DNA of 64,000 nt from Flavisolibacter nicotianae (GTDB lineage Bacteria; Bacteroidota; Bacteroidia; Chitinophagales; Chitinophagaceae): the NCBI RefSeq assembly GCF_003628535.1, contig NZ_RBCI01000008.1, forward strand, positions 124,001 to 188,000, in the 5' to 3' direction. The notes beneath the pieces are model-generated. The model searched no databases. It worked only from the letters and a program-made list of their open reading frames with translations, and was not told the DNA's origin. The position numbers and the translations under genes are program-made. This document shows positions 1 to 64,000 of the stretch, one piece after another. How positions within the stretch are numbered: position 1 is the first letter of the stretch; each line of letters opens with the position of its first letter.

Positions 1-1776
1 TTCCGCAATGTGGTGCACATCAGCGGCGTCTGGGGACTGGGCGAAAACCTGGTGCAGGGCACTGTCACTCCCGACGAGTTTCTCCTGTTCAAGCCCAACC
101 TTCGCCAGCAGCGTTATTCCATCCTGCAAAAGCGGCTTGGCGACAAGGCGCTGATGATGGTCTATGCCGAGGAAGGCGGCGCCACACGAAACACTTCGAC
201 TCCTGCATCGTTGCAGGCCCAGTTTGTTTTGACCGATGAAGAGATCATGCAACTCGGCTCCTGGTGTCTTGCCATTGAAGACCACTATGGCAAACCAATG
301 GACATCGAATGGGGAAAGGACGGCATTGACGGCCGGCTTTACATTTTGCAGGCCCGTCCCGAAACGGTGCAGTCGGCAAAAAATCCATTCCTGTATTCCG
401 AGTATCACTTAAGCCAAAAAAGCGAGGCAGTTGTTTCCGGGCAGGCGGTTGGCAACAAGGTGGCTTTTGGCCGGGCCAGGGTGTTGCATTCGGTGCGGGA
501 AGCGGCGGCCCTGGAAGAAGGCGATGTGGTGATCACCGAAACCATCAGTCCCGACTGGGATCCCCTGCTCACCAAAGTGGCAGCCATTGTTACCGACAAA
601 GGCGGACGCACCAGCCATGCGTCCATCGTGGCACGGGAACTGGGTGTGCCGGCCATTGTTGGCTGCGGCAATGCCACGCAACAAATCAAAAACGGGGAAG
701 TGGTCACCATTTCCTGCAGCGAAGGAAAATCCGGTTTTGTGTACCGCGGCGAACTGCCGTTCGAACTGGTGGAGGTTGATTTATCGGCCGTGAAAAAACC
801 AAAAACAACGGCGGTGATGCTGATCGTCGGCGACCCAGACAAGGCCTTTCAGCTTTCGTTTTATCCGTGCGATGGCGTGGGCCTGCTGCGGATGGAATTT
901 ATCATCAACCATTTTGTTCAAATTCACCCCATGGCCCTGGCCCGGTTCGACAGTCTCCCGGACGACAACGTGAAGCGGCACATTGACCAACTGACACAGG
1001 GCTACGCCGACAAGAAGAAATACTTTGTTGAAAAACTGGCGCAGGGCATCGCCACGATCGCCGCCGCCTTTTACCCCAGGGAGGTCATCGTCCGCATGTC
1101 CGATTTCAAGACCAACGAATACGCCAACCTCATTGGCGGCACAGGATTCGAGCCGAAAGAAGAAAATCCCATGATCGGTTTTCGTGGCGCATCCCGGTAT
1201 TACCACCCCTTGTACAAAGATGGTTTTGCATTGGAATGCGAAGCCATCAGGCGGGTGAGGGAAGTCCTGGGCCTGGCCAATGTGAAGCTGATGATCCCGT
1301 TTTGCCGCACGGTGGAAGAAGGCGAACGGGTGCTTGCCGTGATGGCGCAAAACGGTTTGGATAAACGACGCGACGCCGGTTTGGCCATCTACATGATGGC
1401 CGAAATTCCGAGCAACGTTTTGCTGGCCGAAAAATTCGCTGCCTTGTTCGATGGCTTTTCCATCGGCTCCAACGACCTCACGCAACTTACACTGGGCGTT
1501 GACCGCGACTCTGAAATCCTGCAGGACCTGTTCAATGAAAAGAATGAAGCTGCGCAACGCATGATCGGGATGATGATTGAAAAAGCCGTAGCAGCCGGTG
1601 TCCGTGTAGGCTTGTGTGGCCAGGCGCCAAGCGACGATCCGTCCTTTGCCCAATTCCTGGTGCAGAAAGGCATCAGCAGTATTTCCTTTGCGCCGGACGC
1701 GGTGCTGAAAGGAATTGAGAACATCTGCAAGGCCGAAGAAAAACAGCGGGCTGCCGGCCAGCCTCTTTCGGCCTGA
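1..1776 (+). CDS. ppsA: Phosphoenolpyruvate synthase, C-terminal part (5' end outside the window)
   Basis: The reading frame is open from base 1, so this is the last ~591 residues of a protein usually ~800 aa long. PEP synthase converts pyruvate and ATP to PEP, AMP and phosphate in the cytoplasm, feeding gluconeogenesis. The end of the ATP-grasp domain is visible (ILQARPETV), then the swivelling phosphohistidine domain with GGRTSHASIVARELGVPA, where the His is phosphorylated. The C-terminal PEP/pyruvate barrel follows, with GVGLLRMEF, FSIGSNDLTQ and a GLCGQAPSDDP active-site loop. All key motifs seen are intact. The GTG at base 10 is internal and is not the start. Its place at the head of an Hsp20/UspA/glucan phosphorylase island fits a role in reserve-carbon metabolism during stress. 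Confidence 0.93.
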   Translation, partial: FRNVVHISGVWGLGENLVQGTVTPDEFLLFKPNLRQQRYSILQKRLGDKALMMVYAEEGGATRNTSTPASLQAQFVLTDEEIMQLGSWCLAIEDHYGKPMDIEWGKDGIDGRLYILQARPETVQSAKNPFLYSEYHLSQKSEAVVSGQAVGNKVAFGRARVLHSVREAAALEEGDVVITETISPDWDPLLTKVAAIVTDKGGRTSHASIVARELGVPAIVGCGNATQQIKNGEVVTISCSEGKSGFVYRGELPFELVEVDLSAVKKPKTTAVMLIVGDPDKAFQLSFYPCDGVGLLRMEFIINHFVQIHPMALARFDSLPDDNVKRHIDQLTQGYADKKKYFVEKLAQGIATIAAAFYPREVIVRMSDFKTNEYANLIGGTGFEPKEENPMIGFRGASRYYHPLYKDGFALECEAIRRVREVLGLANVKLMIPFCRTVEEGERVLAVMAQNGLDKRRDAGLAIYMMAEIPSNVLLAEKFAALFDGFSIGSNDLTQLTLGVDRDSEILQDLFNEKNEAAQRMIGMMIEKAVAAGVRVGLCGQAPSDDPSFAQFLVQKGISSISFAPDAVLKGIENICKAEEKQRAAGQPLSA

Positions 1777-1816
1777 TGCAGGAGGCCTGAAAGATTGCCG
1801 GCCTGATAAACCCTTG

Positions 1817-2407
1817 TTACGGGGATGAAATGGTGGAGTGCTTTCGCTTCAGTACCCACCAAAAGCCTTTCACATTGGCCCGCCAGGAGGGCAGTAGTGC
1901 AACGAGTACCAGTTCTTCCAAAAGGTCGTAGGCCGTTAGAGCGGCGGCAACATGGAATAGCGTTACCGGCCATTCGTCGGAAAAAAAGAAGATGATCAGG
2001 AAGCCGCCTTGCGCAACGGTGGCGACCTTGGCAGCATAGGTGTGAAAACTGGTAGGCCGTCCGTATACGATCATGGCCACCAGCAATTGCAACAGGTAAA
2101 GACCGATCAGGATAAAAAACAGCGGCAGTTCCTCCCACACAAAATCTGGTTGAAACACGAGGATGCCGATGATCGCAACGAGCACGGTGGCATCGTCGGC
2201 TATCGAGTCCAGCCGGGCGCCGCGATCGCTGGTTACTTTCAGCCGCCGGGCCAGCCAGCCGTCGAGGGCATCGGTAAAAAAGCTGATGGCCAGCAGCCAG
2301 CGAAAGGCCGGCAAGGCCTGCTTTGCAAGACAAACGGCCAGCACCAGCGTCGCCAGCAAGCGATAAAGTGTAATGGCATTGACGATATAGTAATGGGTTC
2401 TGTTCAT
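1817..2407 (-). CDS. CDP-alcohol phosphatidyltransferase family membrane protein
   Basis: This 196-residue integral membrane protein has the full CDP-alcohol phosphotransferase signature at residues ~46-71: TDALDGWLAR, then G and two more Asp (D67, D71), which together bind Mg2+ and CDP. Such enzymes swap CMP on a CDP-lipid for an alcohol (glycerol-3-phosphate, serine, inositol or phosphatidylglycerol). About five or six hydrophobic helices are visible. The subfamily (PgsA-like or cardiolipin-synthase-like) cannot be fixed from motif alone. It runs opposite to ppsA and its stop lies ~40 bp from the ppsA stop, so the two converge. An 11-bp inverted repeat (CCGGCCTGATA) flanks the gene at 1798-1808 and 2420-2430. 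Confidence 0.85.
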   Translation of the reverse strand: MNRTHYYIVNAITLYRLLATLVLAVCLAKQALPAFRWLLAISFFTDALDGWLARRLKVTSDRGARLDSIADDATVLVAIIGILVFQPDFVWEELPLFFILIGLYLLQLLVAMIVYGRPTSFHTYAAKVATVAQGGFLIIFFFSDEWPVTLFHVAAALTAYDLLEELVLVALLPSWRANVKGFWWVLKRKHSTISSP

Positions 2408-2754
2408 ACAGGCCGGCTCTATCAGGCCGGTTGGCGAAAATGCCCGTCTTCGCCTGTCTTCCTTTTCGTGTTCGTTGAAAATAAAGCCTTGCCTGCTGAT
2501 GCCGAATGACCGCGGTTAGTTTGCCGGCTTATCCGTGTCATTTTTTTTGCTGGAAGAAGGCTATCCACGTAAAAAGACCGGCAGGCAGAGACCTGGAAGA
2601 TGGTTGCAAATCCTTGTTTGGTGCGGCGGAAAATCGTTGATCGTGTTCACTGACCACAAACAGGCAATGCGATGATAACCGTCTTACTTTCCGGCATCCG
2701 GCTGCAGGTAGCTTTGTCTTGTTCACCACTATTGCTCACTTCAAATCATTTACC
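2408..2754. other. Divergent intergenic region upstream of the phosphatidyltransferase and hsp20
   Basis: About 350 bp separates the divergent phosphatidyltransferase (minus) and hsp20 (plus) genes. No convincing coding frame is present. It holds one copy of the flanking inverted repeat (2420-2430), a T-rich stretch near 2541 and a candidate -7 promoter box at 2709-2716 for hsp20. Confidence 0.6.
2709..2716 (+). promoter_or_regulatory. Candidate Bacteroidota -7 box for hsp20
   Basis: TAGCTTTG matches the Bacteroidota primary-sigma -7 consensus TAnnTTTG. It would place transcription start near 2720, giving a ~35-nt leader before ATG 2755 and arguing against the upstream in-frame TTG at 2719. 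No convincing -33 TTG lies at the right distance. Confidence 0.42.
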
Positions 2755-3186
2755 ATGTCAACCCGCGCAATGACAAAACCGAGCCGGATGCCTTCCCTGT
2801 TGGAAGATTTTTTCAGACCATGGAACGAGTGGTATGACGATAGCAGGCTGGTGGGCCGCGTGACCAATATCCCGGCTGTCAACATCAGGGAAAACGACCA
2901 CGATTACCAGATTTCCCTGGCCGTTCCCGGCATGCAGAAAGACGATTTCCACATTGACCTGGACGGCAACACGCTGACCGTTTCTTCCGAAAAGGAAGAG
3001 AAAAAAGAACTGTACACCCGCTGCGAGTACAGCTACAGCTCTTTTTCCCGCAGCTTTACGCTGCCCGGTGATGTAAAGCCCGAAAGCATCGATGCCCGCT
3101 ACCAGGATGGCGAGTTGCGGATCACCATCCCGCGGAAAGAAAACGCAAAAAAAGCGACAGCCACCAGGAAGATCGCTGTGAAATAA
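2755..3186 (+). CDS. Hsp20/alpha-crystallin family small heat-shock protein
   Basis: This is a 143-residue small heat-shock chaperone, an ATP-independent holdase that keeps unfolding proteins soluble in the cytoplasm. The alpha-crystallin domain spans about residues 35-135, with PAVNIRENDHDYQISLAVPG at its start and the usual GELRITIPRKE near its end (here DGELRITIPRKE). The start is set at ATG 2755; the frame is open back to a TTG at 2719, but a candidate promoter box ends at 2716. A second possible start is ATG 2770. A terminator-like hairpin follows at 3221-3251, so it is probably monocistronic. It is one of the hallmark genes of dormancy regulons, and its neighbours (M50-CBS protease, UspA) support that setting. 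Confidence 0.93.
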   Translation: MSTRAMTKPSRMPSLLEDFFRPWNEWYDDSRLVGRVTNIPAVNIRENDHDYQISLAVPGMQKDDFHIDLDGNTLTVSSEKEEKKELYTRCEYSYSSFSRSFTLPGDVKPESIDARYQDGELRITIPRKENAKKATATRKIAVK

Positions 3187-3220
3187 GTCATACACGTTAT
3201 GACAGAACTGCCCTGCAACC

Positions 3221-3251
3221 AGCCCTGTCGCCCCACGCGGTAGGGCTTTTT
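3221..3251 (+). terminator. Probable rho-independent terminator after hsp20
   Basis: AGCCCT (3221-3226) pairs with AGGGCT (3242-3247) across a GC-rich 15-base loop and is followed by a T run to 3251. The stem is short, so confidence is moderate. It separates hsp20 from the M50 protease gene. Confidence 0.45.
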
Positions 3252-3273
3252 GGCTAACCCTAACCGATACATC

Positions 3274-4392
3274 ATGAAAGGATCTGTCAACCTTGTTACG
3301 GTAAAAGGCATGCAGGTGCGCCTGCACCTTACCCTGCTTCTGTTTGTAGGGTTCGTGCTTTTTGCTGCCGCATCCGGCGGCATGACCGGCGCTTCGCTGG
3401 GATGGTATGCGCTTTTTATTGCCGCAGTTTTCGCCAGTATCATCTTTCACGAGATGGGGCATGCAGTCGTGGCGGCTTCTTTCGGAATCGCAGTAAAGGA
3501 TATTACGCTTTATCCCATTGGTGGTGTGGCCAGTTTTGAATCCCTGCCCGAAAAGCCACGGCAGGAATTGCTGATCAGCGCCGCCGGTCCGGCCGTAAGT
3601 TTTTTGCTGGCTGGGCTGTTTTGGTTGTTGTCCTCTGCTAACAGTGGGGTGCCGCCTTCAGCCGATGTGGCCGTCATTAGCGGGGCTAATTTCTTTTGGT
3701 TCCTGCGCACGGTGAATTTGTACCTCGCCCTCTTTAATCTTTTGCCGGCTTTTCCCATGGACGGTGGCCGCATCCTCCGGGCCCTGCTTGCCCTGCGATT
3801 TTCGTATACAAAGGCCACCACCGTTGCTACGGCTATCAGCAAGGTAATTGCTTCGGTGATGGTTATTTACGGCCTCGGCTCATTCCATTTCCTGTTGGTC
3901 TTTATTGGCATATTCGTTCTCCTGTTTGCCCGTGCCGAAGAAGTTTTTGTGCACCTGAAACGGCTGGTAAAGGGCATGCGGTTGAAGGAAATGCTGATGT
4001 ACGATTATAACGGCATGGACGCCGAACTGACCGTAACCGAAGCGGCAAACATGCTGCAACACAACCACCACAAAACCTTCCTGGTGATGAAAGACGGTGT
4101 GCCTGTCGGCTCCCTCGACCGGATGGATGTGGTGAAAGCGGTTGCAGAAGAACGGTGTGCCGAACCGCTGACCGACCTGATGAAAAAAAACCTGGTGATG
4201 CTGGATGGAGAAACGCCTGCAGACTCCGTTTTGCAAAAACTGTCTTCGCACGAAGAAACGGTTTACCCCGTGATGGAAAAGGGCCGTTTCCTGGGTGTGA
4301 TCAATTTTCAGCACATCGTCGAATACCTGCTCCTGCACAGGCAATTCAGCGATGAATCGTACAGGGCCGGTTCCCTCGCCCAGCTTGTTTAA
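3274..4392 (+). CDS. Site-2-protease-type M50 metalloprotease with CBS domains
   Basis: This 372-residue membrane protein is an intramembrane zinc metalloprotease. HEMGH (residues ~59-63) supplies the zinc ligands and catalytic Glu, and NLLPAFPMDGGR (~155-166) the third ligand Asp. Six or so hydrophobic segments occupy residues 10-230, and tandem CBS domains, which usually sense adenine nucleotides, occupy ~240-350. The start is ATG 3274; an in-frame TTG at 3250 lies in the preceding terminator's T run and is unlikely. M50-CBS proteins of this layout include mycobacterial Rip3 (Rv2625c), a DosR-regulon member. The substrate is unknown; anti-sigma factors are typical for the fold. Confidence 0.9.
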   Translation: MKGSVNLVTVKGMQVRLHLTLLLFVGFVLFAAASGGMTGASLGWYALFIAAVFASIIFHEMGHAVVAASFGIAVKDITLYPIGGVASFESLPEKPRQELLISAAGPAVSFLLAGLFWLLSSANSGVPPSADVAVISGANFFWFLRTVNLYLALFNLLPAFPMDGGRILRALLALRFSYTKATTVATAISKVIASVMVIYGLGSFHFLLVFIGIFVLLFARAEEVFVHLKRLVKGMRLKEMLMYDYNGMDAELTVTEAANMLQHNHHKTFLVMKDGVPVGSLDRMDVVKAVAEERCAEPLTDLMKKNLVMLDGETPADSVLQKLSSHEETVYPVMEKGRFLGVINFQHIVEYLLLHRQFSDESYRAGSLAQLV

Positions 4393-4488
4393 GCAGAGGC
4401 CACATGCCCTTTGAAAGCCGCGTTCCGTTTTACCCCTTGGATCATCCGTTTCCGGGAAGGCAACATTGTCAAACCAAAATAAAGCGAT

Positions 4489-4980
4489 ATGAAAAAGAAA
4501 TGGATATTCATGGCCCTGGCACTCTTGCTGGCCGGTACCGTGAACCGCCTGCGTGCCCAGGATGACAGCATGAATGTATTGGAGCCCGTCGTCATCCGCA
4601 CAACCACCAACGTAAACGCAGCGGTGGACAAGGCATTCAAACAGCAGTTTAAGGACGCAAAGAACCCGGAGTGGTTCCGCATGAACAAAAACTTCCTGGT
4701 AACCTTTATCAACGAAGACATGCGCAACAATGCCCTGTTTAAAAAGAACGGTAAGCTCATTTATCAAATCCGCTTTGGCTACGAGCAAAACCTGCCCGCG
4801 GAAATCCGCACAAAAGTGCAGCAGGCTTACGGCGACTACAACATCACCCGGGCCGTGAACGTACGGGAAAACAACCGCGATATCTGGGTGGTGAATCTGG
4901 AAGGATTGAAAAAGCTGCTGATTGTCCGCGTGGAAGAAGGGGAGTTGGAAGAAGTGCAATCGTACAACAAGGCGGGTTGA
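4489..4980 (+). CDS. Secreted small protein with PepSY-like fold (function unknown)
   Basis: This 163-residue protein starts with a clear signal peptide (MKKKWIFMALALLLAG, cleavage likely after RAQ near residue 24), so it is periplasmic or surface-exposed. The mature part has two similar ~55-residue halves with the pattern 'hydrophobic - F - x - N - x - E/N - G - K', which resembles the PepSY-like/BLIP-like small domains common in Bacteroidota. No catalytic motif is visible. It follows the M50 protease on the same strand, about 95 bp away, and could be co-transcribed with it. The family assignment is tentative. Confidence 0.7.
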   Translation: MKKKWIFMALALLLAGTVNRLRAQDDSMNVLEPVVIRTTTNVNAAVDKAFKQQFKDAKNPEWFRMNKNFLVTFINEDMRNNALFKKNGKLIYQIRFGYEQNLPAEIRTKVQQAYGDYNITRAVNVRENNRDIWVVNLEGLKKLLIVRVEEGELEEVQSYNKAG

Positions 4981-5095
4981 AAAATGCGGTGGAATAAACG
5001 GAAGAGGAGTGCCGACAACCCGCTTCCACCCGTCTTTTGCAGTTCTGTAGCCGGTGATGAAAATTGCGGGATTGTCCCGTCTAAAATTAGCGATC

Positions 5096-5755
5096 ATGGA
5101 CGCATCCATTCAACACAAAATACCGGTGCGCATCCCCGTGGACGACGTCGTACTGGAAGGCGATCTGGCTGTTCCGGAACGGACACGGGGCCTGGTGTTG
5201 TTTGCCCATGGCAGCGGCAGCAGCCGTTTCAGTTCGCGCAATACCCTGGTGGCAAACTTCCTGAATGAACAGCGCATGGCGACCCTGCTGTTCGACCTGC
5301 TGACGTCTGCTGAAGACACGCTCTATGCCAACCGGTTCGACATCCCGCTGCTGGCCCGGCGCCTGAAAAAAGTAAAGGAATGGGTCCGTGCGCAGCAGGT
5401 CTGCAAGGGACTGCCCCTGGGTTATTTTGGCGCCAGTACCGGTGCGGCGGCAGCGTTGCTGGCAGCCGCCGGCGACAAAGACATTGCTGCGGTGGTAAGC
5501 CGTGGTGGCCGTCCCGATCTTGTACTTGATTCGCTGCCTGCCGTGCAGTCGCCAACCCTGTTGCTCGTTGGCAGCCTCGATACGGAAGTGCTGTGGCTGA
5601 ACCAGCGTGCTTTCGCTGCATTGACCTGCGAAAAGCAATTGCAGGTGATCGCGGGTGCCTCGCATCTGTTTGAAGAACGCGGCACAATGACACAGGTATG
5701 CGATGCAGCGGCGGTCTGGTTCAAACAGCATTTTAAACTGGAAGCAATTGCCTAA
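5096..5755 (+). CDS. Alpha/beta hydrolase (dienelactone-hydrolase-like) paired with a phosphoribosyltransferase
   Basis: This 219-residue cytoplasmic alpha/beta hydrolase has an intact triad: nucleophile S114 in GASTG, D162 in GSLDTEV and H190 in GASHLFEE, with the oxyanion HGSGSS motif at ~38-43. The start is set at ATG 5096; GTG 5054 and ATG 5057 are in frame upstream, but the added residues look non-conserved. Its stop is 10 bp before the phosphoribosyltransferase start, so the two are almost certainly one operon. In mycobacteria similar hydrolase/PRTase domains occur fused or linked in dormancy genes (Rv0571c, Rv2030c-like). The substrate is unknown. Confidence 0.88.
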   Translation: MDASIQHKIPVRIPVDDVVLEGDLAVPERTRGLVLFAHGSGSSRFSSRNTLVANFLNEQRMATLLFDLLTSAEDTLYANRFDIPLLARRLKKVKEWVRAQQVCKGLPLGYFGASTGAAAALLAAAGDKDIAAVVSRGGRPDLVLDSLPAVQSPTLLLVGSLDTEVLWLNQRAFAALTCEKQLQVIAGASHLFEERGTMTQVCDAAAVWFKQHFKLEAIA

Positions 5756-5765
5756 AAACTTCGGT

Positions 5766-6404
5766 ATGAAACGCTTTTTAAACAGGGCAGATGCGGGTCG
5801 CCAACTGGCGGACCTGCTTTCGGCTTACCGAAATACCAACGGCGTGGTGCTGGCCGTGCCCCGCGGCGGTGTGCCGGTGGCCTGCGAAGTAGCCCTGGCA
5901 CTGAACCTGCCCATGGACGTGGTGCTAGTAAAAAAACTCGGTCATCCGCTGAACAAGGAATACGCCATCGGGGCTGTGGGACTGAACCAGACGTTTTTTG
6001 TTCCGCACGAAGGCGTGTATGATTTTTATTTGTTTACCGAAGCAAAAAAACTGCGGCAGCGGCTGCAGGAGATGAAGGAAAAATTCATGGGCGATCTTGA
6101 GCCCGAAGAATTGGAAGGAAAGACCGTGATCGTTATAGACGACGGTGTGGCCACGGGCAAAACCCTGCTGGCAACCTTGCACATCTTGCGCAAAAGCAAG
6201 CCGGATCGTATCGTTGTGGCCGTGCCGGTCATTTCGCCGTCGGCTCTCCGGTTGCTCGCGGCAGAAGCCGATGAAATCATCGCCGTGTTACAGCCGGAAG
6301 TTTTTCACGGCGTGGGTGCTTTTTACGACGATTTCCGGCAACTCACCGACAAGGAGGTGGTGCACTGTATCCGCCAGTTATCGGCACTGCGCCGTACCGG
6401 CTGA
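5766..6404 (+). CDS. Type I phosphoribosyltransferase
   Basis: This 212-residue protein carries the PRPP-binding loop VIVIDDGVATGKT at residues ~121-133, the signature of type I phosphoribosyltransferases. The N-terminal half has the flexible-loop region LAVPRGGVPVACEVA. Such proteins normally join a base to PRPP, but this subgroup, linked with hydrolases and universal stress proteins, has no proven substrate. ATG 5766 is chosen; the frame extends upstream into the hydrolase gene without conserved sequence. The 10-bp gap implies coupling with the hydrolase. It lies in the stress island between the hydrolase and the glucan phosphorylase gene. Confidence 0.88.
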   Translation: MKRFLNRADAGRQLADLLSAYRNTNGVVLAVPRGGVPVACEVALALNLPMDVVLVKKLGHPLNKEYAIGAVGLNQTFFVPHEGVYDFYLFTEAKKLRQRLQEMKEKFMGDLEPEELEGKTVIVIDDGVATGKTLLATLHILRKSKPDRIVVAVPVISPSALRLLAAEADEIIAVLQPEVFHGVGAFYDDFRQLTDKEVVHCIRQLSALRRTG

Positions 6405-6473
6405 AGGAACGTCGTGTTCAGGCGTTGCAGCTAGAAAAACGTACCTCAGCATAACCGCACGGAAAACCTGTTT

Positions 6474-8981
6474 ATGGATCATCATACCCCGGCAAACAAA
6501 GAAGAACTGGGCCAGTGGCTGAAAGAGCTGGCAATGGACCTGCACTGGAGCTGGAACCACGCAACGGATAAGATCTGGCGCCAGCTCGACGCAACCTTGT
6601 GGGAGCTCACACACAACCCGCTTGTGGTGCTGCAAACGGTTTCGCACAACCGTATCAGCGAAGTGCTGGACGATCCCATTGTCCGCGAGATCATCGAAGA
6701 ACTGATCGGGGCGAGGCGGCAGCGTGCCGTGTCGCCGGCCTGGTTTCAAAACACCGTTCCCTCTTCCCCACTCACACAGATTGCCTATTTCAGCATGGAA
6801 TACATGCTCAGCGAAGCGCTCCCCATTTATTCGGGCGGACTGGGAAACGTTTCCGGCGACCTGTTAAAAACCGCCAGCGACCTGGGTGTGCCGGTTACCG
6901 GAGTGGGCCTGTTGTATCACCAGGGTTATTCACGGCAGGTTATCCAGCCGGATGGTACGCAGCAATATGTGTCACCATTCAACGACCCGGGAAATCTTCC
7001 CATTACTCCTTTGCGTACGCAAAGCGGCGAATGGCTGCGCATCGAAGTACCGCTGCCTGGCTTTTCTGTGTGGCTGCGTGCCTGGGAAGTGGAAGTGGGG
7101 CGGGTGAAACTGCTGCTGCTCGACAGTAACGATGTGGCGAACTTCCCGCTCTACCGCGGTATTACCAACCAGCTTTACGGAAGTGATGCCACCCTGCGGC
7201 TGATGCAGGAACTGATCCTTGGCCTGGGTGGCTGGCGCCTGTTGCAGCGACTGGGCATCCGGCCCGACGTGTGTCACCTCAACGAAGGCCACTGCGCATT
7301 TTTGGTGCTCGAACGAGCCCTCGACCGGATGCAGCAAGACGGTCTTTCGTTTGACGAAGCGCTAACAGTCACCCGTAGCGGAAATATTTTTACCACGCAC
7401 ACAGCCATCGGGGCGGGGTTCGATTTGTTTCCTGCAGCGATGCTGGAGCAATACCTGGGCAGCTATGTCCGCGACCAGCTCAAAATTTCGTTTTCCAATT
7501 TCCTGGCCCTCGGACGAAAAAATCCGGCCGATGCGAATGAACCGTTCAATACCAGTTTTCTGGCCTTCCGCGGGTGCGGATCTGTCAATGCCGTCAGCCA
7601 TTTGCACGGGGAAGTAAGCCGGCAACTGTATTCACCACTTTTCCCGCGATGGCCACTGGATGAAATTCCCATTGGCTATGTGACCAACGGCGTGCACATG
7701 TCGACCTGGGATTCGCCTGCAGCCGACGTGTTATGGACGGAGACCTGCGGCAAGGACCGCTGGCTGGGCTCTTTGGGCAACCACGAAAAAAATATCGCAA
7801 CGGCTTCGGATGAACGACTCTGGCAGTTGCGGACGCTGCGCATTGCCGATTTCCTGGATGATGTGCGGGAGCACTATGCCAGCCAGCTTGCCACGACCGG
7901 CGCTTCACCGGCCGATATAAAGAATGCACGAAACTTATTCGATCCCTCTTATTTGACTATCGGCTTTGCCCGGCGGTTTGTGCCATACAAACGGACCAAC
8001 CTGTTGCTCCGCGATCACGAAAGACTAAAAGCGATTCTGCTCCATCCGCAACGGCCGGTGCAACTGGTGCTTGCCGGTAAGGCCCATGCCGCCGACACCG
8101 GGAGCCAGGAAATGATTCGCGAATGGGTGCGATTTATCCGCGATGCCGGCGTGCAGCACAGGGCCGTGTTTTTAAGTGATTACGACATGCTGCTGACCGA
8201 ACAGATGGTCCAGGGCGTGGATCTTTGGATCAATACGCCGCGCCGTCCCTGGGAAGCCTGCGGCACCAGCGGCATGAAGGTGTTGGTCAACGGTGGATTG
8301 AACCTTTCCGAATTGGATGGCTGGTGGGATGAAGCCTACTCACCCGATGTGGGCTGGACCTTTGGCGACCGCCGCGACATGCCCGATGACCGACTCCACG
8401 ACGAGGAAGATGCGGAACGGTTGTACGCGGTGCTGGAAAACGAGATCGTACCGCTTTTTTACCAACGCAACGACATGGGCCTGCCGGCCCTGTGGCTGGA
8501 GAAAATGCGCAACAGCATGGCGCAGCTCACCTGGCGTTATTCATCAACCCGTGCCCTGCAGGAATACACACTCCATTATTACCTGCCGGCCGCCTCCAGG
8601 TACCACCAGCTTGCTGCCAACCGGGGCGAGCAGGGGCGCAGACTCCTCGACCGGAAAAAACGCTTTGCCGGTGAATGGACCGGCCTGCGGTATGGCCAAA
8701 CGGTGGTAACAAAACAAGGTGCCCGTTACCACTTTGCAGTGCCGGTTTTTCTCAATGGCTTGCATGCCGACGAAATTGAAGTGGAATTGTATGCTGAAGC
8801 CGTAGGTGAAGAACAGCCGACCCGCCAGAAAATGAAGCCGCTTCGTGAGGTCGATGGTGCCTTGGTCTACGAGACGGAAGTGCCGGCCAATAAACCATCC
8901 ACGCATTACACGCCACGGATTGTTGCGGCGGCGTCACAGGAATTGGCATCGCCGGAAAACAGCTTTATCCTTTGGCAATAA
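6474..8981 (+). CDS. glgP: Alpha-glucan phosphorylase, short form (GT35)
   Basis: This 835-residue phosphorylase removes glucose-1-phosphate from the ends of glycogen or maltodextrin. The N-terminal DUF3417 segment (DLHWSWNHATDKIW, residues ~22-35) marks the short alpha-glucan phosphorylase class rather than the classic glycogen phosphorylase. The PLP-binding lysine is K602 in GTSGMK, followed by NGGLNLSELDGWWDE. AYFSMEY and GLLY motifs are near residues 103-150. It starts 69 bp after the phosphoribosyltransferase and its stop is 14 bp from the convergent PPOX gene. Together with the GH13 enzyme at 21428 and PEP synthase it points to glycogen reserve turnover. Confidence 0.94.
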   Translation: MDHHTPANKEELGQWLKELAMDLHWSWNHATDKIWRQLDATLWELTHNPLVVLQTVSHNRISEVLDDPIVREIIEELIGARRQRAVSPAWFQNTVPSSPLTQIAYFSMEYMLSEALPIYSGGLGNVSGDLLKTASDLGVPVTGVGLLYHQGYSRQVIQPDGTQQYVSPFNDPGNLPITPLRTQSGEWLRIEVPLPGFSVWLRAWEVEVGRVKLLLLDSNDVANFPLYRGITNQLYGSDATLRLMQELILGLGGWRLLQRLGIRPDVCHLNEGHCAFLVLERALDRMQQDGLSFDEALTVTRSGNIFTTHTAIGAGFDLFPAAMLEQYLGSYVRDQLKISFSNFLALGRKNPADANEPFNTSFLAFRGCGSVNAVSHLHGEVSRQLYSPLFPRWPLDEIPIGYVTNGVHMSTWDSPAADVLWTETCGKDRWLGSLGNHEKNIATASDERLWQLRTLRIADFLDDVREHYASQLATTGASPADIKNARNLFDPSYLTIGFARRFVPYKRTNLLLRDHERLKAILLHPQRPVQLVLAGKAHAADTGSQEMIREWVRFIRDAGVQHRAVFLSDYDMLLTEQMVQGVDLWINTPRRPWEACGTSGMKVLVNGGLNLSELDGWWDEAYSPDVGWTFGDRRDMPDDRLHDEEDAERLYAVLENEIVPLFYQRNDMGLPALWLEKMRNSMAQLTWRYSSTRALQEYTLHYYLPAASRYHQLAANRGEQGRRLLDRKKRFAGEWTGLRYGQTVVTKQGARYHFAVPVFLNGLHADEIEVELYAEAVGEEQPTRQKMKPLREVDGALVYETEVPANKPSTHYTPRIVAAASQELASPENSFILWQ

Positions 8982-8995
8982 GCGAAAAAGACACA

Positions 8996-9466
8996 TTAAT
9001 CGAGCATCGCACCGTTGGATGACGTGCGTTCGAAAAGACCCGTCTTTTTGGAAAGATTGATCCGGAAAACAACGCCGGATATCTGGTCTGTTTCGTTGGC
9101 AGAAAAAGGCCAGGTTCTTCCCAGGTGCGTCGTCACGCTGGAGCTTAAGGGTAAATGGCGTTGCAGTAAAATCTTAAGGCCTTTGTCCCGTTCTTCCGCC
9201 TGCAGTTCTTCAAACTCACCCCATGCGATCACACTCCTCCAATTGGCCATATCGGCAATGTCGTCCACTTCAAAACACACCCGGGGATTGTTGCGCATCA
9301 GGTTGACCTTTGTGCCTTCCAGTGAGCGCACATAGATTTTGTCGTTATCGTAAGCATAGCTTACCGGCACAAGAAAAAGGAAGTCGTCGTTGTAGCAGGC
9401 AATGCGGCCAACCACTTGCTGGGCAAGCAGGGCCTGGATTTCGGTTTCATTCAGTTTGCCGATCAT
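8996..9466 (-). CDS. Pyridoxamine 5'-phosphate oxidase-like FMN-binding split-barrel protein
   Basis: This 156-residue cytoplasmic protein has the split-barrel pattern GRIACYNDDFLFLVPVSYAY followed by KIYVRSLEGTKVNLMRNNP, typical of small flavin- or F420-type PPOX-like oxidoreductases. FMN is the usual cofactor in Bacteroidota; the substrate is unknown. It is the last gene of a minus-strand run that includes the SDR and Zn-ADH genes, but a 225-bp gap before it suggests its own promoter. A TAGCTTTA box, one mismatch from the -7 consensus, lies just upstream. PPOX-like proteins are recurrent partners of UspA and Hsp20 genes in low-oxygen loci. Confidence 0.85.
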   Translation of the reverse strand: MIGKLNETEIQALLAQQVVGRIACYNDDFLFLVPVSYAYDNDKIYVRSLEGTKVNLMRNNPRVCFEVDDIADMANWRSVIAWGEFEELQAEERDKGLKILLQRHLPLSSSVTTHLGRTWPFSANETDQISGVVFRINLSKKTGLFERTSSNGAMLD

Positions 9467-9691
9467 GACGGAAGATTTTCTTCCCTAAAGCTACAGGTGC
9501 GGCAAGAGGTCGGGCTATGATGGCTGTCACCGGGTGCTTTGATCCCTCTCATGATTTCAGTGAAAGCAACAGGGCAGGTGCCGGATTTCGATTGGGGTTT
9601 ACCGTTGCAACCAATCCTTCGTTCAACAAATACTTTAAACCTGCATCAACGGCTTTACTTCACTGCAACTGTTGCCAGTATTTTTCAGCCT

Positions 9692-10687
9692 TCACGTTGA
9701 ATCCATCACGAGCACAGCCGCACCCTGTAAGCGTCCGTTGCGAAGGTCATTCAGGGCTTCGTTGGCCTGGTGCAGCGGGTAGGACGTGGTGGTGGTTTTG
9801 ACCGGCACCTGCGGCGCCAGTTGCAGATAGGTCTTACCATCCTGCCGGGTTAGATTGGCCACCGAACGAAGCACCCGTTCTTCCCACAAGAGGTGATAGG
9901 GAAACGAAGGAATATCGCTCATATGAATGCCGCCGCAAACCACGATGCCTCCTTTGTCAACGGCTTCGAGGGCCTGCGGCACCAGGTTTCCGACCGGGGC
10001 AAAAATGATGGCCGCATCGAGCTTTTCGGGTGGGAGTTGCGCCGAACTGCCCGCCCAGACCGCGCCAAGCGACAGCGCAAAATCCTGTGCCTCCCGGTCG
10101 CCTTCCCTGACAAAGGCAAATACATTTTTGTTTTCCGAGCGGGCCAGTTGAATCAGGAGGTGAGCAGCGGCCCCGAAGCCATAGATACCAAGGTTGACTG
10201 CCTGCCGGCCGGTGAAAGAATAGGACCGGTAGCCGATGAGTCCTGCACAAAGAAGCGGGCTGCCCGAAGCGTTGGCATAGCGGCGCGGAAGCGGGAAGCA
10301 ATACGACTCGTAGGCAACTGTGTATTCGGCAAAGCCGCCGTCAAGGGTGTAGCCGGTAAACCGTGCATGCTCACAGAGATTTTCCTGGCCCCGAAGGCAA
10401 TACCGGCAGGAACCGCAGGTATATCCCAGCCAGGGAATGCCAACGGTTTCTCCTTCCCGGAGTGTCGTAATCCCTTTTCCCTTTTGCACCACGACGCCAA
10501 CAATTTCATGGCCGGGAATGAGGGGCAGTTTTGCGGCAGCCAGTTCTCCGTCCACAATATGCAGATCGGTACGGCAAACGCCGCAGGCAATGACTTTGAC
10601 CAAGACCTGCCCGTCTGCGGGTGCGGGAATAGGGACCGTTCGAAGAACGAGTGGTTGTCCCGGCTTTTCCAGTACCATGGCGTGCAT
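9692..10687 (-). CDS. Zinc-dependent alcohol dehydrogenase (MDR superfamily)
   Basis: This 331-residue medium-chain dehydrogenase has the catalytic zinc ligands C38 (CGVCRTDLH) and H60-E61 (GHE), and the structural zinc cluster C91, C94, C97 and C105 in CGSCRYCLRGQENLC. The Rossmann part has GIYGFGAAAH near residue 165. It resembles the AdhA-like subset that is often found next to stress genes. The start is ATG 10687; ATG 10705 is the alternative, and the frame is open further without conserved sequence. The SDR gene lies upstream on the same strand, ~130 bp away. The likely role is NAD(P)H-linked alcohol/aldehyde interconversion, perhaps fermentative. Confidence 0.9.
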   Translation of the reverse strand: MHAMVLEKPGQPLVLRTVPIPAPADGQVLVKVIACGVCRTDLHIVDGELAAAKLPLIPGHEIVGVVVQKGKGITTLREGETVGIPWLGYTCGSCRYCLRGQENLCEHARFTGYTLDGGFAEYTVAYESYCFPLPRRYANASGSPLLCAGLIGYRSYSFTGRQAVNLGIYGFGAAAHLLIQLARSENKNVFAFVREGDREAQDFALSLGAVWAGSSAQLPPEKLDAAIIFAPVGNLVPQALEAVDKGGIVVCGGIHMSDIPSFPYHLLWEERVLRSVANLTRQDGKTYLQLAPQVPVKTTTTSYPLHQANEALNDLRNGRLQGAAVLVMDST

Positions 10688-10814
10688 CGAACCTTGTGGC
10701 AGCATTAAAACGATTTTGAATGGGTTTCCTTCCAAAGGGAGGAGAGAACAGGGTTGCAGTTTTATACAGGGCGGTAGGGGAATTACCCGTTTGCAGTCGG
10801 CGATGTGCAAAAGG

Positions 10815-11576
10815 CTAACCTGCCATAAAACCGCCGTCCACGGCCATGGAAATCCCTGTGACGAACGATGCTGCCTCGGAGCAAAGCCACACCACCGTCT
10901 CCGCAATTTCTTCCGGCCTTCCCATGCGACCCATGGGTTCCATGGCGGTATACTGTTTTTCCACTTCCGGGTCTCCGCGTGTAACCCGGTCGATCATTGG
11001 CGTACGGATTACACCCGGGCAAACAGTACAGACCCGGATACCGGCCGTGGCATTTTCCAGGGCCGCCGTTTTGGTCAGTCCAACAACCGCATGTTTGCTG
11101 GCAACATAAGCCGGCAGGTTGGCAAAGCCGCCCAGGCCTGCGATCGAGGCACAGTTGACGATCACGCCGCCGCCCTGTTTGCGCATCCGGGCAATTTCTT
11201 CTTTCATGCAGAGCCATGTGCCTTTGAGGTTGATGGCAATGGTGCGGTCCCAGTTTTCTTCCGTGCACTCGTGCACCGGTGCCATTTCGCCTTCAATACC
11301 GGCATTGTTAAACGCATAATCGATCCGGCCATCGATCGCCATGATTTTTTCGAACAGTGCTTTCACGTCCGCGGTCTTTGCAATATCTGTTTTCACAAAA
11401 AGGCCTTCACTTCCGGCCTCCCGTATTTGCTGCAGCGTAAGACCGTCGGGGTCTTCTTTCCAATCGGCGATCACAACCCTGGCGCCTCGTTGCGCAAAGG
11501 CTACAGCTGTGGCCCTGCCAATGCCAAAGCTGCCCCCCGTGACGAGAGCGATCTTGTTTTGGAACAGTTTTTCCAT
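10815..11576 (-). CDS. Short-chain dehydrogenase/reductase (SDR)
   Basis: This 253-residue classical SDR has the cofactor motif TGGSFGIG (residues ~13-20), NNAG (90-93) and the catalytic triad S144, Y157 and K161 (YVASK). It oxidises or reduces an alcohol/ketone with NAD(P)H in the cytoplasm. An acidic residue after the second strand (VIADW, D38) suggests NAD preference. The substrate is not deducible; glucose-1-dehydrogenase-like and cyclohexanol-dehydrogenase-like enzymes share this sequence pattern. It is the first gene of the minus-strand SDR-ADH pair and is divergent from uspA, with ~300 bp of shared upstream region. Confidence 0.92.
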   Translation of the reverse strand: MEKLFQNKIALVTGGSFGIGRATAVAFAQRGARVVIADWKEDPDGLTLQQIREAGSEGLFVKTDIAKTADVKALFEKIMAIDGRIDYAFNNAGIEGEMAPVHECTEENWDRTIAINLKGTWLCMKEEIARMRKQGGGVIVNCASIAGLGGFANLPAYVASKHAVVGLTKTAALENATAGIRVCTVCPGVIRTPMIDRVTRGDPEVEKQYTAMEPMGRMGRPEEIAETVVWLCSEAASFVTGISMAVDGGFMAG

Positions 11577-11872
11577 AACGGGAATTTTCCTGAAAATACA
11601 CTTGAGAAAACAAGCGGCACATGATTCGGGTCAGCGGAAAAGCTGATGCGCAGCAAGCCGCCTGGCGAAACATATGAAGCATGCGACAAGCTGTCCGTTA
11701 TTGCATAGCGTGTCGTCGCCTGGAAAAATAACCACCCTTGCCTCTGCCTGCTGCGCCTGCGATCATGTGCAGTGAATCGCCACTGATAGCTGTCACTGCT
11801 CTCACCAACGGTCGTCATTCCTGCGGCCCTGTTGATTTGACAACTTTGAATTGCCTCCGAAAAACAAACGCC
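11577..11872. promoter_or_regulatory. Divergent control region between the SDR and uspA genes
   Basis: About 300 bp lies between two divergent stress-island genes. No coding frame is convincing. Near uspA there is a small inverted repeat GTTG-N6-CAAC (within 11831-11844), next to AACTTTG, one to two mismatches from the -7 consensus. It may hold operators for both directions, but no strong site is recognised. Confidence 0.35.
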
Positions 11873-12688
11873 ATGAAAAAGATATTGGTCCCCACCGATT
11901 TTTCAGCAGCTTCCCGTAACGCAACTGTGTATGCCGCTTCCCTGGCAAAAGAAATGCATGCCATGGTGCAGTTGCTGCACGTTTACCAGGATTATCCCTC
12001 GGGGGCCATGGGACCGGAAACCTGGGTTGTTCCGTTAACGGAAATGCGGGTATATCTCCAAAAACAACTGAACCAGGAACTTTCTTTCCTGGAAGAAAAG
12101 GGGATAAAGGGAGAAGTTATCCTGGAAGAAGGATTTCGCGGCAACACCATTAGCCGCGTAGCGGAGGAAAACGGTGCGGAACTGATTGTGATGGGTAGCA
12201 AAACGGAGAACCGGAGCCGCTTCTGGGGCAGTACGGTGAACAAAGTGATTCGCGATACGGCTGTACCGATGCTCGTCGTGCCGGAAAACCTGTCGTATCG
12301 TCCGCTCCGCAACGTCCTGCTGGCCGTGGACTTCGAAAGCATGGTCACACATTCGCTTTTTGCACCGCTGCAGGATGTTTGCCAGGCTTTCCATTCGTCG
12401 GTGACCGTGCTGCACGTAGAAAAGCCGGAAACCCCACTCCGTGGCCGGGAGGTTCCGCAAAAGCTGCAACTCAGCCAGGCGCTTTCGGGATTTGCCGGCC
12501 GGTTCGAAACAATGGAGGCCGACAAGATCGAAGAAGGCATCCGGGAGTATGCCACAAAACATGCGATCGATTTGCTGGTTATGGTGGCCCATCATCACAA
12601 CATTTTTGAGCGGCTTTTCGGAACGGTTCATACACGGTCCATCATCTTTTTGTCGCAACAGCCGTTGCTGATCCTGAAAAACGACTGA
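11873..12688 (+). CDS. Universal stress protein, tandem UspA domains
   Basis: This 271-residue cytoplasmic protein has two Usp domains. The first (1-~145) begins KKILVPTDFSAASRNA and carries the ATP-binding motif G-2x-G-9x-G(S/T) as MGSKTENRSRFWGST. The second (~147-271) starts with RNVLLAVDFES and is more divergent, ending FGTVHTRSIIF instead of a clean glycine motif, so ATP binding is probably confined to domain 1. The ATG at 11873 is chosen because the frame upstream lacks Usp similarity. The gene is 58 bp before the aeRF1-like factor on the same strand, and a terminator follows that second gene, so the two form an operon. Confidence 0.93.
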   Translation: MKKILVPTDFSAASRNATVYAASLAKEMHAMVQLLHVYQDYPSGAMGPETWVVPLTEMRVYLQKQLNQELSFLEEKGIKGEVILEEGFRGNTISRVAEENGAELIVMGSKTENRSRFWGSTVNKVIRDTAVPMLVVPENLSYRPLRNVLLAVDFESMVTHSLFAPLQDVCQAFHSSVTVLHVEKPETPLRGREVPQKLQLSQALSGFAGRFETMEADKIEEGIREYATKHAIDLLVMVAHHHNIFERLFGTVHTRSIIFLSQQPLLILKND

Positions 12689-12746
12689 CCACCGGCAGCC
12701 GGGTAAGGCACCAGGACGGTCATTCATTCACGTAAAAAAAAGCAGC

Positions 12747-13883
12747 ATGAAAACAGGTTCGATTAAAAAAGAAAAAACGGCACTAACGCCCTTCCTGCAG
12801 GAGACAGACAATGCGATCTGCGTGTCGGTCATTGTTCCCCTGAATCCTCTTTCGCCGGGACGGAACGGCGATCCGCTGCGGGTGGAGAAAGCCATTGACA
12901 GGGCCAAAGAGGCGCTGCAACACAGTGTTCCTGAAAACGATGCCAGCCGGTTGCAGCAGGACCTGGATGCATTGTACAGCGATGTCGATTTCCAGCAGGC
13001 CGCTCAAGGTATTGGTCTCTTTGTCTCCGCTAGCATGAAGCAGGTTGTTTTGTTTTTTTCTCCGGTCAGGGAGGAGGTCTCCGTTTCGAATGTATTTGCC
13101 CTGCAGGACCTGCTTTATGAGCAGTTTTATGCAAAGCCCTACAGGCTGCTCCTGCTGAGTGGCGATGAGGCCCGACTTTACCGCGGCCAGTTCAACAAGC
13201 TGGAAGAAGTGAACGATTCGAATTTTCCCATGAACAACGATGCGGCCTATGAGTACAGCAAGCCTTCACGGGCTCTTTCCTATGGCGGTAATACAATGCT
13301 GCAAGCATTTGAAAAAGACAAGGCGCAGGTAGCGGCTTTCCGCTTCAAGGCCTTTGCCAGGAAGGCCGACAAAGTGCTCGATAGCTATCTGGATAAGGAC
13401 GACCCGGCGCTTGTCATTACCGGGACCAAAAAAGATATTGCCCTTTTCAAATCCGTTGCCAGGCACAAGGCAATTGGCGAAGTTTTCGGCAACTATTTTT
13501 ATGTGCCGGTCAATGAACTGTCCATGGCAAGCTGGGACGCCGTAAAACTATTTTTAAACCGGCGTAAGGACGAATGGGTGGAGGCATTGGCCAATGCTCC
13601 GAAGGAAAGGGTGCTTACCGGTGTTTACGAAATCCATAATGCGGTGAATGAAGGAAAAGGCTTGCGGCTGTTTGTGGAAAAAGAGTATGCGGTGACCGGC
13701 TATGTGCCGAAAGGCGATAACCGCCATTTGTACCTGCGCCGACCCGCCAGGCGAGATTACACTGTTGTGGATGTTGTTAATTCACTGATCCGGTCCACAC
13801 TCCAAAAAAACGGCGACGTGGTCATTGTCGAAAACGGTACGCTCAGCGCTTACCAGCGTATGGCGTTGCAGACACGTTATTAA
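12747..13883 (+). CDS. aeRF1-like (baeRF family) protein, candidate ribosome hibernation factor
   Basis: This 378-residue protein shows the layout of bacterial homologues of archaeal/eukaryotic release factor 1 (baeRF families). It has an N-terminal domain (~20-130), a central Rnase-H-like/eRF1-domain-2 segment containing YRLLLLSGDEARLYRG (~132-147), and a C-terminal L7Ae-like segment with ALVITGTKKD (~228) and GDVVIVENGTLSAYQRMAL at the end. Relatives include Balon of Psychrobacter and Rv2629 of M. tuberculosis, which bind the ribosomal A site during dormancy. The GGQ tripeptide of true release factors is not visible, in line with a non-hydrolytic role. The assignment to the superfamily is by recognition, not a search. 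Confidence 0.72.
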   Translation: MKTGSIKKEKTALTPFLQETDNAICVSVIVPLNPLSPGRNGDPLRVEKAIDRAKEALQHSVPENDASRLQQDLDALYSDVDFQQAAQGIGLFVSASMKQVVLFFSPVREEVSVSNVFALQDLLYEQFYAKPYRLLLLSGDEARLYRGQFNKLEEVNDSNFPMNNDAAYEYSKPSRALSYGGNTMLQAFEKDKAQVAAFRFKAFARKADKVLDSYLDKDDPALVITGTKKDIALFKSVARHKAIGEVFGNYFYVPVNELSMASWDAVKLFLNRRKDEWVEALANAPKERVLTGVYEIHNAVNEGKGLRLFVEKEYAVTGYVPKGDNRHLYLRRPARRDYTVVDVVNSLIRSTLQKNGDVVIVENGTLSAYQRMALQTRY

Positions 13884-13915
13884 ATCTCCGGCAAACGCTT
13901 GCGACAGGAATTTGC

Positions 13916-13945
13916 CCCGGCGGTGTAAAAGCCGCCGGGATTTTT
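13916..13945 (+). terminator. Rho-independent terminator of the uspA-baeRF operon
   Basis: CCCGGCGG (13916-13923) pairs perfectly with CCGCCGGG (13932-13939) around an 8-base loop, followed by ATTTTT (13940-13945). It lies 33 bp after the stop of the aeRF1-like gene. Confidence 0.85.
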
Positions 13946-14087
13946 ATGTGATCTCTCACGATGAAAAGCCAACGCCAGTGCCGGTTTTATGCCATTTTGA
14001 AAAATGTACGTACGATATTGCATTGGCAGTCGGATCGCCCAGGTTGCCCATTGCTCATTGCTTCCGGATCAATCCGTTAAAACGGCA

Positions 14088-14579
14088 CTAAGCCTTTTTC
14101 GTACGCTGGTAGCGGCCCATCAGTACTCCGAAGGCCAGCACATGGCCGGCCATGGCTTTTTCAATCTGCGGCTTGTCGGATGTCACGGGGTTCTCGAGTG
14201 TACAATCCAGTGCGTACACATTAAAAAAATAGCGGTGCATGCCCGACGGTGGGCAGGGGCCACCATAATGCTGGTCGCCGAAATCGTTGGTGCCCGTCAT
14301 CCCGCGGCTTTCCTTTTCCTTGATAAAATGGGTAACCGGGATGTTCCAGGTAACCCAGTGGCAAAAGCTGCCACCCGGCGCATCGGGATCGTCCACAAGT
14401 ATAGCAAGGCTTTTGGCTTCCTCCGGAATGTTATGAATAGACAGGGCCGGGTTGATGTTGATTCCATCACAGGTGAAACGGGAGGGGATGATGGCATGTT
14501 GTTCAAAAGAAGGACTGGTGATCTCAAGCGTTTTGAAATCCTCAACCTTGCTTGCGGTAAAGGCTTTTGCGAAGTCCAT
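14088..14579 (-). CDS. YbhB/YbcL family (PEBP/Raf-kinase-inhibitor-like) protein
   Basis: This 163-residue protein has both PEBP signatures: DPDAPGGSFCHWVTWNIP (~62-79) and GPCPPSGMHRYFFNVYAL (~106-123), with the conserved His residues of the anion-binding pocket. The bacterial YbhB/YbcL proteins bind phosphate-like ligands, and their role is still unclear. No signal peptide is present, so it is cytoplasmic. It stands alone on the minus strand between the uspA operon terminator and a small membrane-protein gene. The ~200 bp downstream of its stop (13946-14087) shows no gene. Confidence 0.9.
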   Translation of the reverse strand: MDFAKAFTASKVEDFKTLEITSPSFEQHAIIPSRFTCDGININPALSIHNIPEEAKSLAILVDDPDAPGGSFCHWVTWNIPVTHFIKEKESRGMTGTNDFGDQHYGGPCPPSGMHRYFFNVYALDCTLENPVTSDKPQIEKAMAGHVLAFGVLMGRYQRTKKA

Positions 14580-14827
14580 AGTATGCTGTTTAAATGATGA
14601 CGACTCTCACAGGCAGGTGCCGTTTCGATACCAGCCAGCCCATTTCGAAACAAGTCAAAACGGGCATTCGTTTTTTGGCACCGGCTTTCTGCAAAGGCAA
14701 CAGGGCAAGGCGAAAATAGACAGGCGAAAAGTGGTAGTTGAATGATGCCGGATAGGGAGGCGGATGACAGGTATCATTGCCGGCAGAGAGGTTGGCCATT
14801 ACCTTCAACGCTACAAACCAACCGACC

Positions 14828-15214
14828 ATGCGCCTGTTTCTTTTCCTGCTGTTGACGGGTGTTGTGCTCACTGCAATTCCCTGTGGGCTGTTCCTGATGG
14901 CACACCCCGACGGCAGCCTTCTGGACCTTCCGCTTTCTTTGCTTAACAACACACCGTTTACCAACTTTTTCATCCCGGGCCTGATCCTTGCCGCTGTTGT
15001 TGGCGGCACCAGCCTGGCCGGGCTTTTCTTCCTGTTGCAACGTCATCCGCTAGCCTACAAAGTGACGTTGGCGAGTGGCCTCGTACTGGCCGCTTGGATC
15101 CTGGTGCAGGTTCTTTTGCTGCAATCCTTTCACTGGCTGCATGGCCTTTACATCGGTGCGGCCGTATGCATTAGTTTTTCTTCGTATCACCTCCTGGGGC
15201 GGGCTGCTTTCTGA
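14828..15214 (+). CDS. Small four-helix membrane protein, unknown function
   Basis: This 128-residue, very hydrophobic protein has four predicted membrane helices at about residues 2-24, 45-67, 75-97 and 103-125. There are no catalytic motifs and the loops are short. The frame is open upstream to 14777, but ATG 14828 begins directly with a helix and is preferred. I do not recognise a named family; small DUF-type membrane proteins of this size are common in Bacteroidota stress islands. It lies on the plus strand ~540 bp ahead of the REC-CRP regulator. Confidence 0.65.
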   Translation: MRLFLFLLLTGVVLTAIPCGLFLMAHPDGSLLDLPLSLLNNTPFTNFFIPGLILAAVVGGTSLAGLFFLLQRHPLAYKVTLASGLVLAAWILVQVLLLQSFHWLHGLYIGAAVCISFSSYHLLGRAAF

Positions 15215-15754
15215 ACCTGGAAAATAGCGGTCCGACTGCCTTTCAAAATCAATGCAGGGACTGTCTTGCCCGCTGCGGACAACGATTGCGATTGTGGTGC
15301 TGACAGTCATTTTTCGCCTGCGAATGGGACAATTCCCGGCTGCGGAATCCTGGTGTCGAAAGGCCTTGCGTCACTCACTACAGCGCCTGCAAGTGATGCG
15401 TGGCGGGCTGCCGGTTTGTGCTTCGAAATCAAATCACCATCAAGGTTAAAACAGCCTGCCACTTATTCCTGCTGTCATCCCTTATCTCTTCCATCTTTTT
15501 GAGATAGCAAGCGTTTTTGCCGGCAAGAAAACGGCCGTTTCCCGTCCCTGCAGAATACGGCGTTTGAATGTATTTATGTTATATATTTATAATAACAAAA
15601 AAGACCGGCCATCTTCCATCGATTGAAACAACTAGCGTGATTTTGTTTTACCCGAGTCGTATTCGAAGCCATCATCCTGATCTGTTACCTCCGCGAATAG
15701 GCGCATTTGTGCATCGCTGCAAAAACCGGATTGCCTAACGTAAAAAAGCACCAC
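15215..15754. other. Gene-free region upstream of the REC-CRP regulator
   Basis: This 540-bp stretch has no convincing gene; two overlapping short frames of 60-80 codons lack start context or recognisable sequence. An AT-rich island at 15565-15600 holds an inverted repeat GTTAT-N9-ATAAC (15578-15596) and boxes one mismatch from the -7 consensus. It is a plausible promoter/autoregulatory site about 160 bp ahead of ATG 15755. Confidence 0.45.
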
Positions 15755-16807
15755 ATGAAAAAGATTTTGGTTATTGAGGATAGTCCTGATATCCTCGAAA
15801 ACACGGCGGAAATCCTGGAACTTTCCAATTATGAAGTCTATACCGCCCTCAACGGAAAAGAGGGGGTGGCACTTGCCCTCAAAGTGAATCCCGACCTGAT
15901 CCTTTGCGATATCATGATGCCGGAACTGGATGGCTATGGCGTATTGCACATCGTGCAGAAAACGCCGTCGCTGCAGCATACTCCTTTCATCTTTTTGACA
16001 GCCAAGTCCGAGAAGCACGAAGTGCGCAAAGGCATGTCGCTGGGTGCCGACGATTATATTGCCAAACCCTTTGATCCCACCGACCTGTTAAACGCAGTGG
16101 AAGCCCGGCTGCGTAAGGGCGAACTGGTCAAGCGTTTGCTGCAGGGGCCAGCCCACACTAGTGAGCCGTTTTCCGGTGGCGATGGCCAAAAAATACTGCA
16201 GGAATTTGTAGAAGGCCGGCAGGTGGATGTATACAAAAAAAAGCAGCGGATCTACACGGAGGGCAATCACGCCCTGCGACTCTACTACGTGCAGAAAGGC
16301 AAGGTGAAAGTGTACAAGTTGAGTGACGAAGGAAAGGAACTGATTGTGCGCATTGCCAACGAAGGCGATTTTTTTGGCTATACCCACCTGCTCGAAAATT
16401 CCGTTTACCGCGAAAATGCAGAAGCGCTGGAATACGCCGAAATCATTGGCCTGCCCAAGGCCGAATTTGAAGAACTGATCCAGACCAACCCCGACGTGTC
16501 GCGAAGCTTTATCCGTATGCTGGCAAGCGACGTGGCAGAAAAAGAAACGCAATTGATCCACATTGCCTATAATTCGTTGCGTAAAAAAGTGGCCATCGCC
16601 CTTCTCTCGGTACAGGAGAAATACAAAAATGCGGTCGGTCAAAACAGCATTCACCTGAGCCGTGAAAACCTGGCCGCTGTTGCCGGCACGGCTACCGAAT
16701 CTCTCATCCGCACGTTGACGGATTTCAAAGCCGAACACCTGATCGACATTGCCGACGGCAAAATCACCATTCTCGATCCACGAAAGCTGGAACTCATGAT
16801 CAATTAA
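15755..16807 (+). CDS. Response regulator: receiver domain fused to a CRP/FNR-type DNA-binding protein
   Basis: This 350-residue regulator combines a receiver domain (1-~125; D8-equivalent acidic pair, phospho-acceptor D52 in LCDIMMPELDG, T82, K104) with a cyclic-nucleotide-binding-like beta-barrel (~155-270) and a CRP-type winged helix (~272-350). The recognition helix TESLIRTLTDF keeps the E and R of CRP/FNR (E315, R319) that read TGA-type half-sites. There is no FNR-type cysteine cluster, so oxygen sensing by Fe-S is unlikely and control through the receiver is inferred. ATG 15755 starts exactly with the receiver motif. No sensor kinase lies beside it. It sits at the end of the stress island and is the best local candidate for its regulator. 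Confidence 0.92.
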   Translation: MKKILVIEDSPDILENTAEILELSNYEVYTALNGKEGVALALKVNPDLILCDIMMPELDGYGVLHIVQKTPSLQHTPFIFLTAKSEKHEVRKGMSLGADDYIAKPFDPTDLLNAVEARLRKGELVKRLLQGPAHTSEPFSGGDGQKILQEFVEGRQVDVYKKKQRIYTEGNHALRLYYVQKGKVKVYKLSDEGKELIVRIANEGDFFGYTHLLENSVYRENAEALEYAEIIGLPKAEFEELIQTNPDVSRSFIRMLASDVAEKETQLIHIAYNSLRKKVAIALLSVQEKYKNAVGQNSIHLSRENLAAVAGTATESLIRTLTDFKAEHLIDIADGKITILDPRKLELMIN

Positions 16808-17038
16808 GGCTGCTCAGGAATGCAAATCAGTTTCGACAGCCGTGTAGCAAATTATTGAATCAGGACGCCAACAAGCAGGCAAGACCATGCCTAAGCTGCA
16901 CCGAATTGTTTGCCAAAAAATAGCGTGAATTCGCCAGTCAGAATTGTTGTGGGCAAGCGACGCACGGCGAAATGATCCTGACAGCAGATTTGTTTTTGCG
17001 ACCTTAAATAATTGCCCGGTATTGCCTTCTCTTCCTGG

Positions 17039-17662
17039 TCAATTTTTCAGGATAGAGACTTTGTGAATGACATCAAGCCCCGGAAATGTATCTATGAATC
17101 GTTTCCGGTTTCGATACATCGCGCCCAGTCGCGGCATTGTTTTGTCGCCATAGCCGCTGTAAAGCGCCGACACGACATCCATGCCGCTGACAACATCGCC
17201 AAAGGCAGGAAATCCTTTTACGCCGTTGTACGTGATCGTGTCCAGCCGGGGATTGTCTTTGAGGTTGATGAAAACTTCGCGGCCCCGGGTTTCTTTACCG
17301 CTGCGGGCAAAGGCGAGGCTGCCTGTTTGATTCGGGTGCACAACCGCTTCATCCGGAATTTTGTAGGGCATCCATTTTTCGATTTTGGCCGTGTCACTGC
17401 TTCCGAATTGTGCAACGAAGTTGGGCACAACGCGGTAAAACAGCGCATTGTCATAAACCCGGTGCCTGATCAACTGGTAAAAGCGGTCTGCAGCCAAGGG
17501 CGACCATTCTCTTGTGATCTTCACGTCAAACGATCCCTTCGATGTTTCAAACCGTACGATATAGGTTGACGGTGCTTGCTCCGTAGTCCATTTCGATTGG
17601 AATGCGGCCCTGTTGCAACTCATGCACAACAGAACAAGAAAGCCATAGAACAGGTATTTCAT
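17039..17662 (-). CDS. Cyclophilin-type peptidyl-prolyl isomerase, lipoprotein
   Basis: This 207-residue protein has a lipoprotein signal ending LLCMSC (Cys ~16), so it is membrane-anchored and faces the periplasm. The cyclophilin domain includes RFETSKGSFDVKI, FYRVVPNFVAQFG (the FHRV-like active-site strand), GSLAFAR and GDVVSGMDVV. It should catalyse proline cis-trans isomerisation during folding of exported proteins. The usual Q-GG-D segment is partly altered (FGSSD). It is monocistronic on the minus strand; about 230 bp upstream of the regulator's end shows no other gene. Confidence 0.9.
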   Translation of the reverse strand: MKYLFYGFLVLLCMSCNRAAFQSKWTTEQAPSTYIVRFETSKGSFDVKITREWSPLAADRFYQLIRHRVYDNALFYRVVPNFVAQFGSSDTAKIEKWMPYKIPDEAVVHPNQTGSLAFARSGKETRGREVFINLKDNPRLDTITYNGVKGFPAFGDVVSGMDVVSALYSGYGDKTMPRLGAMYRNRKRFIDTFPGLDVIHKVSILKN

Positions 17663-17904
17663 GCAGTTGGTTTTGTGCTACACAATGTAAGGAATTGCTT
17701 AGAATGACACTGGCGATATTTCCGTCCTGCCCGAGACGTCCATACAAGTGAAACCATCGCTCAATTTCCAACGAATGGCGGATTGAATTTTTTGATTTCG
17801 GTTTTGTTCGTCATGCCGGGATGGCTGATTCATTGCGTTTGTAAATATTTGCACTTTGTGTTACCGGTGAATAAATCAAATTGGTGCGCAAATCGTTTTG
17901 CCAA

Positions 17905-18702
17905 TTATTTGGACGTAATCAAATCCAGGGCATCCGAAAATGTCGTCACCCAATACACGTCCTGGTGCTCTTTCAGGTAGTTCAAAAAAGCGCTGTGCGT
18001 TTCTTTTGAAATTTTGAAAAATTCAGCCCCAATGCCGTGGAATTGATAAATCCCCATACCGTTCGAATCCCTGACCTTTTCAGCAAAGGCGATCAGTTCG
18101 GCCAGTGTCGTGCCTTCCTCCACCATCCAGCTTGGCATCTTCATGCTGTTGATGTTCCCGAATTGTGTGATGATGCTTTTCCTGTCGCCACCGATTCTCC
18201 CGTATGTCACCAGGTTCTGTTTCCTGATCAGGTCTGAATAATCTGTACTGCCAATTAGAAAGTTGTTGCAGGGGAATGCAAACGCTCTTGCCTTTCGTTT
18301 GGGATCTAACAGGGAAAGCAGGGTATTTTCAGTTTTGATCTCCGTAATAATTTTTTCAACCGTGTAGCTTTCGATGGCAAATGCTTTTTGCCATCCCAAT
18401 CTTTCGGGGCAGGCATGGAATAGCGTATGGTTCGCAAGCTCGTGCCCGTTGCCTGCTGCACGTGTCCAGGCGGCAACAGCGGGAGAAGCCTCGCCGATGG
18501 CTTCAGATGAACCCTGTATGGCATTCAGGAAAAACGTTGCCTTTAGTCCTGCGCTGTCCAACTGAGGAAGGACTGTGGAAAGATGCGATTGCAGTCCATC
18601 ATCATAGGTCAGGCAAATGATGGCTTTCCCCGTCTTTTTTGTCTGCGCATGAATACCTGCCTGAAGCAAAAGAAGAACGGTCAAAAAAAGACAGTATCTC
18701 AT
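17905..18702 (-). CDS. Secreted polysaccharide deacetylase (NodB homology domain, CE4-like)
   Basis: This 265-residue protein has a signal peptide (MRYCLFLTVLLLLQAGIHAQ). The NodB domain starts at ~28 with CLTYDDGLQSH, whose two Asp include the catalytic base and a metal ligand. ANHTLFHAC (~95) supplies the HxxxH metal ligands, and later AFPCNNF and GIGAEF match motifs 4-5 loosely. It probably removes N- or O-acetyl groups from a polysaccharide outside the inner membrane. The start is ATG 18702; the frame continues upstream to 18837 without signal-peptide logic. A TAAATTTT box just upstream is one mismatch from the -7 consensus. Confidence 0.88.
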   Translation of the reverse strand: MRYCLFLTVLLLLQAGIHAQTKKTGKAIICLTYDDGLQSHLSTVLPQLDSAGLKATFFLNAIQGSSEAIGEASPAVAAWTRAAGNGHELANHTLFHACPERLGWQKAFAIESYTVEKIITEIKTENTLLSLLDPKRKARAFAFPCNNFLIGSTDYSDLIRKQNLVTYGRIGGDRKSIITQFGNINSMKMPSWMVEEGTTLAELIAFAEKVRDSNGMGIYQFHGIGAEFFKISKETHSAFLNYLKEHQDVYWVTTFSDALDLITSK

Positions 18703-18983
18703 ATGAAAAAATTTATCGAGAGGCGGTGCGGTAAAGCCAGGCTTCGCGGCCTTAGGTGAGCGGAGGTCAGTTTGCCTGTATCCTGATTTGTCTGAAAGTA
18801 GTTCGTTACCGCGACGATTCAAATTTAATCGGCACAATATCCCCCCGCATTACACGACTTACCGGCATGCAAAGGTCAACTTTCGCTGTATCGGTAGTGG
18901 ACTAAATTGGCATGACGAAGAATGGTTCGCCGGCCAGGATTACAGGAAGGCGCTGGCAATGTAGTGGACCTTTTGCGCTTGCT

Positions 18984-21131
18984 TCAGAGCCTGAGTTTGA
19001 CACCGCCGTTTACCACAAATCCGTCTACCGGAGCATAAATGTCTTTAAACTGAGGGTTGTCAATTGTACCGGTATAGAGAGGGCCAAATTTTGTTTGCCT
19101 GGTATCGGTGATATTTTCAAAGTTTACAAACAACGAAAATTTCTTCCATAACCGTTCCGCCATAATACCCGCCAGCCAGTAAGGTTGCCCGAACGTGCCG
19201 TCATTCAGTCGTTGCCGGCTGAAATGATAGGCTTCCACACCCAGCTTCAGTTTGTTTTCGATCTCGTACATCAACACGTTGTTGAGTCGGTGCCGGGCTG
19301 TCAGGGGCAACCATTCTTCGCTGTTTGTGAAGTGCGTACGGGCATCGGTATAGGTATAGCCGACAAATAGTTTGAAGTCGCCATACACGACCCGCAAATT
19401 TGTTTCCATTCCCCTGGTAGCAAGATGGCCTGTTGCGTTTTGGAATTGCAGTTTGTTGCCGGTTGCTGCTGCCAGGATCAACGGATGGTTCAACCGGGTA
19501 TAGAAAAACAGGTGATTCAAACTCACATCCAGATCGCCCATTCTCGTTCGATAATTGATGTCCCAGTTGCCGCCAGCCGAACGTTCGTTCACCAGGCCGT
19601 TTACCGGCAGTATATTTTGAAACTGTCGTCTTTCGGCTTCTTCGGTAAAGATGGTTGGCGTTTTATAGCCAAAGCCGCCACCGATACGGGTTGTGAGGTT
19701 GGGTGAAATCCGGACCATAGCCGAAACTCTCGGGAGCAGTGCGAATCCATATTCGTTGACATAGTCTCCGCGAAGACCGCTTTCCAAAACAAACTTGTCG
19801 GAGACCGACCAGGCATTTTGCACAAACAGGCCGTAGGTGTTTATGTGGTAGTCTCGCCGTGGATCTGTTGTCTGTCCGTTCTCGGCCAAATCATCGGTCA
19901 GCACGGTTGCACCAAGGATCCAGTCCGCTTTTTCATTTTTGCGGTTCCATGTAAGTTCGGAAAAGGACGATTGCTGCAGGGCATCGAACGTATAGGTTGG
20001 AATGCGCAGTGTACGGGCAAAACGGCTGTAGCTGTTTTTAAGTTGCAGGGTTGAATGAGCAGTAAGCGTATGAACAATCCCGAACTGCGAGGTGAGACGG
20101 TTGGTGTTATTCTTTTCGTAGAAACCGCTGCCGCCGTTTCGAATGTAAGCGATGCTGCCACCGGTGCGGTCTTCCGTGATGTAGCTGATTCCCACGTCAG
20201 CGGTTGTATTCTTGCCGTAAAGAAAAAGCCTCGGGTTGATGGTCGATCGATCAAATTGGGGAATGGCTGTCAGTCCAATGCCGGCAGGGTCAAAGGGCCG
20301 GTTGCGGTTGTGTGCGGCATACAAACTGAGACCGGTTTTGCCGTAGCGTTCGCGGTAGAATCCACTGAGGTCGAGGCCACCGGCCGATGTACCGTTTGCC
20401 AGGAAACTGGTTTCCCTGTTTGCTCCCGGTGTTTTGGAAACCAGGTTGACCAAACCTGCAATCGCACCGCCCCCGTAAAGGGTAGACGCTGCACCTTTGA
20501 TGACTTCTACCTGCCGCAGATCCAGCGGTGCAACCTGTAGGATGGACAAACTCCCGGAAAAACCGGAATAAAGCGGGTAGCCGTCTCGCAGGATCTGCGT
20601 GTAACGGCCGTCCAGGCCCTGTATCCGGATACCGGCATTGAAAGAAGTGGCAGAGGTTTGCTGTGTTTGAATACCGGTGCTTTCGTTCAGCAGCATGCGA
20701 ATGTCGCCGGGTTTCATATTGCCTTTCTCCTGCAGCTCTTCCCCCGAAATAACTTCAACCCGCGTTGGCATGTTGCCAATGGTCCTGCTGATACGGGTGG
20801 CGGTTACCACCACTTCTTCCGTATGTTCTTCGGCTTCTTCCAGCAAAACGGTAATCAGTATGCTGTCGTGCGGCACCCGCACGCTTATGTTTTGCGCTGC
20901 AAAGCCCGTGTGCGTCACGTTGATCCGATAAGTGCCTTCTGCAAGGCCTGCAAAACGTGCAATACCAAGGCTGTCGGCCAGGGTGGTTTCCCGGAGAGCA
21001 GCAATCGTTACCGTGGCACCGGCAAGCGCTGTTTTTTCTTCCCTGCTTTGGATGGATAACCTGAGTGAATGTTGTGCAAACGAAGAGAAGGCGAAAAGCA
21101 AAACAAGGCTCAGCGAAAGTATTTTTTTCAT
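18984..21131 (-). CDS. TonB-dependent outer-membrane receptor
   Basis: This 715-residue receptor has a signal peptide (1-~19), a carboxypeptidase-regulatory-like domain (~22-100), a plug domain (~110-225; TRVEVISGEELQ, STLYGGGAIAGLVN) and a beta-barrel ending in an aromatic/hydrophobic terminus (GGVKLRL). Such receptors import siderophores, vitamins or metals using TonB energy. The plug and barrel look FecA/BtuB-like rather than SusC-like: the protein is short and there is no SusD partner. A -7-type box lies ~90 bp upstream (21221-21228). The substrate is not predictable from sequence. Confidence 0.92.
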   Translation of the reverse strand: MKKILSLSLVLLFAFSSFAQHSLRLSIQSREEKTALAGATVTIAALRETTLADSLGIARFAGLAEGTYRINVTHTGFAAQNISVRVPHDSILITVLLEEAEEHTEEVVVTATRISRTIGNMPTRVEVISGEELQEKGNMKPGDIRMLLNESTGIQTQQTSATSFNAGIRIQGLDGRYTQILRDGYPLYSGFSGSLSILQVAPLDLRQVEVIKGAASTLYGGGAIAGLVNLVSKTPGANRETSFLANGTSAGGLDLSGFYRERYGKTGLSLYAAHNRNRPFDPAGIGLTAIPQFDRSTINPRLFLYGKNTTADVGISYITEDRTGGSIAYIRNGGSGFYEKNNTNRLTSQFGIVHTLTAHSTLQLKNSYSRFARTLRIPTYTFDALQQSSFSELTWNRKNEKADWILGATVLTDDLAENGQTTDPRRDYHINTYGLFVQNAWSVSDKFVLESGLRGDYVNEYGFALLPRVSAMVRISPNLTTRIGGGFGYKTPTIFTEEAERRQFQNILPVNGLVNERSAGGNWDINYRTRMGDLDVSLNHLFFYTRLNHPLILAAATGNKLQFQNATGHLATRGMETNLRVVYGDFKLFVGYTYTDARTHFTNSEEWLPLTARHRLNNVLMYEIENKLKLGVEAYHFSRQRLNDGTFGQPYWLAGIMAERLWKKFSLFVNFENITDTRQTKFGPLYTGTIDNPQFKDIYAPVDGFVVNGGVKLRL

Positions 21132-21220
21132 TTCGTATCAAAAGAGTGAAGGGGCGAAGCCACCCAAGGCATTGGACAAAACCGGAAGCAAATCGGTGAT
21201 CTGTTTTTTTTACTTCCCTG

Positions 21221-21228
21221 CAAAACTA
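21221..21228 (-). promoter_or_regulatory. Candidate -7 box for the TonB receptor gene
   Basis: On the minus strand this reads TAGTTTTG, matching TAnnTTTG. It would give a leader of ~85 nt before the receptor start at 21131. No -33 TTG at a good distance is seen. Confidence 0.38.
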
Positions 21229-21388
21229 ATCCGAATGCGGTAATGGAATGGTGCCGGCAAATGTTTCGCGATATAGGAAAAGACAACCCGGCTGGTTGCT
21301 GGTTACACAGCAACGGATGTAGTGGGCCAGGCCTTCGAAAAACATACGGCAGCGGTATAAGGCAGTAAACAGGATGTATTTTAAATTA

Positions 21389-21400
21389 TTGTTATAACAA
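21389..21400. promoter_or_regulatory. Perfect 12-bp palindrome upstream of the GH13 gene
   Basis: TTGTTATAACAA is a perfect palindrome ending 27 bp before ATG 21428 and followed by GTTAAC. Its position in the core promoter region suggests an operator, but the binding protein is unknown. Confidence 0.35.
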
Positions 21401-21427
21401 GTTAACTTACTGTCTAACTGTTCGCAT

Positions 21428-23842
21428 ATGCAAACAAAGACTGTCACCTTCCGCTTTGTCACGGGTTTGAAAAGACCCATTTTTCGCAATGCCCGGTTGC
21501 TGGGCAGTTGGGATGCAACGGGCCATTTTACCGATGTCTGGACCGAAAGCCCGATGACGGAAATCACGGGCGAAGACGGGTGCCCGGTATTTACCGCTTC
21601 TGTTTCGCTGGACCTCGCCGACAGCCATCACACCTTTCGGTGGGGGGTGTTGCTCGATGGGCCACAGGGAAGTAATTTCTGGGGCATTCCTACAGAATTG
21701 CAGGATGTCAATTCCACGGAACGCTTCCGGCAATTTCGTCTTCAGAGCGGGAATGAAGGGCAGGAGGAAACCTATTATTTCACTTGGCTGCGTCGGCTGG
21801 GTGCCAACAAGCACAGTGCAACAGCGGGTGCTGCACCGTTGGTTCGGTTTGCAGTTTGGGCACCGAATGCCAGGAAGGTGGAAGTCGTGTTTGGCGATCC
21901 ATCCAACGGTTATATCGACGACAACGGCGGCGGCATCGACCCGGCCAGAAGCGTTCTTCCGCTTGCCGCAAACGATGCCGGTATTTGGGCTGGCGTGCTC
22001 AGGGAAAACTTTGCATCCTGCCTGGGTGTGCCTTACATGTACCGCATCGAAAATGCGCAGGGAAAAACAGTGTATCGCACCGATATTTTTTCCCGCAGCC
22101 AGATCGGCAAGGGTGCTTTCAACCCTGGAGGAAATGCGTATCCCGGTACCCCGGACCAGTTGGATGGCACGGTGAGTTGCAGTGTGGTCATCGACCCGGA
22201 TGTCGTGCGGTCCACATTTTCTTCCGTACCTGCGGGCACGGTGCCGCCAAACCTAGTACCGGCCGAGGATTTCTGGGCAACCGAGTTTACTGCCGGCCTG
22301 CCGGTACCCACGGGGCTCGAAGACCTGGTGATTTACGAACTGCATGTGGGTTCGCTGGGTTTTGGCAAAGCCGGTCCCGGGAACCTGGCCGACGCCCTGG
22401 CCTTTCTCGATCACTTGGTGGATCTTGGCATCAATGCCATCGAACTGCTGCCCATGGCCGAATTTTCGGGCAATGTTGCCTGGGGCTATGGCGACAGCCA
22501 CCATCTCTGCATTGAGGCAAGCGCTGGCGGCCGCGACCAGTACCGGCATTTTGTTCGCGAATGCCACCGCCGCGGTATCGCGGTGATCCAGGATGTCGTT
22601 TACAATCATTACGATCCCGGCGCCGAAAGAGCCCAGTGGCAATACGATTCGACCGTGCCGGAGCAAAATATTTACTACTGGTATGAAGGCCGCTCCACTG
22701 ATTACACATTTGCGGAAGGCGGGTATCTCGACAACGGCTCGAGTGGCTTTACACCGCGTTTTTGGGAAGAAACCGTGCGCCAGCAATTTATCAGTGCTGC
22801 CGCTTTCCTCGTGGAAGAAATGCATGTCGACGGCTTACGGGTAGACCTGACACAGGCGCTTCACCGCGACAATGCCCTGCATGCCGATGGGCGTTCAGTG
22901 GGAGCAGCCAATGTGTTTGGGCAAAAATTTTTGCGGGAGTGGAGCCGCACCCTGAAAATGATCAAGCCAAGCGTGTTGCTGATTGCGGAAGACCATACCG
23001 AATGGGATGCTGTGACCAAGCCGCCTGCCCAGGGCGGACTCGGTTTTGATGCCAGGTGGGAGGCGGCCTATTATCATCACCTGGTCGGAGATTCGGATAT
23101 GGCCGGCGGTAAAGCAAGGTTGTTGAAACAAGCCGGATTCGGCGGAGATGATCCCTTGCCCATGGACAGCTTTTCTGCGGCTTTGTACAACACCCAATAC
23201 CGGCAGGTGGTCTTTCACGAGTCGCACGATGAAGCCGGCAATGCCGGCGGTACGGCCCGTACACTTGTAACGGCGGTAAACCATGCAGCCATCTTTGGCG
23301 CTACCCGGATCGCTGCCGAGTCGCGGTCGCGGGTTTGTTTTGGGTTGACTCTTCTCTCGGCAGGGACACCCATGTTCTTCATGGGAGAGGAGATCGGTGC
23401 GCAGCAGCCCTACCGGTTCAATAGCTTTTTGGCTCACCGCGAAGACATTACCGGCGAACGCATTGCAAACGGTGGCGCACTGTTTCATTTTTACCAGGAC
23501 CTGATTACGCTGAGCCGCCGGTTGTCCTGCATCCGCAGCCGGAATATCGACATCGTGCACCAGTCTAACCAAAACCGCGTGATCGCGTTCAAGCGCTGGA
23601 GCGGGCAGGAAGAAGTGATCGTGGTCGCAAGTCTTAACAACCGGCCCTTCGATAACGGTTATGTCATAGCGAAAGATGCGGCGGCCATCCCCGGTGGCGG
23701 ATGGAAAGAAATTTTCAACAGCGATGCGGCCCTCTATGGTGGTCAAAATACAGGCAATGCGGGTGCGGTCATCGCTGCTTGGCCGGGACAGCTTTCACTG
23801 GTTATTCCGGCCAATGGGTTTGTCGTGCTTGTGCGGCAATGA
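21428..23842 (+). CDS. GH13 alpha-glucan branching-enzyme-like protein
   Basis: This 804-residue alpha-amylase-family protein has an N-terminal carbohydrate-binding-like segment (1-~125), a CBM48-like domain (~138-250; VRFAVWAPNARKVEVVF) and a GH13 barrel (~300-700). Region I is DVVYNH, the nucleophile is D473 in DGLRVDLTQ, the acid/base is E521 in AEDHTEW and the third Asp is D601 in ESHDE. A C-terminal beta domain closes the protein. The order CBM48-GH13 fits 1,4-alpha-glucan branching enzyme or malto-oligosyltrehalose trehalohydrolase; which of the two is not resolved by eye. No signal peptide is present, so it acts in the cytoplasm, probably on glycogen with GlgP. Confidence 0.88.
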   Translation: MQTKTVTFRFVTGLKRPIFRNARLLGSWDATGHFTDVWTESPMTEITGEDGCPVFTASVSLDLADSHHTFRWGVLLDGPQGSNFWGIPTELQDVNSTERFRQFRLQSGNEGQEETYYFTWLRRLGANKHSATAGAAPLVRFAVWAPNARKVEVVFGDPSNGYIDDNGGGIDPARSVLPLAANDAGIWAGVLRENFASCLGVPYMYRIENAQGKTVYRTDIFSRSQIGKGAFNPGGNAYPGTPDQLDGTVSCSVVIDPDVVRSTFSSVPAGTVPPNLVPAEDFWATEFTAGLPVPTGLEDLVIYELHVGSLGFGKAGPGNLADALAFLDHLVDLGINAIELLPMAEFSGNVAWGYGDSHHLCIEASAGGRDQYRHFVRECHRRGIAVIQDVVYNHYDPGAERAQWQYDSTVPEQNIYYWYEGRSTDYTFAEGGYLDNGSSGFTPRFWEETVRQQFISAAAFLVEEMHVDGLRVDLTQALHRDNALHADGRSVGAANVFGQKFLREWSRTLKMIKPSVLLIAEDHTEWDAVTKPPAQGGLGFDARWEAAYYHHLVGDSDMAGGKARLLKQAGFGGDDPLPMDSFSAALYNTQYRQVVFHESHDEAGNAGGTARTLVTAVNHAAIFGATRIAAESRSRVCFGLTLLSAGTPMFFMGEEIGAQQPYRFNSFLAHREDITGERIANGGALFHFYQDLITLSRRLSCIRSRNIDIVHQSNQNRVIAFKRWSGQEEVIVVASLNNRPFDNGYVIAKDAAAIPGGGWKEIFNSDAALYGGQNTGNAGAVIAAWPGQLSLVIPANGFVVLVRQ

Positions 23843-23885
23843 GGACAAGGTCTATAGCGTTTGCAATTTTGCGATATGGTAAAAT

Positions 23886-23916
23886 GGATATTGCGATACT
23901 GAGATAGTGGGATATG
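23886..23916 (+). repeat. Dispersed GATA-rich repeat, copy 1 (half element)
   Basis: The ~30-bp string with GATATT-GATACTG-GATAGTGGGATATG closely matches a copy near 51458-51484. It lies 40 bp after the GH13 stop. The rest of the 286-bp gap to imuA has no gene. Confidence 0.5.
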
Positions 23917-24094
23917 ACCTGCTGTTGTTCTCCTTTGCATTTTGCAATACGTTTCGTTGAAAAATGAAAATCTCATGTTGAAATAGCCGCTAAATCTCCA
24001 CGGCTGTCAACTGCGACCTGCCCACCTGTTCTTTCCCGATCCATTCAGTTGATTCAATCGGTGGAAAACTCGCGTAAAAACTTTGCTAAAAAAT

Positions 24095-24118
24095 TTAGTA
24101 ATTTTGTTTTCTTACTAA
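24095..24118. promoter_or_regulatory. Inverted repeat overlapping the imuA promoter, candidate SOS-type operator
   Basis: TTAGTAA (24095-24101) and TTACTAA (24112-24118) form a perfect inverted repeat with a 10-bp spacer. It overlaps a -7-type box (24099-24106) and ends 10 bp before ATG 24129, which is where a repressor would block transcription. ImuA-ImuB-DnaE2 cassettes are damage-inducible in other bacteria. The same repeat is not seen ahead of dinB at 46142. Confidence 0.5.
24099..24106 (+). promoter_or_regulatory. Candidate -7 box for imuA
   Basis: TAATTTTG fits TAnnTTTG, predicting a start near 24110 and a ~19-nt leader. It lies inside the inverted repeat at 24095-24118. Confidence 0.45.
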
Positions 24119-24128
24119 CCACGACCAC

Positions 24129-24854
24129 ATGCCAGCAAAAGCAGACATCCTTGCCCGTTTGCAACGCGACATTCTTTTGTTGCAGGGAATCAAATCGCCT
24201 TCTCTTCAAGCCGTGGATGAAACCGGGTTGGGGCGCATAAACGAAGCCTTTCCACATGGCGTCTTCCCACGGTCGGCACTCCATGAATTTTTTTGCACCA
24301 GCCAGGAAAGTGCCACTGCATCCATGGCTTTCATTTCCGGCATCGTTTCGGCCCTGACGAAAAGCAAAGGTGTTGTGATGTGGATCAGTTCTTCCCGCAG
24401 GATTTTTCCGCCTGCCCTGAACGCTTTTGGCATTCAGCCCGGGCAGGTTATTTTTCTCGAGCTGCAAAAAGAGAAAGAGGTGGCCTGGGCGGTGGAAGAA
24501 GCCCTGAAATGCCGCTCACTTTCGGCGGTTATTGGTGAAATGCAGGAGCTGAGTTTTACGGCCAGCCGCCGTTATCAACTGGCGATTGAGCAAAGCGGCG
24601 TGGGTTGCTTTGTTATTCGCCGGAATCCCAAAAACCGCACGACAGCTTCTGTAACCCGCTGGCAGGTAGAAACGATCCGCAGCGGCCAGCCGGACGATCT
24701 TCCCGGTGTTGGTTATCCACGCTGGCAGGTTAGCTTGCTGAAGGTCCGAAACGGCAAACCCGGAAGCTGGAACGTGGAATGGGTGAAAGGTGCCTTCCGT
24801 ACTGTTTCGAAACTGGCGATTCTTCACCGCGAGGCACAAAAGAAAACCGGTTGA
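24129..24854 (+). CDS. imuA: ImuA-type RecA-like mutagenesis protein
   Basis: This 241-residue protein has the ImuA pattern: an N-terminal helix, GLGRINEAFPHGVFPRSALHEF (central part of the RecA-like core) and paired segments MWISSSRRIFPPALNAFG and LEEALKCRSLSAVIGE-like stretches, without an obvious Walker A lysine. ImuA works with ImuB and DnaE2 in error-prone bypass of DNA lesions, in the cytoplasm. Its stop is followed after one base by the imuB ATG, so the two are translationally coupled. The palindrome over its promoter suggests damage-dependent repression. Identity rests mainly on the conserved gene order and the family pattern. Confidence 0.88.
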   Translation: MPAKADILARLQRDILLLQGIKSPSLQAVDETGLGRINEAFPHGVFPRSALHEFFCTSQESATASMAFISGIVSALTKSKGVVMWISSSRRIFPPALNAFGIQPGQVIFLELQKEKEVAWAVEEALKCRSLSAVIGEMQELSFTASRRYQLAIEQSGVGCFVIRRNPKNRTTASVTRWQVETIRSGQPDDLPGVGYPRWQVSLLKVRNGKPGSWNVEWVKGAFRTVSKLAILHREAQKKTG

Positions 24855-24855
24855 T

Positions 24856-26358
24856 ATGGCCAGGCGTTTTGTTTCCATCTGGCTTCCCTGCCTGGTTACG
24901 GATTGGCACATACGTAAACAGCCGCAGTTGCACAACATGCCTTTTGTGCTGAAAGCACCGGTGCGCAACCGCATCGTCGTGACGGCTGTGAGCCCGGCGG
25001 CGCTTTCCCTGGGCATCCGCACCGGCACCACGCTGGCCGATGCAAAAGCGTTGGTTCCTTCTTTACAGGCACTGGAGCACAAACTAGGTTTGGCGGAGCA
25101 ATTGCTCCAGCGCATGGCCGAATGGTGTATTCGTTTTACACCCGTTGCTGCTCCCGACCCACTCGGTGGCCTTCTACTCGATGCAAGCGGCTGTGCGCAT
25201 CTGTGGGGTGGGGAAGATGCCTACCTGGCAGATATCTGTAAACGCTTAACGGCAAGGGGGTATTCGGTTCGTGCAGCCATGGCCGACACCATCGGCGCTG
25301 CCTGGGCCGTGGCCCGTTACGGAAACACTGCACCGGTCGTGGACAGCGGCCACCACCGGAAAATATTGCTTTCGTTGCCGGTTTCTTCTCTCCGTTTGGA
25401 AGAAGAGATGATTGTTCGCCTGCACAAGCTGGGACTGCGGCAGATCAAAGACGTGATGGCCTTGCCGCAAACTTCCCTGCGCCGCCGGTTTGGTGCACAG
25501 CTTATCCAACGCATCAACCAGGCCTTGGGTGATGAAGAGGAATGCATCCAGCCGGTTTATCCCCCGGAGCCTTTCCAGGAACGTTTGCCCTGCCTGGAAC
25601 CCATTCGCACGTTAACAGGAATTGAAATCGCCTTGCACCACCTGTTAGCGGCTTTGTGCGACCGGCTTCGCAAAGAAGGCAAAGGTTTGCGAAGCGCTTT
25701 TTTTCGCGTCTACCGCGTGGATGGCGGCACACAGGGCATCGAGATCGGCACCAACCGTTCTTCCCACAACGAAGAACACCTGTTTCATCTTTTCAGCCTG
25801 AAGCTGTCGACAATCGAACCCAAAGAAGGCATCGAACTTTTCCTGCTCGAAGCAACAAAAGTGGAAGATGCCACACCGCTCCAGGAAAGCTTGTGGGAGG
25901 AGGGGAGCGGCCTCCAGGATCCGCGGCTGGCCGAACTGGTGGATCGTCTTGCAGGCAAGCTGGGACAGGAAGCCATTTGCCGTTACCTGCCTGCAGAACA
26001 CTGGTGGCCCGAGCGTTCGTTTAAAAAGGCAGCCTCGTTGGACGAACTGCCGGCTGCCGGCTGGAAACTGGATCGTCCGCGGCCTTTGCAATTGTTGTCG
26101 CCTCCCGAACGGATCGACGTCACGGCACCTATTCCCGATTACCCGCCGATGTTGTTTCGTTACAAAGGCTCAGTGCATAAGATCGTCAAAGCCGACGGAC
26201 CCGAACGCATCGAACAGGAATGGTGGATACAGGATGGCAAACACCGGGATTATTACTGCGTGGAAGACGAAGAAGGCAGGCGGTATTGGTTGTTTCGGTC
26301 CGGGCATTACAACGAAGAGGAAACACCGTCGTGGTTCCTGCACGGGTTCTTTGCATAG
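24856..26358 (+). CDS. imuB: ImuB, Y-family polymerase-like protein of the mutasome
   Basis: This 500-residue protein begins MARRFVSIWLPCLVTDWH, the typical ImuB start, and continues with palm/finger/little-finger segments of Y-family polymerases. The motif that would carry the catalytic Asp-Glu pair (SLDEAYLD in DinB) reads GGLLLDASGCAHLWGG, so polymerase activity is probably lost, as in other ImuB proteins. ImuB acts as the hub that links DnaE2 to the beta clamp. The C-terminal ~120 residues form the ImuB-specific tail. ATG 24856 directly follows the imuA stop; the upstream frame overlaps imuA and is rejected. A 77-bp gap precedes dnaE2. Confidence 0.9.
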   Translation: MARRFVSIWLPCLVTDWHIRKQPQLHNMPFVLKAPVRNRIVVTAVSPAALSLGIRTGTTLADAKALVPSLQALEHKLGLAEQLLQRMAEWCIRFTPVAAPDPLGGLLLDASGCAHLWGGEDAYLADICKRLTARGYSVRAAMADTIGAAWAVARYGNTAPVVDSGHHRKILLSLPVSSLRLEEEMIVRLHKLGLRQIKDVMALPQTSLRRRFGAQLIQRINQALGDEEECIQPVYPPEPFQERLPCLEPIRTLTGIEIALHHLLAALCDRLRKEGKGLRSAFFRVYRVDGGTQGIEIGTNRSSHNEEHLFHLFSLKLSTIEPKEGIELFLLEATKVEDATPLQESLWEEGSGLQDPRLAELVDRLAGKLGQEAICRYLPAEHWWPERSFKKAASLDELPAAGWKLDRPRPLQLLSPPERIDVTAPIPDYPPMLFRYKGSVHKIVKADGPERIEQEWWIQDGKHRDYYCVEDEEGRRYWLFRSGHYNEEETPSWFLHGFFA

Positions 26359-26435
26359 AGAATAAAAAGCCAGCACTATAAAAGTTGGAAGATTCTTCGT
26401 GAGGCTCCGTGCCTTCGTGGTTCAAAAAATCAAAC

Positions 26436-29400
26436 ATGATATACTCCGAACTCCAGATCACAACCAATTTTTCTTTTCTCCGTGGTGCGTCACACCCTGA
26501 GGAGTTAGTGGAATACGCTGCCGTCCTGGGCTATACTTCGCTTGCCGTCACCGACCGCAATTCAGTAGCCGGTGTTGTTCGAGCCCATGCGGCCGCCAAA
26601 AAGCACCACATCCGCCTGATACCAGGCTGCCGGTTAGCTCTTCTCGATGGCCCGGGGCTGTTGGCTTATCCCACTAACGTTCATGCATGGGCTAATCTTT
26701 GTACGCTTCTTTCCACCGGTAACCTTCGTGCGGAAAAAGGAGACTGTCATCTTTACAAGAAAGACGTTTTTCAACGGGGTGCAGGTCTTCACTTCATCAT
26801 CTTGCCACCCGAAACCCTCAACGAAGATTTTCATTTTGATCCCTCTTTCGAAGCGGCGCTCAGCGAATACAAAGCAGCGTTTGGCAACCAGCTTTCACTT
26901 GCCATAACCCGTCGTTACAACGGTGACGATGGCAAGCAACTTCACCGTCTGCGTCAGCTAGCAGAAAAATGTGATGTTCCGCTTGTTGCCACCAATGACG
27001 TGCACTACCATAACCACGAAAGACGGCAGCTCCAGGACATCCTTACCTGCATTCGCGAAAAATGCACCATTCACAATGCTGGCTTCCGTTTGCTTCCCAA
27101 TGCCGAACGCTATCTCAAACCGCAGGAAGAGATCTTTCGCCTTTTCCGCCGCTACCCCGAAGCCATTCAGCGTACACAGGAAATTGCTGCGGCCTGCCGG
27201 TTCTCACTCGACGAACTGAAATACGAATACCCCGAGGAGATTACGACCGAAGGCCGCACCCCACAGCAGGAACTGTCGCAGCTGGCCTGGAAAGGGGCGA
27301 TGGAGATCTTTGGCGAACCGTTGCCGTCTAAAACTGTCGCTGCCATCAACCACGAGCTGCAGTTCATCGAGCAGATGAATTATGCCGCTTATTTTCTGAC
27401 GGTGTACGACATTGTGCGCTTTGCCCGCAGCCGTGACATTCTTTGCCAGGGACGTGGCTCGGCAGCCAATTCTACCGTGTGCTTTTGTCTTGGCATTACG
27501 TCTGTCAACCCCGAAAAATTCGACCTCCTGTTTGAACGTTTTATTTCCGCTGCCCGCAACGAGCCACCCGATATTGACGTGGACTTCGAACACGAACGCC
27601 GCGAGGAAGTGATTCAATACATTTATGAAAAATACGGCCGCGACCGGGCTGCCATCGTGGCTACCGTCACGCAGGTGCACGGGAAAGGTGCCATCCGCGA
27701 TGTGGGCAAGGCCATGGGTCTTTCGGTAGATGTGGTGACCAAACTTTCCAGCCTCTTGCACCACTTCAGCGACGAAGCGATCAGCGATGCACACGTAAAA
27801 GATGCGGGTATGAACCCGGCCGATCCGCACCTGCGCAAGACACTGCAACTCACGCAGCAGTACATGGGTTTTCCCCGCCAGTTGGGACAGCACACCGGCG
27901 GCTTTGTCATTACCCGGCATAAGCTCTCGTCTCTTTGTCCCATCCTCAATGCCCGCATGCCGGGTCGTACCTGTATCGAATGGAACAAAGACGACATCGA
28001 CGTCCTTGGCTTTCTCAAGATCGATGTGCTGGCGCTTGGTATGCTTACCTGCATCCGCAAAGCGTTTACCCTCGCCAAACAACACTACGGTTTGCACCTC
28101 ACCCTTGCCAATATTGAGCAGGATGATGCAAGGGTTTACGACATGATCTGTGCTGCTGATACCATCGGTGTTTTCCAGATCGAAAGCCGTGCCCAGCAGG
28201 CCATGCTGCCGAGGCTGAAGCCGCGAACTTTCTATGACCTCGTAATCGAAGTGGCCATTGTGCGGCCCGGGCCTATCCAGGGCGATATGGTGCATCCCTA
28301 CCTGCGTCGCCGAAACAATGAAGAACTGGAGGAATATCCCTCGGAAGAACTGCGTGAAATTCTGCAGCGAACAAAAGGGGTTCCGCTTTTCCAGGAGCAG
28401 GCCATGAAGATCGCGATTGCAGCTGCCGGCTTTTCTCCCGCCGAAGCCGACGAACTGCGCCGCAGCATGGCGACGTTCAAACTACCGGGCAGGGTCAACC
28501 TTTTCCAGCAAAAACTGGTGAGGGGCATGATGGCAAACGGTTATGCAAAGGACTATGCCGAGCGGGTGTTCAAACAGCTTGAAGGGTTTGGATCCTATGG
28601 TTTTCCCGAGAGCCATGCTGCGTCGTTTGCACAATTGGTTTATGTTTCGAGCTGGCTCAAATGCTATCTTCCCGACGTCTTTGCCTGTGCCATTCTCAAC
28701 AGCCTGCCCATGGGTTTTTACCAGCCGGCGCAACTGGTGCAGGATGCCCGGAAACATGGTGTAAAGGTGCTGCCGGTTGATGTAAACCATTCGGGATGGG
28801 ATCATCAATTAGCCCCCCCGCCCCCCAAGGGTGGAGAGGCCTCCGCACCTTCCTCGCTTTGCAACGATGTTGTATCCAAGTTTGGTTCTTGCTTTAACGA
28901 GGGGTGTGAGTTGGAAAGCCCCTTCACCAAAGGGGTTTGGAGAGGATTTCCCCTGGGGGGGAGGGGGACTCTTCGTCTCGGCTTCCGCCTCGTAAAAGGA
29001 TTGCGGGAAGACGATACACGGTTACTCCTTGCCGGCAGAACGAGTGCTTACACCAGCATCAACGACTTGCGGGACGCAGGCCTTTCCGATGCGGCACTGG
29101 AACGGCTGGCCGATGCCGATGCTTTCCGATCCCTTGGGCTCGACCGTCGGCAGGCTTTGTGGGAAGTCAGTACGAAGGACCGTCCGCAGGCTCTCTTTGC
29201 CGGGCAGTCTTCACCCGATGCCGTTGGCGAAAATGTGAAACTGCCGCTGCTCCGGCCCTCCGAACACGTGGTACAGGATTATGCCACCACATCGCTTTCC
29301 CTCAAGGCGCACCCGGTTAGTTTTGTGCGGCCGCAGTTGGAGCAATTGCACGTGTGCTGCACCAAAGACCTTGCAAAATTGCAGAACGGGCAGCCCGTGA

Positions 29401-29771
29401 AAGTAGCCGGCCTTGTGTTGGTGCGGCAGCGGCCCGGCACAGCCAAAGGCGTATGCTTTATGACCATCGAAGATGAAACCGGTTTTGCCAACCTGGTGCT
29501 TTTTCCAAACGTGATGGAGCAATACCGCAAAGCCATCATTGGTGCCCGGCTCTTTCTCGCTGAAGGCACGGTGCAGAAAGAAGGCGAAGTGATTCACCTG
29601 ATCGTGAAAGCAGGCTACGACCTTTCAAAGCTGTTGCGCAAACTAACGGCTACGGGTAACGAAGACCTGCCTTTACTTACCCTGTCACGTGCCGACGAAA
29701 AAGTCCCGGTACAGGATCAGCGGGTGACGAAGCAGGAAAAGCTTTTCCCCGATGCAAGAAATTTTAAGTAA
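26436..29771 (+). CDS. dnaE2: Error-prone DNA polymerase DnaE2 with an in-frame repeat insertion
   Basis: This 1111-residue polymerase has a PHP domain (1-~270; begins with SELQITTNFSFLRGASHPEE), a palm with PDIDVDFEHERR carrying catalytic Asp, and FQEQAMKIA and GSYGFPESHAASFA finger motifs. A helix-hairpin-helix region and an OB domain near the C terminus (KVAGLVLVRQRPGTAKG) follow. ATG 26436 is preferred to the in-frame GTG 26409. Residues ~793-845, between WDHQL and LRLGFRLVKG, do not belong to the family: they are encoded by a palindromic C/G-run element (28812-28970) that keeps the frame. DnaE2 performs lesion bypass with ImuA/ImuB; whether the insertion is tolerated is untested, but flanking motifs are intact. 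Confidence 0.93.
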   Translation: MIYSELQITTNFSFLRGASHPEELVEYAAVLGYTSLAVTDRNSVAGVVRAHAAAKKHHIRLIPGCRLALLDGPGLLAYPTNVHAWANLCTLLSTGNLRAEKGDCHLYKKDVFQRGAGLHFIILPPETLNEDFHFDPSFEAALSEYKAAFGNQLSLAITRRYNGDDGKQLHRLRQLAEKCDVPLVATNDVHYHNHERRQLQDILTCIREKCTIHNAGFRLLPNAERYLKPQEEIFRLFRRYPEAIQRTQEIAAACRFSLDELKYEYPEEITTEGRTPQQELSQLAWKGAMEIFGEPLPSKTVAAINHELQFIEQMNYAAYFLTVYDIVRFARSRDILCQGRGSAANSTVCFCLGITSVNPEKFDLLFERFISAARNEPPDIDVDFEHERREEVIQYIYEKYGRDRAAIVATVTQVHGKGAIRDVGKAMGLSVDVVTKLSSLLHHFSDEAISDAHVKDAGMNPADPHLRKTLQLTQQYMGFPRQLGQHTGGFVITRHKLSSLCPILNARMPGRTCIEWNKDDIDVLGFLKIDVLALGMLTCIRKAFTLAKQHYGLHLTLANIEQDDARVYDMICAADTIGVFQIESRAQQAMLPRLKPRTFYDLVIEVAIVRPGPIQGDMVHPYLRRRNNEELEEYPSEELREILQRTKGVPLFQEQAMKIAIAAAGFSPAEADELRRSMATFKLPGRVNLFQQKLVRGMMANGYAKDYAERVFKQLEGFGSYGFPESHAASFAQLVYVSSWLKCYLPDVFACAILNSLPMGFYQPAQLVQDARKHGVKVLPVDVNHSGWDHQLAPPPPKGGEASAPSSLCNDVVSKFGSCFNEGCELESPFTKGVWRGFPLGGRGTLRLGFRLVKGLREDDTRLLLAGRTSAYTSINDLRDAGLSDAALERLADADAFRSLGLDRRQALWEVSTKDRPQALFAGQSSPDAVGENVKLPLLRPSEHVVQDYATTSLSLKAHPVSFVRPQLEQLHVCCTKDLAKLQNGQPVKVAGLVLVRQRPGTAKGVCFMTIEDETGFANLVLFPNVMEQYRKAIIGARLFLAEGTVQKEGEVIHLIVKAGYDLSKLLRKLTATGNEDLPLLTLSRADEKVPVQDQRVTKQEKLFPDARNFK
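28812..28970. repeat. 159-bp palindromic repeat element inserted in frame in dnaE2
   Basis: The segment starts with C7-G-C6 followed by AAGGG and ends with CCCCT-G7-A-G5, so its ends are imperfect inverted repeats. An inner small repeat CCCCTTCACCAAAGGGG lies at ~28919-28935. Length 159 bp equals 53 codons and leaves dnaE2 open. Similar C/G-run palindromes are common intergenic repeats in Chitinophagaceae-type genomes (my recollection). Residues encoded are low-complexity at the left end (APPPPKGGE) and unrelated to polymerases. Confidence 0.75.
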
Positions 29772-29818
29772 TGAATGGTGAACGTTAATTCTGCTTACCA
29801 GTTGCCTACCGGGTGACA

Positions 29819-29867
29819 ATTCAGTTGCTGCTGCCGTTGGCAGAAACATCGGCAGCAGCAACTGAAT
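29819..29867. repeat. 18-bp perfect inverted repeat in the dnaE2 / metallopeptidase convergent gap
   Basis: ATTCAGTTGCTGCTGCCG (29819-29836) and its exact reverse complement (29850-29867) flank a 13-bp spacer. It would fold into a strong hairpin in either transcript. No T run follows, so it is not a canonical terminator, but it could still stabilise or end both convergent mRNAs. Confidence 0.7.
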
Positions 29868-29892
29868 CAGCAGTGATGGCGATTCGACAGCC

Positions 29893-29926
29893 AACTGCGT
29901 ACTGTCGACTGCCTATTTCAACTGCC
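29893..29926 (+). repeat. Short degenerate heptamer repeat (ACTGCCN-like)
   Basis: Four to five degenerate copies of a 7-bp unit (ACTGCGT, ACTGTCG, ACTGCCT, one decayed, ACTGCCA) follow one another. Such tandem heptamers occur in intergenic DNA of several phyla. No gene is associated. Confidence 0.45.
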
Positions 29927-29956
29927 ACAGTATCGGCCATGCATTGCTTCGGCTGT

Positions 29957-31261
29957 TCATTTTGTTTTAAAGTTTACGTCGTAGGGCCGGAGCGGGTAAC
30001 CTTCTGTTGACCGGAAACTCTTGTCGGTCACGCTAAACTCGTACTCGTGCCCCGGCTGCATGTCGACGCGAAGGGAAAACGACTTTCCATCTTCGGAAAA
30101 GCCGCCCACGCCGGAAATGGGTGCATATGCTTTGCCGCGTTTTCCGTAGTTGATCGAAAAACCCTTTTTGTTCATCGGCGCCGAAAAAACGATTTTGATT
30201 TCTTTGATAGACGCATCGACCAACGTATCGCCATTGGCAAATGGTTCCAGCCGTAAAACAGTTGGCCGCCTGGATTCAAACTGTTGGACCAGTTCTGTTT
30301 TGTTCAGGGGTGTATCGTAGTAGGCCGATTTTTGCAGGAAGGTTTCAACGGCTGTGCTGTCCGCGTAATTCAATTCAATGATTTCGCTGATGGCTTTTTT
30401 CCTGTCTGCCGCGTGTGTGTAATAGGCCTTGCAAATGGCATAGCCCATAAAATAGCCCAGGTCTGCCATTGTTTGCGCAGCACTGCCGTTGTAAAGCCAG
30501 TTGTAATACGCCGTGGTGAACATTTGCTGTTTGAACGGTTCTTTCAGTTCTGCTTCGTGCTGCCGTCCGTACTGGAGATAGTTGCTCTGCAGCGGCTGTT
30601 GCATGACCAGTTCTGTAATGAAATCACAGGCGCCTTCTTTGATGGCCTGGCCCAAAAGATTTTGCGCTTCCCCGTTTTGCTGCGTATGGATATATTCATG
30701 GATGTTGAGCGGAACAAGATTGTTGGTTTCCTGGCTTTTAAAAACACCCGCAAGCCAGTTATCGGGAAATTCCGATACATCGGTAGCCGCGTTTCCTGTT
30801 GCAATTTCTGTCCCGATTAGTACCATGTCCTTCATGGTTGTACCGCCGGAACGCAGGCCACCAATGGTAAAATACATTTTGGCTTCCTTCAGCGCAGGAT
30901 AAAGCTTTTTCAGTGCCTGGATGCTTTTCTCTATTTCTTTCGCCTTTGAGCGAACCGTAAGTGTATTGGGCCGGATGGAGCGCCAGAACCGGGGATATTT
31001 GCGAATCAGGTCAACCCATCCTTCTGCCGTATAGTCCCTGGCTTCCATAAATGCTTTTAATCCTTCGGTGCCCTTAGCAATGTAGAGGTCACGGATCATT
31101 CGGACCTGCTGTACACTGTCTTTTGTTGTTTGTAGGCTGTCATAAGCACGCCAGAAATTGCCGATGTCGGACGTAAAAACCGTTGGCCGGGAGCTTTGCC
31201 CTGCAGACAGGAGAGAAAGTGTCAGTAAAACAAAAATGAGATAAGCAGCTTTTTTCATCAT
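29957..31261 (-). CDS. Secreted zinc metallopeptidase-like protein (HExxH) with C-terminal Ig-like domain
   Basis: This 434-residue protein has a signal peptide (MMKKAAYLIFVLLTLSLLSAG). The central domain has H188-E189-Y-I-H192 and, 17 residues later, E209 in KEGACDFITEL, the gluzincin zinc-site arrangement also seen in DUF2268-type predicted proteases. Residues ~345-434 look like a bacterial Ig-like domain of the kind that ends in 'F-S-x-P-M-N' (KIVFSAPMNKKGFSINYG). It should be exported and may be a surface or periplasmic protease; substrate unknown. ATG 31261 or 31258 begins the signal peptide. It stands alone on the minus strand. Confidence 0.78.
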   Translation of the reverse strand: MMKKAAYLIFVLLTLSLLSAGQSSRPTVFTSDIGNFWRAYDSLQTTKDSVQQVRMIRDLYIAKGTEGLKAFMEARDYTAEGWVDLIRKYPRFWRSIRPNTLTVRSKAKEIEKSIQALKKLYPALKEAKMYFTIGGLRSGGTTMKDMVLIGTEIATGNAATDVSEFPDNWLAGVFKSQETNNLVPLNIHEYIHTQQNGEAQNLLGQAIKEGACDFITELVMQQPLQSNYLQYGRQHEAELKEPFKQQMFTTAYYNWLYNGSAAQTMADLGYFMGYAICKAYYTHAADRKKAISEIIELNYADSTAVETFLQKSAYYDTPLNKTELVQQFESRRPTVLRLEPFANGDTLVDASIKEIKIVFSAPMNKKGFSINYGKRGKAYAPISGVGGFSEDGKSFSLRVDMQPGHEYEFSVTDKSFRSTEGYPLRPYDVNFKTK

Positions 31262-31485
31262 GAAGGTTGGAATTGATTGGCAAAGATTCAGGGCCTTGCA
31301 TGGTGCGTAACGTCCTTCAATGCCTGTGATAAAGATAGACGTTTCGAGTTTTTTCCTTGCCGATGATGAACGCCCCGTTTCGGGATGCAGGGCACTTTTT
31401 ACATGGTTCCAGTCAGCGATAAGAATTTTTAATTGTGATTGTGACACAGGTAGGCAAATTGGCGCTTGCCCGTTGTGCGCTGGTG

Positions 31486-32070
31486 TTATTGATCCGGGGA
31501 CCCGTCTTTATACACCATCCCGTATTTTTCTTCGGTGGCTTTGTATTCTTCGGCCGTTCTTTCTTTTGCCGGCATTCCAACCGGTGTGCCGTTTTCGATA
31601 AAATACTCCTCGAACCCCGCAGGTGTATACTGGAAAACCATTTGCAGCTTTTCCTGGCCGGTATTATCCAGTCCATGCCAGGTGCCTTTCGGAATATAGG
31701 CCACTGTGCCGGTGTTGACGTTAATGGACTGCTCGCCTAAGGTGAGGGTGCCTTGTCCGCGGTGAATAAACACAAGTTCGTCATGATAAAGGTGCTTGTG
31801 CACCCGCATTTTGCGCCTTGGCTCCATTTCCTCGATACAAAACGAGATGCCCTGAACACCATGCTTCGCTTTGGAGATCTTTATGGTGATTGGAATCTTG
31901 CGCCTTGTGAGAATTTGAATCCCTTCGTATTCGTGAACGACGATACCGTCGTTATCACCGGAAAGTGCGTTTGCAAAACCTGTTTGCGGAAGGCTTCCGA
32001 AAAGTGACGCAACAACAGCTGTAACCCCAGTTTGCAAAAACTGCCTGCGTGGTTGCCGATGGGTAGCCAT
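31486..32070 (-). CDS. Cupin-domain protein with a Tat-like signal
   Basis: This 194-residue protein begins with RRQFLQTGVTAVVASLFG, a twin-arginine-type signal, so it is likely exported folded. The cupin fold covers ~60-170: HKHLYHDELVFIHRGQGTLTLG (first cupin motif, His and Glu-type ligands) and YIPKGTWHGLDNTG (second motif His). It probably binds a metal ion; the reaction cannot be told. ATG 32070 is chosen because it starts the signal. The preceding 205 bp contains no gene. Its neighbour upstream is a SnoaL-like protein on the same strand, so a loose operon is possible. Confidence 0.82.
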   Translation of the reverse strand: MATHRQPRRQFLQTGVTAVVASLFGSLPQTGFANALSGDNDGIVVHEYEGIQILTRRKIPITIKISKAKHGVQGISFCIEEMEPRRKMRVHKHLYHDELVFIHRGQGTLTLGEQSINVNTGTVAYIPKGTWHGLDNTGQEKLQMVFQYTPAGFEEYFIENGTPVGMPAKERTAEEYKATEEKYGMVYKDGSPDQ

Positions 32071-32275
32071 AAGAACGATTTTATCAACCTGTAAGGTAGT
32101 CTTTTTCGCGATGGCCGGTAAACCGTAAGCAGCTTGTAGTTTTTCTGTTGAAAGATTGAGTTGCCGGACGAAGGTGGCCAAACAAAGGTTGGCAAATGCC
32201 ACACAAAAGATGTCTTCTCCGGGGCGCATTTCTCCCGAAGCGTTAAGTCATTTTTTTGTTCACAGTTTGGCTGTG

Positions 32276-32686
32276 TCAGGCTGCTTCCATCGGTGTTAAA
32301 ACCTGTCCAAGCTGTTGGTGCATGCCAAGGAAGTCGTAGTGATTCCATGCCTCCGCGATTTTCCCGTTTTCCACCCTGACCATGCAAAGACCGGAAAATT
32401 TTACCGCCTTCCCGGTTTCGCGGTGCCGGGCCGTTACTTCCGTCAGCCCGCATTCCATGTCGTCCTGGGCAACGACATCTTTCACCGCAATATGGATCGC
32501 GTCGAATTGTTTTTTAAAGTCGCGGTAAAAAGTTTTGAACCCGGCTGCGCCTTTCGGTTGCCCGGGAGCGATGATCCCATGCGCATGAGAGTCTGTCGTC
32601 ATTAATTGGTCGATGGAATCTTCCCGGTTTTGATTCCATACTTCCTCGAACCAGCGATAGAGCAAGGTTGATTTTGTGTTACGCAT
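32276..32686 (-). CDS. SnoaL-like/ester-cyclase-type NTF2-fold protein
   Basis: This 136-residue protein has the SnoaL pattern: an N-terminal helix VYRWFEEVWNQ-like segment (LLYRWFEEVWNQ), FKTFYRDFKKQF, a central VTARHRETGKAVKFSG and the ending GKIAEAWNHYDFLGMHQQLG that is characteristic of polyketide-cyclase/ester-cyclase-like NTF2-fold proteins. Its reaction is unknown; many members act on small aromatic or lipid-like molecules. ATG 32686 starts the domain. The frame upstream to 33010 is not conserved. Confidence 0.85.
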   Translation of the reverse strand: MRNTKSTLLYRWFEEVWNQNREDSIDQLMTTDSHAHGIIAPGQPKGAAGFKTFYRDFKKQFDAIHIAVKDVVAQDDMECGLTEVTARHRETGKAVKFSGLCMVRVENGKIAEAWNHYDFLGMHQQLGQVLTPMEAA

Positions 32687-33100
32687 AAAAAGCAGTTTTG
32701 AGTGAACAATCAGTGCGATGCCTCCTAAGGCAGAGGGATGATTGGACATGCCGTGCAACGGCGAGCAGCTTTGCGCAGTAGGGCGGTTTTGATCTGTTGC
32801 CTTGCTTTTTGCAAAGACCACAGTAAAGGTACTTGATTTGACGTATGATGGAAAAATAACATGCAAAAGCCGTTCGTAGCGATACGCTTTATGTGGTATG
32901 ACTCGTCGGGTAAGTCGCGATCGTAAGATTGAAAGCAGATGATGGATGAGAGGACTGCAGGCAGAAGTGCACGGCATTGTAGAAAGGCGATCGGTTTGTC
33001 CTGGCCTCATTTGTGTTGACCAGGTGTGGATGCTGCCATTGGATCAAAACAAAAAAGCAGGACCCGGAAGTCCTGCTTTGACAAATCGTTTGTATCCCCT
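32687..33100. other. Gene-free stretch ahead of the SnoaL-like gene
   Basis: This 414-bp gap contains the minus-strand terminator at 33051-33079 and, about 140 bp upstream of the SnoaL-like start, a TACCTTTA box (one mismatch from the -7 consensus). No coding frame is convincing. Confidence 0.5.
33051..33079 (-). terminator. Rho-independent terminator of the T9SS repeat-protein gene
   Basis: On the minus strand a 10-bp perfect stem, AAAGCAGGAC / GTCCTGCTTT (33054-33063 with 33070-33079), with a 6-base loop is followed by a T run. It lies 22 bp beyond the stop at 33101. Confidence 0.88.
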
Positions 33101-35731
33101 TTATTGTTTGACCAGTTGCATTTGTTTCTGGACAGAAGGGCCCGAGAGCTGGAAGGTGTACAGTCCCCTGGAAAGCGTGTTTACCGGAATGATCACCTGG
33201 TTGCTTCCTCCCTTTAATGAAACAGACGCGGAGATCACCACTCTTCCACTTTGATCAATGAGGCTGTACTGCACTTGTTGTGCAGACGGCAGGGAAATCA
33301 TCAGCGTCGCCTGCTCCTGTACCGGGTTGGGGTAAAGCAAAACCACGCTGCCGTCTTTGCGACAGGAAACGGCCACCACTTTTGAATAGGAGAAAGAGCC
33401 GTTCTTATCAACCTGTTTCAGGCGGTAATACGCAACGTCCTGCATCGGGGAATCATCCGTAAAGCGATAGGCTTGTGTCGCCGAGGAATAACCAACCGCG
33501 CTAACGCTACCGATGGCCGTGTAGGTTCTTCTGTCTATACTTCTTTCAACGATAAAATTGAGACTGTTTTCTTCTTCCGCGGTTACCCAGGTGCACACCA
33601 CTTTCGCTGCAAGGGTGTGTTGCGCAGTGGCGGTAAACGAGAGAAGTTTTACCGGCAGTACAACAGAAGAAAGGGCAGCGAGGTTACCTGTCGCCGAAGC
33701 ACCCATGGTGGCAAACTGGCCACCTGTATATACCGTGCTGCCGTTGACAGCAAGGGCATAAACACTACCGCCAGCGTTCGGATCCCAGGCCGCAGGAACA
33801 CCAGCCGACGCATCGATTGCGGCGATCCGGTTCCTGGTTTGTCCGCCGATGGCCGTAAAGTCACCGCCAACATATACAGTGTTGCCACTGGGCACAATGG
33901 TATTAACCGTATTAGATGCATTCGGATCCCAGGCTGTGGCCGTGCCGGTGGCGATGTCCAGCGCCGCGATCTTGTTCCGTGTTTGCCCGCCAATAGAGGT
34001 GAACGTTCCTCCTGCATAAATGTTGCTGCCATCCGTAGCGAGGCTCAAAACATAATTATTCGAATTGGGGTTCCATGTCGTAGCAGTACCGGCAGAAACA
34101 TCCAGTGCCGCAATGCGGTTTCTGGTTTGTCCGCCGATGGAAGTGAAATAGCCGCCGACATACGCGTTGCTTCCATTCAGAATAATGGACCAGACGTAGT
34201 TGTTCGAATTGGGGTTCCACGCTGTAGCCGTACCGGTTGTGGCATCGAGTGCGGCAATGCGATTTCTTGCCTGTCCGCCAATAGATGTAAACGATCCACC
34301 TGCATAAACCGTGCTGCCGCTGACAGCCAGCGTAAGCACAAAGTTGCTTGCGTTGGGGTTCCAGGAAGAAGCATTGCCGGTCGTGGCATCCAGTGCCGCG
34401 ATCCGGTTTCTTGTTTGTCCGCCGATCGACGTAAATGCTCCGCCGGCATAGACGGTACTACCGCTGACGACCAGCGAATACACCGTATTGTTTGCATCGG
34501 GGTTCCAGGCTGTTGTTGTTCCAGTTGAAACATCGATAGCAGCAATGCGATTTCTTGTTTGTCCGCCGATAGAGGTGAATGCTCCGCCGGTATACACAGT
34601 GCCTCCGCTAGAGGCGACAGTATAGACCGTATTGGTCGCATTCGGATCCCAGGCACTTGCTGTACCGGTCGTGATATCCAGTGCCGCAATGCGGTTCCTG
34701 GTTTGTCCGCCGATCGAAGTGAAATCACCACCGACATAGATCGTGCTGCCCGTGATGGCCAGCGAGCGGACCGTGTTATTGGCATTTGGATCCCAGGCCG
34801 TTGCGTTACCAGTTACGGCATCGAGTGCAGCGATCCGGTTCCGCGCCTGTCCGCCGATCGACATAAATGCACCGCCTGCATACACGATACTACCGTTGAC
34901 AGCCAGCGAATGAACAAAGTCATCTGCACTTGGATCCCAGGTGGTAGCGGTGCCGGTTGTGGCATCCAGTGCAGCAAGGTAGTACCGCACCTGTCCGCCA
35001 ACGTTATTAAACGTTCCACCGGCATACACGGTGCTGCCGTTGACAGCCAGCGAATACACTTCGCCATCAGCGCTGGGATCCCAGGCTGTGGCACTCCCTG
35101 TTGCGTCGATAGCTGCAAGGTAGTTCCGCGTTTGTTCGCCGACAGCGGTGAATGCGCCACCTGCATACACGGTGCTGCCACTCATGGCCAGTGCGTAAAC
35201 CGTATTATTGACACTTGGATTCCACGCAGTCGCATTTCCGGTGGTGGCATCCAGTGCGGCAAGAAAATACCGCGTCTGTCCACCGATGGAAGTGAAATCA
35301 CCGCCTGCATAGATCGTATTGCCGCTCACGAGTAAGGAGTGAACCGCATTATCCGCGCCGGGGTTCCAGGGATGAACCGTTCCATCTGCATTGATCCGCG
35401 CAATCGAATTGCGGGGTACGGCACCAACGCTGGTAAAATTTCCGCCGATGTACCATCCACCGCTTCCGTCGGGTACCGCTGTATAAACAGCTCCATTTGG
35501 CCTGGCAACAGAAAGATCGGGAGCGCCGGTGCTGACACTTAGCGATGTGCCGTTAGGAACGTTGGGACCGACATACGTAAAATCGCCGCCGATGTAAAGA
35601 GTTGATCCGCTTTGAACCATTGTGCGAACCGTACCATTGGTCAGATACCAGCCGGTGAGAGGCGCCTGGCCATTCGATTGAAGGAAGGCAATAAAAAGCA
35701 GGGAAAGGAAAAGTGTAAACTTTTTTCTCAT
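33101..35731 (-). CDS. Large secreted repeat protein (beta-propeller-like) with T9SS type A sorting domain
   Basis: This 876-residue protein has a signal peptide (MRKKFTLFLSLLFIAFLQSNG). About fourteen ~48-residue repeats follow, each of the form 'VYSLAVSGSTVYAGGAFTSI' - 'GGQTRNRIAALD' - 'TGTATAWDPNANNT'. Repeats 3-13 are nearly uniform. This resembles the delta-60/DUF5122 beta-propeller repeat class. After a fibronectin-like segment the last ~80 residues form a T9SS type A sorting domain (LLYPNPVQEQATLMI ... GLYTFQLSG), so the protein should pass the outer membrane by type IX secretion and stay on the surface. Function is unknown; adhesion or ligand display is a guess. Confidence 0.88.
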   Translation of the reverse strand: MRKKFTLFLSLLFIAFLQSNGQAPLTGWYLTNGTVRTMVQSGSTLYIGGDFTYVGPNVPNGTSLSVSTGAPDLSVARPNGAVYTAVPDGSGGWYIGGNFTSVGAVPRNSIARINADGTVHPWNPGADNAVHSLLVSGNTIYAGGDFTSIGGQTRYFLAALDATTGNATAWNPSVNNTVYALAMSGSTVYAGGAFTAVGEQTRNYLAAIDATGSATAWDPSADGEVYSLAVNGSTVYAGGTFNNVGGQVRYYLAALDATTGTATTWDPSADDFVHSLAVNGSIVYAGGAFMSIGGQARNRIAALDAVTGNATAWDPNANNTVRSLAITGSTIYVGGDFTSIGGQTRNRIAALDITTGTASAWDPNATNTVYTVASSGGTVYTGGAFTSIGGQTRNRIAAIDVSTGTTTAWNPDANNTVYSLVVSGSTVYAGGAFTSIGGQTRNRIAALDATTGNASSWNPNASNFVLTLAVSGSTVYAGGSFTSIGGQARNRIAALDATTGTATAWNPNSNNYVWSIILNGSNAYVGGYFTSIGGQTRNRIAALDVSAGTATTWNPNSNNYVLSLATDGSNIYAGGTFTSIGGQTRNKIAALDIATGTATAWDPNASNTVNTIVPSGNTVYVGGDFTAIGGQTRNRIAAIDASAGVPAAWDPNAGGSVYALAVNGSTVYTGGQFATMGASATGNLAALSSVVLPVKLLSFTATAQHTLAAKVVCTWVTAEEENSLNFIVERSIDRRTYTAIGSVSAVGYSSATQAYRFTDDSPMQDVAYYRLKQVDKNGSFSYSKVVAVSCRKDGSVVLLYPNPVQEQATLMISLPSAQQVQYSLIDQSGRVVISASVSLKGGSNQVIIPVNTLSRGLYTFQLSGPSVQKQMQLVKQ
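33764..35344 (-). repeat. Eleven tandem 144-bp coding repeats
   Basis: Within the repeat protein gene, about eleven consecutive units (one of 141 bp) encode 48-residue repeats 3-13. The DNA itself is similar between units, particularly the segments for GGQTRNRIAA. Such arrays can expand or contract by recombination. They are coding repeats and not a CRISPR array. Confidence 0.8.
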
Positions 35732-36028
35732 AAGAATTGGAAGTTTCGTTTTTACAGGGACTACGATTTAATAAACAAGGCGTAAGATAGGAACCATTTG
35801 CAGGAAATTATATTTCGCGACAACGTTTTATCCGCCTGTCAGGAACAAAAAGTGGAAAAGCGTAAGAATACCAAGGGAATTTGACCATTCCTGTTTCCGG
35901 ATGCCGCGGACATTTGCGATGATCTATGATTTTTACAAAAAAATTCAGGCGATCAACAATTAGGTCACAATCCTGTGTCAGCCTGCTGCAGTCAAACAAA
36001 ATCTTCAAACGGGGCAGGATGTAAAATT
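35732..36028. other. Gene-free gap between the repeat-protein gene and DUF4256 gene
   Basis: About 300 bp of relatively AT-rich DNA lies upstream of the T9SS gene. No coding frame, strong hairpin or exact -7 box was found. Confidence 0.5.
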
Positions 36029-36514
36029 TCAGACTCGCAGTGCGCCGCGAAACGCCCTGGCCGCATAATAAGAAGGAGCGCCATTGTGATAGATAAAAAC
36101 CTGGCCGTATCGGTAATCGCCAAAGAGGGCGCCGCCGAGTTTTCGAATACCGGGAGGTGTTTTCACCCAGCTCGATGTCTTAGTATCGAAGTGCCCCAGT
36201 GTTTGCAAATCCCTGTATTGCTCTTCCGTTAAAAGTTCAATACGCATAGCCGCTGCCATGTCTAGTGCGTTGTTTTCGGGTTGGTTCTCTTTTCGTGACT
36301 CTTGCGCTTCGCGGTCGTAACAAACACTTCTGCGGCCTTTGGGGCTTTCGGCCGAACAATCGAAAAAAATGTATTCCCGGGTCTTTTGATCAAAACCAAC
36401 AACATCCGGTTCGCCACCGGTTCGTTCCATTTCATGGAGCGACCACAGTTTGTCCCAATTTGACTCCAGCTTTGCCTGTACGGCAGCCCATACCAGGCCC
36501 GGATGACGATTCAT
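36029..36514 (-). CDS. DUF4256 family protein, N-terminal frameshift
   Basis: The 161-residue frame matches DUF4256 closely: SLHEMERTGGEPDVVGFD, YIFFDCSAESPKGRRSV, ELLTEEQYRDLQTLG, SSWVKTPPGIRKLGG and a YYAARAFRG end. The family is usually ~185 residues long. The missing ~26 residues are encoded just upstream in another frame, from ATG 36593 (MANKKGLSTEQREELFRTVK), and a single extra base in a homopolymer at 36532-36537 separates the frames. Restoring one base would give K-(I/N)-RFEKN joined to MNRHPGLVW. Either the gene is damaged, starts internally at 36514, or the base is an assembly error. Function of the family is unknown. Confidence 0.85.
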   Translation of the reverse strand: MNRHPGLVWAAVQAKLESNWDKLWSLHEMERTGGEPDVVGFDQKTREYIFFDCSAESPKGRRSVCYDREAQESRKENQPENNALDMAAAMRIELLTEEQYRDLQTLGHFDTKTSSWVKTPPGIRKLGGALFGDYRYGQVFIYHNGAPSYYAARAFRGALRV

Positions 36515-36666
36515 GTTTTTTTCGAAACGGATTTTTTACCGTCCGGAATAATTCTTCCCGTTGTTCCGTTGATAAGCCTTTTTTATTTGCCATGCAAGTA
36601 AAGATTGTTTTATCAATAGGTGCCGGTTTCCGCGGTCAGCCGATAGCACAGGTATCCATAACGGCA

Positions 36667-37182
36667 TTAGGTTATTTTAAGTGATGCTACAATTTGGTCG
36701 GCTGTCTGTTCCCATTTTTTTTGCAACTTCTCAATACAGTTAAAGGAGAAGAACAATACTTTTCCATCGACAATTGTAAAGAAATAATAGTTGAAAACCT
36801 TCTGGTCAATGGCCTGGGTGACAAACGTAAAATAGCCTACTTTTTTGCCATTGATTGTTTTTACCCCGTCTGAAAGCAATTCCAGGTCAGGTCGCCTGGA
36901 TTTCAGTTGTTGAATTTGAAAGTCTTTGAAAGAGGCCAGTTGGCTTTCTGCCGCCGGTTGCGGGGTCATATCGGCCAGAAGATTCACTTCGCCATCGTCG
37001 TCACTCAAAACGAGCAAAGGGCGTGCTCTTTTTTGATATTTAGCAGTCCACATTTGGTCAGACATCGGCTTTAACTCCTGGGGAGCAAGGATTTTTACTT
37101 TGCCATTCAGGAAACGAAGAGTGTCCAGCCTCGACTGGCTAAAACTAAGAACGGGGAAAAGAAGGAGGATTAAAAATCTCAT
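36667..37182 (-). CDS. Secreted protein of unknown function
   Basis: This 171-residue protein has a signal peptide (MRFLILLLFPVLSFSQ). The mature part has an alternating beta pattern (VKILAPQELKPMS, RPLLVLSDDDGEVNLLADMTP, KKVGYFTFVTQAID, VFNYYFFTIVDGKVLFFSFNC), like the small PsbP/DUF1795-type lipocalin-related sheets found in periplasmic proteins. No catalytic residues are recognisable. ATG 37182 is chosen because it begins the signal peptide. Confidence 0.72.
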   Translation of the reverse strand: MRFLILLLFPVLSFSQSRLDTLRFLNGKVKILAPQELKPMSDQMWTAKYQKRARPLLVLSDDDGEVNLLADMTPQPAAESQLASFKDFQIQQLKSRRPDLELLSDGVKTINGKKVGYFTFVTQAIDQKVFNYYFFTIVDGKVLFFSFNCIEKLQKKWEQTADQIVASLKIT

Positions 37183-37431
37183 AAGTGGTTGGTTCGTTTT
37201 GAACGGTTCCGAAAAGCTGCTGGCAACGTTCAAGACCAGCTATGGTGCTGGCATTTTATAACCGTTAGCCGACAACTGAGGACCTGTGAAAATACCGATG
37301 ATCAAATTAACAACAAATGCGCATTAGAAATTCGTCTCGTGGATACTCGCTGCAGGTTTTACAACGGCAGATTTGTCCTCCCCATGCCAGCATTACAGCC
37401 AAATAAATTGTTAGCGGTTGGTGCTTTCTCC

Positions 37432-38025
37432 TTAAGCGCCAATCGTACCGGTCTTCACTTTTTCGGCCCGCTTGTAATTCACAACCAAAACGCCACTCGG
37501 AGTAACGGTGCTCTCTGTTACTTTTAATGCTGCCGGAATGGTTCCGTTATCAAAAATTTTTTTTCCCTTACCAAGGGTCAAGGGGTAAATTTTAAGCCAG
37601 AGTTCATCCACCAGGTCTTTTTTTAGGAGCAACTGAACAAGTTCGCTACTGCCCCAAACCTTAATGTCCGAACCTTCAGAATTTTTGAGCTTTTCGATGT
37701 CGGCGAGGCTTTCAAGAAAAACGCAGTTTGTCCAGTCTGACTTTCTCACCGTCGTAGACAGGACGTATTTTGTGACGTCATTTATACCCGGCCAATAGGC
37801 TGCATGTTCCGGCCAGTAGCCGGCAAAGATCTCAAATGTTTTTCTGCCCAAAAGCAGATCTGCGGGTTCCATCTGCTTTTGCATGATCTTACCGGAAACT
37901 TCGTCAGAATAAGGGGCAGACCAACCGCCAAATTCAAAGCCACCTGATGTATCTTCGTCGGGCCCGCCGGGCGCCTGCATTACGCCATCCAGGGTGATAA
38001 ACTCTAACACGATTATTTTTCGCAT
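37432..38025 (-). CDS. Dihydrofolate-reductase-family protein (RibD C-terminal-like), copy 1
   Basis: This 197-residue protein shows MRKIIVLEFITLDGVMQAPG at the start, DLLLGRKTFEIFAGYWP (NADPH-binding region) and KVWGSSELVQLLLKKDLVDELWLKIYPLTLGKGKKIF (middle parts), the usual layout of the RibD C-terminal/DHFR-like family. These are NADPH-dependent reductases with unassigned substrates, distinct from FolA. The start is ATG 38025. A second, divergent member lies at 39480-40061. The local sequence is more AT-rich than the flanks, which hints at transfer. Confidence 0.88.
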   Translation of the reverse strand: MRKIIVLEFITLDGVMQAPGGPDEDTSGGFEFGGWSAPYSDEVSGKIMQKQMEPADLLLGRKTFEIFAGYWPEHAAYWPGINDVTKYVLSTTVRKSDWTNCVFLESLADIEKLKNSEGSDIKVWGSSELVQLLLKKDLVDELWLKIYPLTLGKGKKIFDNGTIPAALKVTESTVTPSGVLVVNYKRAEKVKTGTIGA

Positions 38026-38329
38026 ACGATGTTGCCTCCACTTAAATTTTATTTTTAAATGAATGGGTTTGTATTGCACAAATCTCGTCAACAAAGGCCA
38101 TGTTAGCATAGTGTAAATGCGACAATCTTGGTAACTGAATGCGACAACGCTCGATAGCCCGGTAAAGACAGGCGAATCTTTCGCTATTGTATGCACACGA
38201 ACGAACAGGGCTTTATGAAGACGTGCATTTTAAAACTGCCGGGACTGCAGCTGCATGCAATAAATCGCCGGTTTATTAGCGTCCGGTGCTACTTGCAGCA
38301 ATGCTTTTGATAGCAGCCCAACCAATGCA
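38026..38329. other. Gene-free gap
   Basis: This 304-bp stretch between the first DHFR-like gene and the nucleotidyltransferase gene holds no convincing gene, repeat or terminator. Confidence 0.5.
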
Positions 38330-39160
38330 TTAACCTGCGTTGATTTCTTCGAAATACGCCATTACTCTTTTTTCTGTTTTACCATTTAAGGTGACATTGG
38401 TCGTAAACAATTCATTCCGTAACTGCCGGTAGAGTGTTATGGAATTCTGTAAACTGTCTAACAACGAGCTTTTAGAATATGTTGGAATGGTTGCTTTCAA
38501 TTGCGCAAAGTCTTTTGCCGGCAATTGTGTTTCAACCTTGCGAACCGCTCTTGGTAAGTTGCCGTTTTTTATGTGCAGTAATGGACCAAATACAACCATT
38601 CGTAGAAAACCAAAAAAGTCGTAAGCTTCCAGGTATTCTCCCCGCCCGATTTTTAATAAGGCATAATGAACCCAGGTCCAAAAGCGGTCTTCGATCCATT
38701 GAAAATCGGGATAAGGAAACTTTGGTGTTGAGTTGTTTAATGCGTGTTGCAACTGTCCATCTTTGTCAAGCAGGAGAGTCGGTGTTTCAATTCTTGTATG
38801 AAACTCCTGCAGCGTTACGAACTTGATGTCTACGTGTAGCAAGGGATTGTCGTACAGGCAAATCAAAACCCTGGGTTCACCGACGTGTTCACCCGTAAAA
38901 CCAGACAGAAGCTGTCCAAGGCGATTGGCATAGTCCAGCATTCTGTTTTTATCACTGGAGATTCTTTCATGGGTAACAAGAATTAAATCAAGATCAGAAA
39001 ATTCGTCCATCTCATTTGTCAGCCAGGAACCCGCAACGGCTAAACCGATAACATTTTCGTCTTCCTTTAAAATCTCTGCAGCCTTGCCTGCAAATTCTTT
39101 CTGTAACATCTCTATATCCTCTTGATTGTGATGAGGGGTTTTATGGGATGCCGCTACCAT
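38330..39160 (-). CDS. Nucleotidyltransferase-fold protein
   Basis: This 276-residue cytoplasmic protein has the polymerase-beta-type nucleotidyltransferase motif: GSWLTNEMDEFSDLDLILV (~44-62), with the G-S and D-x-D carrying the metal-binding residues. A third acidic strand is HVDIKFVTL (~109-117). The C-terminal half is helical. The layout resembles aminoglycoside adenylyltransferases and related small-molecule nucleotidyltransferases, but resistance cannot be claimed. ATG 39160 or ATG 39109 may be the start; the latter begins just before the first helix. Confidence 0.82.
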   Translation of the reverse strand: MVAASHKTPHHNQEDIEMLQKEFAGKAAEILKEDENVIGLAVAGSWLTNEMDEFSDLDLILVTHERISSDKNRMLDYANRLGQLLSGFTGEHVGEPRVLICLYDNPLLHVDIKFVTLQEFHTRIETPTLLLDKDGQLQHALNNSTPKFPYPDFQWIEDRFWTWVHYALLKIGRGEYLEAYDFFGFLRMVVFGPLLHIKNGNLPRAVRKVETQLPAKDFAQLKATIPTYSKSSLLDSLQNSITLYRQLRNELFTTNVTLNGKTEKRVMAYFEEINAG

Positions 39161-39479
39161 AAAACAGTTGTCTCAAGCCAGGACATATGAAACAAGTCTG
39201 TTACTGGAATTGTACAGCCAGTGAGAAAAATGGGTATAAGCGCCGATAGTTTCCACATGGTTACCTGGTTGTTTGCACACAGCGTTCGAGTATTGGCGAA
39301 GGCTGGATAATTATTGCTTGCCCAGCCCGGAACGGCAGACGGGTAAGGAAATTATAGCCCAATCAATAACGAAATGGTGAGCAGAATTCCCTCGTGCCTG
39401 GTGCAGTACAGGAACGATTACTGCCGATTGATCTGCCGTCTGCCTTGCATTTGCCAGTACGTTTGTTAGCGTTTCGTTG
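39161..39479. other. Gene-free gap between nucleotidyltransferase and second DHFR-like gene
   Basis: About 320 bp has no coding frame of note. A 9-bp inverted pair, GGCAGACGG (39334-39342) and CCGTCTGCC (39436-39444), is separated by 93 bp and is of doubtful significance. Confidence 0.45.
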
Positions 39480-40061
39480 TTATTGTTTGTCCACCGCGTA
39501 ATTCAGTTCAATTACTCCGCAAGAAAATTGCCGGGAAGTCAAAAGTTTTAGTGCTATTTTGTTTTTGACATCGACAAACAAAGGAATGCCTTGTCCCAGG
39601 ATAATTGGATTAACAAATAGCCAATAGCCGTCAATTAAGTTCAGTTGAATAAGTGAATGTGTTGCTGTCGGGCTACCAAAAAGCAAGATCTCTTCACTCC
39701 CGCCATTGCGGGATTGTTTTATTTCATTGATCCTGTCCGGGAGGTTATCACTGATGATTGTTGTATTCGTCAAACTTGCACCTTTCATCGTTTTTGATAA
39801 AACAAGTTTGTGCGCCTTGTTATACCAGGTGGAATGTTCGATGTCATGTTTGGATGCTCCTGGTTCGTCTCCTGCACTCGGCCAGTAATTTTGCATCATC
39901 TCATAGGTTACTCGTCCATATAATGCAGCATCAGTTTCACTAATCCGCTTACCGATGTGATCGAAAATTTCTTCATTGACTTTAATCCAGTTCATTTCTC
40001 CGTTTGGTCCTGCTACAAAACCGTCAAGCGATATGTGCATGAATGAAATTATTTTTCTCAT
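39480..40061 (-). CDS. Dihydrofolate-reductase-family protein (RibD C-terminal-like), copy 2
   Basis: This 193-residue protein begins MRKIISFMHISLDGFVAGPN, then DAALYGRVTYEMMQNYWP, ILLFGSPTATHSLIQLNLID and GYWLFVNPIILGQGIPLF, the RibD C-terminal/DHFR-like layout. It diverges clearly from the copy at 37432, so the two are not a recent duplication. Substrate unknown. It is a single gene on the minus strand with no partner in the following 450 bp upstream. Confidence 0.9.
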   Translation of the reverse strand: MRKIISFMHISLDGFVAGPNGEMNWIKVNEEIFDHIGKRISETDAALYGRVTYEMMQNYWPSAGDEPGASKHDIEHSTWYNKAHKLVLSKTMKGASLTNTTIISDNLPDRINEIKQSRNGGSEEILLFGSPTATHSLIQLNLIDGYWLFVNPIILGQGIPLFVDVKNKIALKLLTSRQFSCGVIELNYAVDKQ

Positions 40062-40514
40062 AAGGTGCTATTTTTTTATTGTGGTTTATGGTTTGTTACT
40101 GACTTTTTAAAATGATTGCCAATAGTCGTATCAAGCGATCTCCCGAAACTAACAATTTTTTTATGTTCTTCATTTTCATCACTTGCTTATTTCACTTTTG
40201 TATTGTGCCGTATCGTAAATATGAACAACATCGCTCTTGCCAATCTTTTGTTCGCCAACAGCAATCAATTGCCCTTTTCCCATGCGGAACGCACCGGATG
40301 TGTTTGCTGCCGGAATTTATGAGATGACAGTCCTTCTTTACAGTTGTCCCAAATCGGCCCAGTGCAAATCAGGCTGTATGCGATTCCGCATAACCTTTCA
40401 CATCACCTGCCTACAGTATTTGTTGCGAGGAACTATATCCAATGAAAAACCCCTTTTTCAAGGGGTCTTTGTCGTGCAGGAAAGACACAAGGCTGCTATT
40501 GCGGTGAACCTGCA
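40062..40514. other. Intergenic region with a terminator
   Basis: This 453-bp gap between the second DHFR-like gene and the ZU5-like lipoprotein gene carries the minus-strand terminator at 40441-40466. The rest contains short frames without recognisable sequence. Confidence 0.5.
40441..40466 (-). terminator. Rho-independent terminator of the ZU5-like lipoprotein gene
   Basis: On the minus strand ACCCCTT (40460-40466) pairs with AAGGGGT (40449-40455) across a 4-base loop, followed by TTTTTCATT. It lies ~50 bp past the stop at 40515. Confidence 0.82.
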
Positions 40515-41825
40515 CTATTCGTTCCGGATCGCCGAAAATTTGGCATTGACTGGTGCTGTCAGGTGTTCCGTGACATCATCAACTGTGCGCTGGAAATGCA
40601 GCGTGCCTGAGATCGTACCGGTGATCGGTTCCCCGATACGCCCATAGGAGGTAATGGTCACTGAGCCGCTGCCGAATTTGGGCGTCGCGTTGTCTTTTTC
40701 AAAATACATGGTTTCCCATTCGTACGGGTAAGTCGTGGTAGTGCAGGCAACCTGGTTTTTTTCGCCAAACGAATACGACCCTACGCCTTTGAAACCTTCG
40801 CCCATTGCCAGCACAAGACTGGGGATCTTGTTGCCTGTTGCATTTTTTGCCATCATAAAGATGGAGAGTGTACCCGCGGTTGTGGAAGCGTTGATGCTTC
40901 CCTCCAGGTCTTTGAAACTTTGCCCGTAGCAGCTGAATTCAAAATAGCGGTCCTCCACGACTGTTATGTTTGACACAACGGTGAAGTAGCCCCGCGTTGT
41001 ATGGATCTGCGCACTGACAGCAACCGGGTTGGCAGCCGGCTGGTGTGCCGGCGCATGATAGAGTTTTTCGTTGGCCGCCGTTCCGGTCAGCCAGCCATTT
41101 GCACTATTCGCCGCACTGGCCTCGCCATTCACAAGCCAGTTGCTTACGTCGGCGTCGGCAACCGGTTTAGGCTCACCCAGTGTATGCAAAAGCTCCTCCA
41201 TGTTGTTCGGGTCGGGGTCTTCGGTATACGGCAGCTTCATGGCCTGCAGGTTAACCGTTTGATTCACCGGCAACGTTTTTTGCTCCGGCTGCAGTTTAAA
41301 GCTTGCATAGAAAGACCAGCGGCTGAAATGGTTAGTCGTTGCCGTTATAGTGCGTGCCGTAGCGTTTACCTGGAGGTTGGCTTTTCCCTGCCAGTTATTC
41401 TTGGCGTTTTGGAAACCAAACTCCAGCAGTTCCGGCGCTGTACCCGCCAGTTCGTCGTCGGTATAATGGAGCGTGACGGTTACCGGTTTGGCAAATTTCT
41501 GCCCGTTGGGAAGGAAATCGTAGGAGAGTCCAACACCCAGTGGCGCCGTGTTCTCGATGGGCTGAATGGAAATGGTTGTGGCCGTGCCCAGGGCGCCGGC
41601 CGGGATGGTCAGGGTTACCCGTCCGTCGGGTGAAGTAATGGAACCACCGGCAGCACCGATGCTGGCGGTACTGGCAGAGCCCACGGGTTGACCGATGGTT
41701 GTTACCAACGGGACGACGGATTCCGTTGGCGGTTGCGGACTTGCCGGTTCTTTTTTGCAGCTGGCCAAGAAGGCAATGCCGGCAAACAGGGTTGCGTAAA
41801 AAAAGGGTTTGAGTTTCTTGTTCAT
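40515..41825 (-). CDS. Lipoprotein with ZU5-like domain, unknown function
   Basis: This 436-residue protein has a lipoprotein signal ending FLASC (Cys ~23). A ZU5-like sheet (~55-150; GGSITSPDGRVTLTIPAGAL, FAKPVTVTLHYTDDEL) follows, as in many surface proteins of Bacteroidota. The C-terminal half (YFEFSCYGQSFKDLEGSINAST and following) is beta-rich and unassigned. It should be anchored in the outer membrane. There is no enzyme motif. It starts at ATG 41825, divergent from the phosphoesterase-propeller gene across ~365 bp. Confidence 0.8.
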   Translation of the reverse strand: MNKKLKPFFYATLFAGIAFLASCKKEPASPQPPTESVVPLVTTIGQPVGSASTASIGAAGGSITSPDGRVTLTIPAGALGTATTISIQPIENTAPLGVGLSYDFLPNGQKFAKPVTVTLHYTDDELAGTAPELLEFGFQNAKNNWQGKANLQVNATARTITATTNHFSRWSFYASFKLQPEQKTLPVNQTVNLQAMKLPYTEDPDPNNMEELLHTLGEPKPVADADVSNWLVNGEASAANSANGWLTGTAANEKLYHAPAHQPAANPVAVSAQIHTTRGYFTVVSNITVVEDRYFEFSCYGQSFKDLEGSINASTTAGTLSIFMMAKNATGNKIPSLVLAMGEGFKGVGSYSFGEKNQVACTTTTYPYEWETMYFEKDNATPKFGSGSVTITSYGRIGEPITGTISGTLHFQRTVDDVTEHLTAPVNAKFSAIRNE

Positions 41826-42190
41826 GACTTAGTGTTTGATGTTGGAATGGGTTTGCCTAAAATCAACCGGCAATCGTCCTGCTGCCTGACCGGCGAAACG
41901 GCCGGAAAGAATGGCGTCCGTATTTTACGGTTACACGAAACTGTTGCAGTTGTTTCGCGTTGACCGAACGAAAATAGCCGCGAGCTATGCTTGTTTGCAG
42001 GGCAGGTGAATGAACTGCCGGAAGTCAAACATGAATTGCCGAAACGGCAAGAAGGAGAGCGGCATCCGGCCGGTGAAGATTGCAGTCAACACAAAGCATA
42101 ACGGTAAAAGATTGTCAAAACGGAAAATGATGGCTCCTGGTTGCTGCTGGCCCGATCGCGTTCTGCAGCCAAAACGTACATTTGCCGGCT
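41826..42190. promoter_or_regulatory. Divergent intergenic region (lipoprotein / phosphoesterase-propeller)
   Basis: 365 bp between two divergent genes. No coding frame is convincing. It holds the candidate -7 box at 42177-42184. No clear box for the minus gene was seen. Confidence 0.45.
42177..42184 (+). promoter_or_regulatory. Candidate -7 box very close to the phosphoesterase-propeller start
   Basis: TACATTTG fits TAnnTTTG and ends only 7 bp before ATG 42191, so the transcript would have almost no leader. A -33 TTG at a good distance is not seen. Confidence 0.4.
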
Positions 42191-44053
42191 ATGAGATCAA
42201 TCTGGTTTGCCTTTTTCCTGTCCCTTTGCTTTTCTGCATTTTCGCAAACAAAACCCTTTCGCTTTGCCTTTATTTCCGATACGCATATCGGTTCACCTAA
42301 CGGTGGTGCGGAAGAAGATTTGCGGCGTACCGTGGCCGACATCAACGCCATGCACGACATTGCCTTCGTGGTGCTGACCGGCGACATTACGGAGCTGGGT
42401 AAAAATGAACAACTGGCACTGGCCAAGAAAATCCTCGACAGCCTGCAGGTACCTTACTACATTATTCCGGGCAACCACGATACTGGCTGGAGCGAAAGCG
42501 GTGGACTGCGTTTCAACCAGGTTTTTGGCGACGATAAATTTTCGTTTACGTACAGCGGCATTCATTTCATCGGCTGCGCCTCCGGGCCTTATGTCCGCAT
42601 GAGCGACGGACACGTGCCCCGCAACGCTGTGAACTGGATGCGGGACAAACTGAAAACGATCGGTGAAAAAGAACCGGTGATCTTCCTCAACCATTATCCC
42701 CTCGACAATGGCCTGGACAACTGGTACGAGATCATCGACCAGTTGCGGGCAAAAAATACGGTGCTGGCCCTGTGCGGTCATGGTCACACCAACCGTCCCG
42801 TGAAGGCCGACGATATCCCGGCTGTGATGGGGCGGTCGAACCTGCGGGCCAAGGCATCCGAAGGTGGCTACAACCTCGTTGATGTCCGCACTGATTCAAT
42901 CACGTTTACCGAACGGAAACCGGTAAGCAAGGCGGAACGAAAATGGACCGGCGTGGCGCTGGCCTTGCAGCAATACGACAGGACAAAAGTTTTCCCCCGA
43001 CCTGATTTTTCCATCAATCAAACGTATCCGCAGGTAAGCCCTGCCTGGACCTATCAATCGGGTGCCAACGTGATCTCGACACCTGCCGTGGTGGAAGGAC
43101 TGGTTGTTTTTGGGAACCAAAACGGGCAGATAGAAGCGCTGGACAAAAAAAGCGGCAAACGAAAATGGACGGTGCAAACCGGCGGGCCGGTTTTTTCGTC
43201 ACCGGCTTTTACTCCTGTCGTCAAACAAAAGGAAACGCGGCTGGTTGTGGGTTCGGCCGACGGCAAGGTTTACTGTTTTTCCATTAATGGTAAGGTACTG
43301 TGGACACACACAACCGATGCGGCCGTCCTGGGATCACCGCTGATTGAAAACAGCTTTGTTTATATCGGTGGCAGCGATCACGTGTTTCGTGCTCTTGACC
43401 TGAACACCGGCAACGAACGCTGGCGGTTTGCGGAGCTGAACGGTCCGGTGGTGAGCAAGCCTGTGATCAGCGGAAGCACCATCATCTTTGGCGCCTGGGA
43501 CAAGAACCTCTATGCACTGGACAAAAATGACGGCCGCCTCCTGTGGAAATGGAACAACGGCTCACCGGTGATCAATTATTCACCAGCCGCCTGCATCCCG
43601 GTGATCAAAGACAGCGTGGTTTACGTGGTGGCCCCCGACCGCTATCTTTCGGCCATCGGCCTGGCTTCCGGCCAAACGCTCTGGCGCACCAACGAAGCCA
43701 CGGTTCGCGAAAGCATCGGTCTGTCAACCGACGGCAACTGGATTTACGGGAAAACCATGCAGGATACGGTTGTGGCGCTGCGCACCAACAGCCGCGAGCC
43801 GCAGTTTGCCTGGAAGATGCACGCCGGTTTTGGCTACGAGCATGCGCCTTCGATGCTGGTGGAAAAAGACGGCCGCCTGTTTTTTGGAACCCGCAACGGC
43901 GTCGTCTACGCCATTACGCCAGCCACGCAAAAAATAGCATGGGCCTATAAAATCGACAACTCCATGGTGAATACCGTCAATGTGATCAGCGGAAAGCAGG
44001 TCATTGCCGCAACGATGGACGGGAAGGTCTGCTTGTTGCAAACAACAGAGTAA
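42191..44053 (+). CDS. Calcineurin-like phosphoesterase fused to a PQQ-type beta-propeller
   Basis: This 620-residue exported protein has a signal peptide (MRSIWFAFFLSLCFSAFSQ), then a metallophosphoesterase domain (~25-250) with the metal-binding motifs SDTHIG, GDIT, GNHDTGW, LNHYP and GHGHTNR. A beta-propeller of PQQ-like repeats fills ~285-620: 'VVFGNQNGQIEALDKKSGK', 'LVVGSADGKVYCFSING', 'VYIGGSDHVFRALDLNTG', 'GAWDKNLYALDKNDG'. The phosphoesterase likely hydrolyses a phosphomono- or diester in the periplasm; the propeller may bind the substrate or a partner. The start is ATG 42191; the in-frame TTG at 42182 is inside the promoter-like box. Confidence 0.9.
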   Translation: MRSIWFAFFLSLCFSAFSQTKPFRFAFISDTHIGSPNGGAEEDLRRTVADINAMHDIAFVVLTGDITELGKNEQLALAKKILDSLQVPYYIIPGNHDTGWSESGGLRFNQVFGDDKFSFTYSGIHFIGCASGPYVRMSDGHVPRNAVNWMRDKLKTIGEKEPVIFLNHYPLDNGLDNWYEIIDQLRAKNTVLALCGHGHTNRPVKADDIPAVMGRSNLRAKASEGGYNLVDVRTDSITFTERKPVSKAERKWTGVALALQQYDRTKVFPRPDFSINQTYPQVSPAWTYQSGANVISTPAVVEGLVVFGNQNGQIEALDKKSGKRKWTVQTGGPVFSSPAFTPVVKQKETRLVVGSADGKVYCFSINGKVLWTHTTDAAVLGSPLIENSFVYIGGSDHVFRALDLNTGNERWRFAELNGPVVSKPVISGSTIIFGAWDKNLYALDKNDGRLLWKWNNGSPVINYSPAACIPVIKDSVVYVVAPDRYLSAIGLASGQTLWRTNEATVRESIGLSTDGNWIYGKTMQDTVVALRTNSREPQFAWKMHAGFGYEHAPSMLVEKDGRLFFGTRNGVVYAITPATQKIAWAYKIDNSMVNTVNVISGKQVIAATMDGKVCLLQTTE

Positions 44054-44140
44054 GGCTTCCGGCACCTGCAGCAAACGGGCATCGCAATGCCAAAAGGAAA
44101 GGAAGCCTGCGGTAAAAAATGTCAACCCAAAGCAAACCAT

Positions 44141-44581
44141 ATGAACTGGAATGATGTGCTCAGTCACAGCCAACACAATTTGGCTCCCGACAGGGAAGTC
44201 AGCAAAACGGATGCGGAATGGAAAGCCCAGCTCACAGCGGAACAGTACCGCGTCACGCGGCAGCACGGCACCGAAAGGGCGTTTACGGGTGAGTATTGCG
44301 AAGCGCATTCACCCGGTGTTTATGCCTGCGTCTGCTGCGGCACGGAACTTTTCGATTCATGGGTGAAATTTGAATCGGGAACCGGCTGGCCTTCTTTTAC
44401 GGAACCCGTCAAAGAAAACGTCATTCGCTATGAAAAAGACAGCTCCTGGGGCATGACCCGCATCGAAGTGCTGTGCAATGTGTGCAAAGCGCATTTGGGC
44501 CATGTTTTTCCCGACGGGCCGGCACCTTCGGGCCTGCGGTTTTGCATCAATTCCGCATCGCTGAAAAAGGTGGATTCCTGA
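44141..44581 (+). CDS. msrB: Peptide-methionine (R)-S-oxide reductase MsrB
   Basis: This 146-residue enzyme reduces methionine-R-sulfoxide in oxidised proteins. The zinc site is formed by C63/C66 and C112/C115. The catalytic Cys is C135 in GLRFCINSASL, and the family signature GTGWPSF and HLGHVFPDGP is intact. The resolving Cys is not evident. No signal peptide is present when ATG 44141 is used, so it is cytoplasmic; the longer frame from 44087 has a different N terminus without a clear signal. It lies 88 bp after the phosphoesterase-propeller gene and converges with the pirin gene. Confidence 0.93.
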   Translation: MNWNDVLSHSQHNLAPDREVSKTDAEWKAQLTAEQYRVTRQHGTERAFTGEYCEAHSPGVYACVCCGTELFDSWVKFESGTGWPSFTEPVKENVIRYEKDSSWGMTRIEVLCNVCKAHLGHVFPDGPAPSGLRFCINSASLKKVDS

Positions 44582-44696
44582 GAACAGGGTTAGTAAGGGA
44601 AAAGAAAATGCTGCAGACCGGCGAGAGACTTCCAAAGAGGCCTTTGACCGAATCAATTCCTTTCGTTAATGCTGGGTAAGGTTTTGCTTGATTGCT

Positions 44697-45614
44697 TCAG
44701 GAGAGCGGTTCGGGCTTTGGCGCACTGCCGGCCGGCCGGGATTTGTATTCGGGCAGGGGGATGAACTCCTTGTTATCGTTGGGCGGCAAAATGATGCGAC
44801 CCTGTTTCCAGTCTTCCTTGGCCTGCTCGATTCGTTCCCGCCGCGACGACACAAAATTCCACCAGATAAAGCGTTCTCCCAGCGGCTCCCCGCCGAGCAA
44901 CAGGAGCGTGGAGGCTTCTTTCGCCAGGAGCAGGGGATCGACGCCTTTGCTGAACACCAGCATCTGTCCTTCGCGATAAGTCGTCCCGCCAACTTCCAGG
45001 CTGCCCCTGGCAATGTAAATGCCGCGTTCCGGATGTTCTTTGGGCAGGCCAAACCGGGCTCCCGGCTGCAAAACCACGTGCAGGTAAAACAGGGGCGAAT
45101 GGGTTTTTACTCCGTTTTGCAGGCCATAGGCATCGCCGGCGATCAGGCGCATCCAGACACCGGTGTCGGTAAAAACAGGCAATTGGTCCGGCGTGTAATT
45201 ATGAAAGGAAGGAAGGTCTTCTTCGTCTTTTTCCGGCAGCGCCACCCAGGTTTGAATCATTTCCAGCTGGCCGCCGGCCAGTGCGGCAGGGTCTTCGAAC
45301 CTTTCGGAATGGGAGATTCCACGGCCGGCCGTCATCCAGTTTACTTCCCCGGGACGAATGATCTGCTCCACGCCCAGGCTGTCGCGGTGGGTAACCTGTC
45401 CGCCAAACAGATAACTCACGGTCGAAAGGCCGATGTGGGGATGCGGCAGTACATCCAGCGAAGACCGGTTGGCCGGGGCGGATTCCACCGGGCCGGCATG
45501 GTCCATGAAAATAAAGGGGCCTACCATCCGTCGCAGGCGAAAGGGAAGAATGCGCTTCACCTTCATGGATTCGCTAATGGCGGCAGGACGGGCATCAATG
45601 ACTAGGTCGAGCAT
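44697..45614 (-). CDS. Pirin family protein
   Basis: This 305-residue bicupin has the pirin metal site: H58 and H60 in LPHPHIG, H102 and E104 in GISHSE. The N-terminal half (VGPFIFMDHAGP, SLGVEQIIRPGEVNWMTAG) is the conserved pirin domain, and the C-terminal cupin has LYHV-like LFYLHVVLQPGARFGLP. Pirins bind iron and some act as quercetin dioxygenases or redox-sensing co-regulators. ATG 45614 is chosen; the upstream frame overlaps the next gene without family similarity. It is convergent with msrB, and its promoter lies within or next to the small secreted-protein gene. Confidence 0.93.
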   Translation of the reverse strand: MLDLVIDARPAAISESMKVKRILPFRLRRMVGPFIFMDHAGPVESAPANRSSLDVLPHPHIGLSTVSYLFGGQVTHRDSLGVEQIIRPGEVNWMTAGRGISHSERFEDPAALAGGQLEMIQTWVALPEKDEEDLPSFHNYTPDQLPVFTDTGVWMRLIAGDAYGLQNGVKTHSPLFYLHVVLQPGARFGLPKEHPERGIYIARGSLEVGGTTYREGQMLVFSKGVDPLLLAKEASTLLLLGGEPLGERFIWWNFVSSRRERIEQAKEDWKQGRIILPPNDNKEFIPLPEYKSRPAGSAPKPEPLS

Positions 45615-45690
45615 AGGCTGGGCAACTGCGGTTGGACAGGAATGGGAAGGTACAGCGTTTTGTGTATCCGCTGCGTGAAACCGGAGGCGC

Positions 45691-46044
45691 TCACTCGGTC
45701 GCCTGCAGGGCAAGGAAAGAGTCGCGGCGATTCAGCCACACCATCTTCGGGTCGTCACACATCCACTCCATCGTTAACCGGCCGTTTTTGATCAGGCCCA
45801 CGAGATAAGACTCCTGGCAGTTTTCAGCGGTCGATTTCTCAATGCTATACAGGGACCGGCCGTACTTTTTCTTTGCCCGCTCAACAACTTCCGGCGGTAC
45901 ATAGGATTTGTGCACGGGCAGCCCGTAGATCGTTGTGCCGATATCTTCCGCAGCGCGGCGACTGCTATCGGCAACGGTCGTGTTTTGCGCAAAGACGGAA
46001 CTTCCCATAGTGGTCATTAGCAGAACAAGGATGACGTTTTTCAT
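45691..46044 (-). CDS. Small secreted protein, unknown function
   Basis: This 117-residue protein has a signal peptide (MKNVILVLLMTTMGSSVFAQ). The mature ~97 residues include two Cys (C75 region NCQESYLVGL and MCDDPKMVW) that could form a disulphide. It has no recognised domain. It is upstream of pirin on the same strand, 76 bp away, so co-transcription is possible. Confidence 0.62.
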   Translation of the reverse strand: MKNVILVLLMTTMGSSVFAQNTTVADSSRRAAEDIGTTIYGLPVHKSYVPPEVVERAKKKYGRSLYSIEKSTAENCQESYLVGLIKNGRLTMEWMCDDPKMVWLNRRDSFLALQATE

Positions 46045-46141
46045 GATGTTTTATTCAGTGATAACAAAAATCCGGTTTTCAAACCATATGCGGTCCGCCG
46101 TCTTCCGCCAACTTTCCTAAATTAGCCGGCAACTTTCCCTC

Positions 46142-47245
46142 ATGTCGCAGCCTGCACCCATCAACCACCGCAAGATCATCCACGTGGATATGGATGCCTT
46201 CTACGCATCCGTGGAGCAGCGCGACAATAGCGAACTGCGGGGCAAGCCGGTGGTCGTTGGCGGGCAACCCGAAGGCCGGGGAGGCGTGGTGGCCACGGCC
46301 TCGTACGAGGCGCGGAAGTTTGGCATCCGGTCGGCCATGCCCTCAAAAAAAGCGCAGCAGCTTTGCCCGCAGGCAATCTTCGTCCGGCCCCGCTTTGAGG
46401 CTTACAAAGAAGTCTCGCAACAGATCCGGGCTATCTTTTACACCTATACCGATCTTGTCGAACCACTCTCTCTCGATGAAGCCTACCTCGATGTAACAGT
46501 CGACAAAGAAGGCATCGGCTCGGCCATCGACATTGCGACGTTAATCAAAAAACGGATCAGGGAGGAACTGGGCCTCACCGCTTCAGCGGGTGTGTCGGTA
46601 AACAAATTTCTCGCCAAGATCGCTTCCGATCTTCAAAAACCCGACGGGCTTAGTTTTATCGGTCCGTCGAAAGTGGAACGCTTTATGGAAAGCCTGGCTG
46701 TAGAGAAATTCTTTGGCGTGGGCAAGGTCACAGCGGCCAAAATGAAAGCGATGGGACTGCACACCGGGGCCGACCTGAAAAAACTCTCCGAAGCAGCATT
46801 GGTACAGCAATTTGGCAAGCCGGGGCATTTTTATTACAGCATTGTGCGGGGCATCGACAACCGCCCGGTGCAACCCAACCGCGAAACCAAGTCCGTCGGT
46901 GCGGAGGACACTTTCCCGGAAGACCTGGTTACGCTGGATGCCATGTGCGAAGAGCTCGACCGGCTGGCCGCACTCGTTGAAGGCCGGCTCAAGCGCCGCG
47001 GGCTAAAAGGCCGCACGGTTACGGTAAAGATCCGCTACCATGATTTTAAAACCGTGACCCGCAGCCGTTCCCTGGCAGTACCGGTGGACGAACAGGAAGC
47101 ATTGGCATCCACAGCCAAAAGCCTGCTGGCGGAAACCGATCCGGCCAACGCGAAGGTTCGGTTGCTGGGACTCACTTTGTCCAACTTTGGCACGCCAGCC
47201 GGCGATACCTGCGAACAGCCAAACGGGCAGTTAGTCCTGTTTTAA
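46142..47245 (+). CDS. dinB: DNA polymerase IV (Y-family, DinB)
   Basis: This 367-residue translesion polymerase has the catalytic motifs HVDMDAFYASVEQRDN (~15-30; first Asp) and SLDEAYLDVT (~115-124; Asp-Glu pair), a helix-hairpin-helix thumb (FGVGKVTAAKMKAMG) and the little-finger domain. The end GQLVLF matches a beta-clamp-binding motif of the QLxLF type, so it should dock to the sliding clamp. It copies past damaged bases. Unlike imuA, its upstream region shows no palindrome matching the imuA site. It converges on the histidine kinase gene at 47377. Confidence 0.95.
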   Translation: MSQPAPINHRKIIHVDMDAFYASVEQRDNSELRGKPVVVGGQPEGRGGVVATASYEARKFGIRSAMPSKKAQQLCPQAIFVRPRFEAYKEVSQQIRAIFYTYTDLVEPLSLDEAYLDVTVDKEGIGSAIDIATLIKKRIREELGLTASAGVSVNKFLAKIASDLQKPDGLSFIGPSKVERFMESLAVEKFFGVGKVTAAKMKAMGLHTGADLKKLSEAALVQQFGKPGHFYYSIVRGIDNRPVQPNRETKSVGAEDTFPEDLVTLDAMCEELDRLAALVEGRLKRRGLKGRTVTVKIRYHDFKTVTRSRSLAVPVDEQEALASTAKSLLAETDPANAKVRLLGLTLSNFGTPAGDTCEQPNGQLVLF

Positions 47246-47376
47246 ACTGGCATTCGTACCCAATTGCTTTTTGCCTGGAAAGGTTTCGTTGATGACGGAT
47301 GTTAGAGGATAGATGACAGCAGGGAGAAAATTGCCTTTTTCAACAGAAGATGGATTTATCCGGATAGCGGTTGGTA

Positions 47377-48420
47377 TCAGCTGCCTAGTTGTTCCACCAG
47401 CGGAAGGAGGACGGTAAATTCCTGCTCCGTATTTTGTAATTGCACATCCGGCAATCCAAGCAGGCGGTATTTCTCCCGGATATTATTCAACCCAATGCCG
47501 GTCGAATCCACAAATCCCTGCCTGGGCTGCAGGTTATTTTTCACCCAAAGCCAGCCCTCCTGCGTACAGCCAATGCCAATCGACAGGGGCGTGTCCTTGC
47601 TCACGTTATTGTGCTTCACCGCATTTTCCACCAGCATCTGCAGGGTAAGCGGCGGCAGCAGCGACTGCGCATACCGCTGTGGCACATTCACCGCCAGGTG
47701 AATGGCGCTGCCAAACCGCGTTTTCAAAAGATGGTAATAGGAAGAAATAAACTGCAGTTCGGTTTGCAGGGGCACCAGTTCGTCGTCGTTGGTGCGCAGA
47801 AGATACCGGTACACGCGGCTCATTTCTTTTACATAGCGTCCCGCCTCTGCCTTGTCTTCCGTGATCAGGCTCGATAGCGTGTTGATGCTGTTGAAAAGAA
47901 AATGCGGGTTCACCTGTTGCTTCAAACCCTCATAGCGGCTTTCCCAGTTGATCCTTTGCAGCCGCTCGGCTTCGGTAATGGCTTCCTTCCATTGGTGGTA
48001 GGTAAACTGTCCTTCATTGACAATGATGGCGATGATCGTGGCCACGGCGCCCAGCAGCAAGGCCCAGGGCAGGCTGCCGCCTTGCACATTGCCGGCAAAG
48101 AACGGAATACGGGTAAATGCGATCCAAAGCGAGGCCATAGCCGCCAGCGTTAGCGGTAACGAAACAAGGAGCCATCGGGCAAAACGAAGCCGCCGCTGTT
48201 CGAACCGCGGATACTGTGCCCGCAGCCGTAATGAAAGCTGTACCTGTACCTGCGAGAGCAACAGGACGGTTGGAAGGGTAATGGCGGTGGCGCCACCTAA
48301 AAGAGGCAGAATGGAAACGTAAGCTTCACCAAAAAAAACATGATTCAGGAGCAGCGCCAGGACAGGCACCCAAAGAAAGGTCAGAAGCGCAAAGCGGCTT
48401 TGTGCGGTCAACTGCTTCAT
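47377..48420 (-). CDS. LytS/YehU-type sensor histidine kinase (intact ATPase)
   Basis: This 347-residue membrane kinase has four predicted membrane helices (~12-137), then the His_kinase domain with phospho-acceptor H173 in QQVNPHFLFNSINTL and an ATPase with N266 in LVENAVKHN, NN at ~295 and the G-box STGIGLNNIRE (308-313). Its start overlaps the stop of the next kinase by ATGA (48417-48420), so the two are translationally coupled. No LytTR response regulator, the usual partner in Bacteroidota, is next to it in this window. The signal is unknown. Confidence 0.92.
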   Translation of the reverse strand: MKQLTAQSRFALLTFLWVPVLALLLNHVFFGEAYVSILPLLGGATAITLPTVLLLSQVQVQLSLRLRAQYPRFEQRRLRFARWLLVSLPLTLAAMASLWIAFTRIPFFAGNVQGGSLPWALLLGAVATIIAIIVNEGQFTYHQWKEAITEAERLQRINWESRYEGLKQQVNPHFLFNSINTLSSLITEDKAEAGRYVKEMSRVYRYLLRTNDDELVPLQTELQFISSYYHLLKTRFGSAIHLAVNVPQRYAQSLLPPLTLQMLVENAVKHNNVSKDTPLSIGIGCTQEGWLWVKNNLQPRQGFVDSTGIGLNNIREKYRLLGLPDVQLQNTEQEFTVLLPLVEQLGS

Positions 48421-49487
48421 GAGGCAACGGTTTCGGAAGTTGACAAAAGGGGAAGTGTAACGGTGACGGTACCCTTGGTTTCGGTGCGGGCAAAGCCGGT
48501 GAGGCCATGTTCTGCAAAACGGTCCGACAGCATAGCCCAGTCCAGGCTACCGGTATCCAGCAACCGTTGTTTGGGCTGATGGCGATAGTGCAATACCAGG
48601 TGCTCTCCCCGTGATGACAGGCGGATGACCAGCGGTTCTTCCCGCGAGAACCGGCTGGTGCGAACGGCTTCTTCTATCATCAGTGCCAGGCTAAGTGAAG
48701 GAATTTGCCAATCCGCCTGTTGCGGGTCCGTGCCGTTTTCAAACGAAATCTTGTTGCCATGCCGTACAGTGAGCAGGTAAAAATAGGAGGCAATACAACG
48801 AAGCTCCTGCTGCAGCGGAACCCAGGCGTGGGTGCGGCTGCGCAGCATGTAACGGTACACTTTGCTCATCTCGTTCAGGAACCGGTCGGCCGCATCGGGG
48901 TCTTCTTCGATCAACTCGGAAAGTGTATTCAGGTTGTTGAACAGGAAGTGCGGGTTGACCTGGGTTTTTAACGCATCAAACTGCTGCCGCAGGTGCTCTT
49001 TCTGCAAACCTTCCTTCGCAACCAGTGCTTCTTTCATTTTGGCAAACGTGTAAAACAGGTCGTACATGATTCCGTTTACCAGGTTGCCTACCAGTGCTAC
49101 CAGCAGGCAGCGTTGGGTAAGTTGCGGTGTTTTTTCGAGACCCAGCAGGCCAACGCGGCCATAGATCCACAGGCTGAGGTGAATGGCAAGAAAAGAAGTC
49201 AGGAGGTAAAAAGCCAGGGCGGAAAGAAGGCGCCTGGACGTGTCCTGGTGCGAGGGAAAGCGGCGGCGCATCGCATAACTGATCTGCACCAGTGCCACGT
49301 GAAAAATGGTCACCAGCAAAAACGTGGGAACATAGCCTTTTACAAAATGAACGGGACTTTGAAAAAGGACGGTGCCAAAACACACCAGTCCAAACGCCAA
49401 ACTGAGTACGGGGAGCACAAGGATGACAGCCCACACATCGTCTGCTGTCATCCGCATACTCGTTACCGCCGGACGCCTGTTGATCAT
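48417..49487 (-). CDS. LytS-type histidine kinase with degenerate ATP-binding domain
   Basis: This 356-residue protein shares the layout of its partner: four membrane helices (~18-150) and H180 in TQVNPHFLFNNLNTL. The N box, however, reads ALMIEEAVRTSRFSREE where the partner has LVENAVKHN, and the G box is replaced by DTGSLDWAMLSDRF. ATP binding is therefore probably lost while the phospho-acceptor stays. It may be phosphorylated by the partner in a heterodimer. ATG 49487 is used; ATG 49457 is possible. A TATTTTTA box lies just upstream, one mismatch from the -7 consensus. Confidence 0.88.
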   Translation of the reverse strand: MINRRPAVTSMRMTADDVWAVILVLPVLSLAFGLVCFGTVLFQSPVHFVKGYVPTFLLVTIFHVALVQISYAMRRRFPSHQDTSRRLLSALAFYLLTSFLAIHLSLWIYGRVGLLGLEKTPQLTQRCLLVALVGNLVNGIMYDLFYTFAKMKEALVAKEGLQKEHLRQQFDALKTQVNPHFLFNNLNTLSELIEEDPDAADRFLNEMSKVYRYMLRSRTHAWVPLQQELRCIASYFYLLTVRHGNKISFENGTDPQQADWQIPSLSLALMIEEAVRTSRFSREEPLVIRLSSRGEHLVLHYRHQPKQRLLDTGSLDWAMLSDRFAEHGLTGFARTETKGTVTVTLPLLSTSETVAS

Positions 49488-49593
49488 GCGCTAAAAATAA
49501 AGGATTTGGGTTTGTGCTTTTGTTGCCCGCCCGTTACGGAAATCTAAAAAAAACTGCAGGGCCGGTGCCTTTTGGGGAAAAGAGTCATCGGTA

Positions 49594-50340
49594 TCAGAAC
49601 AGGCGCACTTTGTAACGGTAACGGCCACGGAAAAATTCTTTCATCTTCAGTACCTCCCTTGTTTTGTCGGCGATCCAGAACGTGGCGTAACTGCCGGGAG
49701 CATAGTCAATGCGCAGCAGCCAGCAGGCGGTCTTTTGTCCTCCCGGCAGCGGCAGATACTCTTTCCCGGTGACCGTCAGCGGGTAGTAGTTCGATTTGGG
49801 ACTTCCCGGCTCGTAAAAGGCCATGGCAAACCGTTGTCCTGTTTTCTTGAAAGGAAGAAGTGCAAACAGCTCCAGGTCCATGGGAAATTCGAATGCCGGC
49901 TGCTCCAGTACTACATGAAAGGCACTGTCCCTCGCTGTGCGTTGTTTGTCCTGCGGTACCGTGACAACCTCGTTGGCAAATGCAAACGAAAGCTTGCCGC
50001 GACCGGTGTAGTCGGCATCGTGGGTCAGTGGCTGGAACGAGGGCAGCAAACCCGTGGCACTCACCGTTGCGGCCAGGGTGTCTTTGCGGTAAACGCTCCA
50101 GTCGAACCGGTAGATCCGCTGGCCATGACCGTTGGTCGTAACCTGCAGGCTGCGATCCCAGATGTCGATCGGCGCGGTGCGTTTGCCGGTGCTGTCGGCA
50201 AAGTAAACGACGTAGGACGCCCTGCTCTCTTTCAGGGCGGCGGTATTGAGCTGGTGGGTTTGCGTGTTGATGGTGTCGACCTGCGCCATGCTGCTGAATC
50301 CTGCCAGCAGCGCTGCAAAAAATCCTGTCACTTGTTTCAT
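49594..50340 (-). CDS. Secreted protein of unknown function (DUF3108-like)
   Basis: This 248-residue protein has a signal peptide (MKQVTGFFAALLAGFSSMAQ). The ~225-residue mature part is beta-rich: WDRSLQVTTNGHGQRIYRFDW, SNYYPLTVTGKEYLPLPGG, then CWLLRIDYAPGSYATFWIADKT and REVLKMKEFFRGRYRYKV. The last segments resemble the DUF3108 group of periplasmic lipocalin-like proteins, though this match is tentative. No catalytic motif was found. A TAGTTTCG box lies ~20 bp upstream, one mismatch from the -7 consensus. Confidence 0.72.
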   Translation of the reverse strand: MKQVTGFFAALLAGFSSMAQVDTINTQTHQLNTAALKESRASYVVYFADSTGKRTAPIDIWDRSLQVTTNGHGQRIYRFDWSVYRKDTLAATVSATGLLPSFQPLTHDADYTGRGKLSFAFANEVVTVPQDKQRTARDSAFHVVLEQPAFEFPMDLELFALLPFKKTGQRFAMAFYEPGSPKSNYYPLTVTGKEYLPLPGGQKTACWLLRIDYAPGSYATFWIADKTREVLKMKEFFRGRYRYKVRLF

Positions 50341-50510
50341 ACAATGAAATTTGCCGCGAAACTAAAGGGCGGCAAATAGTTGCTCTTACCGTTCATGGAT
50401 TTATAAAAGAGCGGAACCGCAATCGATAAAACAGGGGACTTCCATTTCTGTACTTATCGACCCGCTTCCCGGGCGGCAACATTGCCGTATCTTCAGGAAA
50501 ACGACCCATC

Positions 50511-51362
50511 ATGGACCAGCAGATCATCAACCTTTACGACGAATACACCCATCAGCCCCTAAGCCGGCAGGATTTTCTGAAACGTCTTGCGGTGCTGGCC
50601 GGCGGAACGGCTGCTGCGATGTCGCTGCTTCCGCTGCTCGAAAGCAATTATGCAAAAGCTGCCGTTACTACCGGTGACGAATTGTTTACCGAATACATCA
50701 ACTATCCCGGTGTGCCCGGAAATGTCACGGCTTATGTGACCCGGCCGAAAGAAGAAAAAAACTACCCGGCGGTGGTGGTGATCCACGAAAACCGCGGACT
50801 GACACCGCACATCGAAGACGTGGCCCGCAGGGCGGCCAGCGCAGGCTACCTGGCCATCGCACCCAATGCCCTTTCGGCTTTGGGAAAAACGCCGGCCAAT
50901 GAGGACGAGGCCCGCCAGTGGTTCAGCGAACTAAAAGCGGAGGACAGCCTGCAAAACTTTAAAAATGTTTTTCCTTACCTAGCCGGCCGCAAAGACTACA
51001 ACGGGCATGTAGGCTGCGTTGGCTTTTGCTGGGGCGGCGGCATGGCCAACAGTCTTGCCGTGAATGTCCCCGAACTAAAGGCCGTCGTTGCTTTTTATGG
51101 ACGGCAGCCGGCTGCGGAAGACGTGCCCAAAATTAAAGCGGCCGTACAACTGCATTATGCCGGTCTCGACGAACGGGTCAATGCCGGCATCCCCGCTTAT
51201 GAAGAAGCGCTGAAAAAAGCAGGCGTAACCTACGAGTTGTATCTATACGAAGGCGCCCAGCACGCATTTCACAACGATACATCGGCGGCACGCTACAACG
51301 AAGCAGCGGCCAAACTAGCCTGGAGCCGCACACTGGCTTTTTTTGCGAAGTACCTGAAGTAG
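50511..51362 (+). CDS. Dienelactone hydrolase family protein, exported
   Basis: This 283-residue alpha/beta hydrolase has the dienelactone hydrolase triad: C173 in GFCWGGG, D220 in GLDERV and H251 in AQHAFHN, with the HENRGL oxyanion region at ~92. Residues ~22-50 (RLAVLAGGTAAAMSLLPLL) form a signal-like hydrophobic segment behind a charged N terminus, so it is probably exported. A GC-rich hairpin (CGGGC-TTTT-GCCCG, 51366-51379) starts 3 bp after the stop, but lacks a T run. Substrate unknown; carboxymethylenebutenolidase-type lactones are the classical ones. Confidence 0.9.
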   Translation: MDQQIINLYDEYTHQPLSRQDFLKRLAVLAGGTAAAMSLLPLLESNYAKAAVTTGDELFTEYINYPGVPGNVTAYVTRPKEEKNYPAVVVIHENRGLTPHIEDVARRAASAGYLAIAPNALSALGKTPANEDEARQWFSELKAEDSLQNFKNVFPYLAGRKDYNGHVGCVGFCWGGGMANSLAVNVPELKAVVAFYGRQPAAEDVPKIKAAVQLHYAGLDERVNAGIPAYEEALKKAGVTYELYLYEGAQHAFHNDTSAARYNEAAAKLAWSRTLAFFAKYLK

Positions 51363-51365
51363 AAC

Positions 51366-51379
51366 CGGGCTTTTGCCCG
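51366..51379 (+). terminator. Hairpin after the dienelactone hydrolase gene (weak terminator)
   Basis: A perfect 5-bp stem, CGGGC / GCCCG, with loop TTTT begins three bases after the stop. No T run follows, so termination is uncertain. Confidence 0.35.
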
Positions 51380-51454
51380 ACGCTGTTCGTTTCTTGTATG
51401 CGAGTTGACAAGTACACAATGAATCATATTCTATCGGTTTCGGTGGCCTGTATC

Positions 51455-51530
51455 CATGATATGGAGATACTGTGATAGTGGGACGTGCGTGGTATAAAAT
51501 ATCCCACTATTTAATATCCCAATATCCTAA
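51455..51530. repeat. Dispersed GATA-rich palindromic repeat, copy 2 (full element)
   Basis: The left arm (about 51458-51484, GATATGGAGATACTG then GATAGTGGGA) and right arm (about 51501-51527, TCCCACTAT and ATATCCCAATATCC) are imperfect reverse complements with ~18 bp between the inner ATAGTGGGA/TCCCACTAT pair. The left arm matches the copy at 23886-23916. It lies between the convergent hydrolase and LLM oxidoreductase genes. Confidence 0.55.
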
Positions 51531-51536
51531 CCAGTT

Positions 51537-52565
51537 TTACCTGCCCAACGCTTCTCTCACTTTCGGGGCGATTTTGGTTCCAAAGATTTCGATGGATTTC
51601 ATCAGCGACAGGTGCGAAGGGCCACCCACATCCATATGCGCCGAAAACCGGGTAAGGCCAAACAGTTCCTGGAGGCGGAGTATTTTATCGATCGCTTCGC
51701 TGGCGTCACCGATCAACAGGTGGCCCTGCGGCCCGCGGCCAAGATCGAACTGCTGCTTCTGGTAGGGCGGCCATCCCCGCTGGCGGCCAATGCGGTTCAT
51801 CTGGGCCGCATAAACGGGATAGTATTCCTCTGCCGTTTGTTTGCTGTCGTCTCCAAAAAAAGCGTGCATGTGCACACCTGCCTGCACGGGTGCCGTGTGA
51901 CCAAAATGCGCATACACTTTGCGGTAATAATCGAACAGGGATTTGAAGTGTGCAGGGTTTCCGCCAATGATGGCGAAGATCACCGGCAAACCCAACCGCC
52001 CGGCACGGAGCACGGATTCGGGTGTGCCGCCAACCGCAACCCAGATGTCGAGGTGATTGTTGACTGCACGGGGTAAAACTTCCTGGTTTACCAATTCGGG
52101 CCTGAACCGGCCTTTCCAGGTTATACGTTCATCGTTGTTGATCTTCAGCAGCAGCTCCAGCTTTTCTTCAAACAACTCGTCGTAGTCGGCCAGGTTGTAC
52201 CCGAACAAGGGAAACGATTCGGTAAAACTGCCACGGCCCACCATTAGTTCGGCACGGCCACCGCCAAGCAGGTCAAGGGTGGAAAAACTTTGGTACAGGC
52301 GCACAGGATCGGAGGAACTCAAGACCGAAACGGCGCTCCCTAGCCTGATGTTCTTTGTAACCGTTGCAGCACCGGCAAGAACAATTTCCGGCGTGGACAC
52401 GGCATAATCGGGACGGTGATGCTCACCGATGCCAAAAAAATCAAGACCCACTTCATCCATCAGTTTGATCTCTTCGATGAGTTCCTGCAAGCGTTGCTGT
52501 GCCGGTTGCCACTTGCCGTTGCTGTGGCCGTGCAAATCGCCAAACATGCCAATGCCGATTTCCAT
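51537..52565 (-). CDS. LLM class flavin-dependent oxidoreductase (luciferase-like monooxygenase)
   Basis: This 342-residue TIM-barrel protein begins MEIGIGMFGDLHG, followed by LMDEVGLDFFGIGEHHRPDY, RLGSAVSVLSSSDPVR, GRAELMVGRGSFTESFPLFG and DASEAIDKILRLQ, all typical of bacterial luciferase-like flavin monooxygenases. It should use reduced FMN or F420-like flavin; substrate unknown. The start is ATG 52565; a TTG in frame at 52586 lies in the promoter box. A TACCTTTG box with an upstream TTG fits the promoter. It is divergent from the stand-alone receiver protein. Confidence 0.92.
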   Translation of the reverse strand: MEIGIGMFGDLHGHSNGKWQPAQQRLQELIEEIKLMDEVGLDFFGIGEHHRPDYAVSTPEIVLAGAATVTKNIRLGSAVSVLSSSDPVRLYQSFSTLDLLGGGRAELMVGRGSFTESFPLFGYNLADYDELFEEKLELLLKINNDERITWKGRFRPELVNQEVLPRAVNNHLDIWVAVGGTPESVLRAGRLGLPVIFAIIGGNPAHFKSLFDYYRKVYAHFGHTAPVQAGVHMHAFFGDDSKQTAEEYYPVYAAQMNRIGRQRGWPPYQKQQFDLGRGPQGHLLIGDASEAIDKILRLQELFGLTRFSAHMDVGGPSHLSLMKSIEIFGTKIAPKVREALGR

Positions 52566-52583
52566 GCTGAAAGGTTTTGCCGG

Positions 52584-52591
52584 CAAAGGTA
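52584..52591 (-). promoter_or_regulatory. Promoter of the LLM oxidoreductase gene
   Basis: On the minus strand TACCTTTG matches TAnnTTTG, and a TTGAC lies 23 bp farther upstream (52613-52617). The leader would be ~15 nt. Confidence 0.55.
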
Positions 52592-52674
52592 GTTGGGGAC
52601 TTCCGGAAAGCCGTCAACCAAGCGGTGACGAAGAATTGGATTCGTTTCCCTGCTCGTTGTATTGTTGCCGGAAA

Positions 52675-52682
52675 TAAATTTG
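52675..52682 (+). promoter_or_regulatory. Candidate -7 box for the stand-alone receiver gene
   Basis: TAAATTTG matches TAnnTTTG and would give a ~25-nt leader before ATG 52711. The nearest TTG is 15 bp upstream, slightly short. It faces the LLM promoter 84 bp away. Confidence 0.45.
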
Positions 52683-52710
52683 TTGCTCCTTACTCTTGTA
52701 TTCAAATGTT

Positions 52711-53121
52711 ATGGCAAACGCTAAAACCATTCTTTATGTAGACGATGATGCGGACGACCTGCATTTTCTCCAGGAAACCTTTGAAGCCTTCCCGGAGTAT
52801 CGCCTGCATTCTGTCAGCACCGGTGTGGCCCTGATGGAATACCTCGCCGTTCATGCGCAGGAAGTTTGCCTTGTCATCCTCGATATTAATCTTCCCGTGC
52901 AAAACGGTATTGAACTTCTGGCCCAGCTCATGGATTCGGAGACGTATCGCCGCCTGCCCGTGGTGATGTTTACCACCGGCGCCAATTCGCCGCAGGCAAA
53001 GCAGTTGCACGACATGAACGTGGATGTGTTTGAAAAGCCGGCCACGTTCGGGGAGATGCAGAAGATCGCACAGCAGTTTCTTTCCTACTGTCATGCGCCG
53101 GAAAAGAAATCCGCGATGTAA
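52711..53121 (+). CDS. Stand-alone receiver-domain response regulator
   Basis: This 136-residue protein is a single CheY-like receiver with DDDADD near residue 11, phospho-acceptor Asp in VILDINLPVQNG (~54), T (~86, FTTG) and K in VFEKPA (~107). The sequence YVDDDADDLHFLQETF resembles the Rcp1-like receivers of Bacteroidota that pair with hybrid kinases or phytochromes. No output domain is present, so it must act through a partner protein. ATG 52711 is chosen. The gene is divergent from the LLM oxidoreductase and convergent with the barrel protein. Confidence 0.92.
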   Translation: MANAKTILYVDDDADDLHFLQETFEAFPEYRLHSVSTGVALMEYLAVHAQEVCLVILDINLPVQNGIELLAQLMDSETYRRLPVVMFTTGANSPQAKQLHDMNVDVFEKPATFGEMQKIAQQFLSYCHAPEKKSAM

Positions 53122-53154
53122 GCAGAAGGTAAACAGCGGCGGGAGGCCGTGTTC

Positions 53155-53742
53155 TTAAAAAGCCGAGATCAGGCCGATCTTGTAAAAATTTGCCCGGAGC
53201 GAATTGTTCAGCAAATCCGATTTGCCCATCCACTCCCGTTCGGCGCCGACGAAGAGCGCATACCGGCGATAGGCATTCCACTGGATGCCGGCTTCCGCCG
53301 ATACCACACCTGTTACTTCCACGTTGTTCTCAACCCGGGTAAAGCCCGGTGAAGCAGCCACGTTTGGCACCGATAAACGAACGGCGCCGCCGCCGGCTTT
53401 CAGGTACGGAAGCCAGTTGGCCTTACCAAACCGGTGACGGTATGCAAAGACAAATCCGGTTGCCTTCAGGCTGGTGTTGAGAGCGTACGAAGAGCCGGTA
53501 ATTTCATAGCCGTAGCTGTCGAAATTGACCGCTGCCGTGAGGCTGGACTGCCGGGAGAACCTGTATTCCAGGCCCGGCGAAGTTTGGATGCTGTTTGAAA
53601 TGCGGGGTTTGAATTCGTTGTCGATCACACCCAAACCAACCGAAGAAAGAAAGGCAAGGCCCGTGACCGGAGCATCGGCCGAACGCTGTGCGCCGGCAAC
53701 AAGGGAAAGTAAAAGCGTTGAAAGCAGGAAATAGGTTCTCAT
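53155..53742 (-). CDS. Outer-membrane beta-barrel protein (porin-family-like)
   Basis: This 195-residue protein has a signal peptide (MRTYFLLSTLLLSLVAGAQ). It consists of amphipathic strands (GLEYRFSRQSSLTAAVNFDS, GFVFAYRHRFGKANWLPYLK, VSAEAGIQWNAYRRYALFVG) with a final aromatic-ended strand ANFYKIGLISAF, as in small eight-stranded outer-membrane barrels. No further function can be given. ATG 53742 is chosen as the start of the signal peptide. A TACTTTTA box ~35 bp upstream is one mismatch from the -7 consensus. Confidence 0.75.
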   Translation of the reverse strand: MRTYFLLSTLLLSLVAGAQRSADAPVTGLAFLSSVGLGVIDNEFKPRISNSIQTSPGLEYRFSRQSSLTAAVNFDSYGYEITGSSYALNTSLKATGFVFAYRHRFGKANWLPYLKAGGGAVRLSVPNVAASPGFTRVENNVEVTGVVSAEAGIQWNAYRRYALFVGAEREWMGKSDLLNNSLRANFYKIGLISAF

Positions 53743-53850
53743 AAAAAATGCGTTGTGTTTTGAGATCAATCCGTTTTTTAAAAGTAGAACTTATGGAGAA
53801 AAATAACAATGCATGTTTCTGGTAGTGGAAATATTGCGTGCCGGAAGTAA

Positions 53851-56151
<2,301 letters not shown>

Positions 56152-56366
56152 TCTGGCGTTTGCCTGTTGTTTAAGCAGCTGCTCATTTTGCCTCGCCCCA
56201 TTGGAAGAGTTGAATTTGTACCCGGGTTTTGCATTGCATGCAGAACAGGGTCAATTCAACTCTTCTGCTTTTATCGAATAGGGGACCGGTGATTGAAACC
56301 GTGTGTTGATAAAGTTTCGCGGAAGCGATTGGCGAAACAACGAAATTTACGTCCGTGAAAAAAAAT

Positions 56367-58709
56367 ATGAAAAAGATCTTTCTCGCAGCCATTGCCGCTG
56401 CCGGATTTGGAACTGCGCCTGCGCAGATGGTTCAAAAAGTTGTTGACCCGGTGGAGTGGATCAACCCCCTGATGGGAACTGATTCGAAACCCAGTTTGTC
56501 AAACGGGAATACCTATCCTGCGATTTGTGTGCCCTGGGGCATGAACTTCTGGACGCCGCAAACCGGCCAGATGGGCAACGGCTGGGCCTATACGTACGGA
56601 TCGGACAAGATCAGGGGATTCAAGCAAACGCACCAGCCCTCCCCGTGGATGAACGACTACGGGCAGTTTTCCATTATGCCGGTAACGGGCAAACTGCGCT
56701 TTCGCGAAGCCGAAAGGGCCAGTTGGTTTTCGCACAAGGCGGAAGTGGCCAAGCCTTACTACTACAGCGTTTACCTGGCCGACCATGACGTAACCACCGA
56801 GATCACTCCCACGGAACGGGCCGCCCAATTCCGGTTTACCTTTCCCAAGTCCGACAGTTCGTTCCTGGTGATCGATGCCTTTGACAAAGGCTCGTATGTC
56901 AAGATCCTTCCGCAGGAAAAAAAGATCATCGGCTATACCACCCGCAACAGCGGCGGTGTGCCCCAGAATTTCAAAAACTATTTTGTTATTTCTATTGACA
57001 AGCCCTTTGCCATCGCCAGTGGCTGGCACGACAGCACCCTGACGAAAGGCGTGTTGGAAACAACCGCCGACCACGCCGGCGCTGTCATCGGGTTTAAAAC
57101 AAGCAAAGGAGAAAAGATCGCCCTGCGGGTAGCCTCCTCGTTCATCAGTTACGAACAGGCCGAACGCAACCTGGCTAGCGAGATCGGAAAAGACGGTTTT
57201 GACGCAACCTGCGCCAAGGCAAAAGCAGCCTGGAACAAGCAACTCAGCAAGCTCCTGGTGGAAGGCGGCACGGTTGACCAGGTGCGGACGTTTTATTCCT
57301 GCCTCTACCGCACCCTTCAGTTCCCGCAAAAGCATTATGAAATCGACGGGCAGGGCAAAGCCGTTCATTACAGCCCCTACAACGGGCAGGTGCTGCCCGG
57401 CTACCTCTTTGCTGGCACCGGCTTTTGGGACACCTTCCGGGCCCTTTATCCCTTCCTCAACTTTCTGTATCCCTCCATCAACCGCGAAATGCAGGAAGGG
57501 CTGGTGAACGACTACAAGGAAGGCGGTTTTCTGCCTGAATGGTCAAGCCCCGGTTTTCGCAACGTGATGGTGGGAAACAACTCGGCTTCTGTGGTGGCCG
57601 ATGCCTACATCAAGGGCCTGCGGGGCTACGACATCAATACGCTTTACGAAGCACTGAAACACGGTGCCAACAACGAAGGCCCCCTGACCGCCGTGGGCCG
57701 TAAAGGCGTGGCGTATTACAATGAGCTGGGCTATGTGCCCTATGATGTGAACATCAATGAAAATGCGGCCCGCACGCTGGAATATGCCTACGATGATTTT
57801 ACCATTTCCCAACTGGGAAAAGCGCTGGGAAAACCCAAAGCGGAAATCGAGCTGTACGAAAAGCGGTCGCAGAACTATCGCAACCTTTTTGATGCACAGA
57901 CTAAGCTGATGCGGGGCAGGAACAAGGACGGCCAGTTCCAGTCGCCCTTCAATCCCTTCAAATGGGGCGATGCCTTTACCGAAGGCAACAGCTGGCATTA
58001 TAGCTGGAGCGTTTTTCACGACATCGAGGGATTGAAAAAGCTGATGGGTGGAGGCGATATGTTTGTACGGATGCTGGACTCCGTTTTCTCCATGCCGCCG
58101 GTTTACGACGAAAGCTATTACCGTGGTGTGATCCACGAGATCCGCGAAATGCAGATCATGAACATGGGCCAATATGCCCACGGCAACCAGCCCATCCAGC
58201 ACATGATCTACCTGTACAACTATGCCGGCCAGCCCTGGAAAACACAGTACTGGATCCGGGAGGCCATGAGCCGCCTTTACAAGCCAACCGTCGATGGCTA
58301 CTGCGGTGACGAAGACAACGGGCAAACATCGGCCTGGTACGTGTTCTCGGCCATGGGCTTTTACCCGGTTTGTCCCGCCACAACGCAATACGTGTTAGGC
58401 ACGCCGCTGTTCCAGAAGATCACCGTGTCGCTCGACAACGGGAAAAAGCTGGTGATCAACGCGGCAGGCAACAGCGAGACGAATAAGTACGTGCAGGCGG
58501 TCAATTTGAACGGCAAAGCGCAGGACAGGAACTGGCTGGATCATTTTGACCTGCAAAAAGGCGGCACACTCAATTTTACGATGGGTGCGCAGCCAAACAA
58601 AAGCCGTGGCACATCCGCCACAGCTTATCCCTATTCGTTTTCAACCGAAAAATCACCAGGGCTACCCTCATCGGCGCAAACGCCTGCAGCCGGTAAAAAA
58701 GCGCAATAG
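56367..58709 (+). CDS. Glycoside hydrolase family 92 protein (alpha-mannosidase type)
   Basis: This 780-residue exported enzyme has a signal peptide (MKKIFLAAIAAAGFGTAPAQ). The GH92 N-terminal beta-sandwich has INPLMGTDSKPSLSNGN, YPAICVPWGMNFWTP and GFKQTHQPSPWMNDYG. The alpha-barrel has GTGFWDTFRALYPFL, GSPEWSSPG-like GFLPEWSSPG and GDEDNGQTSAWYVFSAMG, whose Glu/Asp form the catalytic centre. GH92 enzymes are exo-acting, Ca2+-dependent alpha-mannosidases, used on N-glycans or fungal mannans. The start is ATG 56367; the GTG at 56355 is in frame. It follows GH97 and precedes a TonB-type barrel protein on the same strand. Confidence 0.94.
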   Translation: MKKIFLAAIAAAGFGTAPAQMVQKVVDPVEWINPLMGTDSKPSLSNGNTYPAICVPWGMNFWTPQTGQMGNGWAYTYGSDKIRGFKQTHQPSPWMNDYGQFSIMPVTGKLRFREAERASWFSHKAEVAKPYYYSVYLADHDVTTEITPTERAAQFRFTFPKSDSSFLVIDAFDKGSYVKILPQEKKIIGYTTRNSGGVPQNFKNYFVISIDKPFAIASGWHDSTLTKGVLETTADHAGAVIGFKTSKGEKIALRVASSFISYEQAERNLASEIGKDGFDATCAKAKAAWNKQLSKLLVEGGTVDQVRTFYSCLYRTLQFPQKHYEIDGQGKAVHYSPYNGQVLPGYLFAGTGFWDTFRALYPFLNFLYPSINREMQEGLVNDYKEGGFLPEWSSPGFRNVMVGNNSASVVADAYIKGLRGYDINTLYEALKHGANNEGPLTAVGRKGVAYYNELGYVPYDVNINENAARTLEYAYDDFTISQLGKALGKPKAEIELYEKRSQNYRNLFDAQTKLMRGRNKDGQFQSPFNPFKWGDAFTEGNSWHYSWSVFHDIEGLKKLMGGGDMFVRMLDSVFSMPPVYDESYYRGVIHEIREMQIMNMGQYAHGNQPIQHMIYLYNYAGQPWKTQYWIREAMSRLYKPTVDGYCGDEDNGQTSAWYVFSAMGFYPVCPATTQYVLGTPLFQKITVSLDNGKKLVINAAGNSETNKYVQAVNLNGKAQDRNWLDHFDLQKGGTLNFTMGAQPNKSRGTSATAYPYSFSTEKSPGLPSSAQTPAAGKKAQ

Positions 58710-58835
58710 GACGTGCGGCTAACCGCGAAACAGCCACAGGCAAAACCTGTTGTTGGCTGCGCAATGTTATTTATCATTAAAATTTCGCGTAGGCAGGACA
58801 GTGGTTTTAGCCGGGTCGTCTATATTTCCGGTGAA

Positions 58836-61568
58836 ATGAGACAATTGCTCCCTTTGCTGTTTTTTCTTCTTGGCTTCACCGCACGGGGCCAGGAAAGATG
58901 GAACATCAAAGGGAGTGTTGTTGATACCAGTGGCCAGCCCCTAAGCGGCGTTTCGATAAAGCTGCTGCAGGGGCATGACAGCGCGTTTTCCCTGACATCG
59001 CAAAAAGGCGAGTTTTCTTTCACGGGGCAAAAGACCGATTCGTTTACGATTGTCGCGACGTATACCGGTTTGCAAACCGTTCAGCAATCGTACAGGAGCA
59101 ACAGCGGTTCATTTTTCCAGCTCGCCCCGATTGTTCTTTTGCCTTTCTCGCAATCGATGGACAATATCGTGATCCGTTCCGTGCGGCCGGTTACCTTAAA
59201 AGAAGACACGGTGCAGTTCAATGCGGATGCCTACAAAGTGAGAGACGGCGCTCCTGTGGAAGATGTCATTAAGAAACTGCCGGGAGTGACGGTAGACAAG
59301 GACGGCAACATTGAATCGGCCGGCAAGAAAGTGGCCCGGGTTCGCATCAACGGCAAGGATTTTTTTGGCGGCGACGTGCAAACCGCTACGCAGAACATCC
59401 CGGCCGAACTGATTCAAAGCATCCAGGTCATTGACGATTACGGCGACCAGGCAAATATCACGGGAATAAAAAGCGGCGAGCCGGAGAAAGTCATCAATAT
59501 TATCACCAAGCAAAACCGCAACAAGGGTGCCTTTGGAAACAGCACGATTGCCGCTGGCGACAAAGGTCGCTATGCGGGAAACATCTTTGTTAACCGCTTT
59601 GACGAAGAGCAGCAAATATCGCTGCTGGGTGCCGTCAATAACACGAATGCCAACCTGTTCAACTTCAATGGCGGTGGCCGTGGCGGTGGTGCCCGCGGCG
59701 CCAATTTCGGCAGCGAAAACAGGGCAGGGGGCGGCGGCTCCGGCATTACCCTGTCCCGTTCCGTTGGACTCAATTTCAGGGATAAGTGGGGAAAGAAACT
59801 GTCGGTCTATGGCAGTTATAGTTTTTCTGCTCGCCAGACCTCGATCGTTTCATCCGTTTTTTCGCAGGACATCAACCCCCTGAATATTCGCACCACCCAG
59901 CGGGAAAGTGTCAGCCAAAACAGCAGTCAAAATCACCGGTTGACCTGGAACATGGAATATTCCCCGGACTCGTTCAACTATTTTAAAATTTCACCTTATC
60001 TCTCGCAGAGCCGTTCGGATAATGAAAGCCGGAGTCATTCCGGGATCAACCGCCACCAGTACTATACGCTGAACGAGAACCACAGTACGGTCAACAGCAA
60101 CTCGCCCAATGCCGGTGGCAATTTGCTCTATAACCACAAGTTTGGCAGGCGTGGCCGCAATTTCAGTGCGAACCTGGCACTGGATTATTCAGGCAACGAT
60201 GCCGGCCGTTTTTCCAACAGTTCGTACCACAACATTGACTCGGCTTCCACGCCTTTGTCTATCCGCGACACGCTGCAAATCCAACAAATCAATACCGCTA
60301 CCACGAACCGGCGCACCAATTTGCGCTTTTCGTACACGGAGCCCCTGAATGCATCCGGGACAACCGTTCTCGAACTGAATTACGAATGGAACAAATCGGC
60401 AACCGAGAGCATTAAAGAAGTCAGCGACCTGCTGGATTCCGTGAGCAAAACCGGTGTTTTCAATGACCGGCAGAGCAATCATTACCGCTACCAGTTTACC
60501 ACCAACCGGCGCGGGATCAGCCTCAAAGGACGGAATGAAAAATACAATTACAGCATCGGGATCCAATCGCAGCCAAACCGCCTGACCGGCAACACCGTGG
60601 GAAAAAATCAATCGACGGCCTACCGCAACAGCAACTGGATTCCGGAAGCACGCTTTGTTTACAATTTTGCCCGCAACAACACGTTTACGGCAACCATGGA
60701 CGGCTGGGCACGGGAACCCAATTTTGTGCAGCTGCAACCCGTTGCCGACAGTTCCAGTCTCAATAATATTGTGCTCGGTAACCCGAACCTGACGAACGAA
60801 TTAACCAACCGCGTTTCACTGCAATACCACAAGTTTGACCCAAAGGTGGGCAGCAGCCTCTTTCTGAATTTCTCGTATGATAAAACCAGCGACAAGATTG
60901 TCAGTAACCGGATCAACAACAGTACCGGTACGGGACGAACGACCACTTTCCTGAACACGGATGGTTTTTTCGGCTATAACGGCAATGCTTCTTTTACCCA
61001 ACCTTTTGCCAACCGTAAATACACGGCCGGCATCAACATGGCTGCCAGTTACGACAACAATATCTCCTACACCGACGGGCTGAAAAACAAAGGCCGAAAC
61101 TGGAGTGTACGGTCCGGCGTCAACTTCCGTGTTGACCTGGAAAACAAGGTCGATGTCACCCTGCGGGCTGATTATACCACTTACCAGACAACAACCCGTT
61201 ATGCCGCCTTTACCAATGACACCCGTGCACAATCGCTCAACCTGGGCGTCAGCGGAAAAAATTATTTTGGTGATCTTGCTGTCGGCTACGATTTTTCGCA
61301 GCTGGTGAATTATGGATTCAGCAGCAGTGTAAACAGCAATCCGGCTATCTTGAATCTGTATACCGAATACCGGATGCTAAAGGGGAAAAAACTAACGCTT
61401 CGCTTGCAGGGCTTTGATCTTTTCAATAAAAACATCGGCATTACAAGAAGCGTGAACGAAACCACGATCACGGACAGTCGCACCACGCGACTGGCCCGGT
61501 ATTTCCTTTTTTCGGTCAACCTGCGTATGTCGCGGTTTGCCGGGGCAGTGAAGTCAGGAAGAGGGTAG
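58836..61568 (+). CDS. TonB-type outer-membrane beta-barrel protein with carboxypeptidase-regulatory-like domain
   Basis: This 910-residue protein has a signal peptide (MRQLLPLLFFLLGFTARG), a carboxypeptidase-regulatory-like domain (~22-105; GSVVDTSGQPLSGVSIKLLQ), a plug-like domain with VEDVIKKLPGVTVDKDGN and a long C-terminal barrel of the OMP_b-brl_3 type. A glycine-rich insert (GGGRGGGARG, ~280-300) sits before the barrel. It differs from SusC-type receptors by its barrel family and absence of a SusD gene. It probably forms an outer-membrane transport or assembly channel for products linked to the GH97/GH92 pair. A TATATTTC box lies just upstream of ATG 58836. Confidence 0.88.
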   Translation: MRQLLPLLFFLLGFTARGQERWNIKGSVVDTSGQPLSGVSIKLLQGHDSAFSLTSQKGEFSFTGQKTDSFTIVATYTGLQTVQQSYRSNSGSFFQLAPIVLLPFSQSMDNIVIRSVRPVTLKEDTVQFNADAYKVRDGAPVEDVIKKLPGVTVDKDGNIESAGKKVARVRINGKDFFGGDVQTATQNIPAELIQSIQVIDDYGDQANITGIKSGEPEKVINIITKQNRNKGAFGNSTIAAGDKGRYAGNIFVNRFDEEQQISLLGAVNNTNANLFNFNGGGRGGGARGANFGSENRAGGGGSGITLSRSVGLNFRDKWGKKLSVYGSYSFSARQTSIVSSVFSQDINPLNIRTTQRESVSQNSSQNHRLTWNMEYSPDSFNYFKISPYLSQSRSDNESRSHSGINRHQYYTLNENHSTVNSNSPNAGGNLLYNHKFGRRGRNFSANLALDYSGNDAGRFSNSSYHNIDSASTPLSIRDTLQIQQINTATTNRRTNLRFSYTEPLNASGTTVLELNYEWNKSATESIKEVSDLLDSVSKTGVFNDRQSNHYRYQFTTNRRGISLKGRNEKYNYSIGIQSQPNRLTGNTVGKNQSTAYRNSNWIPEARFVYNFARNNTFTATMDGWAREPNFVQLQPVADSSSLNNIVLGNPNLTNELTNRVSLQYHKFDPKVGSSLFLNFSYDKTSDKIVSNRINNSTGTGRTTTFLNTDGFFGYNGNASFTQPFANRKYTAGINMAASYDNNISYTDGLKNKGRNWSVRSGVNFRVDLENKVDVTLRADYTTYQTTTRYAAFTNDTRAQSLNLGVSGKNYFGDLAVGYDFSQLVNYGFSSSVNSNPAILNLYTEYRMLKGKKLTLRLQGFDLFNKNIGITRSVNETTITDSRTTRLARYFLFSVNLRMSRFAGAVKSGRG

Positions 61569-62081
61569 TACAGTTGCCAAAAGATTCCACTACATGTGCA
61601 GATGAATTACCTATGAATCTCAAGAATACTTAACTCAAACTTCTTCCTTCTGGGTTTGCGACAACAGGTTTCGATGTTTTAAAATCTATTTTTAAAGTAT
61701 TTCGCATTTCTTAATGAAATTTATTTCTCAGGAAAATCTTCAATTTTCACCACATCTCTATGTTTTTATTCCACTGTATTCAAGTTCATGCAACTCTTGA
61801 ATGCCTATAACTGAATTTTATTTCATTTGCTGTTATTACGGATTTCTCTTCCTCGTAAAGCTTCAAAGCTTCTCTATATTTATTTTGAAACAATTACGAA
61901 TGAACAAATACATTTTTGGTCAGTATTTGAGAGACATCTAATAAAATTGCTTTTCTCGCTGCTTCTGCTCCTTTCTATTTTAATGCAAACATTAAATACA
62001 ACGCAGTGAGTTCAAAGAAGGGACGAAGGGCCTCGCTTCGTCCCCCAGATTGCAAGGGAAGCGAAACCTGTATCTTTGTTG
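61569..62081. other. AT-rich gene-free region
   Basis: This 513-bp stretch is strikingly AT-rich compared with its surroundings and has no convincing gene; one 60-codon frame near 61827 lacks a start context. A small direct repeat AAGCTTCAAAGCTT occurs near 61858-61871. Its 3' end holds the helicase promoter at 62050-62078. Confidence 0.55.
62050..62078 (+). promoter_or_regulatory. Promoter of the RNA helicase gene, possibly leaderless
   Basis: TTG (62050-62052), an 18-bp spacer and TATCTTTG (62071-62078) match the Bacteroidota -33/-7 consensus. The predicted start point coincides with ATG 62082, so the mRNA may be leaderless. Confidence 0.6.
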
Positions 62082-63410
62082 ATGTCTAAAAGTCAATTCT
62101 CCCCGGAATTCGTCCTCGCGAATTTGAATATAGAGGCCCTTAATGAAATGCAGGCCGTTACATTACAGGCCACTTCCCAACACAACAATATTGTTCTTCT
62201 TTCTCCTACCGGCTCGGGAAAAACCCTGGCTTACCTGCTGCCTGCCCTTCGTGGTATGGATCGTTCCATTTCAAAAACGCAGGTGCTGGTTGTTGTGCCA
62301 TCCCGGGAACTGGCCTTGCAGATAGAGCAGGTGTTCAAAGCAATGGGTACAGGCTTTAAAATAACCTGTTGCTATGGGGGACATAAACGGGAGATTGAAG
62401 AAAACAACCTCGTTCAACCCCCGGCTTTGATTGTGGGCACACCCGGCAGAATAGGCGATCACCTGCGCCGGGGAAATATAAAAGCTGATGCGATTCACAC
62501 CCTTGTGCTTGATGAATTTGATAAATCACTTGAACTCGGCTTCCAGGAGGAGATGGCTTTTATTGTTAACTCCTTGCCTTCTGTTAAGAAAAGGATACTG
62601 ACATCGGCAACCGAAGCTGCAGACATACCCGCATTCATCGGTGCCACGGATGCCGAAACGCTGAATTTTTTACCGGAAGGAGGCGCGCCGTCCCAGGCCC
62701 TCCAGATTCAAAAACTGCATTCACCGGAAAAAGACAAAATTGAAACGTTGTTCCGGTTGCTTTGCCATTTAGGAAACCGGTCTGCCGTTATTTTTTGCAA
62801 CCACCGCGAAGCAGTGGAAAGAACAAGCAAACTGCTGGCGGAAAAAAGTATCATCAACACGTTTTATCACGGCGCTATGGAACAGCGGGACAGGGAAGTC
62901 GCGCTGGCCAAATTCAGAAATGGCAGTGTGAATACGTTGGTCACCACCGATCTGGCAGCCCGTGGACTGGACATTCCCAATATCCGGTATATTATTCATT
63001 ATCACCTGCCCGATAAACAGGAAACATTTACCCATCGCAATGGAAGAACGGCAAGGATGACCGCCAGCGGAACGGCGATCCTGATTCTAAACGATGAAGA
63101 AAAAGTCCCGGCGTATATAACCCAGCCGGTAGAAGAAATTCAATTACCCGATGCGGCCCTTCTGCCTGAAAAGCCGAAATGGACGACACTCTTCATTGGC
63201 GCCGGCAAAAAAGACAAGGTAAATAAAGTAGACATCGTCGGGTTTTTGTCGAACCGCGGTGAATTGAAAAAAGAAGACATCGGGCTTATCGAAGTCAAGG
63301 ATTTCTTTTCGTTTGTGGCCGTTCGAAAAACAAAAGCAAGCCATGTGTTGCATCTGGTAAAGGAGCAAAAGATAAAAAATAAAAAGGTGCGTATCGACAT
63401 CGCCAAATAA
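62082..63410 (+). CDS. DEAD-box-like RNA helicase with DEFD motif II and DbpA-type RNA-binding tail
   Basis: This 442-residue protein has the helicase core: Walker A SPTGSGKT (~41-48), motif II as DEFD (144-147) instead of DEAD, SAT (175-177) and the HRNGRTAR motif VI near 320 in place of HRxGRTGR. The C-terminal ~75 residues (LFIGAGKKDKVNKVDIVGFL ... KKVRIDIAK) match the DbpA RNA-binding domain pattern, which targets ribosomal RNA in DbpA. ATP-driven RNA remodelling in ribosome assembly is the likely role. ATG 62082 directly follows the promoter box; TTG 62076 lies within it. Confidence 0.9.
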   Translation: MSKSQFSPEFVLANLNIEALNEMQAVTLQATSQHNNIVLLSPTGSGKTLAYLLPALRGMDRSISKTQVLVVVPSRELALQIEQVFKAMGTGFKITCCYGGHKREIEENNLVQPPALIVGTPGRIGDHLRRGNIKADAIHTLVLDEFDKSLELGFQEEMAFIVNSLPSVKKRILTSATEAADIPAFIGATDAETLNFLPEGGAPSQALQIQKLHSPEKDKIETLFRLLCHLGNRSAVIFCNHREAVERTSKLLAEKSIINTFYHGAMEQRDREVALAKFRNGSVNTLVTTDLAARGLDIPNIRYIIHYHLPDKQETFTHRNGRTARMTASGTAILILNDEEKVPAYITQPVEEIQLPDAALLPEKPKWTTLFIGAGKKDKVNKVDIVGFLSNRGELKKEDIGLIEVKDFFSFVAVRKTKASHVLHLVKEQKIKNKKVRIDIAK

Positions 63411-63583
63411 GGCGGAGGTGGGCGTCGCCATTTGATTAGTCTGCGACACGCCGATGAAGTAATTGCATTATTAAGCTGCACAGGAACCTGAAAAATCGAT
63501 CGGGAATGGGATCGTGATTGGGCGAGAAGTGCTGTTTCTTTGTCCTCCAGCAGCGAATAAATCGTATGCGGGTGGCTATAAAT

Positions 63584-63613
63584 ACAAAAGACCTAAAAAC
63601 TTAGGTCTTTTGT
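63584..63613. terminator. Bidirectional rho-independent terminator
   Basis: ACAAAAGACCTAA (63584-63596) and its exact complement TTAGGTCTTTTGT (63601-63613) form a 13-bp perfect stem with a 4-base loop. A- and T-rich flanks make it work on both strands, for the helicase gene and the convergent RRM gene. Confidence 0.88.
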
Positions 63614-63635
63614 CCGTTTTACCGTGAAAAATGTA

Positions 63636-63944
63636 TCAGTATTTTTTTGTGTAACCGCTATTGTTGCTGCGGAACGGGCTAAAACTTGAAGAAGTCTTGT
63701 TTTCTTTGGGTTTGGCTTCCATCACCTTCACTGTCCTGCCTTCTACGGAAGCCTGGTCCAATTCGGCTATCGCTTTTTTGGCTGCTGAATCATCCGACAT
63801 TTCAACAAAACCAAATCCGCGGGAACGGTTGGTCTCTCTGTCCATAATGATTTTTGCTGAGGTAACTTCTCCATAAGGAGTGAAAAATTCGCGTAAGTCT
63901 TCATCCTGTACGTTGAAGCTTAAATTGGAAACATAAATGTTCAT
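63636..63944 (-). CDS. RRM-type RNA-binding protein
   Basis: This 102-residue protein is a single RNA-recognition motif: RNP2 IYVSNL (3-8) and RNP1 RGFGFVEM (42-49), with aromatic residues in both positions that stack on RNA bases. A short basic Ser/Asn-rich tail follows (residues ~80-102). Such proteins are abundant in Bacteroidota and cyanobacteria, acting as post-transcriptional regulators, often cold-induced. It is convergent with the RNA helicase through a shared terminator; ATG 63944 begins the fold directly. The upstream frame to 63983 is not conserved. Confidence 0.93.
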   Translation of the reverse strand: MNIYVSNLSFNVQDEDLREFFTPYGEVTSAKIIMDRETNRSRGFGFVEMSDDSAAKKAIAELDQASVEGRTVKVMEAKPKENKTSSSFSPFRSNNSGYTKKY

Positions 63945-64000
63945 GATCTGAAAAATAAAAAATAAAAAATGTTGAGAAGGCAAGAAGTAAGAGACGAACT

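Follow-up and report, generated by a model that had tools for sequence, protein, structure and literature searches.

Short palindromic repeats residing inside protein-coding genes have been described both in bacteria and in a fungal organelle. For example, the Rickettsia palindromic elements are, in the available part of their description, palindromic repeats of about 150 bp that belong to several families and are found in frame in unrelated protein genes (PMC10969869). Another example is that of the REPs, which have been reported in head-to-head pairs inside genes of DNA synthesis and repair, DnaE2 being named among them, and the same excerpt includes the Bacteroidetes among the phyla with CGTC REPs, which apparently lack a dedicated transposase (PMC3733652, available sections). 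In yeast mitochondria, the so-called GC clusters are mobile GC-rich palindromes with in-frame copies in var1 (PMC8811140, in the portion available). Regarding endonucleases, the accessible text of PMC3943268 lists homing-endonuclease families. Finally, the DUF559 protein VsrA of Caulobacter has been described as a Vsr-like PD-(D/E)XK protein, linked to DNA damage in cells without a cytosine methylase (PMC12907096, excerpted text).

In Flavisolibacter nicotianae (genome G000), a palindromic element has been located within dnaE2, in the stretch of 64,000 nucleotides analysed here (the window). The product of this gene is an error-prone DNA polymerase (NCBIfam PRK05672, well above the cut-off of 939 bits), and the ORF list of the window gives a single open frame that runs uninterrupted across the element. 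The preliminary description had proposed a palindromic repeat with inverted C/G-run ends, in frame in dnaE2, and this has been borne out: the arms at 28811-28831 and 28950-28970 are inverted, 21 nt long, 81% complementary and 118 nt apart. The parts of the locus are the following:

26409-29771, + strand: dnaE2 carrying the element in frame (ORF of 1120 aa; 1365 bits with PRK05672.1; orthologues in relatives)
28811-28970, no strand assigned: whole palindromic element (inverted arms; 9-residue empty site in G007 and G014; copies in the genome)
28811-28869, + strand: left arm, with C-run, hairpin and GCAC...CGCTT tail (full match to arm model R1, 62.8 bits, C64:152811-152869)
28870-28899, + strand: variable core between the arms (interval between the left arm and the second-subtype stretch)
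28900-28949, - strand: inner right arm, of a second arm subtype, TCCCCAAACCCCT...GGGGCTTTCC (BLASTN matches elsewhere in the genome)
28950-28970, - strand: outer right arm end, inverse of 28811-28831 (inverted-arm match)

With these parts, the dnaE2 copy is a composite, formed by a standard left arm, an inner right arm of the second subtype and an outer C/G-run end. The left arm is itself one of the 23 arms in the training set of model R1. The right arm was not recovered by the arm profile, with which its outer end (28950-28970), too short or diverged, scores 4.0 bits (E 5.6); positions 101-150 of the element, or parts of them, find BLASTN matches at C2:621863, C13:393270, C2:638439 and C2:303460. 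By itself, the dnaE2 palindrome is within chance for a composition so rich in GC runs, its self-inverted score being equalled by 46 of 500 mononucleotide shuffles and its fold (z -1.6) by 9 of 200 dinucleotide shuffles. What does exceed chance is the number of copies and the way in which their arms pair convergently, both described below. No clear target-site duplication was seen at dnaE2, the one site at which it was read, by eye, from the ortholog comparison, and a search of plasmid DNA with the element gave no match. The only match in Rfam was well under the gathering score (17.3 vs. 58.8 bits), and a reading at the RNA level was dropped.

In the congeners G007 and G014, the DnaE2 site is empty, and nine residues (EEQSGNHKA and EEQSGAYKA, respectively) are present between HQL/YTL and LR[LI]GFR. 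Positions 28812-28970 encode 53 residues in the dnaE2 frame, as the preliminary description had counted; nevertheless, the statement that exactly 53 codons are added has to be corrected, because these 53 residues stand in place of nine and the net gain is of about 44. In a survey of 80 named Bacteroidota loci, of which 70 were parsed and 10 were not, the linker has 8-11 residues in 67 of the 70 DnaE2 orthologues, and 15-20 residues in the other three, one with unread residues and another (L179) with a repeat-like TPSPQRGEG stretch; the five best named matches show 66-69% identity. Among nine aligned genomes, the site is filled in four (this one, G009, G011, and G016) and empty in five (G007, G014, G018, G020, and G022). 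Conservation of the 53 residues in orthologues, which would speak for ordinary polymerase sequence, is thus not observed, since the eight other aligned genomes are either empty or different at this point. The G009 insert, a TPSPSPQRRGE...SPSPTGRGGRG repeat, bears a slight resemblance to the element of dnaE2 (equalled by 5 of 500 shuffles). The inserts of G011, with a single VTLSAAEGG unit, and of G016, with four VTLSAAEG units, have a repeat in common whose likeness to the dnaE2 element is undetectable (equalled by 35 and 392 of 500 shuffles). Self-inversion is above shuffles in the G009 and G016 inserts (1/500 each) and not in G011 (469/500), in the window element (46/500, as above) or in the G010 insert of the tryptophan 2,3-dioxygenase (TDO) gene (57/500). 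A reading of the repeats at this site as all unrelated palindromes was dropped in view of the repeat common to G011 and G016, the slight likeness of the G009 insert and the partial self-inversion. In these comparisons, the linkers of DnaE2 and TDO are recurrent landing or tolerance sites. A second variable site exists near the C-terminus of DnaE2, where repeat-like inserts (e.g., SPFGEGRG in G009) have been seen in G009, G011, and G016 (L034, L035, and L037).

Other copies of the element, whose existence the preliminary description had left to a BLASTN check, are numerous in this genome. BLASTN with just the element locates 14 further places at E<=1, and 11 of these remain at E<=0.05; the arm pattern, with up to three mismatches allowed, gives 18 matches including the dnaE2 copy, vs. 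0 for the reversed control; and the arm model, for which 150 of 1014 candidates were scored, gives at least 88 matches at E<=1 and at least 61 at E<=0.001, the dnaE2 copy being included. Among the matches listed, 26 pairs of adjacent arms lie within 600 bp (about 0.7 expected at random), and their orientation is convergent in 25 cases, tandem in one and divergent in none. The convergent pairs span 134-526 bp, the longest being the carrier of a DUF559 domain, and as short, multicopy units with terminal inverted repeats they resemble MITEs. Five of these 25 pairs are gene-internal and in frame, four give N-termini, eight lie between genes and eight have no open frame. The Pfam check of neighbours covered the pairs between genes, all eight of which are flanked by genes of different families, the eight frameless pairs falling outside it; at the intergenic pair of C1:744944, one antisense frame is open. 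Many long copies (230-420 bp; e.g., G000:C1:221130-221510 and C2:447646-447997) hold an inner hairpin of the type AAAGCCTCCATCA...TGATGGAGGCTTT, which may be a terminator. When the same arm model was used at E<=0.001 in 20 relatives, 25 matches came from G006, 6 from G003, one from each of four genomes and none from the other 14, which makes the arm type a young or lineage-specific one.

Seven gene-internal in-frame sites have been located through their open frames, namely dnaE2, recQ, a ligase-associated Lhr-like helicase gene (with two one-arm copies), TDO, nadE (coding for the NAD+ synthase), a fusion of the alpha and beta parts of the pyruvate-dehydrogenase E1 (PDH E1) and rlmD. Multiplied together, the probabilities of finding each of the seven stretches free of stops after shuffling give about 10^-6.5, nearly half of it coming from TDO; because the seven were selected by openness, this means an openness beyond composition and no more. 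No gene split out of frame by the element was found among the copies checked. In other genes (hisC, ilvE, leuB, and those of an HpnA-like epimerase, a nucleotidyltransferase and a GntR/aminotransferase regulator), the arms supply the N-terminus. Start codons have been noticed within or just before the arm in hisC (G000:C13:543072-543311) and ilvE (C2:510399-510601), as well as in leuB (C13:483560-483670) and a MocR-like regulator (C2:507857-507915), where the arm is part of the N-terminus. By eye, the first arm reached by the ribosome is in the same codon phase (APLPPKGG-like) in dnaE2, nadE, TDO, recQ, and E1, although the consensus arm is open in all frames.

The copy of the TDO gene is a nuclease-bearing form of the element, a type of relative that the preliminary description had not noticed. 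It is 526 bp long and encodes, between arms of the same family and in one frame with the host, a DUF559 domain (PF04480, Vsr-like). These arms score 61.6 and 68.4 bits with the arm model, whose training set includes both, and one of them is also found independently of the model by BLASTN with the dnaE2 element alone (E 1.4e-4). Alignments with solved TDO structures are split in two by the insert, and the DUF559 part matches the endonuclease-like structure 3hrl. A structure model of TDO was of moderate quality (60.8, pTM 0.51). The TDO site holds DUF559 in G000 and G006, a different insert at the same point in G010 and, by eye, none in 20 others. Between G000 and G006, the embedded DUF559 shows a pN of 0.145 and a pS of 0.783 (ratio 0.186, with pS saturated), the TDO parts show a pN of 0.034-0.047 and a pS of 0.62-0.81, and the linker plus right arm show a pN of 0.403 and a pS of 0.298. 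By this contrast, the nuclease is maintained as a protein, unlike the tail end of the insert, and the DUF559 of the TDO copy is under purifying selection. This genome also has a fusion in which DUF559 lies upstream of an amino-acid kinase.

DUF559 is present in 26 of 60 genomes of the family sample and in 78 of 148 genomes of the phylum sample, all genome comparisons being made with one genome per species and showing no movement of an element. In the family sample, the arms were analysed at 46 DUF559 loci (the 47 best of 69 hits minus G072:C65, a locus cut short), with a strand-oriented control that replaced a version which mixed strands and took up host homology. The mean inverted-arm score was 16.0, while permuted pairs gave a mean of 9.57 (sd 0.39) and, in 5000 permutations, a maximum of 11.1; 29 of the 46 loci reach a score of 12.5, vs. 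9.1% of mismatched pairs, and the remaining 17 lie below it. Almost half of these loci (22/46) are in frame, with 130 codons or more to each side, and a strict regular expression for the catalytic motif matches 18 of these 22 vs. 14 of the 24 others. In the phylum sample, 29 loci were taken as best-scoring, with no random draw, and the 27 examined (two were too short) have a mean arm score of 16.3, vs. 10.1 (sd 0.57; maximum 13.1) for permuted loci, 10 of them being in frame. In-frame, arm-flanked DUF559 elements are not rare in either sample, and the view that such an insertion is unusual for Bacteroidota is not supported. According to Pfam, the in-frame hosts include LeuRS, MetRS, MetH, AroC, adenine deaminase, and HsdR; one LeuRS holds two DUF559 copies, and by eye the domain recurs at the same sites in LeuRS and MetH. 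No splicing (Hint) or intein domain was found among the Pfam matches of the scanned DUF559 host proteins. In the HsdR ORF of G078 (L137), a GIY-YIG domain (residues 265-331) has been seen in frame with DUF559 (residues 466-571), and similar inserts may accordingly carry nucleases of other types.

DUF559 elements with the same arms as short elements exist both in this genome (TDO) and in G003. In the latter, a one-contig genome, near-identical arms, present in eight of the nine regions fetched, flank one DUF559 cassette, form two short pairs that lack the nuclease and stand alone in five cases. In the same genome (L339, G003:C1:2136000-2137200), the right arm downstream of the DUF559 cassette runs in frame, by eye, into an apparent fmt start (RIVFMGTPEF). 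Finally, DUF559 at E<1e-15 has been found in 15 of 18 hairpin-rich genomes vs. 7 of 42 others (p 1.6e-6), with no DUF559 match in the hairpin-rich G069, G074, and G075; rank tests on hairpins gave p values of 0.019, 2e-5, and 9e-5 with the 22 genomes at E<1e-15, and of 0.077, 0.0015, and 0.005 with all 26 genomes having a match. Because the patterns were chosen from DUF559 flanks, this association is partly circular and serves as support only.

The explanation that we favour, and regard as reasonably probable, is that the dnaE2 insert derives, as a MITE-like form without the nuclease, from palindromic elements that carry DUF559 and that persist in genes only if they are in frame. A dispersed element of this type would have landed in dnaE2, replacing the tolerant nine-residue linker, and would have been retained there, its GC-rich, stop-free arms and core happening to continue the frame. 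The insert would be translated as a Pro/Gly-rich loop, probably disordered, which may well be neutral for DnaE2. The DUF559 elements would represent the self-mobilising form, with the nuclease made either via the invaded host gene or alone; DUF559 would cut DNA at arm hairpins or at targets, repair would then copy the element, and short copies such as that of dnaE2 would be moved in trans. We infer this role of DUF559 as the mover of the elements, and the domain could instead be a passenger. On a broader scale, chances seem to us evenly divided as to whether there is a Bacteroidota-wide class of non-splicing, in-frame mobile elements, i.e., palindromic-ended DUF559 cassettes that invade conserved and often essential genes (LeuRS, MetRS, MetH, AroC, and TDO), are produced within the host protein as one of its internal domains, and give rise to palindromes without the nuclease, like that of DnaE2.

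The mobility itself might be explained in other ways. The elements could be ordinary REPs or REPINs moved by a RAYT (a Y1 HUH tyrosine transposase), with DUF559 as unrelated cargo; this genome has three Y1_Tnp matches, the pairing of the arms is REPIN-like, and intragenic REPs, including those in DnaE2 genes, are in print (PMC3733652, available sections). However, no arm at E<=1 was found in the three Y1 loci (L103-L105, 8-9 kb each), whereas the TDO-DUF559 locus has both arms, and a GTAG or CGTC tag lies within 8 nt of the hairpin, on either strand, in only 2 of 23 arms. Since the Y1 loci are devoid of arms and the REP tags are mostly missing, the RAYT route becomes the less likely one, and we consider it unlikely. 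It is also conceivable that nothing moved and that the arms arose from local slippage or gene conversion among GC-rich linkers. Slippage is common at GC-rich runs and hairpins, and the four VTLSAAEG units of G016, vs. one in G011, show a local expansion; yet arms of 60 nt are conserved at dozens of unlinked places, and near-identical ones occupy 8 of 9 places fetched in G003, which leaves this non-mobile origin as highly improbable.

Other alternatives concern the fate of the 53 residues. A normal polymerase would result if they were left out of the product, be it through RNA excision, protein splicing or ribosome bypassing. The arms are able to pair as a long RNA hairpin, and the GC clusters of yeast mitochondria include cases of bypassing (PMC8811140, portion available). 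Such removal would need no open frames, whereas no closed-frame gene-internal copy was found among those checked and the seven sites, albeit picked by their openness, are stop-free well beyond shuffled sequence. In addition, the host proteins have no intein domain among their Pfam matches, and the embedded DUF559 is under purifying selection in the host frame, so we find removal quite improbable. Conversely, the residues could be a functional, selected insertion that tunes the DnaE2 mutator polymerase, a kind of tuning on which the available text of PMC3733652 speculates and with which the recurrence of insertions in repair genes (recQ, Lhr-like, and dnaE2) would agree. We hold this to be very improbable, because the insert is absent or different in the eight other aligned orthologues, the same element family is found in metabolic genes and between genes, and the insert is modelled without secondary structure, albeit in a weak model (mean pLDDT 52, pTM 0.30, residues 795-839 under 50). 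The suggestion of the preliminary description that the element may alter a mutator polymerase is not supported here.

If the proposed Bacteroidota-wide class exists, its elements would be comparable to inteins that do not splice, and DUF559 would provide the mobiliser that intragenic palindromes devoid of a transposase lack; a nuclease enclosed by the arms and sharing their frame is a testable candidate for this function. Many Bacteroidota housekeeping enzymes would then contain an extra nuclease domain, which bears on annotation and on protein evolution by insertion. The case bears as well on how selfish DNA persists in essential genes without splicing, and it points to a little-noticed mobile DNA residing inside working proteins.

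With respect to the known systems, the likeness to the Rickettsia palindromic elements pointed out in the preliminary description is apt as regards the way of working: the family described here is also dispersed, palindromic, and in frame in unrelated genes, a likeness at the level of the description. It differs in the phylum and in that larger elements carry DUF559, whereas the available part of PMC10969869 names no nuclease-bearing form. As in the intragenic REPs (GTAG and CGTC), paired palindromic repeats are found inside DnaE2 (PMC3733652, available sections), although the arms described here mostly lack a GTAG or CGTC tag by the hairpin and have DUF559 as a candidate mobiliser. The yeast GC clusters are likewise mobile GC-rich palindromes with in-frame copies, but they belong to a fungal organelle and, in the portion of PMC8811140 available, have no nuclease inside the cluster. 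The REPIN-RAYT system shares the two inverted palindromic arms with a spacer, the dispersion, and the placement of a nuclease gene between such arms; in contrast, the nuclease here is DUF559 and not a Y1 transposase, the Y1 loci lack arms, and the elements reside in frame in genes. Homing endonucleases are similar in that an endonuclease gene is embedded in conserved genes and recurs at the same sites (by eye), but here no self-splicing part was found and the nuclease stays fused in the host protein; the EDxHD class of homing endonucleases resembles Vsr. The VsrA protein of Caulobacter has the same Pfam domain as the DUF559 of these elements, although the excerpted text of PMC12907096 describes no palindromic arms. 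The dnaE2 case alone is therefore already known in kind, both from in-frame palindromes (PMC10969869) and from REP-tagged DnaE2 (PMC3733652); the DUF559-bearing, in-frame element with palindromic ends, of which no example was found in the literature searched, is the new part.
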